A stretch of 27,333 bases of DNA from a virus. Below are positions 1 to 27,333 of the stretch, in pieces; within the stretch, counting starts at the first letter, position 1; each line of letters begins with the position of its first letter. A program made the position numbers and the translations under genes. The stretch spans positions 1 through 27,333 of IMG/VR virus record IMGVR_UViG_3300042260_000700; one strand, given 5' to 3'. Under the pieces are notes generated by a model. The model was not told the DNA's origin, searched no databases, and saw only the letters and a program-made list of their open reading frames with translations.

Positions 1-57
1 TGGTTATCCGCTGGGTCTCATAAGCCTAGATCGCAGGTTCGAGTCCTGCTCCCGCAA
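1..57 (+). tRNA. tRNA-Met-type (CAT anticodon), 5' end outside window
   Basis: The 3' part of a tRNA is visible. Anticodon loop CTCATAA at 17-23 gives anticodon CAT at 19-21. The anticodon stem pairs 12-16 with 24-28, the variable loop is 4 nt, and the T arm is GCAGG / TTCGAGT / CCTGC at 33-49. The 3' acceptor strand TCCCGCA is 50-56 and the discriminator is A57. CCA is not encoded. The acceptor 5' strand and most of the D arm lie before base 1, so elongator Met, initiator Met and lysidine-type Ile2 cannot be told apart. Confidence 0.8.
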
Positions 58-98
58 CGGAGCCTTTTTGAAATTTGTCATATTTATATTAAAAGAAT

Positions 99-731
99 AT
101 GGCGAATTTCAATAAAGCAAAGAAATATCATTTCATATATAAAACTACCAATTTAATAAACGGTAAGTATTATATAGGAATGCATTCGACAAACAAGTTG
201 AATGATGGATATATTGGTAGTGGAAAAAAATTAAGAAATTCAATTAATAAGTATGGTATTGAAAATTTTACTTGTGAAATTTTAGAATTTTTACCTGACA
301 GAAACTCATTGTCTAACCGAGAAAAGGAATTAGTTAATGAAGATATCTTAAAGGATCCGCAATGTATGAATTTAATAATTGGCGGAAAGGGAGGGTTTAT
401 AAGCAATGAACAGCAACTTCGAAGATCTATAGCTGGTACAACGCGACATAAATATTTACTCGAAACATCTGACGAGTATAAAACCACATATCTTCGAAAC
501 TTTAAAGCCGGAATTGATAGACTTTATCAATCTGGTCATTATCATAAAAAACATACTATTGAGACTAAGGCTAAAATAAAGATTTCAATGAAAGGTAAAG
601 GAATTGGTAAAAAGAATTCTCAATTTGGAACATGTTGGATAACAAATAATGTTGAGAATAAAAAAATTAAAAAAATTGAGTTAAATAATTTTATCGAATT
701 AGGTTGGAGATTAGGAAGAATTTTTTTATAA
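99..731 (+). CDS. GIY-YIG homing endonuclease
   Basis: A 210-aa free-standing GIY-YIG nuclease inserted in the tRNA cluster. The N-terminus has the GIY-YIG core: FIYKTTN near residues 12-18, then GKYYIGMH, GYIGSG, and an acidic NREKELV segment expected to carry the metal-binding glutamate. The C-terminal half is lysine-rich (THETKAKI-like helix, GKGIGKKNS) and resembles NUMOD3-type DNA-binding repeats. Such enzymes cut alleles lacking the element and spread by repair. The gene is very AT-rich compared with the tRNAs around it, as expected of an invader. The start ATG follows an A-rich leader without a Shine-Dalgarno sequence. No group I intron core is evident around it. Confidence 0.85.
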   Translation: MANFNKAKKYHFIYKTTNLINGKYYIGMHSTNKLNDGYIGSGKKLRNSINKYGIENFTCEILEFLPDRNSLSNREKELVNEDILKDPQCMNLIIGGKGGFISNEQQLRRSIAGTTRHKYLLETSDEYKTTYLRNFKAGIDRLYQSGHYHKKHTIETKAKIKISMKGKGIGKKNSQFGTCWITNNVENKKIKKIELNNFIELGWRLGRIFL

Positions 732-765
732 TATAAAAAATAAAAAATTAAGAATTTTTAAAAAA

Positions 766-909
766 ATCGCTGATGTCCTCTTTAATTGTTCGACATCGAA
801 GGTGTGTAATGACGTCAGCACCGCAGGTTAAGCGATGTCCTGTAACGACCTGTACCCTTGAGAAACTCGTATTTAAAGATAAGCAGGTTGGCTTCGAAAT
901 AAAAGGGTA
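766..909 (+). other. structured RNA spacer upstream of the first oversized tRNA-like gene
   Basis: No gene is seen between 732 and 928. The sequence can form a closed three-way junction: ATCGCT 766-771 with AGCGAT 831-836, enclosing GATGTC 772-777 / GACATC 792-797 and GGTG 801-804 / CACC 819-822. A second closed element pairs TACCCTT 853-859 with AAGGGTA 903-909. These are hand-found pairings and no folding energy was computed. It may be a small RNA or a processing spacer of the tRNA precursor. Confidence 0.4.
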
Positions 910-928
910 AGAGAATAAGAAGCAATTT

Positions 929-1047
929 AGTCAGGTGGTGTAACGGAAACACGAGTGATGCTGCTGCCCGTAGGCAAAAACGGAGAAAGACCTTTGGCAA
1001 AGGTATGCTATAAACACTATATACAGGTTCGAATCCTGTCCTGACTA
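929..1047 (+). tRNA. oversized tRNA-like gene (119 nt) with insertion in the anticodon arm
   Basis: The acceptor stem is AGTCAGG 929-935 / CCTGACT 1040-1046 with discriminator A1047. The T arm is ACAGG-TTCGAAT-CCTGT, 1023-1039. The D arm is GTGT 938-941 / AACA-C 949-952 with GG in the loop. AGTG 954-957 pairs with CACT 1015-1018 as the anticodon stem, leaving a 4-nt variable loop (1019-1022). Between the stem strands are 57 nt instead of 7. The insert has two hairpins (TGCC/GGCA 965-976 and ACCTT/AAGGT 990-1004) and is flanked by a direct repeat ATGCT (958-962, 1005-1009). Removing about 50 nt would give a normal-sized tRNA, for example loop ATGCTAA with anticodon GCT. The insert is far too short for a group I intron. 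A degenerate tRNA is the alternative. Confidence 0.55.
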
Positions 1048-1050
1048 CAG

Positions 1051-1118
1051 CTTATCTTCCATCCGAAAGGAATAAGTGGAGAAAAAGTTCCGAAGTCGTT
1101 ACGATAAATAGCGACTTC
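1051..1118 (+). other. two hairpins in the tRNA spacer
   Basis: CTTAT 1051-1055 pairs with ATAAG 1072-1076, with inner TCC/GGA. GAAGTCG 1092-1098 pairs with CGACTTC 1112-1118. They fill the gap between two tRNA genes and are probably transcribed with them. No terminator T-run follows. Confidence 0.4.
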
Positions 1119-1124
1119 AGCTTT

Positions 1125-1199
1125 GGTCCTTTAGCTCAGTTGGTCAGTAGCAACTCGCTCATAACGAGAAGGTCGCAGGTTCAAATCCTGCAGGGACCA
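1125..1199 (+). tRNA. tRNA with CAT anticodon, tRNA-Ile2-like
   Basis: A regular 75-nt cloverleaf. The acceptor is GGTCCTT 1125-1131 / AGGGACC 1192-1198, with discriminator A1199. The T arm is GCAGG-TTCAAAT-CCTGC, 1175-1191. The anticodon loop CTCATAA gives CAT. The D arm (TAGCTCAGTTGGTCAGTAGC) and the 3' half resemble bacterial Ile2 tRNAs whose C34 becomes lysidine and which read AUA. Elongator Met is the alternative. There is one A-A mismatch at the base of the anticodon stem. CCA is not encoded. Confidence 0.85.
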
Positions 1200-1202
1200 C
1201 AT

Positions 1203-1304
1203 AGTCAGGTAGGCAGATGGTCTGCACATTGAATTAGTGAAGTTTCTCATGATATTTGATAGCTAATTCAAGTCCTACAACAGGTTCGAATCCTGTCCTG
1301 ACTA
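1203..1304 (+). tRNA. oversized tRNA-like gene (102 nt)
   Basis: Acceptor and T arm are the same as in its 929-1047 relative: AGTCAGG 1203-1209 / CCTGACT 1297-1303, and ACAGG-TTCGAAT-CCTGT 1280-1296. The D arm differs (GCAG 1213-1216 / CTGC 1222-1225). The middle forms a 9-bp helix, TTGAATTAG 1229-1237 with CTAATTCAA 1263-1271, closing a 25-nt loop. A normal 7-nt loop such as TTAGTAA would require removal of about 26 nt. An alternative pairing TAGG 1210-1213 / CCTA 1274-1277 competes with the cloverleaf. It could be an interrupted tRNA, a tRNA mimic, or decayed. Confidence 0.5.
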
Positions 1305-1307
1305 CAC

Positions 1308-1421
1308 GTCTTGGTTCATCGCCGAGTAGTATGCCTAATACGATGAGAAGTGAGGTGATTCCTCATATAGGACTTCTGATAGGGAAAAGCTCTATCCGGT
1401 TTGACTAACCGCGGAGAAGAT
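1308..1421 (+). ncRNA. candidate multi-helix structured RNA between tRNA-like genes
   Basis: Four hairpins abut with no linker: CATCG/CGATG 1317-1345; AGAAGT/ACTTCT 1346-1377 with inner GAGG/CCTC; GATAG/CTATC 1378-1396; and CGGTT/AACCG 1397-1411. An outer helix GTCTT 1308-1312 / AAGAT 1417-1421 can close them into one domain. No ORF is present. The shape recalls a five-armed tRNA-like fold, but there is no recognisable T loop, so no family is assigned. Seen by eye only. Confidence 0.4.
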
Positions 1422-1461
1422 CAAAGAGATGCAAAGAACAACGTGCTCTTGTAGTCAATAT

Positions 1462-1633
1462 AGTCAGGTGGCGGAATTGGTAGACGCTGACAGCATTCAC
1501 GAATGTGAGTTAAAGAAATAGAGCTGTAAATGCAATGATTCATAAGAAGTGGAATACGTGATCATAGGGATAGCAGATAATCAAGAGCACTTAGAGGTAA
1601 CACTTCATACAGGTTCGAGTCCTGTCCTGACTA
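1462..1633 (+). tRNA. oversized tRNA-like gene (172 nt), tRNA-Leu-like 5' half
   Basis: Third member of the family with acceptor AGTCAGG 1462-1468 / CCTGACT 1626-1632 and T arm ACAGG-TTCGAGT-CCTGT 1609-1625. Its D arm, TGGCGGAATTGGTAGACGC (1469-1487), is the classic tRNA-Leu form. ACAGC 1490-1494 pairs with GCTGT 1523-1527 where the anticodon stem belongs, around a 28-nt loop that itself contains a CATT/AATG hairpin. A further 81 nt separate this from the T arm. A normal Leu tRNA is about 85 nt, so about 85 extra nt are present. The anticodon cannot be assigned safely. Confidence 0.5.
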
Positions 1634-1661
1634 CAAAAAGGCCATTATTTTTAATAAAAGA

Positions 1662-1694
1662 TTGGATATTAGTTTTATTATTCTTAATATATAG
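1662..1694 (+). promoter_or_regulatory. class II phage promoter
   Basis: TTGGATATT at 1662 and TAATATATAG starting 23 nt later at 1685, followed by an A-rich start region. It matches the family found before ten other units in the window and would transcribe the tRNA-like gene at 1783. Confidence 0.65.
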
Positions 1695-1782
1695 AAAATA
1701 AAAAGTTTTAAATTAAAATACATAACCGAAATGTATTTAACAAAAGCACTCAAACACAAAAAGAAATAAAAGAAATAAACCA

Positions 1783-1859
1783 GGCCTCGTATCGGCTCGC
1801 TCTCATAAAGCGTTGAAACCGTAGTTGGTTACACGAAGGTTCGAAACCTTCCGGGGCCA
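1783..1859 (+). tRNA. aberrant tRNA-like gene, CAT loop, no D arm
   Basis: The acceptor GGCCTCG 1783-1789 / CGGGGCC 1852-1858 and T arm GAAGG-TTCGAAA-CCTTC 1835-1851 are intact. An anticodon arm CGCT-CTCATAA-AGCG (1798-1812; anticodon CAT) lies only 8 nt after the acceptor strand, so there is no room for a D arm. In exchange, 21 nt stand between the anticodon and T arms, with a hairpin AACC/GGTT (1817-1830). That hairpin carries GTAGTTGGTTACAC, which looks like a D arm. Total length is normal (77 nt). It may be a D-armless or rearranged tRNA, or a decoy. Confidence 0.5.
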
Positions 1860-1860
1860 C

Positions 1861-1943
1861 ACCAAATATAAATGTGCGACAATAAACCAAGCACATTTAT
1901 TAACACAAAATTTGGTTTAGTAAATTAAATTAATTATATTAAA
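1861..1943 (+). promoter_or_regulatory. nested hairpin and class II promoter ahead of the 1960 gene
   Basis: ACCAAAT 1861-1867 pairs with ATTTGGT 1910-1916, and AAATGTGC 1870-1877 pairs with GCACATTT 1891-1898. No T-run follows. A class II promoter, TTGGTTTAG at 1912 and TATATTAAA at 1935 (23-nt spacing), overlaps the distal arm of the outer stem. Confidence 0.5.
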
Positions 1944-1959
1944 TAAAAAGTTAACCAAT

Positions 1960-2871
1960 ATGAAACACTCATTAGCATCAAAAGGATTGTCATTATCTCA
2001 AGCACAATCAATTTCAAATCTTTGCAATCAAAGAAGTCGAGACATTCAGGCTGAAATTTCAGTAATTAACAATGCTGAAAAGACACTTAAGTTTGAAGGG
2101 GCGGATTATATTAAGCAAGTTGCAAATCCAATGCCGACAAACATTGTTGAATTGTTACAAGAGAAGTCTCGTCTTCATGCAACTCAAGCATTCTTAATGG
2201 AGAACATCCGAGCTAAAGATGAGTTGTTGAAAAGCAAACAACGAGAGTCATTGCGATTTGAGAAAGAGTCTCCTTCATCTCCGGATTTTGAATATGCACA
2301 AGAATTAGAACATGTATCTGAGTCTTGGGGTTGGGATCAATTGACAACAGCTCAGTGGGAAGAATACTTAGAAGCTGAAGCTTATGCATCTCACATTGGT
2401 CAATTTATTCATAAAGGTGGTAAATTAGATGAGTTGCGTAAGGAATTGCCAACCATGGAATTGTTAGAGTGGGCAGAAATTGAAACTGGAAAGAAAACTC
2501 CAGTGCAAGTTGAGAAACATCACACGTTATCGGGGTTGTCAGCAATTCACGAAGAATTATCCATATTGCACCGAGGATATGAACAACGAGTTAACTATTT
2601 CAAGGCAATGGTTAAGAATGCAGTAACCGTTGAAAATGCTAGACGAGAGCGTGTAAATGCAGACGAAGCTGCTCGTGTTAATCAAATCAATGACGTATTG
2701 AAGTCTGATTATGACACACTTCGAAGAGAATGGATTGAAGTTAGAAAACAAGCAGAGTTTGATTTCAATGAAGCTAAGCAAAAAGAAATTGCAAGAATTG
2801 CAGCATTGAGAATTGAAGTTCCAGCTCGATTCCAACCAGTAGTTAATGAGTTCCTTAAAGGATTAGAATAA
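1960..2871 (+). CDS. helical/coiled-coil protein of unknown function
   Basis: A 303-aa protein not assigned to a family. It is mostly charged helix, with long coiled-coil stretches at about residues 20-110 and 205-285. There is no signal peptide, membrane segment or catalytic motif. A tryptophan-rich patch (ESWGWDQLTTAQWEEYLEAE, about 122-141) may be a small folded domain. It has its own class II promoter upstream and a terminator right after the stop, so it is a single-gene unit between the RNA genes and the next operon. Length and composition would suit a structural or DNA-associated scaffold protein, but this is a guess. Confidence 0.85.
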   Translation: MKHSLASKGLSLSQAQSISNLCNQRSRDIQAEISVINNAEKTLKFEGADYIKQVANPMPTNIVELLQEKSRLHATQAFLMENIRAKDELLKSKQRESLRFEKESPSSPDFEYAQELEHVSESWGWDQLTTAQWEEYLEAEAYASHIGQFIHKGGKLDELRKELPTMELLEWAEIETGKKTPVQVEKHHTLSGLSAIHEELSILHRGYEQRVNYFKAMVKNAVTVENARRERVNADEAARVNQINDVLKSDYDTLRREWIEVRKQAEFDFNEAKQKEIARIAALRIEVPARFQPVVNEFLKGLE

Positions 2872-2878
2872 TTGGGTT

Positions 2879-2920
2879 AGCATACGGGATAAGCACAAGC
2901 CGTGTCTCGTATGCTTTTAT
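2879..2920 (+). terminator. rho-independent-like terminator
   Basis: AGCATACG 2879-2886 pairs with CGTATGCT 2908-2915 around a 21-nt loop and is followed by TTTTAT. It ends the 1960-2871 transcript. The loop is long for an intrinsic terminator. Confidence 0.6.
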
Positions 2921-2921
2921 G

Positions 2922-3247
2922 TTGGATGATGAAGTTTTTATGATATATAAAAGATACATATAAACTACATTTAAGAAACCTTCTCCGGTCGGTTTCATGA
3001 CTCTGCGCTAATGCGCTCACATCCGCTTCCTTTACAAACTCTCAAAACTGAGATAGAACTCATTAGATAGACAGGTTAAGTACCTAGCGGCGTACAATTG
3101 GCTATCGAACGAGACTTAGTTTTTGATTTTGTCTTTGCAGTAAGGGAAGGTCTTTGATTTGGCATTTGATTTAGATTTAGTCTATATGCTTTATCATCCC
3201 GCAACTCGATATTATTATGCCCTAGCAGAAATGTTAGGGCTTTTTAT
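2922..3247 (+). ncRNA. candidate phage ncRNA unit with promoter and terminator
   Basis: No convincing ORF lies in 2872-3281. A class II-like promoter (TTGGATGAT at 2922, TATATAAAAG at 2944, spacing 22) would start RNA near 2956. A good terminator closes the unit: GCCCTA 3219-3224 / TAGGGC 3235-3240 plus T7. The predicted RNA is about 285 nt. It contains small hairpins (AACC/GGTT near 2978, CTCA/TGAG near 3045) and a U-rich 3' half with repeated TTTGATTT near 3120-3175. Sequence alone does not say whether it acts as RNA. Confidence 0.45.
3219..3247 (+). terminator. intrinsic terminator
   Basis: A 6-bp stem GCCCTA / TAGGGC with a 10-nt loop, followed by seven T. It lies directly before the class II promoter of the next gene. 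Confidence 0.75.
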
Positions 3248-3280
3248 TTGGATATATAAACATTATTCTATATAATATAG
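3248..3280 (+). promoter_or_regulatory. class II phage promoter
   Basis: TTGGATATA at 3248 and TATAATATAG at 3271, spacing 23. The start codon of the phosphoesterase follows at 3282, so the mRNA would be nearly leaderless or start slightly inside the box region. Confidence 0.7.
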
Positions 3281-3281
3281 T

Positions 3282-4022
3282 ATGAAGATTACATTGATAA
3301 GCGATACGCATACAAAGCATCGTAATATTGGTACTACGAAAAGTTATCGCAAAAATAATCAGCCGTTGGATTTGCCGGGTGGCGACATATTGATTCATGC
3401 TGGTGACTTTATGAGCTCAGGATATAATCCAATGGAAGCGATGGAGTTCTTTAAGTGGTTTGATGAAATAGACAATTACGATTTCAAAGTTTTTATTGCG
3501 GGTAATCACGATCGTTGGATGCAAGATGAGCCTGAGGAAGCTCGTGGCATATTGACAGGATATAAAACAATTGAATATCTACAAGATGATTGGATGACAG
3601 TTGGAGATAGTGATCTGCATGATCCAAATGTAAATACTGCTAAAATCTATGGTAGTCCTTGGCAACCTGAGTTCTATAATTGGGCTTTCAACTTACCTCG
3701 CAACGGAGAAGAAATGAAAGCCCGTTGGGATGCTATTCCGACTAATACAGACATACTAGTTACGCACGGCCCTCCATATGGATATTTAGATATACCAGGC
3801 GGACAAAGTATACGAGTTGGATGTGAAATGTTACGTCATCGTGTAGATGAGATACGTCCAAAGATTCATGTATTTGGTCATGTGCATGGAAGCTATGGTC
3901 ATTACTACAACGGTCATACGCATTTCTTTAATGCATCAGTATTGAATGAAAGATATAGCTACGCAAACTTACCATTCACATTCGAATGGAACCCAATAAC
4001 AAATGAAATAAATTGGTTATGA
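3282..4022 (+). CDS. calcineurin-like metallophosphoesterase (MPPED/UPF0046-like)
   Basis: A 246-aa phosphoesterase with the full set of metal-binding motifs: D8xH10 in LISDTHTKH, GGDILIHAGD (about 33-42), AGNHD (73-77), a THGPP motif near residue 163, and FGHVHGSYG near residue 198. GDILIHAGD with THGPP and FGHxH is typical of the MPPED1/2 group, which hydrolyses phosphomonoesters or phosphodiesters using Mn or Fe. The phage substrate is unknown; cyclic nucleotides or nucleic-acid ends are possible. The gene has its own class II promoter and overlaps the next gene by ATGA. Confidence 0.9.
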   Translation: MKITLISDTHTKHRNIGTTKSYRKNNQPLDLPGGDILIHAGDFMSSGYNPMEAMEFFKWFDEIDNYDFKVFIAGNHDRWMQDEPEEARGILTGYKTIEYLQDDWMTVGDSDLHDPNVNTAKIYGSPWQPEFYNWAFNLPRNGEEMKARWDAIPTNTDILVTHGPPYGYLDIPGGQSIRVGCEMLRHRVDEIRPKIHVFGHVHGSYGHYYNGHTHFFNASVLNERYSYANLPFTFEWNPITNEINWL

Positions 4023-4396
4023 GTAAATTAGGAAATAGAGAAATACCAATGACGCTAACCGAAGAGAATGTTCTTAAGATTGCTGTCGAACAAGGAGTAG
4101 TTGAAAACGAATTCAATTGGAAATTAGTTAGGGAACATGATGGTTTAACTAATCAATCTAAAGAAGTAATGTGGATTGAATGGGATGAATTGAGTGGACG
4201 TTTTAAAGCACAACATGATGAGCCTGCGTTAGGTCGATCATTGATGATGTCGCCATTCAATCATTTCTTTACTTGGCAGACAACAGTAGTAACTGAGATT
4301 ACGGAACAACAAGAAGATTTAGTCGTATTCAAAACACAAAATAGTAATTATACTTTGCGTAAACTATACGCGGCCGCAACTGGTAATCCAGTATAA
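4019..4396 (+). CDS. conserved-looking phage protein, unknown function
   Basis: About 125 aa. I choose ATG 4019, which overlaps the phosphoesterase stop as ATGA, over ATG 4013 two codons earlier, because ATGA coupling recurs here. There is no membrane segment or known motif. The middle is tryptophan-rich (VMWIEWDELSG; HFFTWQTT) and the end looks like a small beta-rich domain. It is translationally coupled to the phosphoesterase, which hints at a shared role, but nothing in the sequence proves this. Confidence 0.8.
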   Translation: MSKLGNREIPMTLTEENVLKIAVEQGVVENEFNWKLVREHDGLTNQSKEVMWIEWDELSGRFKAQHDEPALGRSLMMSPFNHFFTWQTTVVTEITEQQEDLVVFKTQNSNYTLRKLYAAATGNPV

Positions 4397-4401
4397 TATC
4401 C

Positions 4402-4793
4402 CCAACACGGGAGGAGTTCTTTGACATAGGAGGAAACTTATGGAAGCAATGTATTTTGCTGTAGGAGTACTAACAATGGTTTTGTTGGCAACAGTCAGCT
4501 TGACTATATATAGTACTGTTATGGTATTGAAATTGAAAAAAAGAATAGAAGAAGTGTTACGTTATACGCATGACGAAACAAATAATATATATCAAAATGT
4601 CAATAGAGTAGAAGATCGAGTGACGCGAGAATTACATGAGATTAATGATCATTACCATAGAAATCTCGATGAACTTCGATCATATACAGATCGTCGATTT
4701 GATAAATTAATTGACACATACCTTTCGGTTAAAGAAACCGAAAAGGAATCAAAGAAATTAATTAAAGGATAGCAAAGTTTTCTCCCGTGTTGG
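4402..4793. repeat. 12-bp perfect inverted repeat flanking the 4440 gene
   Basis: CCAACACGGGAG at 4402-4413 is the exact reverse complement of CTCCCGTGTTGG at 4782-4793. The pair brackets one small gene. In the mRNA it could form a long-range 12-bp stem that presents the gene as a loop. It could also be the scar of a mobile cassette. No short target duplication is obvious. Confidence 0.7.
4440..4772 (+). CDS. membrane-anchored coiled-coil protein
   Basis: 110 aa. One N-terminal transmembrane helix (about residues 4-28) is followed by a long charged coiled coil (about 30-100), predicted to lie in the cytoplasm or periplasm as a rod. The start is supported by an unusually clear Shine-Dalgarno sequence, AGGAGG (4428-4433), 7 nt before the ATG; most genes here lack one. 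The whole gene sits inside a 12-bp inverted repeat. The layout resembles spanin-like or membrane-tether proteins but no family is assigned. Confidence 0.8.
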   Translation: MEAMYFAVGVLTMVLLATVSLTIYSTVMVLKLKKRIEEVLRYTHDETNNIYQNVNRVEDRVTRELHEINDHYHRNLDELRSYTDRRFDKLIDTYLSVKETEKESKKLIKG

Positions 4794-4826
4794 TTGGATA
4801 TTAGCTTTTTATTTCTTATAATATAG
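4794..4826 (+). promoter_or_regulatory. class II phage promoter
   Basis: TTGGATATT at 4794 and TATAATATAG at 4817, spacing 23. The first two bases overlap the end of the inverted repeat at 4793/4794. It drives the group that includes the muramidase. Confidence 0.75.
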
Positions 4827-4839
4827 AAAATAAAGAGTT

Positions 4840-5073
4840 ATGACATTCGTTAAGAAAACAAAATCAAGATTCAAATTATTGTTGCGACGATTTGGTATGT
4901 TATACAAACGTCCAGTAACAAAAACTCATAGAATACGCATTGCGCGAACAATTAATCCAGATGGTAGTATTACAAAACACGATCGTTTAACTGATAAACC
5001 AGTGTTCGAAGGTAATACATTTGAAACAGAGTTGCACATCTGGCAAGAAATCCACAAGGATGTTAAAAAGTAA
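4840..5073 (+). CDS. small basic protein, unknown
   Basis: 77 aa, strongly basic at the N-terminus (KKTKSRFKLLLRRFGMLYKR), then a beta-like segment containing NPDGSITKHDRLTDKP. No membrane helix. First gene after a class II promoter, with an A-rich leader. The basic N-terminus suggests nucleic-acid or membrane-surface binding; function unknown. Confidence 0.75.
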   Translation: MTFVKKTKSRFKLLLRRFGMLYKRPVTKTHRIRIARTINPDGSITKHDRLTDKPVFEGNTFETELHIWQEIHKDVKK

Positions 5074-5090
5074 TCACTTAAAACCATAAT

Positions 5091-5411
5091 ATGAAGTTAA
5101 CGCTAGAAACAGTAAAGGGTTATGTAAAGCCCGCATTGAATGTTGTTATCTTAGTAGCTGTGTCTACTGCAACATTTAAATTAGGAGCATTGCATCAAGC
5201 ATCGCGAGCTGAAAAAGCTAAGACAGTTGAAAACCCTTATGCTCACGCATTTACTCCAGACGAGTTGTCGATTGCAGTAAATGAAAGCAATGAGCTTTTA
5301 ATGATTGAACGATCTACGGGTAAGTACATTGTTTATAGTGACCAGATTGGCCAAACCATTTTCGAAATGTATGCTAATCGTATTCATCAGGAAGTAAATG
5401 CTAGTAAATAG
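5091..5411 (+). CDS. small single-span membrane protein beside the muramidase
   Basis: 106 aa with one hydrophobic segment at about residues 15-33 (NVVILVAVSTATFKLGAL) and a mostly polar remainder. It overlaps the muramidase start by 14 nt, which suggests translational coupling and a role in the same lysis or envelope step. Holin-like function is possible, but there is only one clear span and no family match by eye. Confidence 0.75.
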   Translation: MKLTLETVKGYVKPALNVVILVAVSTATFKLGALHQASRAEKAKTVENPYAHAFTPDELSIAVNESNELLMIERSTGKYIVYSDQIGQTIFEMYANRIHQEVNASK

Positions 5412-5916
5412 TATTAAAATCGGTATTGCGGTAGGAGCTTTAGCTGTTGCCGCAGTAACCGTTCCGGATGCTAAGGATCCTGTTAATACAGGTGAGGTTA
5501 GGCTACCGGATCGCATTAACAAATCATCACCACCAAGCCTGCAAATGTATAAACTGATCAAACAATATGCAGATACATTTGATATCCCATTGCGTTACGC
5601 ATTTGGAGTTGCTTATTGTGAAACACATTACACAGGTCCTTTCCAATGGAGATATAATCCAGCACAAACATCCCATTCAGGCGCCGAAGGACCAATGCAA
5701 ATCTTGTTATCCACAGCAAGATATATTAATCGAGACAATGTATCCAGAGAAACCTTACGTATTGACATCGAATATAACGTTCGTACGGGGCTCAAATACC
5801 TGCGTAGACTGCACAATATCTACGGTAGATGGGATTTGGTCTTTGGTTACTACAACACCGGCTATCCGCAGGTAAATGGCTATGCAAGAAATGTTTTAAA
5901 CTATAAAATGAAATAA
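5398..5916 (+). CDS. SLT-type muramidase (lytic transglycosylase/endolysin) with N-terminal anchor
   Basis: 172 aa. An N-terminal hydrophobic helix (about 6-22) serves as signal or signal-anchor. The goose-lysozyme/SLT fold motifs follow: catalytic glutamate E75 in AYCETHY, GPMQIL (98-103) and YYNTG (151-155) followed by a short C-terminal helix. The enzyme should cleave the MurNAc-GlcNAc bond in the periplasm. The length is compact compared with cellular SLT enzymes. The ATG at 5398 lies inside the preceding gene. The following genes include another membrane protein, so this looks like a lysis group. Confidence 0.85.
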   Translation: MLVNSIKIGIAVGALAVAAVTVPDAKDPVNTGEVRLPDRINKSSPPSLQMYKLIKQYADTFDIPLRYAFGVAYCETHYTGPFQWRYNPAQTSHSGAEGPMQILLSTARYINRDNVSRETLRIDIEYNVRTGLKYLRRLHNIYGRWDLVFGYYNTGYPQVNGYARNVLNYKMK

Positions 5917-5919
5917 ATT

Positions 5920-6207
5920 ATGAATCTATTAAATGATTTAACCCCAGAACAACAAGAACAGTACAATGAACTGTTACAATCACTTACAAAGAATATCGAT
6001 CCGCGCGATTACTTGCCACCTTCGGTGCGAGAGATTGCTAAAATGGATATGCAAACACTTAAATCGGAATATGATTTGGTAAAGGCAAAGGAGTCCGAAA
6101 GAAGCTCAGCCCAACGAAATTGGATAGTAGAGCGTTATGAGTATGAAGTAGCTAAAGCAGCCGCTTTGGCACAACAAGAGGAGGTAGAAGATGACGGAGC
6201 TGAGTAA
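5920..6207 (+). CDS. small helical acidic-tailed protein, unknown
   Basis: 95 aa, predicted mostly alpha-helical (LTPEQQEQYNELLQSLT near the start; KSEYDLVKAKESERSS in the middle) and ending in an acidic tail EEVEDDGAE. It starts 3 nt after the muramidase stop and overlaps the next gene by 17 nt. No known motif. Confidence 0.8.
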   Translation: MNLLNDLTPEQQEQYNELLQSLTKNIDPRDYLPPSVREIAKMDMQTLKSEYDLVKAKESERSSAQRNWIVERYEYEVAKAAALAQQEEVEDDGAE

Positions 6208-6379
6208 GAAAGAAGCAAGCATTGCTGCAGCAATTGGAATATTTATCGGGTTTCTTGCAGGTGTAATGATTGCAATGTCATTCGTCCGAGAACATCGTAA
6301 ATGTGAAGCATTACAGCGAGAACATGTTTTGCTGCATGAAATCATTTTGCAACAACAACAAGAATTAACAACAAGATAG
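6191..6379 (+). CDS. membrane protein with short coiled coil, possible i-spanin-like
   Basis: 62 aa. The transmembrane helix is about residues 9-31 (AAAIGIFIGFLAGVMIAMSF), followed by a charged, glutamine-rich coiled coil (QREHVLLHEIILQQQQ). The N-in anchor plus helical tail and the position after a muramidase resemble Rz-type inner-membrane spanins. It is shorter than usual, and no lipobox partner is visible nearby, so the call is tentative. Confidence 0.7.
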   Translation: MTELSKKEASIAAAIGIFIGFLAGVMIAMSFVREHRKCEALQREHVLLHEIILQQQQELTTR

Positions 6380-6380
6380 T

Positions 6381-6857
6381 ATGCGTATTAGAAGATTTTT
6401 TGATAGTTTGTATAACTTCTGGTATTTCCGTAAAGAGATATGGAATTTCCGAGGGTGGGACTACTCATTTCAACTCAGGTTATGGCGCAAGTCATTAATG
6501 CCACTACGCGATTGTCTCATTAATGGGTATGAAGTACATGTACCTCGTATGGCAAAGGTTGCTGCTATACAAGAAGCAATCGAATTGATTGATGCAATAT
6601 TGGCAGATGATTATATTGACAATGCTGAAGGGCAACTTGGAATCAATTTCTTAGATACAACAGAAGCTTCTGAAGCCCGCAAGGTTGTTGAATATGCAAA
6701 TGAGTTAGCTCAGAAAGATTGGCAACGTCTTTGGAGAATATTTGAAGGACAGAATTGGAATGAATACATCATGCTCCAAGATCGCAATAAGGATCTGGAA
6801 AGAGACCTTTGGGCCGAATGGTTCGATGGTACCGACCTCCGCGGATGGTGGGACTAG
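6381..6857 (+). CDS. conserved phage hypothetical ending in GWWD
   Basis: 158 aa, tryptophan-rich and helical, with an N-terminal basic aromatic segment (RRFFDSLYNFWYFRKEIWNF), a central helix pair and the C-terminal FDGTDLRGWWD. That tail is common to a conserved phage protein family of unknown function, as I recall it; no biochemical role is known to me. One base separates it from the previous stop. Cytoplasmic. Confidence 0.85.
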   Translation: MRIRRFFDSLYNFWYFRKEIWNFRGWDYSFQLRLWRKSLMPLRDCLINGYEVHVPRMAKVAAIQEAIELIDAILADDYIDNAEGQLGINFLDTTEASEARKVVEYANELAQKDWQRLWRIFEGQNWNEYIMLQDRNKDLERDLWAEWFDGTDLRGWWD

Positions 6858-6886
6858 GATTATTGCAAATAATTTCATATAATAAG
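6855..6886 (+). promoter_or_regulatory. class II-like promoter, overlapping a stop codon
   Basis: TAGGATTAT at 6855 (one mismatch to TTGGATAT; it contains the TAG stop of the previous gene) and TATAATAAG at 6878, spacing 23. It precedes the 6889 gene. Confidence 0.5.
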
Positions 6887-6888
6887 TT

Positions 6889-7095
6889 ATGAGAACAATA
6901 GAAGAACAAGCAACACATTTGCTAGAAAAAATGATGGTAGATGTGTCAATTGACTTTTGGCAAACAAAAGAATGCGCTATGGCTGCGTGTGATGTAATGT
7001 GTGATTTCATTAGAGATTCAATACCTAATGAAGACATTACTCCAATGGTAATCTATTGGGAAAAGGTTAAGCAACGAATACAAGAGAAACGATGA
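6889..7095 (+). CDS. small hypothetical protein
   Basis: 68 aa, helical, with cysteines at about 27, 33 and 37 (KECAMAACDVMCDF). No motif recognised. First gene after a class II-like promoter; overlaps the next gene by 4 nt (ATGA). Confidence 0.75.
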   Translation: MRTIEEQATHLLEKMMVDVSIDFWQTKECAMAACDVMCDFIRDSIPNEDITPMVIYWEKVKQRIQEKR

Positions 7096-7298
7096 GTGTA
7101 GTCCATAGGCCCAATAAAAATTTCGATAATGAAACTAAGACTCATATACCTTACTCAGAAATTGTTAGAGGCCAACTTAAATCTAGTTACGAAAAGTTTC
7201 GCGAAGCCAAAACATTGCCTGACAAAAAGAAAAAGAAAAAGGCTTTACCAGAGCCAGTACGTACTACAATGAACAAATGGTTTAGCAATGGAAAATGA
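7092..7298 (+). CDS. small basic protein with lysine tract
   Basis: 68 aa, with a run of lysines (DKKKKKKALP) and C-terminal tail MNKWFSNGK. The tail resembles IDKWFKTK at the end of the 15052 gene product, so the two may share a short C-terminal motif. ATGA-coupled to the preceding gene and overlaps the next by 11 nt. Function unknown. Confidence 0.75.
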   Translation: MSVVHRPNKNFDNETKTHIPYSEIVRGQLKSSYEKFREAKTLPDKKKKKKALPEPVRTTMNKWFSNGK

Positions 7299-7584
7299 AA
7301 TAGAACAACGAACTGAAGAACAAATACTAGAAAGTATTGCATATAACAAACGAGTTATTCGAGCATTGGAAATTATATTCATTGTGTTTGCGTTAGGTGT
7401 TGTAGGTTTCTTTATCAAAATGATTGCATATGGAAGTACACCGTTAGATATTATATCATATACAGCACTATTGATTGCATGTTGGAGACTATGGGAAACG
7501 GGTCGATCATTCGAGCTTGGTAAATTGTGGGATGAATTAGAATTATTAAAATATAAAGAGGAAAATAATGAAGAAATTTCTTAA
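7288..7584 (+). CDS. two-span small membrane protein
   Basis: 98 aa. A hydrophobic helix at about 27-48 (IIFIVFALGVVGFFIKMIAY) and a weaker one at about 55-70, with an acidic N-terminus and C-terminal helix. Overlaps both neighbours; likely coupled with the next membrane protein. No family recognised. Confidence 0.8.
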   Translation: MENEIEQRTEEQILESIAYNKRVIRALEIIFIVFALGVVGFFIKMIAYGSTPLDIISYTALLIACWRLWETGRSFELGKLWDELELLKYKEENNEEIS

Positions 7585-7753
7585 AACATTTGGAGCTGTA
7601 TTAATGGTATTTTCAGGATCAATTGCAACTGCAAAGTTCTTTTTATCTCCAGTATCATATACAAGTATGCTTTATGGCGTAGCTGGTATATTGATCCTAT
7701 ACCCAACTATTGAATCTTATAGAAAAATGTTTGATAACTTATTCGGTGAGTAA
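7568..7753 (+). CDS. two-span small membrane protein
   Basis: 61 aa. Hydrophobic segments at about 6-25 and 32-48 separated by a short polar turn. It overlaps the previous gene by 17 nt and its stop shares a base with the next start (TAATG). A holin-like topology is possible, but it is away from the muramidase and the role is unknown. Confidence 0.75.
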   Translation: MKKFLKTFGAVLMVFSGSIATAKFFLSPVSYTSMLYGVAGILILYPTIESYRKMFDNLFGE

Positions 7754-7986
7754 TGAAACAGATAGTAACGCAGTCAACGTGGTCACCAACCAGCTGGCCT
7801 ATGACATATGATGCACAAGGTGCAATCGACAATATAATGGGTGCAATAAATTTATTGCAAACGGAAAATGCAGAGTTACAAGCCAAAATTGAAGGCTATG
7901 AGAAGTATATTGCATTACTTGAAGGTCAAATTAAAATTGCAGAAAACATCATTTTACACAACGCTAACTTGGATTCTTCCAAATAA
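7753..7986 (+). CDS. small coiled-coil protein
   Basis: 77 aa. A polar N-terminus is followed by a heptad-rich helix (about 30-70; LLQTENAELQAKIEGYEKYI). No motif. The class II promoter for the next unit (TTGGATTCT, 7969) is embedded in its last codons. Confidence 0.75.
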   Translation: MKQIVTQSTWSPTSWPMTYDAQGAIDNIMGAINLLQTENAELQAKIEGYEKYIALLEGQIKIAENIILHNANLDSSK

Positions 7987-8000
7987 TTTCTTATAATAAA
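7969..8000 (+). promoter_or_regulatory. class II promoter embedded in a coding end
   Basis: TTGGATTCT at 7969 lies within the final codons of the previous gene, and TATAATAAAA follows at 7992, spacing 23. It precedes the ATG at 8010. Confidence 0.65.
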
Positions 8001-8009
8001 ATAAAATCT

Positions 8010-8414
8010 ATGACAAAATACACAAACCGATATGGAGACCGCTATGAGTTCGGTCTCTTACCAAATGGCAACATCTTATGGATAGGCAAATTCAAATGGT
8101 GCCGTTGGGGAGTGCCTAACGTGTATGATAAAGCATATGCAAAATATCAGGAAGACGGCGGCACTGAGAGTTTGGAGTCGTTCATCAAGTTAGTTCATGA
8201 GTGGGATGAGGAGAATTCCACTTATACAGAGACTGCAAAAAAATATGGACAATATGTCTATTCAGATAATGATACTATCGATATGGTAGATCCATCAGGC
8301 GGACCTTACATTGCTCGTGGTAACAACATGGAATCATTTTCACCAGAGTTTGTAGGCAAGATTGTGCATAGTTTCAATCGCCTTGAAGAAGGTTATGAAA
8401 TTGTTTGCAGTTGA
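8010..8414 (+). CDS. hypothetical phage protein
   Basis: 134 aa, aromatic N-terminal half with paired tryptophans and glycines (ILWIGKFKWCRWG), suggestive of a beta-rich fold, and a polar C-terminal half. No membrane helix. I do not recognise the family. First gene after the 7969 promoter. Confidence 0.8.
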   Translation: MTKYTNRYGDRYEFGLLPNGNILWIGKFKWCRWGVPNVYDKAYAKYQEDGGTESLESFIKLVHEWDEENSTYTETAKKYGQYVYSDNDTIDMVDPSGGPYIARGNNMESFSPEFVGKIVHSFNRLEEGYEIVCS

Positions 8415-8439
8415 ATAAATAATTTTCAAAATAAAGTTC

Positions 8440-8820
8440 ATGTCAGAATTATTTTTACTTAGAGGATTACCAGGTTCAGGCAAGTCAACATTAGCAAAAA
8501 TGATCTGCAATCAACACGTTGAAGCAGATATGTTTTTTATGCAAGATGGAGAATATAAATTTGACGCAACTAAACTAAAACAAGCACATGCTTGGTGTCA
8601 AGGTAGAACTGAATCCTGGATGGAAAAAGGTTATAATGTAGTAGTTTCAAATACATTTACCACTGAGTGGGAAATAGATGTTTACTATGGATTAGCTCTA
8701 AAATATGGTTATCGAGTACACTCATTAGTAGTAGAAAACCGTCATGGTGGAGTAAACGAACATGGTGTACCTGCTGATAAATTAGAACAAATGAAAAATA
8801 GATTTGAAATCAAATTATGA
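8440..8820 (+). CDS. P-loop kinase, N4BP2L1-like / polynucleotide-kinase-like
   Basis: 126 aa. Walker A GLPGSGKST near residues 9-17. The following FDATKLKQAHAWCQGRTES and the strand VVVSNTFTTEWEI match the AAA kinase group around NEDD4-binding protein 2-like 1, relatives of T4 polynucleotide kinase and zeta toxins. It is expected to bind ATP and phosphorylate a nucleic acid, nucleotide or sugar. No phosphatase domain is present. An RNA ligase lies about 1.2 kb downstream, so 5'-end healing is plausible but unproved. Its stop overlaps the next start as ATGA. Confidence 0.85.
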   Translation: MSELFLLRGLPGSGKSTLAKMICNQHVEADMFFMQDGEYKFDATKLKQAHAWCQGRTESWMEKGYNVVVSNTFTTEWEIDVYYGLALKYGYRVHSLVVENRHGGVNEHGVPADKLEQMKNRFEIKL

Positions 8821-9026
8821 AAGATTTAATTGAAGCGCTAACCATATTAGCAAAATATATGGACCTAGAAGAAAAATGGCCAACTCATTGCGAACATGAT
8901 GTTCTTTATGTTTGCAATATTAATGAAGAAGATGTATCCGAAGAGGATATGAAACGATTAGATGAACTTGGTTTCTTTCCAAGTGATGATGGAGGATTTA
9001 TGTCATACCGATTTGGTTCTTGTTAA
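8817..9026 (+). CDS. small acidic hypothetical protein
   Basis: 69 aa, acidic, with a CEHDVLYVCN segment and a GFFPSDDGGFMSYRFGSC tail that looks like a small alpha/beta domain. ATGA-coupled to the kinase gene. Function unknown. Confidence 0.75.
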   Translation: MKDLIEALTILAKYMDLEEKWPTHCEHDVLYVCNINEEDVSEEDMKRLDELGFFPSDDGGFMSYRFGSC

Positions 9027-9037
9027 AAAATAAAATT

Positions 9038-9358
9038 ATGGAATTTAATAGTTATAAAGAATATAGAGAATATGTTCAAGAAGAATGGAGAGATGGATAT
9101 ATAAATGAATTATTTTGGGACGAATTAATTCTTGAAAAAAAAGAAGATTTACCATATGAGTGTGAATCTAGAACAATAGAATATAGACCGTTAACAGAAG
9201 AAGAATTTGATTTTAAATTTTTGCCTCAATTCTCTAGACATTCTATATATGTTATGCAAGATGTGCTTAATCAAATTTTATTGGGAGAAGATGAAACTTT
9301 TATCACTGAAAATAAAGTAAAACAAATCAGAGATTTATTTGAAGACTTACTTAAATAA
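9038..9358 (+). CDS. acidic hypothetical protein
   Basis: 106 aa from ATG 9038, which follows an A-rich leader; an in-frame TTG at 9020 is less likely because it overlaps the previous stop without a leader. Very acidic and helical (SYKEYREYVQEEW at the start). Strongly charged small acidic proteins can be nucleic-acid mimics, but nothing specific supports that here. Confidence 0.75.
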   Translation: MEFNSYKEYREYVQEEWRDGYINELFWDELILEKKEDLPYECESRTIEYRPLTEEEFDFKFLPQFSRHSIYVMQDVLNQILLGEDETFITENKVKQIRDLFEDLLK

Positions 9359-9363
9359 ATAAA

Positions 9364-9624
9364 ATGCTTGGATTAATAATATTAATATATGTTTTAGGAT
9401 TTTTTACATCGTTAATGGTGTTGCATATCTTTAAGAATGAATTAGATGTAAATCATTATAATCCACCTCATCCTGCGTATTACGATGATTACAATTCAAA
9501 TGCTGAAGCCTTTGTTTCATTTAGTTTAATATGGCCGATCTTTTGGTTTCTAAACATGTTAAGATGTATGTGGAAAGGATTAGTTTGGATCTCTACTCAA
9601 TTCGAAAAAAATAAAAACAATTAA
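9364..9624 (+). CDS. two-span membrane protein
   Basis: 86 aa. N-terminal hydrophobic helix (about 2-22) and a second at about 50-70 (SFSLIWPIFWFLNMLR), with a polar, proline- and tyrosine-rich loop between. Unknown function. Confidence 0.75.
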   Translation: MLGLIILIYVLGFFTSLMVLHIFKNELDVNHYNPPHPAYYDDYNSNAEAFVSFSLIWPIFWFLNMLRCMWKGLVWISTQFEKNKNN

Positions 9625-9633
9625 AATAAAATT

Positions 9634-9975
9634 ATGAAAGTAGTAAGAATATCAGAAGGATTAGTGTTTGATGATGGAACACAATTATATTCAAACCACA
9701 TGAGTGATTGCTGTGAGCACCACTACTTAGATTTTGAACATATCAGTCTAAGTGATTTTGAGGGATTAGAATTTGATTTATCAAACGATAATTTCTTTGA
9801 AAGAGTTCCTGATTATGGAATTCGTTTAATCCCAACAAATGGACACCCAATCTCTATCCCAGGTTATGGATACAACAATGGTTATTATAGTGACAACCTT
9901 GACTTAGTAATATCATCTCCAGGTAAGAGGGATAAAGAATATGATATTACAGAGTGTCAAGTAATAGAAGGATAA
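9634..9975 (+). CDS. conserved phage hypothetical (GYGYNNGYYSDN motif)
   Basis: 113 aa. It contains SDCCEHHYLDF near residue 24, LSDFEGLEF, and PGYGYNNGYYSDNLDLVI near 75-92. This pattern matches a widely distributed conserved phage and bacterial protein of unknown function that I have seen in similar contexts. The Cys-Cys-x-His-His cluster could bind a metal. Directly before the RNA ligase, spacing 12 nt. Confidence 0.8.
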   Translation: MKVVRISEGLVFDDGTQLYSNHMSDCCEHHYLDFEHISLSDFEGLEFDLSNDNFFERVPDYGIRLIPTNGHPISIPGYGYNNGYYSDNLDLVISSPGKRDKEYDITECQVIEG

Positions 9976-9987
9976 AAAAATATTAAA

Positions 9988-11106
9988 ATGGAAAACAACA
10001 ATAGTGTATGTTACGTAGGAATCGTAACTGAAGTAAAAGCAATTGAAGGTGCTGACAACATCGAACAAGTAGTTGTAGGTGGATGGAATGCTATTACTAA
10101 AAAAGGTGAATATTTTGAAGGTAACGCAGTAATAATTGCAACTACCGATGCAGTAATTCCTTTTGAATTATCTGAAAAAATGGGAGTTACTTCTTACCTA
10201 AGAAAAGGACAAAGAGTAAGAACAGTTAAATTAAGAGGAGTCTACTCAGAGTGTTTACTTATCCCAGGTACTTACTATAAAGAAAAGTTCTTAGTAGAAG
10301 GTAAAGACTGTATGGAAAAATTAGGAATTACCAAATACGAACCACCAGCTGTACAAATCCAACTTGCTTCAGGTCGTAAATTAAAATACCACCAAAATCC
10401 AAACTTTGGAGTATATTACAAGTTTCCTAACTTGAAAAACGTAACAGGAATGTTTACTGAAGAGGATAATGTAGTAATTACTAGAAAAATCCACGGTACA
10501 AATGCTCGTTATGGTATTGTTAAGAAAAAGAAAATATCTATTTGGGATAAAGTAAAACGATTCTTTGGCAATAAATGGGTAGAATATGAATACGTTTATG
10601 GTTCACATAACGTTGAAAAAGGATCTGATTCACAAGGATTCTATTCTACCGATGTATGGAGAACTATTGCTGACGAATACAAAATCAAAGAGAAGTTGTG
10701 GGAATATGTAAAAGAGTATTACGTACCTCAACATTTAGGTAGTGGTATTGTGATATATGGTGAGATCTACGGACACGGAATCCAAAAGAACTATGATTAT
10801 GGTTTAAAGGATATTAAGTTTGCTGGATTTGATGTTGAGGTTGACGGAGACTACCAATCTTACTTCAATGAAAGAACAATCTTCCACATTTTGGATTTAC
10901 CAACCGTAGAATTGTTGTATCGTGGTAACTGGTCTAAAGAAGAACAAGACCAATTGGTGTTCGATAACTTTATCGAAGATACTAAAGTACCACATGAAGG
11001 TATCGTTATTAAAGCATTAGATGGTAACCGACAAAAAGTAGCCAAAGTAATCAACCCAGATTACCTAATCTATGGAGAAAAACATAATGTGGGAGATAGC
11101 CACTAG
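9988..11106 (+). CDS. RNA ligase, Rnl5/DraRnl-like, with N-terminal OB-type domain
   Basis: 372 aa. The N-terminal domain (about 1-115) is as in Deinococcus-type RNA ligase. The nucleotidyltransferase core has motif I K167-IHGTN (adenylated lysine), a YGSHNVEKG segment (204-212), motif IIIa YGEIYGHG (257-264), motif IV HEGIVIK (336-342) and motif V KVAKVINP (350-357). The enzyme seals nicked or broken RNA using ATP. In phages, such ligases with a kinase counter anticodon nucleases. Here a P-loop kinase lies upstream and the window has interrupted tRNA-like genes, so repair or splicing of tRNA is a reasonable hypothesis. Confidence 0.9.
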   Translation: MENNNSVCYVGIVTEVKAIEGADNIEQVVVGGWNAITKKGEYFEGNAVIIATTDAVIPFELSEKMGVTSYLRKGQRVRTVKLRGVYSECLLIPGTYYKEKFLVEGKDCMEKLGITKYEPPAVQIQLASGRKLKYHQNPNFGVYYKFPNLKNVTGMFTEEDNVVITRKIHGTNARYGIVKKKKISIWDKVKRFFGNKWVEYEYVYGSHNVEKGSDSQGFYSTDVWRTIADEYKIKEKLWEYVKEYYVPQHLGSGIVIYGEIYGHGIQKNYDYGLKDIKFAGFDVEVDGDYQSYFNERTIFHILDLPTVELLYRGNWSKEEQDQLVFDNFIEDTKVPHEGIVIKALDGNRQKVAKVINPDYLIYGEKHNVGDSH

Positions 11107-11113
11107 CAACAGG

Positions 11114-11146
11114 TTGGATAAATGAAAACAATTTCTTATTATATAG
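11114..11146 (+). promoter_or_regulatory. class II promoter of the NAD module
   Basis: TTGGATAAA at 11114 and TATTATATAG at 11137, spacing 23. It precedes the prs-nadV pair. Confidence 0.7.
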
Positions 11147-11157
11147 AAAAATAAGAT

Positions 11158-12090
11158 ATGATGATAATATTAAATTTAGCAAAACCCGAAAAATCAGATA
11201 TCAAATTCAAAATCGATACATTTCCTGATGGACAACAACAACTTCGATTCGAAGGGTTACAGATTGGCCTTATTAAAGGATATGATAATCCTAATTTTGA
11301 TTATCAAATCACAATCAAGTCTCGTTTAAATAATTTTAAAGACTTAGAATTGATATGTTGTGCAGTTGCATCATTACGAGAATTAGGTATTACGAAAATC
11401 CATTTAGCTACACCTTATTTTCTAGGAAGTAGAAGTGATAGAAAATTTGAAGAAGGATCAAATAACTATTTGAAAACGGTTATTTGCCCAATTATCAATT
11501 CATTGAATTTTAAATCAGTAACTGTCCTAGACCCACATTCGGATGTATTAGAAGCATGTTTAAATAACTTTAGGAAAGTTAATAATTTTGCTCTAGTTGA
11601 TGACGCACTTTCATACTTAATTGGAGAAGATGAAGAAGACCAAATCGTATTAGTTTCACCGGACGCAGGTGCTTACAAGAAAATATTTGATGTTGCTAAG
11701 GAGTTTGACATTGAAAAAATCATTACAGCAACTAAAGTTCGTGACTTAAAAACAGGTCAAATCCTACGAACCGAAGTTCCAACACTAGATCAACATAACA
11801 ATCTAAAATATGTTATTGTAGATGATATCTGTGATGGTGGTAGAACATTTATTGAATTGGCAAAAGCAATTAAAGGTAATCGCCCAACCGCTGAAATTTA
11901 TTTAGTAGTAACACATGGTATTTTCAGTGGTGGTTTTGATGATCTTGATGTATTTTTTGATGGTATATTTTGTACCAATTCATATGAAGATATTGAATCT
12001 AAAGTATATGGTGCTAAAGCATCCACTACAAATAGTAAAGGATCCAGTATAACTAAACCAAATTTTGTAAGACAATTAAATATATTCTAA
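11158..12090 (+). CDS. prs: ribose-phosphate pyrophosphokinase homologue (Prs/Adps-like)
   Basis: 310 aa, usual Prs length. Motifs: SRSDR (91-95, position of the ATP-binding loop), DPHS (125-128), VSPDAGAYKK (166-175), KVRD (193-196, catalytic-lysine region) and the PRPP loop VDDICDGGRT (221-230). A classical Prs makes PRPP from ribose-5-phosphate and ATP. The phage homologue Adps of the NARP1 pathway instead pyrophosphorylates ADP-ribose. Pairing with a NadV homologue 1 nt downstream fits either. Sequence alone does not decide the substrate. An ATG at 11161 is an equal alternative start. Confidence 0.9.
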   Translation: MMIILNLAKPEKSDIKFKIDTFPDGQQQLRFEGLQIGLIKGYDNPNFDYQITIKSRLNNFKDLELICCAVASLRELGITKIHLATPYFLGSRSDRKFEEGSNNYLKTVICPIINSLNFKSVTVLDPHSDVLEACLNNFRKVNNFALVDDALSYLIGEDEEDQIVLVSPDAGAYKKIFDVAKEFDIEKIITATKVRDLKTGQILRTEVPTLDQHNNLKYVIVDDICDGGRTFIELAKAIKGNRPTAEIYLVVTHGIFSGGFDDLDVFFDGIFCTNSYEDIESKVYGAKASTTNSKGSSITKPNFVRQLNIF

Positions 12091-12091
12091 T

Positions 12092-12922
12092 ATGAATCCA
12101 TTACTTTTAACCGATGGTTATAAAACAGGCCACCACCAACAGTATCCAAAAGGAACAACGTTGGTTTATTCAAATTTCACTCCACGTAGCAACAAGTATG
12201 CTCCAAAAGGTTGTGATCAAGTAGTATCATTTGGGCAACAAATGGTAATGCAACAAATCCACGAAGCATTCCAAAATGAATTCTTTAGTCGTCCTAAGGA
12301 ACAAGTTTGTGGTGAAATGAAACGTGAGTTGTCAATGTATCTAAACACTGACTATGATGTATCTCATTTTGAGGCATTGTGGGATTTACAGTATCTTCCA
12401 ATTACCGTAAAAGCATTACCTGAAGGTACATTAACCCCAATTAAAGTTCCTGTATTGACTATTTACAATACACACCCTGACTTCTATTGGGTTACCAATT
12501 ATTTAGAAACAATCCTTTCCAACCTATTGTGGAAACCAATGACATCGGCTACCATTGCTCACCAATACAGAAAAGTATTGACTAAATGGCAAGAAAAAAC
12601 TGATGCTGAAAAATCATGGTTTATCGATTGGCAAGGACATGACTTCTCAATGCGTGGAATGGATAGCGTTGAAGCAGTCATCAGTTCAGGTGTAGCCCAT
12701 TTAACTTCATTCATGGGTTCAGATAGTTTACCTGCAATTTATGGAGCTCGTAAATATTATGGAGCTGAAGGCCCAGTTGCTGGATCAGTAAACGCAACGG
12801 AGCATAGTGTAGCCTGTGCATTAACAGAGTTTATTGATATTGAAGTTGAAGAAGAATATTTAGTCGAAGTTGAATATGATGATCTAGGAAATATTATTTC
12901 GGAGACTGAGATTTTGGAATAA
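12092..12922 (+). CDS. nadV: nicotinamide phosphoribosyltransferase homologue, N-terminal piece
   Basis: 276 aa: the N-terminal part of a NadV/NAMPT-family enzyme (Namat in NARP1). Visible are TDGYKTGHHQQYP (7-19), HDFSMRGM (183-190, nicotinamide-site Phe and Arg), MGSDS (208-212, substrate Asp) and NATEHSVACA (234-243, phosphorylated catalytic His238). The normal enzyme continues directly into the phosphate-binding half. Here the frame ends at TAA 12920 after an acidic linker (EVEEEYLVEVEYDD), and the rest is encoded from 13688. The last 29 nt also encode the C-terminus of the antisense HNH gene. Likely functional only if the two pieces associate. Confidence 0.9.
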   Translation: MNPLLLTDGYKTGHHQQYPKGTTLVYSNFTPRSNKYAPKGCDQVVSFGQQMVMQQIHEAFQNEFFSRPKEQVCGEMKRELSMYLNTDYDVSHFEALWDLQYLPITVKALPEGTLTPIKVPVLTIYNTHPDFYWVTNYLETILSNLLWKPMTSATIAHQYRKVLTKWQEKTDAEKSWFIDWQGHDFSMRGMDSVEAVISSGVAHLTSFMGSDSLPAIYGARKYYGAEGPVAGSVNATEHSVACALTEFIDIEVEEEYLVEVEYDDLGNIISETEILE

Positions 12923-13640
12923 ATGACCATCCCAATTGTTCATATGTATATCCAACCATAGAATCATCTAAGCCGATAGAAGTTTTTACTAGTTTTTTCG
13001 TTATTATTGTACTGCTATTTGTTTTACATCTAGATCTAATAACATCAGCAGAAACACCTAATATATCTGCTGGCTCTTTGGCTGTTTTAAATATACCAAT
13101 TGGCGTTACATATTCTCCTTTATATGACGCATTTCGTTCCGGATGATTTGTTTTAGTAGAAGATATTTTTAATTTAGTTTCAATCGACCTAGGCTTTTTA
13201 TATAGCGGATGATTTGTTCCAGTTCTTCCTCGCATAGGGTTTTCGTCAGATAACATACGAGCTCGTATTATCTCAATATGGTTTTTATTCAATTTCTTAT
13301 TTGAGTGCAACGATGAATTACTGCGTTGAAATGCTAATTTAGCTTCATCATATGTGCGTGATGATATTTTATAATCTCGTTTAACGTCTCCTGTTACTTG
13401 ATTACACATTGCAAAGAACGCGAAAGCTAATTTATAATTATCGGGATATATTCTAATAAGTAGCCAATGTGCTATAAAATGTTCTCGGGCTGTAAGTAAT
13501 ACTAAATTCGATTTTGAGTTATCTCCACCCATACATTTTGGAATAATATGATGGCGTTCGAAATAAACATGTTTAGACTTAATTCGGTTGGAATTTAACG
13601 CATTATTTATTATATTATTATAAATTAATTGGTAGTTCAT
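12894..13640 (-). CDS. HNH homing endonuclease inserted antisense within nadV
   Basis: 248 aa from ATG at 13640; longer upstream starts read into the leader of the nadV C-piece and spoil homology. The HNH core is ERHHIIPKCMGGD (28-40) then NLVLLTAREHFIAHW. The second HNH enzyme at 20918 begins in the same way (MNYQ-I-, ERHHI-P-C-GG, NLV-LTAREHFI-H). The C-terminus has a NUMOD1-like segment (TPIGIFKTAKEPADILGVSA). It is the only confident minus-strand gene in the window. Only about 47 nt of the insert is non-coding, so this is not a group I intron or an intein but a free-standing endonuclease. Confidence 0.88.
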   Translation of the reverse strand: MNYQLIYNNIINNALNSNRIKSKHVYFERHHIIPKCMGGDNSKSNLVLLTAREHFIAHWLLIRIYPDNYKLAFAFFAMCNQVTGDVKRDYKISSRTYDEAKLAFQRSNSSLHSNKKLNKNHIEIIRARMLSDENPMRGRTGTNHPLYKKPRSIETKLKISSTKTNHPERNASYKGEYVTPIGIFKTAKEPADILGVSADVIRSRCKTNSSTIITKKLVKTSIGLDDSMVGYTYEQLGWSFIPKSQSPK

Positions 13641-13687
13641 ATTAATATATATGGCTCCGGCACACATAACAAACAAAAAATTTATTT

Positions 13688-14596
13688 ATGAAAAAAATTG
13701 AAAAACGTATACGAATTGTTAAGAAGACGACAACTAATGAACTAGGTGGTATACGTCATTTGTTAAATGTATACCCAACGGGAATACTTAGTATGGTTAG
13801 TGATACATTCGATTTATGGAGAATGTGTACAGAATATCTACCGGTTCTGAAAGAAGAGATTATGGCTCGTGATGGTAAATTGGTTATTCGTCCTGACTCA
13901 GGTGACCCAGTTAATATTCTCTGTGGAATGAGAGTAATGACCGAAGACGAATTTAAAGCGTTTGTATACACTGATGAGTATAGTTACAAAACAAATGGAA
14001 TAACTATCTTAAAAGATGGTGTATATTATGAACCAGAAGTTAACCATTGGCCCGACGGCTGTGTTGATTGGGCTGGAGCAGATATGGATGGTAAAACCTA
14101 TAGCGAACATGAAGTGAAAGGCGTTATTGAATTACTTTGGGATGTATTTGGTGGAACAATCAACGAACAAGGTTACAAAGTACTAGATCCACACATCGGA
14201 GCAATTTACGGAGATTCGATTACAATTGATCGTGCCGATGAAATCTGTAGAAGATTAGCTGCAAAAGGATTTGCATCAACCAATGTGGTATTAGGGATTG
14301 GTTCATTTACATACCAATACAACACCCGAGATACATTTGGATTTGCAATGAAGGCAACGTATGTTGAGGTAAATGGTGAAGGTAGAGAAATCTTCAAGGA
14401 TCCTATCACAGATGATGGTACTAAGAAGTCTGCGACTGGTTTGTTAATGGTTACAAGACCTAATGATGGCGATTATCAATTATTCGATAAAGTAAATTGG
14501 AATAATGAAGCCAATGGTGAATTAAAAACTATTTACAGAGATGGTAAGTTCCATAATGCAACGACCTTAGACAAAATCCGTAACCGATTAAAATAA
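13688..14596 (+). CDS. nadV: nicotinamide phosphoribosyltransferase homologue, C-terminal piece
   Basis: 302 aa. It begins with a new ATG and MKKIEK, then the native-looking linker KRIRIVKKTTTNELGGIRHL and the rest of the NAMPT fold: YPTGILSMVSDTFDLW (29-44), phosphate/PRPP site VIRPDSGDP (66-74), IYGDS (173-177), GIGSFTYQ (203-210), FKDPITDDGTKKSATG. Together the two pieces hold all expected active-site motifs in order, with no duplication or loss. The leader is A/T-rich with no Shine-Dalgarno. The break lies in a non-conserved insertion loop, so assembly in trans is plausible. It ends the prs-nadV operon before a strong terminator. Confidence 0.9.
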   Translation: MKKIEKRIRIVKKTTTNELGGIRHLLNVYPTGILSMVSDTFDLWRMCTEYLPVLKEEIMARDGKLVIRPDSGDPVNILCGMRVMTEDEFKAFVYTDEYSYKTNGITILKDGVYYEPEVNHWPDGCVDWAGADMDGKTYSEHEVKGVIELLWDVFGGTINEQGYKVLDPHIGAIYGDSITIDRADEICRRLAAKGFASTNVVLGIGSFTYQYNTRDTFGFAMKATYVEVNGEGREIFKDPITDDGTKKSATGLLMVTRPNDGDYQLFDKVNWNNEANGELKTIYRDGKFHNATTLDKIRNRLK

Positions 14597-14603
14597 ATTA
14601 TTA

Positions 14604-14630
14604 AGTGTCTACTTCGGTAGGCACTTTTTT
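14604..14630 (+). terminator. intrinsic terminator with TTCG tetraloop
   Basis: AGTGTCTA 14604-14611 pairs with TAGGCACT 14618-14625; the loop CTTCGG adds a C-G closed UUCG. T-run 14625-14630. It ends the NAD module. Confidence 0.9.
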
Positions 14631-14640
14631 ACTGTTACGG

Positions 14641-14673
14641 TTGGATATATGAAATCAATTTCTTATATTATAG
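14641..14673 (+). promoter_or_regulatory. class II phage promoter
   Basis: TTGGATATA at 14641 and TATATTATAG at 14664, spacing 23, directly after the terminator. It drives the 14685-18919 operon. Confidence 0.75.
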
Positions 14674-14684
14674 AAAAATAAGAT

Positions 14685-15059
14685 ATGAAAATAAGAGTCG
14701 ACAATATCGAATGCCGTTGTAAGGATGGTCGTTATGACATCATTTGTTATTATCCTAACACGTATTATGGTGCTGAAGAGCAGATGATTGCAGACGGTTG
14801 GGAACGAGTTGAAAAAGATGGAGAGTTTTATGGATTACGTAAAGACCATACTACAGTTACCGCAAGTTGCTTTGTGAATCCAGAGCATGCATATAGCATT
14901 GCGAGTCTTGAATATGATGCAAATGAATGCTGTTGTGAGTTAACTACAGTTGGTCCTCGTGTATTAGATTTGAAGAAGAAGGACCGCAAAGCATTCTTCA
15001 AGGTATACAAGTTAGCAGAGAAGGCAATCCGAGAAGAAAATCGTAGACGCGATGACTAA
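14685..15059 (+). CDS. cysteine-containing hypothetical protein
   Basis: 124 aa. Cysteines near residues 10-12, 21, 61, 82-84 and a basic C-terminal helix (KLAEKAIREENRRRDD). Predicted mixed alpha/beta. No family recognised. Overlaps the next gene by 8 nt. Confidence 0.8.
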   Translation: MKIRVDNIECRCKDGRYDIICYYPNTYYGAEEQMIADGWERVEKDGEFYGLRKDHTTVTASCFVNPEHAYSIASLEYDANECCCELTTVGPRVLDLKKKDRKAFFKVYKLAEKAIREENRRRDD

Positions 15060-15240
15060 TGATGAGATAAGGGAATTGATTGCAGCATATGAAAAACTCG
15101 CCGCAAAAACTCATATCTACAGTTATAGTATTACTCAGAAAGCATATTATAAAGCACAAGAATTAAAAGCTCAATTGGTACCTGAGGAACCAAAGGAGCC
15201 GGAGAAGACAGGTATTGATAAATGGTTTAAAACAAAATAA
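15052..15240 (+). CDS. small helical protein with IDKWFKTK tail
   Basis: 62 aa. Helical N-terminal two thirds, then a proline/glutamate hinge (VPEEPKEPEK) and C-terminal TGIDKWFKTK. The tail resembles that of the 7092 product. Unknown function; overlaps upstream gene. Confidence 0.75.
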   Translation: MTNDEIRELIAAYEKLAAKTHIYSYSITQKAYYKAQELKAQLVPEEPKEPEKTGIDKWFKTK

Positions 15241-15241
15241 G

Positions 15242-15730
15242 ATGAGTGTAGTTAGGTTTATAGCAGATTTGCATTTGGGTCATACTAATATGGCAACACG
15301 TCGTGGCTTTGCTACTGTCGAGGAACATGACGAACACATCATTGCATCCTGGAATAGTGTTGTAGACAAACGAGATGTAACATATATCCTAGGCGATGTC
15401 ACAATGGAGAAGAAGGCTTCATATGCCTTGTTGGATCGTTTAAATGGTGTTAAGCATGTAGTGTTAGGCAACCACGATCGTCGACAAGATGTGCCTCACT
15501 TGCTTCATCATGTTGGAAGTGTAATGGGTATGAAAGAATACAAAGGATTCGTATTGACACATTGTCCTATACACCCAATGGAGTTAGAATATCGCTTTCC
15601 TAGAAACATACATGGACATATACATGATGCGGTAGTAATGCTAAATGGTTGCCCAGATCCGCGTTACATTTGTGTTTCATGTGAGCGAGTAGATTACAAA
15701 CCAAAGTCATTAGACGAATTAATAAAATAA
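15242..15730 (+). CDS. metallophosphoesterase (YfcE-like phage type)
   Basis: 162 aa from ATG 15242, 1 nt after the previous stop; an in-frame ATG 27 nt earlier overlaps the upstream gene and adds nothing conserved. Motifs: ADLHLGH (8-14), YILGDV (48-53), VLGNHDRR (74-81), LTHCPIHP (105-112), NIHGHIHD (122-129). It binds two metals and should hydrolyse a phosphoester. It is smaller than, and not close to, the enzyme at 3282, so the phage has two distinct phosphoesterases. Substrate unknown. Confidence 0.9.
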   Translation: MSVVRFIADLHLGHTNMATRRGFATVEEHDEHIIASWNSVVDKRDVTYILGDVTMEKKASYALLDRLNGVKHVVLGNHDRRQDVPHLLHHVGSVMGMKEYKGFVLTHCPIHPMELEYRFPRNIHGHIHDAVVMLNGCPDPRYICVSCERVDYKPKSLDELIK

Positions 15731-15731
15731 G

Positions 15732-16331
15732 ATGAAAACATTTGAATGGATTAACATACTTAACTCGCCCTTTGTAAGGCCAAGAGTTAACATATACATA
15801 GGCAAGGTTGCTATAGGTACACCCTATTTCTTTCCACGCAGATTGGTTAAGCCTAATACAAAACAAGCAGATGAACTAGCTGCAGAGAAAATAGCGGATG
15901 CAGAACGGTTCAATGAACGCAATGCAAAAAATGATTATCGAAGGAGAGTGCCTACCTTTGAGGAAGCACGTGCCGAAGTAATGCGAGGACGAATATTTGT
16001 TCCCAAACGCTTTGGCTTTGACTTTGTAGGATTAGGATACAAGACAAAATGGTCTGATACAGATTATCGATTCGAATGGAGTCCGTGTTGGTCCTTTGTG
16101 TTTTTCAAATGGCAAATTGCTTTGACATTCACAGGACCGCGTGGAGAAGCTGCTAGCTTTGATTCTTATTGGACATCTTGGCTGTATTACACTAACAACA
16201 CAGAAGGCACCATTGAGGAACGAGTAGCACAATGCAAAAAGGATTATTCACAAACCTATACGGTTAGCAATGGTGAGACAAGAAGTACAGTTAACTATTA
16301 TGATGTCGTATTAAAAAAGAAATACAGATGA
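15732..16331 (+). CDS. conserved phage hypothetical, aromatic-rich
   Basis: 199 aa. The central segment (about 95-140) has GLGYKTKWSDTDYRFEWSPC followed by SFVFFKWQIALTF, a pattern of a conserved phage protein family with no known function to me. No clear signal peptide; the hydrophobic aromatic part may be a buried beta-sheet. Overlaps the next gene by 4 nt. Confidence 0.8.
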   Translation: MKTFEWINILNSPFVRPRVNIYIGKVAIGTPYFFPRRLVKPNTKQADELAAEKIADAERFNERNAKNDYRRRVPTFEEARAEVMRGRIFVPKRFGFDFVGLGYKTKWSDTDYRFEWSPCWSFVFFKWQIALTFTGPRGEAASFDSYWTSWLYYTNNTEGTIEERVAQCKKDYSQTYTVSNGETRSTVNYYDVVLKKKYR

Positions 16332-16855
16332 AAGCAAAGTTGATAAACAGATGGGGTGATTACAGATTATATGTAAATGAAACGCCTTATGCTACAACGG
16401 GTGATAGTCCATACAAGAAACTATCCCTAAAAAACTGCCAAGCAATTGAACGTGGTTATGATTTGATGAAATTAGCAGAAGAGAATTCCAACAAATATTA
16501 TGATATTAAAACAACAGACTGGCATTGTAACTATAATGGATTTTTTAGTGGCTTCCAAAAAGCACTTGAGTTGATAGGTGATAAGAAGTTTAATGAGGAG
16601 GATGTAAGAAATATATTTGCAAAAACATTAGAAAATGCACCAAGTATGGAAAGTCATACAAGAATGATATCTGATGAGCAATATAGACATTCTGTAATGG
16701 ATGAATTATATGATAGAATTACCAAGTCACTACAACAAACTGAATGGGATGTTGAGATTGAGATGGACGCTATCCCAGCTGATAGAGCTCCTAATGGTTG
16801 GGATAGATTTCCAAAACTTGATGCAGATGGATATTTAATACTTAAAAGAATATGA
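16328..16855 (+). CDS. hypothetical phage protein
   Basis: 175 aa, alpha-rich. Includes FSGFQKALELIGDKKFNEED near the middle and an acidic C-terminal strand with PNGWDRFPKLDADGYLILKR. ATGA-type overlaps on both sides indicate operon translation coupling. Unknown function. Confidence 0.8.
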   Translation: MKAKLINRWGDYRLYVNETPYATTGDSPYKKLSLKNCQAIERGYDLMKLAEENSNKYYDIKTTDWHCNYNGFFSGFQKALELIGDKKFNEEDVRNIFAKTLENAPSMESHTRMISDEQYRHSVMDELYDRITKSLQQTEWDVEIEMDAIPADRAPNGWDRFPKLDADGYLILKRI

Positions 16856-17172
16856 GACTAACAAGAGAACAAAAACGAGAAAAGGCAAGCGAAGATCTTA
16901 TCAATGAGATGTTCCGCATTGCAGGACATGATGTAACCTTTGAGGATATAAAGGGACGTAAGGATAACTGGTTCCAACAATACACAATGACCGTAGCTCA
17001 GAATGAGGAATGGCAAAAGTGGGGAAAGAAGTATTTGCAGAAGCAGTTACGTACACCAGCTAAGTTAGCAGAGCGTGAGATGCAATGGTTTAGCTTACAG
17101 TATGGATTATCATTCTCAGACTTTCCTGGGTTTGGACCTTATAACACAGAAGAAGATGATAAAACGAATTAA
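16852..17172 (+). CDS. hypothetical phage protein
   Basis: 106 aa, helical and charged, tryptophans spaced through (NWFQQYTM, EEWQKWGKKYL). ATGA overlap with the preceding gene and 17-nt overlap with the next. No motif recognised. Confidence 0.8.
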   Translation: MRLTREQKREKASEDLINEMFRIAGHDVTFEDIKGRKDNWFQQYTMTVAQNEEWQKWGKKYLQKQLRTPAKLAEREMQWFSLQYGLSFSDFPGFGPYNTEEDDKTN

Positions 17173-17473
17173 AATAAAAGGCTTCAGAGCATCATTTGTT
17201 CTGAGGCATCGTTGGGAAAAGGATTCTAATTCCATGATATCAAACTATGAGGCTAATGAAATTAAAAATAATTGGCAGTTAGGTATTTGGGCTAAACGAT
17301 ATCAAGTAGTTGGTCGAGTAAGACTCCCTAAAAACCAATGGGTTCGGGATGAAGTCGTAAAAGAAACCTTTAGCAAATCTAATCTCGTAAACAATTACAT
17401 GATAGGATTAAACCTAATTGTATGTAAGGTTTGGGTAAACTTTACTTTTAAACCAACATTTGGAGAAAAATAA
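17156..17473 (+). CDS. conserved phage hypothetical
   Basis: 105 aa from ATG 17156; an earlier in-frame ATG (17075) would overlap the upstream gene by 98 nt and has no support. It contains WQLGIWAKRYQVVGR and LVNNYMIGLNLIVCKVWVNF, a pattern I associate with small conserved phage proteins of unknown role. The C-terminal half is amphipathic to hydrophobic. Confidence 0.8.
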   Translation: MIKRIKIKGFRASFVLRHRWEKDSNSMISNYEANEIKNNWQLGIWAKRYQVVGRVRLPKNQWVRDEVVKETFSKSNLVNNYMIGLNLIVCKVWVNFTFKPTFGEK

Positions 17474-17479
17474 AATAAT

Positions 17480-17653
17480 ATGAAAAAATATTTAATATGG
17501 GGTCAAATAGGTAGCATCTCATTTCGCGATACAATTGAAGCAGACCAATTTGATTGCGACACCTCAGGAGCATATGTTTTCCGAAATTTCAGTACTAGAG
17601 AAATGTGGTGTTATCCAATTTATAGAACAGTAGTTAAATTAATAGTAGAATAA
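17480..17653 (+). CDS. small hypothetical protein
   Basis: 57 aa, aromatic and beta-like (MKKYLIWGQIGSISF at the start; TREMWCYPIYR later). ATG follows AAAATAAT, the usual leader of this operon. In the chain of small genes with near-zero spacing. Function unknown. Confidence 0.65.
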   Translation: MKKYLIWGQIGSISFRDTIEADQFDCDTSGAYVFRNFSTREMWCYPIYRTVVKLIVE

Positions 17654-17654
17654 C

Positions 17655-17786
17655 ATGACACACCACAATATTTGGTTCAAAAGATGGTTTAACCCTACGT
17701 TAAGAAAACTATTCAAAGTTGAAATATGTTCCCTAATCGATGGCGAAACAGTGATTGGATTTGGAATACGAAAATATAAATATTAA
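17655..17786 (+). CDS. small basic protein
   Basis: 43 aa: basic aromatic N-terminus (NIWFKRWFNPTLRKLF) and beta-like tail. Starts 1 nt after the previous stop and is followed by an A-rich leader for the next gene, so it fits the operon. Confidence 0.6.
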   Translation: MTHHNIWFKRWFNPTLRKLFKVEICSLIDGETVIGFGIRKYKY

Positions 17787-17793
17787 AATAATT

Positions 17794-18072
17794 ATGGAAT
17801 TCAGAATACAAATTAAAGAACAACGAAACGGGACAAAACGATATATTCCCCAAGTTGGAACCCCACGTTTAAGAATAGGTAAATTTGATTTTCTCTCTAT
17901 GGAATGGGAAAACATAATTAAATCTGGGGTGCATTATATGGAAGCCCAATCAATGTACGAATCTCACTCTACAGAACAAGAAGCACTTGATGTTATCGAA
18001 GGATATAAAAAGTACATTATTGAAGAAAAAGGTAAAGAAACCATGCAAACTACTTATAAATCAGTAAAATGA
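17794..18072 (+). CDS. hypothetical phage protein
   Basis: 92 aa from ATG 17794, chosen over ATG 17755 because the longer form overlaps the preceding small gene. Beta-rich start with PQVGTPRLRIGKFDFLSMEW and a helical end. Overlaps the next gene as ATGA. Confidence 0.75.
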   Translation: MEFRIQIKEQRNGTKRYIPQVGTPRLRIGKFDFLSMEWENIIKSGVHYMEAQSMYESHSTEQEALDVIEGYKKYIIEEKGKETMQTTYKSVK

Positions 18073-18332
18073 AAAATTTCCCTAGAATATTTCCTTACCA
18101 ACTCATCCATAATGATGATCTAAAAAGCATGCGCAATGGATCGTTTGAACGAGGATATCGTACAGGTAAAAGAGATGCAATTGACTCTCTACGTGGTATA
18201 CAAGCATATGATTGTAACGCATTAACTGAAGAGGAACGAGAAATGGTAATGAACTTCTTAGTTGAACATGATCTAGAATTTGGATACAATGTTGATGCCG
18301 GAGGATTTTATATAGTAAAAAGAACAAAATGA
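18069..18332 (+). CDS. hypothetical phage protein
   Basis: 87 aa with a Gly/Arg-rich turn (GSFERGYRTGKRDAIDSLRG) and helical middle. ATGA overlaps with both neighbours. Unknown. Confidence 0.75.
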   Translation: MKNFPRIFPYQLIHNDDLKSMRNGSFERGYRTGKRDAIDSLRGIQAYDCNALTEEEREMVMNFLVEHDLEFGYNVDAGGFYIVKRTK

Positions 18333-18619
18333 AAATAGACCAAGAAGACTTTAATCGCAAGGCGCAGCACATCTTAGACACCGTTGTGCGTCCTCAGGTT
18401 GAACGTTATGAAAAGGCTAAGGCAGAAGGGACATTGGTACCAAAGCCTAGACAAGTAGGAGCTGCGGGATTTGTAGCTGATGAGTATGCAAGCAAGATAA
18501 CCTTATCATATTTCAGAAGTGTATACAAAGACTTTGTAGATGAAAAGATAACAATGAGCAGAATGGTTGAGCTGTTAAATGAACAAGCAAATAGAGAACA
18601 AGATGACAGGATTTTATGA
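18329..18619 (+). CDS. hypothetical phage protein
   Basis: 96 aa, two long helices joined by a PKPRQVGAAGF turn. The C-terminus overlaps the next start by 17 nt. Unknown. Confidence 0.75.
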   Translation: MKIDQEDFNRKAQHILDTVVRPQVERYEKAKAEGTLVPKPRQVGAAGFVADEYASKITLSYFRSVYKDFVDEKITMSRMVELLNEQANREQDDRIL

Positions 18620-18785
18620 CTTAATGGACACCGGAATGGCTGAGGCATTAGGAGTCGATGTTGAAACATATATTGAGGTAATAGAAGACCGATGCACTGC
18701 AGAAGAAGCAAAAATTATCTTTGATGGTATTTGGTTTGAAGAAGATGAAACCGCAGCTCGGGAATTATTTAAAAGCAAATTATGA
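18603..18785 (+). CDS. small acidic helical protein
   Basis: 60 aa from ATG 18603 (an in-frame ATG at 18579 lies deeper in the previous gene). Acidic, two-helix, with a LGVDVETYIEVIE segment. ATGA overlap with the next gene. Confidence 0.7.
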   Translation: MTGFYDLMDTGMAEALGVDVETYIEVIEDRCTAEEAKIIFDGIWFEEDETAARELFKSKL

Positions 18786-18919
18786 AATACTTAATATATC
18801 TTTTCATGTACACGATATTGCACATTATGCATTTAGTGTGGCACTTCAAGCTTCGCAAATATTCCTTTAACGAGTATTGTAAAGACATTGAAAATTGGGA
18901 ATGGCCAATTGATATATAA
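18782..18919 (+). CDS. small membrane-associated peptide
   Basis: 45 aa. The N-terminal half is hydrophobic and aromatic (YLIYLFMYTILHIMHLVWHF), a likely single membrane span, followed by a polar tail. ATGA coupled to the preceding gene; last gene before a strong terminator. Confidence 0.65.
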   Translation: MKYLIYLFMYTILHIMHLVWHFKLRKYSFNEYCKDIENWEWPIDI

Positions 18920-18938
18920 TACTGCCAGTCAAGCTAAG

Positions 18939-18967
18939 AGTGTTAACAGCAATGTTAGCACTTTTTT
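18939..18967 (+). terminator. intrinsic terminator
   Basis: AGTGTTAAC 18939-18947 pairs with GTTAGCACT 18954-18962 (9 bp, one G-U), loop AGCAAT, then six T. Confidence 0.9.
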
Positions 18968-18977
18968 ACTATACAGA

Positions 18978-19008
18978 TTGGATATATGAAAACTATTTCT
19001 TATTATAG
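18978..19008 (+). promoter_or_regulatory. class II promoter of the cassette array
   Basis: TTGGATATA at 18978 and TATTATAG at 19001, spacing 23. It is followed by GGAGAAAATAAG, giving this first gene a weak Shine-Dalgarno. Confidence 0.75.
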
Positions 19009-19023
19009 GAGAAAATAAGAAGT

Positions 19024-19206
19024 ATGAAATACACATTAGAAGAAGTTATTGAAGAGCTCAAGAAAATTAATTTAGTGAACCCATATCATATAGAGATGGA
19101 AAGCAATGGGCATGGAGAATTTCCTGATAGTTATAAGTTAACGGAAACAGGAGCACAAAGGTTAAAGGAAACTTTGGCAGTGCGTTTAACCACTAAATCA
19201 GAATAA
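19024..19206 (+). CDS. cassette gene 1, small helical protein
   Basis: 60 aa. Helical N-terminus (TLEEVIEELKKIN) and a polar middle. The last codons are AAATCAGAATAA (Lys-Ser-Glu-stop) and belong to the junction repeat shared by the array. Unknown function. Confidence 0.75.
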   Translation: MKYTLEEVIEELKKINLVNPYHIEMESNGHGEFPDSYKLTETGAQRLKETLAVRLTTKSE

Positions 19207-19207
19207 C

Positions 19208-19276
19208 ATGATAGCTGTAATACTTTGTTGTTGGATGTTAATGATTGTCGTAATTAATAACACTAAATCAGAATAA
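19208..19276 (+). CDS. cassette gene 2, 22-aa hydrophobic peptide
   Basis: 22 codons, mostly hydrophobic with a double cysteine (AVILCCWMLMIVVI), ending NNTKSE. It has the same junction upstream and downstream as larger members. Too short for certainty, but the bracketing repeats argue that it is translated. Confidence 0.5.
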   Translation: MIAVILCCWMLMIVVINNTKSE

Positions 19277-19277
19277 A

Positions 19278-19367
19278 ATGGAAAGAAACTATATCATCAA
19301 AGTTAATGGTCAATATGTTGTTTTAACAGAAGGTCAGTATGAACAGTATTTAATTTATGGTATTTAA
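19278..19367 (+). CDS. cassette gene 3, 29-aa peptide
   Basis: 29 aa, tyrosine-rich (VNGQYVVLTEGQYEQY). The stop codon TAA lies inside the downstream junction repeat. Unknown; supported mainly by position. Confidence 0.5.
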   Translation: MERNYIIKVNGQYVVLTEGQYEQYLIYGI

Positions 19368-19378
19368 ATCAGAATAAG

Positions 19379-19546
19379 ATGAAAAGTAAAGAAGAAAGAA
19401 AAGGATTTACTTATGGTATGGGAACTATGCTAATGACATCAATAGGAATGGATCTTGTTGGACAAGGTGGTTGGACTACTTATTTAGGTTTAGCTTTAAT
19501 GATTACAGCTTCAATCATTGTTTATACTTACATAAAATCAGAATAA
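19379..19546 (+). CDS. cassette gene 4, small membrane protein
   Basis: 55 aa. One or two hydrophobic segments (about 15-28 and 34-51; GLALMITASIIVYTY), basic start, ending YIKSE from the junction repeat. Unknown function. Confidence 0.65.
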   Translation: MKSKEERKGFTYGMGTMLMTSIGMDLVGQGGWTTYLGLALMITASIIVYTYIKSE

Positions 19547-19547
19547 G

Positions 19548-19706
19548 ATGAAAAATCTAATTTCATTCTTTAAAAAAATGTTCACACACAATAGATGTGA
19601 TACTTGTGGATTCACAAAGGATAATGTATATGTTACAGAGTATTATGCAGAAGCAGGTTTAATTCAATGTATAAAGTGCTATAATGAAACCTTTAAATCA
19701 GAATAA
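19548..19706 (+). CDS. cassette gene 5, zinc-ribbon-like small protein
   Basis: 52 aa with two CxxC knuckles, CDTC (17-20) and CIKC (41-44), 20 residues apart, consistent with one zinc ribbon. It ends ETFKSE, encoded by the junction repeat. Could bind nucleic acid or protein. Confidence 0.7.
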   Translation: MKNLISFFKKMFTHNRCDTCGFTKDNVYVTEYYAEAGLIQCIKCYNETFKSE

Positions 19707-19707
19707 G

Positions 19708-19879
19708 ATGGCAAACATAAAAGACATTAGAAAAACAATTAAAATATATTGAGTCTATTGAGGATAATACGGGAATTATTTTCACTGGAAAAACCAAAAA
19801 AGAAGCATCTCAATATATAGATGCAAATAAAAACCATCCAAGCAACCAAAATGAATGGGCTATTATAAATGGATATTAA
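19708..19879 (+). pseudogene. cassette gene 6, frameshifted
   Basis: ATG 19708 opens MANIKDIRKTIKIY and stops at TGA 19750. A +1 frame open from 19721 continues the cassette: LEKQLKYIESIEDNTGIIF and onward to TAA 19877. Joined, it gives about 56 aa. The junction repeats on both sides are intact. One extra base around 19726-19749 explains it. The local sequence AGAAAAACA is not a standard -1 slippery site for the needed +1 shift, so mutation or a read error is more likely than programmed frameshifting. Confidence 0.65.
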
Positions 19880-19897
19880 CCTTTAAATCAGAATAAG

Positions 19898-20110
19898 ATG
19901 ACAGCAGTAGAATGGTTACAAGACCAATATGACAATAGTCCCGAATCTATTTTAATAGAAGATGATTTTAAACAAGCCAAAGAAATGGAGAAGGAGCAGA
20001 TAATGGATGCTTTTATTTTCTCAAAAGACCCTTTTGGCCTTTCTATTGGCAATAGCCACACAATTAAAAAAGCAGAAGACTACTATAACAAAACCTTTAA
20101 ATTAGAATAA
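19898..20110 (+). CDS. cassette gene 7, small acidic helical protein
   Basis: 70 aa. MTAVEWLQDQY start and helix-rich body. Its N-terminal WLQ-Q pattern is common in small phage proteins. It ends TFKLE, encoded by a junction copy with one change (AAATTAGAATAAG). Confidence 0.75.
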   Translation: MTAVEWLQDQYDNSPESILIEDDFKQAKEMEKEQIMDAFIFSKDPFGLSIGNSHTIKKAEDYYNKTFKLE

Positions 20111-20111
20111 G

Positions 20112-20306
20112 ATGGAGAAGCCAAAGCAATTAAATCAAGTAAACTTAGATGAATTAAGAAAGATTTGTCAAGAGTATGTTGACTTTGTTGATAGTGATGA
20201 TGAATACTATGAGGACAATAATTTTGACCAATACATTTTTGAAAAAGCAGTGATGGCTTTATATGGAGAAGATGTGTTTAATTGGATTAATGAGCGTAGA
20301 GATTAA
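20112..20306 (+). CDS. cassette gene 8, acidic hypothetical
   Basis: 64 aa, strongly acidic centre (DFVDSDDEYYEDNNFD), helical end. The stop lies just before a diverged junction copy (CCTTTAAACCAAAATAAG). Confidence 0.75.
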   Translation: MEKPKQLNQVNLDELRKICQEYVDFVDSDDEYYEDNNFDQYIFEKAVMALYGEDVFNWINERRD

Positions 20307-20324
20307 CCTTTAAACCAAAATAAG

Positions 20325-20768
20325 ATGTCTAAGTGGGATAAATTAAACAAAGAATTTGATGAGGCTTTGGATTCTATGACTTCAGAAGATTGGACGAGTT
20401 GGTATGAAAGATTCAAACAAAAACAAATAAATCAGAATAAGATGGAAGAAAAAGATTATACAGTAAAAGAGGATATGATTTGTCCTGTTACAAAATCACA
20501 TTGTGATGATGAATGTTGTCCGGTTGGAGCAACATGTAACATAAGCAGTTTAACTGATATGATTGAATCAGGAGAAGTAAGTCCCGGATGCGAACCTGAA
20601 CGAGTACTTAACTTAACAGCAACTCCAATTGGTATCGGTGGTTATAGATTAGGAACACCACCCAGCACTGTAACACTGCGACTAACGCATCGACCGAAAT
20701 GGCTTCATAGAAAAATGATGCGCCTCTGCTTTGGAGTAGTGTGGATAGATGATGATGTAACCAAGTAA
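20325..20768 (+). CDS. cassette genes 9 and 10 fused in frame across a junction
   Basis: 147 aa. Residues 1-34 (SKWDKLNKEFDEALDSM...) form a small helical module. Residues 35-39 (INQNK) are encoded by the junction repeat read in a different frame without its stop. Residues 40-147 start with MEEKDYTV and hold a cysteine cluster (CPVTKSHCDDECCPVGATC) that could bind zinc, then a beta-like region. The internal ATG at 20442 keeps the normal junction spacing, so separate translation of the second part is also likely. The product is thus a fusion, a dual-start gene, or both. Confidence 0.75.
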   Translation: MSKWDKLNKEFDEALDSMTSEDWTSWYERFKQKQINQNKMEEKDYTVKEDMICPVTKSHCDDECCPVGATCNISSLTDMIESGEVSPGCEPERVLNLTATPIGIGGYRLGTPPSTVTLRLTHRPKWLHRKMMRLCFGVVWIDDDVTK

Positions 20769-20778
20769 TGAAATGTAA

Positions 20779-20805
20779 AGAGTCGACTTAGGTTGGCTCT
20801 TTTTT
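20779..20805 (+). terminator. intrinsic terminator of the cassette array
   Basis: GAGTCGAC 20780-20787 pairs with GTTGGCTC 20792-20799 (8 bp including G-U pairs), loop TTAG, then six T. Confidence 0.88.
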
Positions 20806-20863
20806 ACTGGGTGATATTTATATATGTAGAGTTGCGGCTACCATGTAAAATATTTTTAAAGAA

Positions 20864-20906
20864 GCCTTGTATTTTTCGAGGTTGCGGTCTCTACTCAATA
20901 CAAGGC
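20864..20906 (+). promoter_or_regulatory. hairpin in the leader of the second HNH gene
   Basis: GCCTTGTAT 20864-20872 pairs perfectly with ATACAAGGC 20898-20906 (9 bp, 25-nt loop), 11 nt before the ATG. It could limit or direct translation of the endonuclease; leader hairpins that restrain translation are known for T4 intron endonucleases. Confidence 0.55.
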
Positions 20907-20917
20907 TATTTACTAGT

Positions 20918-21490
20918 ATGAATTATCAAAGAATACATGATCAAATCATTGAACGTGCGAAAACAAGAAAATTAAAAGGTTATCGTGAACGACATCACAT
21001 CAACCCGCGGTGTCTAGGTGGAACAGATGATTTAGATAATCTAGTTGAATTAACGGCTCGCGAGCATTTTATTATACATAAATTACTATGCGAAATTTAT
21101 CCTAATAATAACAAATTAATTTATGCATACTGGATGATGTGTAATATGAAATCTAATACACAAAATCGAAGTTATTTAATTAGTTCACACGAATACGAAC
21201 GAGCTAGATTGTTATTTAGCTATATGCATAGTAATAGAATAATAACTTCAGATACGAGAGAAAAATTAAGATTAGCTAGATTAGGTAAGACTATTAATAT
21301 GCCTAATGGCCCATATACCCATACTACAGAAGCACGAGAGAAAATTCGAAATTCTAAGTTAGGAAAAAAACGAGGACCGTTGTCAGAAGACCAGAAAACT
21401 AAAATGTCATTAAAATTAAAAGGACGTAAGTTATCTGATGATCATAAGAAAAAAATAAGTGAGGCTCGTAAACGGAAAACTAATTTGTAG
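20918..21490 (+). CDS. HNH homing endonuclease with NUMOD3 repeats
   Basis: 190 aa from ATG 20918. The HNH core is ERHHINPRCLGGTDD (24-38) then NLVELTAREHFIIHKL. The C-terminal half has NUMOD3-type repeats (TREKLRLARLGKT, AREKIRNSKLGKK, SDDHKKKISEARK) for DNA binding. The N-terminal 80 residues are clearly related to the antisense HNH gene at 12894, while the C-termini differ, suggesting domain exchange or retargeting. It sits between a terminator and the repeat region and interrupts no recognisable gene. Confidence 0.88.
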   Translation: MNYQRIHDQIIERAKTRKLKGYRERHHINPRCLGGTDDLDNLVELTAREHFIIHKLLCEIYPNNNKLIYAYWMMCNMKSNTQNRSYLISSHEYERARLLFSYMHSNRIITSDTREKLRLARLGKTINMPNGPYTHTTEAREKIRNSKLGKKRGPLSEDQKTKMSLKLKGRKLSDDHKKKISEARKRKTNL

Positions 21491-21922
21491 AATTAGATTT
21501 TACGGGTACTGCAGAAGAATATATAGTATACGAATACGAAGAATACAACATATAGAGATACAAGTATTATTAAGTATAATGTATATAAGAGAGTATATAC
21601 ACATACATATAAAGATTCTCTATTACCCAGGTTTTTCCATAAGAAAACCCCGAGACGCTACTACAGGGCGAAAAACGGTGTCAGAGTCTAGTAGCATCTT
21701 CCCCTCCCTGTTATTTTTTGTTTGCATTCAGTAAAAGTACTAGACGTATATTTAGATTGAATTGTGGTTTTAGTGTCTAGTAGCATCAGCGCGGAATGGT
21801 TATATATATCTTTGCCTGTCCTTTTTATTTTTACGGGGCGTATGCTCTTTATTGCCTAGCGGGTGGATATCTTGCATCCTAGACCCGGTCAATGTTCTTA
21901 AACGCAGTCTAACAAGGTCTTT
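21491..21922 (+). other. gene-free region with hairpins and a 13-bp direct repeat
   Basis: No credible gene. GTCTAGTAGCATC occurs twice (21686-21698 and 21775-21787). AGACGCTACT near 21655 pairs with AGTAGCATCT (9 of 10 positions). A hairpin GGTTTT/AAAACC lies near 21630-21650. The first 110 nt are rich in ATATA-type sequence. The combination with the downstream T-tract repeats suggests a control, replication or packaging locus. Confidence 0.5.
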
Positions 21923-22230
21923 TATTTTTAGTCCAAAAGGGCCACAATGTCTTATTTTTAGACCGAATGGCCATCTCCTCCCAGCCTGGTTTATTTTTAG
22001 TCCAAAGTGCGTTCTATTTTTAGTCCATTATGCGTCTCTATATATAGTAATTTCAATACCATCTATTTTTAGTCCACGATGCGTTGCGTTATATATATGG
22101 TTCTGAATGCGTCTATTTTTAGTCCATTATGTGTTATTTTTAGGGTATTTTTAGAGCAATAGCCGTTTATTTTTAGTTTATTTGCCGTCCTATTTTTAGA
22201 AGAGGCCTCATTTTTAGGTGCTATTTTTAG
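21923..22230 (+). repeat. phased TATTTTTAG repeat array
   Basis: TATTTTTAG (one copy CATTTTTAG) starts at 21923, 21953, 21992, 22015, 22064, 22114, 22135, 22146, 22168, 22191, 22209 and 22222, all on the plus strand. Steps include 11, 21, 22, 23, 30, 39, 49 and 50, close to multiples of 10.5 bp. Five copies carry the longer form TATTTTTAGTCCA, four of them followed by a TGCGT- or TGTGT-type element. Phased T-tracts are expected to bend DNA. No ORF is supported here. Confidence 0.85.
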
Positions 22231-22293
22231 GTTTTGATTCGGTTTACTAGCTATTGAGAGTAAACATTTGCCGTTACTTTTAGACGTTAGCGC

Positions 22294-22327
22294 TTGGATT
22301 CGGGATATATATTTCATATAATATAAG
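22294..22327 (+). promoter_or_regulatory. class II phage promoter
   Basis: TTGGATTCG at 22294 and TATAATATAAG at 22317, spacing 23. It drives the short unit 22343-22605. Confidence 0.7.
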
Positions 22328-22342
22328 AGTAAAAAGGAAAAG

Positions 22343-22423
22343 ATGGAAATCATTGGATACATTGCCGTAGCGGCCATATCGACCTTGCTTGTAGTAGGCA
22401 TTGTAAAAGAATTGAAACGTTAG
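22343..22423 (+). CDS. 26-aa membrane peptide
   Basis: MEIIGYIAVAAISTLLVVGI followed by a VKELKR tail: one hydrophobic span and a basic end. AAAAGGAAAAG upstream gives a reasonable ribosome site, 4-10 nt before the ATG. It is the only ORF in a transcript made by a class II promoter and closed by a terminator, with a structured RNA after it. Topology resembles type I toxin peptides and small phage membrane modulators; no homology is claimed. Confidence 0.6.
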   Translation: MEIIGYIAVAAISTLLVVGIVKELKR

Positions 22424-22605
22424 AAGGGATCCTGCGTTGGCAGGACCTTCCCTATATAGTGCCGGGTTGTAACCACAGTCGATGTTCTCTGTTGGCGGCA
22501 CGACGAACACCTCAACCCGGCCGACATTCGCTAGACCTGGTTTCTCTCTCTTATTTCCCAGGCGCGCACGTAGGGAGTCAACCTTTAAGGTGGCTCCCTT
22601 TTTTT
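22423..22605 (+). ncRNA. structured RNA with intrinsic terminator
   Basis: Helices in order: GAAGG/CCTTC (22423-22450) enclosing CCTGC/GCAGG; a perfect 9-bp stem GCCGGGTTG 22461-22469 / CAACCCGGC 22513-22521; CCTGG/CCAGG near 22536-22562; and the terminator stem 22572-22599. Unlike nearby AT-rich sequence this part is GC-rich, as structured RNAs often are. It may be a regulatory RNA or the 3' UTR of the 26-aa gene. Family unknown. Confidence 0.6.
22572..22605 (+). terminator. intrinsic terminator
   Basis: AGGGAGTCA...CC pairs with GG...TGGCTCCCT (11 bp with one bulge), 5-nt loop, followed by seven T. Confidence 0.9.
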
Positions 22606-22720
22606 ATGTTCAATCGATGGTTTAAGTTCAACCAAAGATTTAAGTAGATTTCCATAGACATTGCCTATTAGGATCCAACTTTCCATAAAAACATTTTATG
22701 AAACTTTTTTTGCAAAATGC

Positions 22721-22751
22721 TTGACACGCGCGGATATTATACTTATCTTTA
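22721..22751 (+). promoter_or_regulatory. class I promoter, variant
   Basis: TTGACACGCG at 22721 and TTATCTTTA at 22743, spacing 22. Its -33 box differs from the TTAGGATCG form in the other copies. First promoter of the early region. Confidence 0.75.
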
Positions 22752-22773
22752 TGTAAATTAAAAAATAAGAGAT

Positions 22774-22929
22774 ATGTATAGTTTAAAGTGTGATTATTAT
22801 AAAAAGGAATTCAACACAACTAATGAGTTGATAGATGATATTATGATGAGTGGAATGGATCCTAACTATGAAATAACTTATAATGGGATTGGAACTGGGG
22901 AAATGGCTATTGATTTAATTGGTTATTAA
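22774..22929 (+). CDS. early small protein
   Basis: 51 aa: a basic cysteine-containing start (LKCDYYKKEF), helical centre and hydrophobic end. ATG follows AATAAGAGAT, the leader common to this region. Single-gene unit with class I promoter. Unknown function. Confidence 0.7.
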   Translation: MYSLKCDYYKKEFNTTNELIDDIMMSGMDPNYEITYNGIGTGEMAIDLIGY

Positions 22930-22962
22930 GTTAAACATTTCTGAAACTTTTCTTGAAAAAAA

Positions 22963-22994
22963 TTAGGATCGCATTCAGATAAACCTTATCTTTA
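22963..22994 (+). promoter_or_regulatory. class I promoter
   Basis: TTAGGATCGCAT at 22963 and TTATCTTTA at 22986, spacing 23, with upstream A/T tracts (TTTTCTTGAAAAAAA). Confidence 0.85.
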
Positions 22995-23016
22995 TATAAA
23001 TTAAAAAGAGAGATAT

Positions 23017-23370
23017 ATGAAAAAAGAAATTAAAACACAGTACGGAATCCAAATCACAAAGCCTTGGAGCAAAGAGATGTATGCTCATAATGAGGAAGTA
23101 GCTGATGTAGTTAAGGAGAAAGTAGCAGCAATGTTTGCCGCGGAGTTGGCAGCATTAAGAGATGATGATTTAGATTGGGAAGAAGCTCCAGAGTCACTTA
23201 AATCAATCCAAAGAGCCATTACATGTTATGGGTTTGGTTATGGCTATACCGTAGCCGAAGTAGCAGAGCGAGTATGGGATGAGATTGATGAAGCTCCTTT
23301 CTATCGTTTAAAAGACATTGCCGAAGAGTTGGAGATTGAATTAGAGAAAGGGTTTGTTGGCTTTAATTAG
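23017..23370 (+). CDS. early acidic protein
   Basis: 117 aa, acidic and helical, with a possible two-domain layout: a helical part to about 45 and a second part with CYGFGYGYTVAEVAERVWDE. No known motif. Own class I promoter and the leader GAGAGATAT before ATG. Probably an early host-takeover protein by position; function unknown. Confidence 0.8.
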   Translation: MKKEIKTQYGIQITKPWSKEMYAHNEEVADVVKEKVAAMFAAELAALRDDDLDWEEAPESLKSIQRAITCYGFGYGYTVAEVAERVWDEIDEAPFYRLKDIAEELEIELEKGFVGFN

Positions 23371-23405
23371 CCAGCAAACTTTTCTGTAACTTTTCTTGGA
23401 AAAGA

Positions 23406-23437
23406 TTAGGATCGCATTAGAATAAACCTTATCTTTA
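23406..23437 (+). promoter_or_regulatory. class I promoter
   Basis: TTAGGATCGCAT at 23406 and TTATCTTTA at 23429, spacing 23. Confidence 0.85.
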
Positions 23438-23459
23438 AGTATATTAAAAAATAAGAGAT

Positions 23460-23618
23460 ATGACAAAAGCACAAAAGAAAGCATTAGCCGAAACGTTAAG
23501 AAAGGCATTAGCTGCTACGGATGCGAAGTGGGAAGAGCAAGGACCATCAGCAGCAGCATATTGCTACGGGTACTTGATTGGTGCCATTAATGAAACCATT
23601 TACCAATTAGAAAACTAA
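23460..23618 (+). CDS. early small helical protein
   Basis: 52 aa, alanine-rich helical (KAQKKALAETLRKALAA) with a GYLIGAINETIYQ end. Followed 5 nt later by the next gene, so the two share one promoter. Unknown function. Confidence 0.7.
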   Translation: MTKAQKKALAETLRKALAATDAKWEEQGPSAAAYCYGYLIGAINETIYQLEN

Positions 23619-23623
23619 GAGCG

Positions 23624-23806
23624 ATGCTAAATTTAGATAAAGCAACATTTATCGGAGAAGGCAAATGGGTTAAAAATGTAGCTCATCAAGTCTATGAACA
23701 AGATGGTCAATATTATGCAGTTACCGTTGTTGATCAGCTCAATAAAGAAATCATGGATGATTTGACCTTTGAAATCGAAGAGAAAGATATCAATCAATAT
23801 CTCTAA
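23624..23806 (+). CDS. early small beta-rich protein
   Basis: 60 aa, beta-like (VYEQDGQYYAVTVVD) with an acidic end. Second gene of the 23460 unit, with GAGCG before its ATG. Unknown function. Confidence 0.75.
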   Translation: MLNLDKATFIGEGKWVKNVAHQVYEQDGQYYAVTVVDQLNKEIMDDLTFEIEEKDINQYL

Positions 23807-23823
23807 AAAAAGTTACAAAAAGA

Positions 23824-23881
23824 TTAGGATCGCATGATAAAAATGCTTATCTTTATATAAGGAGAAAGGGAAATGGTTCCC
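23824..23881 (+). promoter_or_regulatory. class I promoter with 5'-proximal mRNA hairpin
   Basis: TTAGGATCGCAT at 23824 and TTATCTTTA at 23847, spacing 23. About 8-12 nt after the expected start, GGGAA-ATGG-TTCCC (23868-23881) forms a tight hairpin at the mRNA 5' end. Confidence 0.8.
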
Positions 23882-23907
23882 GAAGTTAAATTTAAAAAAT
23901 AAGAGCG

Positions 23908-24102
23908 ATGAATGTACAAGAAAAAATCTTTATGTTTGAAAACCAAATTGCTTTATTGGAGGCAGCATTGGAAAATGCGAAATCTGTAACGGTAATAAAA
24001 TCGTTAGAATATCGAATCAAGCAGACTAACATGTTATTGAAAACCAGTTACAAATCCGTGTATGAGGAATACTTTGAGCCTTATAATCCTAAAAAAGATT
24101 AA
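23908..24102 (+). CDS. early small coiled-coil protein
   Basis: 64 aa, heptad-like helices (EKIFMFENQIALLEAALENA) and a tyrosine-rich tail. Leader GAGCG before ATG. Unknown function. Confidence 0.75.
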   Translation: MNVQEKIFMFENQIALLEAALENAKSVTVIKSLEYRIKQTNMLLKTSYKSVYEEYFEPYNPKKD

Positions 24103-24119
24103 AAAAAGTTGCTAATCGA

Positions 24120-24151
24120 TTAGGATCCGAAGTGAAAAATGCTTATCTTTA
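24120..24151 (+). promoter_or_regulatory. class I promoter
   Basis: TTAGGATCCGAA at 24120 and TTATCTTTA at 24143, spacing 23. Confidence 0.85.
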
Positions 24152-24173
24152 ATAAAATTAAAAAGAGAGATAT

Positions 24174-24374
24174 ATGACAAGAGACATTAACCAAGTAGAT
24201 CGTTTTAGCGCAGTAACAAGCCGCTATTATCAAGATGCACTTTGTACCGCAGTGCAAGCATTAACTCAGCAAGGCTTGCAAGCTGGATTTGATGCAGAGG
24301 ACATCAAAGCAATCCTAGGCTTCATGATGGAAACTGAGATTGATGTAACAGTTGATTGTTACGAGACTGAGTAA
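24174..24374 (+). CDS. early small acidic protein
   Basis: 66 aa, helical, alanine- and glutamine-rich centre (TAVQALTQQGLQAGFDAEDI) and acidic end. Single gene under a class I promoter. Unknown function. Confidence 0.75.
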   Translation: MTRDINQVDRFSAVTSRYYQDALCTAVQALTQQGLQAGFDAEDIKAILGFMMETEIDVTVDCYETE

Positions 24375-24401
24375 AAAAGTTTCAAAAAAGTTGGTAAAAG
24401 A

Positions 24402-24433
24402 TTAGGATCGCATGATAAAAATGCTTATCTTTA
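24402..24433 (+). promoter_or_regulatory. class I promoter
   Basis: TTAGGATCGCAT at 24402 and TTATCTTTA at 24425, spacing 23. Confidence 0.85.
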
Positions 24434-24455
24434 ATAAAATTAAAAAGAGAGATAT

Positions 24456-24680
24456 ATGACAGTAGCAGATTTAATTTACGAGTTAGAGCAATTGAACCCA
24501 GAAGCGCAAGTAAGATTTGCATCACAGCCAAATTGGCCTTTTGAGTATAGTATTGCTAGTGTAGTGCAAGTTGAGATCGAGGATCGCCGTACCGAAGAAG
24601 TTGTAGAGACTGTTTATTTGGAGGAAGGTCGTCAAATAGGTTACTTGCCGGTAGAAGCTAAAGACGAGTTAGGCTGGTAA
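24456..24680 (+). CDS. conserved hypothetical, FASQPNWPFEY family
   Basis: 74 aa. DLIYELEQLNPEAQVRFASQ, NWPFEYSIASV and YLEEGRQIGYLP match a small conserved protein found in bacteria and phages whose function I do not know. It is one of the few early proteins with a recognisable cellular-type homologue. Own class I promoter. Confidence 0.8.
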   Translation: MTVADLIYELEQLNPEAQVRFASQPNWPFEYSIASVVQVEIEDRRTEEVVETVYLEEGRQIGYLPVEAKDELGW

Positions 24681-24707
24681 AAAAGTTTCAAAAAAGTTCC
24701 AAAAAGA

Positions 24708-24765
24708 TTAGGATCCGAACATAATAAACCTTATCTTTATATAAGCAAAAAGGGAAATGGTTCCC
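24708..24765 (+). promoter_or_regulatory. class I promoter with 5'-proximal mRNA hairpin
   Basis: TTAGGATCCGAA at 24708 and TTATCTTTA at 24731, spacing 23, then hairpin GGGAA-ATGG-TTCCC (24752-24765). The leader matches that at 23847-23881. Confidence 0.8.
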
Positions 24766-24784
24766 GACCTAAAAAATAAGAGAA

Positions 24785-24976
24785 ATGGCAATAGGCAAAA
24801 AGAATTCAGGAAAATTTCAGCAAGACGCAGTAGTAGGAAGATTCTTCTCAGATGCGCGCAAACCACAAAGCATTAGCCCAATCGTTAAGGCAGCATTAGC
24901 AGCAGGTGAGAGAAACCGAATCTACCGCGAAGAGCAAGAGCGTAAGGCAGCATTAAACCCACGCTTCGTTAGATGA
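24785..24976 (+). CDS. early small basic protein
   Basis: 63 aa, basic (KKNSGKFQQDAV; RNRIYREEQERKAALNPRFVR). Possibly nucleic-acid binding. Its stop overlaps the next start (ATGA). Confidence 0.75.
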   Translation: MAIGKKNSGKFQQDAVVGRFFSDARKPQSISPIVKAALAAGERNRIYREEQERKAALNPRFVR

Positions 24977-25086
24977 TAGCAGCAGCAGTAGGCGTGCTGG
25001 GACTCACGATAATAGTTGCAGCACTGGTGAGTATCATATTCATCATAGTGGATCCGACACCAAATCCATTGACAAAAAAGTTTTAA
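24973..25086 (+). CDS. early 37-aa membrane peptide
   Basis: One hydrophobic span (AAAVGVLGLTIIVAALVSII), then a polar tail with PTPNP. ATGA coupling to the preceding gene supports translation. Unknown function. Confidence 0.65.
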   Translation: MIAAAVGVLGLTIIVAALVSIIFIIVDPTPNPLTKKF

Positions 25087-25091
25087 AAAGA

Positions 25092-25123
25092 TTAGGTTCG
25101 CATTAGAAAAATGCTTATCTTTA
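25092..25123 (+). promoter_or_regulatory. class I promoter of the sigma factor gene
   Basis: TTAGGTTCGCAT at 25092 and TTATCTTTA at 25115, spacing 23. Confidence 0.85.
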
Positions 25124-25141
25124 TAAAAAAGAGAAAGAGTT

Positions 25142-25882
25142 ATGGCAAAAAAGATTCACGTAAGTAATGGGGCAATTGTAACCGATGTTAACAGCACCCG
25201 ACAGTATGTTAAGGAGTTGAAGAAGACTCAAGGCTTATCCAAAGAGGTAGAGCAATCATTAGCAACCAAAGCCCAAGCCGGCGATGTAGCAGCACGCAAC
25301 AAGTTAGTAGAAGCCAATCTTAAATTTGCGATCCAAGTAGCCCGTCAATATCAGGGCATGGGCTTAGAGTTAGAAGACCTTATTGCATTTGCCAATATTG
25401 GACTCTTCGAAGCAGCAGAACGCTTTGACACTAGCAAGAACGTTAAGTTTGTTACCTTCGCAGTATGGTATATCAGAGCCGAGCTTCAGAAGGCACTCAA
25501 TGATTTGTCTCGCACAGTACGGATCCCATCACATCGTACAGCCACTGAAGAGTATTCCGTCAAAAGCATCCACACACCAGTAGGCGATGATGAGAACAAA
25601 GAGACTTATGCAGACCGATACTTGGAGGCTGAGTCTACCCGAAGCGCGAGAGACTACAATGACCTACGCTTTGATTTGAACCGCGCGCTAAGTCAGCTAC
25701 CTGAGAAGCAACGCGAAGCATTGACACGCTTCTATGGCATCGACCGCGAGTATGCGCAGTGTATGGAGCAGATTGCTGAAGAGCTTAATGTTACCGGAGA
25801 GCGCGCGCGCCAATTGGTTCGAGCAGCTGAGAAGAATATTACCACTGTACCGGGCATTGAATTGCTAGAACAATATCTCTAA
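25142..25882 (+). CDS. phage sigma-70 family factor
   Basis: 246 aa. Region 1.2-like helix (about 18-48); region 2 from about 49 to 118 with NLKFAIQVARQYQGMGLELEDLI and the -10 recognition/melting helices FVTFAVWYIRAELQKAL; SRTVRIPSHR (region 3.0, 123-132); region 4 (about 180-235) with PEKQREAL and a helix-turn-helix ending GERARQLVRAAEKN. It is RpoD/RpoH-like but short, with most of region 3 missing. It should bind host core RNA polymerase and redirect it to phage promoters. Placement under a class I promoter and the abundance of class II promoters elsewhere suggest it reads class II. Confidence 0.9.
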   Translation: MAKKIHVSNGAIVTDVNSTRQYVKELKKTQGLSKEVEQSLATKAQAGDVAARNKLVEANLKFAIQVARQYQGMGLELEDLIAFANIGLFEAAERFDTSKNVKFVTFAVWYIRAELQKALNDLSRTVRIPSHRTATEEYSVKSIHTPVGDDENKETYADRYLEAESTRSARDYNDLRFDLNRALSQLPEKQREALTRFYGIDREYAQCMEQIAEELNVTGERARQLVRAAEKNITTVPGIELLEQYL

Positions 25883-25899
25883 AAAAAGTTTCCAAAAGA

Positions 25900-25931
25900 T
25901 TAGGATCCGAAAGAAAAAATGCTTATCTTTA
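25900..25931 (+). promoter_or_regulatory. class I promoter
   Basis: TTAGGATCCGAA at 25900 and TTATCTTTA at 25923, spacing 23. Confidence 0.85.
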
Positions 25932-25953
25932 AGTATAATAAAAAATAAGAGAT

Positions 25954-26100
25954 ATGAAAAAAATTGACAAAGGATTAGTATTAGTAGCAGGATTGATGGT
26001 AGGCGGAATCCTCGCAGCATTTGGTAACCCAATTGGTTATGGCATTATCGCTGGTATGTTATTGACGCAGGCTTGTTTAACCGTTAAAGACGCAGCATAA
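25954..26100 (+). CDS. early two-span membrane protein
   Basis: 48 aa, glycine-rich hydrophobic segments (about 8-24 and 28-42; GYGIIAGMLLTQACL) with a basic start. Its stop shares a base with the next ATG (TAATG). Unknown function. Confidence 0.7.
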   Translation: MKKIDKGLVLVAGLMVGGILAAFGNPIGYGIIAGMLLTQACLTVKDAA

Positions 26101-26192
26101 TGTATGGGTTGAGCCAAGAAGAGTTTGAGCGCATAGTGACTCAAGCCACATTAGCAGTAATGGCGTGTATGTATGTTGATATTAATAACTAA
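26100..26192 (+). CDS. early 30-aa peptide
   Basis: MYGLSQEEFERIVTQATLAV then a cysteine-containing end. The TAATG overlap with the previous gene supports translation by coupling. Unknown. Confidence 0.5.
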   Translation: MYGLSQEEFERIVTQATLAVMACMYVDINN

Positions 26193-26202
26193 TAACAGAT
26201 AG

Positions 26203-26382
26203 ATGAAAAAGTTTAATCGTTATCAAGACAACCTCGCTTTAGTAGGCAATCAAGTAATTTCTTATACCACTCATGTAGCAACCGTCGAAGGATCCACATT
26301 GCGTGTATTAGGCTACTGGAGCAAGACAACCACCAAGCATATCAATTATGTAGCAGCAGAATTAGGCCTAAAAAAAGTTTAA
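26203..26382 (+). CDS. early small basic protein
   Basis: 59 aa, basic, beta-like (VATVEGSTLRVLGYW) with a helical end. Third gene of the unit begun at 25954. Unknown. Confidence 0.7.
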   Translation: MKKFNRYQDNLALVGNQVISYTTHVATVEGSTLRVLGYWSKTTTKHINYVAAELGLKKV

Positions 26383-26399
26383 AAAAAGTTTCCAAAAGA

Positions 26400-26431
26400 T
26401 TAGGATCCGAAGTGAAAAATGCTTATCTTTA
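26400..26431 (+). promoter_or_regulatory. class I promoter
   Basis: TTAGGATCCGAA at 26400 and TTATCTTTA at 26423, spacing 23; its left half is nearly identical to the copies at 24120 and 25900. Confidence 0.85.
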
Positions 26432-26447
26432 TAAAAAAGAAAGAGAT

Positions 26448-26606
26448 ATGATGACAAGAACCAAAGAAGAAATCCAAGACGCAAATGCATTGCTCAAAGC
26501 AATGGCAGTGTTCCTCGCAGCAAATAATATGAAGCACTTATTCGGTGATGCAATTAAAACCATTGGAGCTGCAATCGATCAAATCCACCAGGAAAAAAAA
26601 GATTAA
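26448..26606 (+). CDS. early small helical protein
   Basis: 52 aa from ATG 26448 (ATG 26451 is also possible). An in-frame ATG at 26412 lies between the promoter boxes and would not be transcribed. Helical, alanine-rich (ALLKAMAVFLAANNMKHLFG). Unknown function. Confidence 0.75.
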   Translation: MMTRTKEEIQDANALLKAMAVFLAANNMKHLFGDAIKTIGAAIDQIHQEKKD

Positions 26607-26623
26607 AAAAAGTTTCAAAAAGA

Positions 26624-26681
26624 TTAGGATCGCATTGAAAAAGTCCTTATCTTTATTATAAGGAAGTTAGGGAATAGTCCC
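26624..26681 (+). promoter_or_regulatory. class I promoter with 5'-proximal mRNA hairpin
   Basis: TTAGGATCGCAT at 26624 and TTATCTTTA at 26647, spacing 23, then hairpin GGGA-ATAG-TCCC (26670-26681). Hairpin sequence differs from the other leaders but the pairing is kept. Confidence 0.8.
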
Positions 26682-26709
26682 ACAATTTAAAACCCAAAAA
26701 AAGAGAGTT

Positions 26710-27090
26710 ATGAAAAAAAATGAATTAGTAGCACAATTGGAGGCAGCAAAGGCGTTAACCTCAGTAGTATCAATCGACAATGTAATTGAGTTGATCCTCG
26801 GCTTAGAAGAAGAGAAAAAAGGCTTCAGTTTAAAAGGAGCGCAGTTTGAAATGTTGATGGATAAAATCCAGCAAGCAGTAGACAATATAGATCGCCGCGA
26901 GTTAGTAGATAGAGAGTCAGCAGAGTTTGAGTTAGATTGGAATAATGTGGTTAGCTTAAGTGACGTAGGCGTAGACTTTGATTATGTATATAATAGCATC
27001 CGCGAAGAGTTGGAGGAGCTTATTGAGGAAGAGGAGGAAGAAGCTGAAGCTGACGACGACACAGCACCAGCAGGTACCTTTCAAAATTAA
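26710..27090 (+). CDS. early acidic protein
   Basis: 126 aa, helical, with a very acidic C-terminal stretch (EELEELIEEEEEEAEADDDT) and a TAPAGTFQN tail. No known motif. Acidic early proteins in phages are sometimes DNA mimics or host-enzyme inhibitors; no direct evidence here. Confidence 0.8.
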   Translation: MKKNELVAQLEAAKALTSVVSIDNVIELILGLEEEKKGFSLKGAQFEMLMDKIQQAVDNIDRRELVDRESAEFELDWNNVVSLSDVGVDFDYVYNSIREELEELIEEEEEEAEADDDTAPAGTFQN

Positions 27091-27099
27091 TGTAACATA

Positions 27100-27156
27100 T
27101 CTCTCAATATAGTCCAAAGGGTCAATCGAAAGGTTGGCCCATGCGGACGTGAGAGA
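27100..27156 (+). ncRNA. nested hairpin in the 3' UTR of the 26710 gene
   Basis: Three nested helices: TCTCTCA 27100-27106 / TGAGAGA 27150-27156; GTCC 27112-27115 / GGAC 27145-27148; and GGGTCAA 27119-27125 / TTGGCCC 27134-27140 with an 8-nt loop. A further TCATAA/TTATGA hairpin lies near 27172-27190 before a T-run. Either a structured small RNA or a two-step terminator. Confidence 0.55.
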
Positions 27157-27229
27157 CAGCCCGGCAAAAGGTCATAAAAAACGGTTATGATCATCATAAA
27201 AAGTTTTTTAAAAAAAGTTACCAAAAAGG

Positions 27230-27284
27230 TTGTTTCCGAAGTGAAAAATGCTTATCTTTATATAAGCAGAAAGGGAAAGGCCCT
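27230..27284 (+). promoter_or_regulatory. class I promoter, variant, with 5'-proximal mRNA hairpin
   Basis: TTGTTTCCGAA at 27230 and TTATCTTTA at 27252, spacing 22, then hairpin AGGG-AAAGG-CCCT (27272-27284). Confidence 0.75.
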
Positions 27285-27319
27285 AGAGCAATATTATAAA
27301 ATCATAAAAAGAGAGAGTT

Positions 27320-27333
27320 ATGAAAAATGTATT
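27320..27333 (+). CDS. start of a further early gene, cut by the window end
   Basis: ATG 27320 after GAGAGAGTT, the regular early leader, and after a class I promoter. Only MKNV is visible, so no function can be given. Confidence 0.5.

What the first reader, a model, noticed from the sequence alone, without database searches (positions are those of the whole stretch)
12092..14596. NAD-salvage gene split in two by an antisense HNH endonuclease
The two pieces (276 and 302 aa) together carry every expected NAMPT motif in order: ATEHS in the first, VIRPDSGDP and GD in the second. Between them lies an HNH gene on the minus strand whose 3' end overlaps the first piece by 29 nt. Only about 47 nt of the insert is non-coding, so neither an intron nor an intein explains it. 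The break is in a charged, non-conserved linker. Established parallel: the MobE-split nrdA of Aeromonas phage Aeh1, a gene in pieces that still works. A split NadV/Namat would be a new case and places a homing element inside a counter-defence gene.
Basis: partly seen in the sequence, partly recalled or inferred. Interest (0 to 1): 0.85.

Follow-up and report, generated by a model that had tools for sequence, protein, structure and literature searches.

The report
Homing-endonuclease-split phage NAD-repair gene, Namat
A phage gene that rebuilds the NAD destroyed by bacterial defences has been cut in two by a selfish DNA-cutting gene lying backwards inside it, and the two protein halves have gained oppositely charged tails that probably hold them together, as in one well-studied older case.

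Summary
The pieces 12092-12922 and 13688-14596 (+) together cover one phage gene that is intact in relatives, with an HNH/NUMOD3-type homing endonuclease gene antisense between them. 107 distinct intact viral homologues place the break in a four-residue loop just after the catalytic-His motif.

The gene is better called Namat (NARP1) than NAMPT: it has the Namat clamp motif GSFTYQYNTRD and keeps 19 of 21 mapped Namat contact residues exactly, nine positions in the first piece and twelve in the second, so neither piece alone can make the active site.

It is not an intron or intein on any test run. Both pieces carry extra ends absent from intact genes: a 33-aa acidic, predicted beta-hairpin tail (net -13) and a 16-aa basic head (net +6). 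A second phage (L113) has the same HNH insertion with homologous ends, conserved as protein. A third (L042) has an unrelated GIY-YIG gene, also antisense, at nearly the same site, with a clear co-conversion tract.

Aeh1 NrdA shows the same charged-end arrangement with reversed polarity and a sense MobE. Most likely the halves assemble non-covalently into a working enzyme; that last step is inferred, not shown.

The parts
11158..12090 (+). PRPP-synthetase-like gene (Prs or Adps), directly upstream; probable first gene of the NARP module
   Evidence: PF00156, PHROG 619 ribose-phosphate pyrophosphokinase; its stop is 1 nt before the Namat-N ATG
12092..12820 (+). Namat first piece, conserved core (residues 1-243), carries Asp8, Tyr10, Lys35, Phe185, Ser186, Arg188, Asp211, Ala235, His238
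   Evidence: 95% aa identity to intact L108; residue map to SpbetaL1 Namat
12821..12922 (+). Acidic C-terminal tail of the first piece (residues 244-276, net charge -13) plus stop; predicted beta-hairpin
   Evidence: absent from intact alleles; homologous in L113; AF2 strands 257-262 and 268-274
12894..13640 (-). HNH/NUMOD3-type homing endonuclease gene from its conserved ATG (open back to TTG 13676); 3' end overlaps the tail by 29 nt
   Evidence: PHROG 655 homing endonuclease E 5.5e-53; HNH and NUMOD3 in Pfam just below cut-off; 56% identity to L113 HNH
13641..13687 (.). 47-nt uncoded gap between the divergent HNH and second-piece starts
13688..13735 (+). Basic N-terminal head of the second piece (residues 1-16, net +6)
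   Evidence: absent from intact alleles; homologous in L113
13736..14596 (+). Namat second piece, conserved core (residues 17-302), carries Arg68, Asp70, Gly175, Asp176 and the clamp motif GSFTYQYNTRD (205-215)
   Evidence: 74% aa identity to intact L002; residue map
14603..14626 (+). Intrinsic-terminator-like hairpin with T run just after the second piece; none found on + inside the insert

Best explanation
An ancestral one-piece phage Namat gene was split by insertion of a free-standing HNH homing endonuclease gene, antisense, into the loop after the catalytic-His motif (intact ATEHSVMCA|GGKE|DEV). Shown: the split, the site, the kept residues, coding-type conservation of the new ends. Inferred: the + transcript runs from Prs/Adps through Namat-N, antisense HNH and Namat-C to the terminator; the halves are translated separately; the acidic beta-hairpin tail pairs with the basic strand of the head; the reassembled halves form the Namat dimer that makes NAD from nicotinamide and ADPR-PP to counter NAD-depleting defence. 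The endonuclease spreads by cutting intact alleles at or near this conserved site, with co-conversion of flanks.
For: Intact alleles with the 4-residue loop. Of 21 mapped SpbetaL1 Namat contact positions 19 are identical, one (Lys35, followed by Tyr36) is a stated clamp-loop alternative and one (Ser for Ala362) is shared with the intact relative; they divide 9/12 between the pieces (residues from PMC12774641). Namat motif. Purifying selection: window vs L108 dN/dS 0.06 (N) and 0.20 (C), against 0.12 and 0.20 for an intact-intact pair. Tail and head, which exist only in split alleles, are conserved as protein between window and L113: 24/37 residues kept with 36 nt changes, P=0.0001; tail dN/dS 0.14 at dS 1.3. 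Such charges are rare: C-terminal 33-mers with net <=-13 in 1 of 710 proteins, N-terminal 16-mers with >=+6 in 4 of 710. Aeh1 NrdA-a tail +5 and NrdA-b head -9. L042 against intact sister L058: 95-100% DNA identity, then about 280 nt at 47-80% just downstream of the insert, then 92-100% again.
Against: No experiment. The head is disordered and the first piece poorly folded when predicted alone; the pair could not be modelled together. Met241 next to the break, nearly invariant in intact genes, is Ala here. L042 has no charged ends. L113's second piece has two frame changes, though unrelated genes on that contig show frame changes too. Prs and Adps could not be told apart.
Confidence: 0.7

Rival explanations
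1. The split inactivated the gene: the pieces are a relic of a dispensable counter-defence gene, kept only because the endonuclease drives itself through the population.
For: NARP genes need not be essential in every host (general knowledge). The nearly invariant Met next to the break is Ala. L042 looks recent and has no charged ends. L113's second piece shows frame changes.
Against: Catalytic and clamp residues kept; dN/dS of both pieces like intact genes; ends that exist only after the split are conserved as protein at dS above 1; L113 frame changes occur across unrelated genes.
Confidence: 0.18
2. A self-splicing intron carrying an antisense HNH gene: tail and head are intron sequence and the pieces are joined in RNA.
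For: Antisense endonuclease genes inside group I introns are known in nuclear rDNA (PMC9548176). The loop codons could in principle be rejoined in frame.
Against: No Rfam match in the insert at gathering score and only chance-level hits at E<=10; only about 170 nt of the insert lies outside the HNH gene; tail and head evolve as protein; the second piece has its own ATG, also present in L113.
Confidence: 0.05
3. A split intein ('fractured gene' arrangement) with an endonuclease between the intein halves, giving a joined protein by trans-splicing.
For: The same genomic layout is known for split inteins (Dassa et al. 2009, from memory; listed in the references of PMC3653736).
Against: The extra ends total 49 aa, too short for a Hint fold; no intein family in Pfam at E<=10; no terminal Asn followed by Cys/Ser/Thr at the second junction.
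Confidence: 0.03

Closest known systems
Aeromonas phage Aeh1 nrdA-a / mobE / nrdA-b
   Same: One enzyme gene in two pieces around a free-standing HNH homing endonuclease; intact sister alleles (Ah1, PX29); both pieces carry new oppositely charged ends missing from intact genes. In Aeh1 the split enzyme works as (alpha-a+alpha-b)2beta2 (PMC3267527) and the tails are reported to be needed (Crona et al. 2011; title seen, details from memory).
   Different: Aeh1 MobE lies on the sense strand; ours is antisense. Polarity is reversed: in Aeh1 the first-piece tail is basic and the second-piece head acidic; here the tail is acidic and the head basic. Different host gene.
Namat of NARP1 (SpbetaL1, PDB 9W5X/9W5W)
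   Same: Catalytic core, dimer contacts and selectivity-clamp motif.
   Different: SpbetaL1 Namat is one chain.
T4 topoisomerase gene split by mobA; split gene 43 of Aeromonas phage 25 with a seg gene
   Same: Endonuclease-associated gene split whose pieces must work together (PMC2988022).
   Different: Other genes; charged-end pair and endonuclease strand not examined here.
Split Namat of contig IMGVR_UViG_3300042356_001193 (L042)
   Same: Split at nearly the same codon by an antisense endonuclease gene.
   Different: The endonuclease is GIY-YIG/NUMOD3-like and unrelated; no charged ends.

Membership tests
Namat (NARP1 nicotinamide ADP-ribose transferase) | Nampt-like catalytic core residues incl. 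catalytic His, Arg306, Asp308, Asp215, Phe189, Arg192, Asp13, Tyr15 | tested here: met
   all present across the two pieces
Namat (NARP1 nicotinamide ADP-ribose transferase) | Clamp helix motif GSX-phi-X-phi-X-phi-TRD with aromatic X | tested here: met
   GSFTYQYNTRD, residues 205-215 of the second piece
Namat (NARP1 nicotinamide ADP-ribose transferase) | Clamp loop with Arg/Lys/Tyr at position 3 and a stacking residue | tested here: met
   Lys35 followed by Tyr36, the Bas63-type alternative
Namat (NARP1 nicotinamide ADP-ribose transferase) | Neighbouring Adps | tested here: inconclusive
   a Prs-like gene is adjacent; Adps and Prs not told apart
Namat (NARP1 nicotinamide ADP-ribose transferase) | ADPR-PP-dependent NAD synthesis | not testable with these tools
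   needs biochemistry
Endonuclease-split gene of the Aeh1 nrdA kind | Homing endonuclease gene between two pieces of a gene intact in relatives | tested here: met
Endonuclease-split gene of the Aeh1 nrdA kind | New terminal sequences on both pieces, absent from intact homologues | tested here: met
   same test on Aeh1
Endonuclease-split gene of the Aeh1 nrdA kind | Pieces assemble into active enzyme through the ends | not testable with these tools
   two-chain modelling and bench work not available
Endonuclease-split gene of the Aeh1 nrdA kind | Endonuclease on the same strand as the host gene (as in Aeh1; not strictly defining) | tested here: not met
   HNH antisense; Aeh1 mobE sense
HNH homing endonuclease | HNH nuclease motif plus NUMOD DNA-binding motif | tested here: met
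   HHIIPK...N...H motif kept in window and L113; PHROG 655 E 5.5e-53; Pfam HNH and NUMOD3 just below their cut-offs
HNH homing endonuclease | Homing with co-conversion of flanks | tested here: inconclusive
   clear tract for the GIY-YIG case L042; for the window only a dip: first 120 nt of the second core 60-65% to L108 where L108-L109 are 95%
Group I/II intron | Intron RNA core | tested here: not met
Split intein | Hint-fold intein halves at the junctions | tested here: not met

The most novel reading that the evidence does not exclude
Endonuclease-split enzymes repeatedly arrive at the same repair: a pair of oppositely charged beta-strand ends, one on each piece, that dock the halves. Namat (acidic tail, basic head) and Aeh1 NrdA (basic tail, acidic head) would be two independent solutions of one general kind, and the Namat loop would be a hot spot hit by at least two endonuclease families, both antisense.
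Probability: 0.45. Interest if true: 0.78.

Novelty: new variant of a known kind. Interest (0 to 1): 0.66.

Why it matters
It places a selfish homing element inside a counter-defence enzyme and gives a second, mirror-image example of charged docking ends after a gene split, so the proposal that such ends are a general remedy becomes directly testable. It also offers a naturally two-piece NAD-making enzyme, and shows that one site in phage Namat is hit by unrelated endonuclease families.

Tried and rejected
Intron (Rfam) and intein (Pfam at E<=10) rejected. Looked for the tail elsewhere: none in 50,697 phage records, none by pattern in viral contigs beyond L113 (the alignment search did not even recover L113, so it is weak as a negative). 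Looked for Namat pieces around 106 HNH-relative loci: only L113's own contig. A flank tree for a common origin of the three split alleles was unresolved, with long branches. A search with the GIY-YIG protein found only itself. The Aeh1 tail paper and the fractured-gene paper are not held. Considered L113's frame changes as decay; rejected because unrelated genes on the contig are hit too. Considered translational bypassing over 765 nt: implausible given a separate start and extra ends.

Full report
What is there. The window is a 27,333-base virus record. The first piece (12092-12922, 276 aa) and the second piece (13688-14596, 302 aa) match complementary parts of the same families: PHROG 448 positions 14-275 and 261-494 of 500 and NCBIfam NF006629. 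Between them, on the minus strand, lies a gene for an HNH endonuclease with a NUMOD3-like region. Its end overlaps the end of the first piece by 29 nt. The start it shares with its relative is the ATG at 13640, which leaves 47 nt uncoded before the second piece.

Where the break is. In about 130 viral loci the gene is one open frame: residues 1-243 of the first piece, four residues (GGKE, GSKD, GTKD and similar), then residue 17 of the second piece. Counting distinct proteins, 107 viral and 66 bacterial-genome homologues are intact. The closest intact gene, L108/L002 (one contig), is 95% identical in the first part and 74% in the second. So the first piece has gained 33 residues at its end, the second has gained about 16 at its start, and the four-residue loop was lost or replaced.

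Which enzyme it is. The closest solved structures to the intact relative are Namat of phage SpbetaL1 (9W5X/9W5W, 536 bits), against about 236 bits for human NAMPT. The Namat signature GSX-phi-X-phi-X-phi-TRD (PMC12774641) is present as GSFTYQYNTRD. Of 21 contact positions named for SpbetaL1 Namat that I mapped, 19 are identical; Lys35-Tyr36 is a stated clamp-loop alternative and Ser177 replaces Ala362 as in the intact relative. Nine are in the first piece and twelve in the second. The loop cut corresponds to SpbetaL1 residues 251-254, soon after catalytic His245. Both pieces are therefore needed for one active site. The gene upstream is PRPP-synthetase-like; whether it is Adps or Prs was not settled.

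Not an intron, not an intein. Rfam finds nothing at gathering score in the whole window except a tRNA, and only chance-level hits in 12700-13850 at E<=10. Outside the HNH gene only about 170 nt of the insert remain. Pfam finds no intein domain in the ends even at E<=10.

The new ends. The tail LTEFIDIEVEEEYLVEVEYDDLGNIISETEILE has net charge -13 and the head MKKIEKRIRIVKKTTT +6. Among 710 proteins of related loci, one has so acidic a C-terminus and four so basic an N-terminus. L113, a phage contig from another metagenome, has the same layout with a homologous HNH gene (56% identity), tail ITEFSEIEIEEEYKVQVVYDDNGNIISETEV and head MKTVIETRKRVVKKK. Outside the overlap with the HNH gene, tail and head together keep 24 of 37 residues despite 36 nucleotide changes; placing the same changes at random does as well with probability 0.0001. 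Tail dN/dS is 0.14 at dS 1.3. Because these ends exist only in split alleles, this selection acted after the split. AlphaFold2 on the first piece gives two strands (257-262, 268-274) at pLDDT about 70 at the very end, above the 30-50 just before them; the head is disordered when the second piece is modelled alone. Model quality is modest and the pair could not be modelled together.

Selection on the cores. dN/dS between window and L108 is 0.06 (first) and 0.20 (second), like an intact-intact pair, 0.12 and 0.20. This argues against a dead gene, with the limit that part of that divergence may precede the split.

Recurrence and mobility. L042 carries a different split: an antisense ORF of a GIY-YIG/NUMOD3-like endonuclease (my reading of the sequence; PHROG 314 homing endonuclease and Pfam NUMOD3 are the tool matches) a few codons from the same place. 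Its sister phage L058 is intact. Their DNA is 95-100% identical up to about 30 nt before the insert, 47-80% for about 280 nt after it, and 92-100% again beyond. That is the co-conversion pattern expected of homing (PMC2988022). L405 is the same allele from another sample (99.97%), its contig ending in the insert's edge. For the window the signal is weaker: the first 120 nt of the second core are 60-65% identical to L108, where L108 and L109 are 95% identical. All three split alleles share DTFD..CTEYLP after the break, a combination no intact allele of the set has; a tree of this stretch does not resolve whether that is shared descent.

Expression. A terminator-like hairpin with a T run lies 7 nt after the second piece, and none was found on the plus strand inside the insert, so one plus-strand transcript over both pieces is possible. 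This is a consensus match only.

Comparison with Aeh1. In the Aeh1 record nrdA-A, mobE and nrdA-B lie on one strand. Against intact Ah1 and PX29 NrdA, the Aeh1 first piece ends in an extra basic segment (KEKMLFKVKKSEVDKFKLMVATDQYKSLRY, +5) and the second begins with an extra acidic one (MIEHERIYEVYEDEEYTTVEIEVDVS, -9). The window shows the same arrangement with the charges swapped and the endonuclease reversed. The Aeh1 enzyme is active as a two-chain large subunit (PMC3267527); that its tails are essential is from Crona et al. 2011, known to me from memory and by its cited title. So the window works like Aeh1 nrdA by anatomy; that its halves assemble is an inference.

Limits. No experiment, no two-chain model, Prs/Adps unresolved. 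L113's second piece has two single-base frame changes; unrelated genes on that contig (including its Prs/Adps and a gene near 11140-11734) have them too, so sequencing indels are likely.

Noticed in passing
L113 2517-4241: In L113 the neighbouring Prs/Adps gene is also split (N part to 2969, C part from 3827) around a sense-strand LAGLIDADG-like ORF with a helix-turn-helix stretch, so both NARP-type genes of that phage are in pieces; 184 other loci match in one segment.
   Followed up: partly
L042 3442-4236 (-): GIY-YIG/NUMOD3-like endonuclease gene with a C2H2-like zinc finger splits Namat at nearly the same codon; no other relative found in the viral collection.
   Followed up: partly
window 13796-13850; L113 7700-7755; L042 4400-4455: All three split alleles read SDTFD[LI]W..CTEYLP just after the break; intact alleles of this neighbourhood mostly read SDTWDLW..CTEHV. 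Possibly a co-converted flank or an adaptation.
   Followed up: partly
window 12812-12814 (residue 241): The nearly invariant Met of ATEHSVMC is Ala in the window allele, next to the break.
   Followed up: no
L417-L490: Closest cellular homologues (58-69% aa) are mostly on Flavobacteriia contigs, hinting at a Bacteroidota host and at cellular Namat in that class.
   Followed up: no
window 9988-11106: RNA ligase with a PHA02142 OB-fold domain directly upstream of the Prs/Adps-Namat pair.
   Followed up: no
L491 44563-45001 (Aeh1 79562-81007): Aeh1, the phage with the classic split nrdA, also carries a NAMPT-like gene (annotated as similar to PBEF).
   Followed up: no
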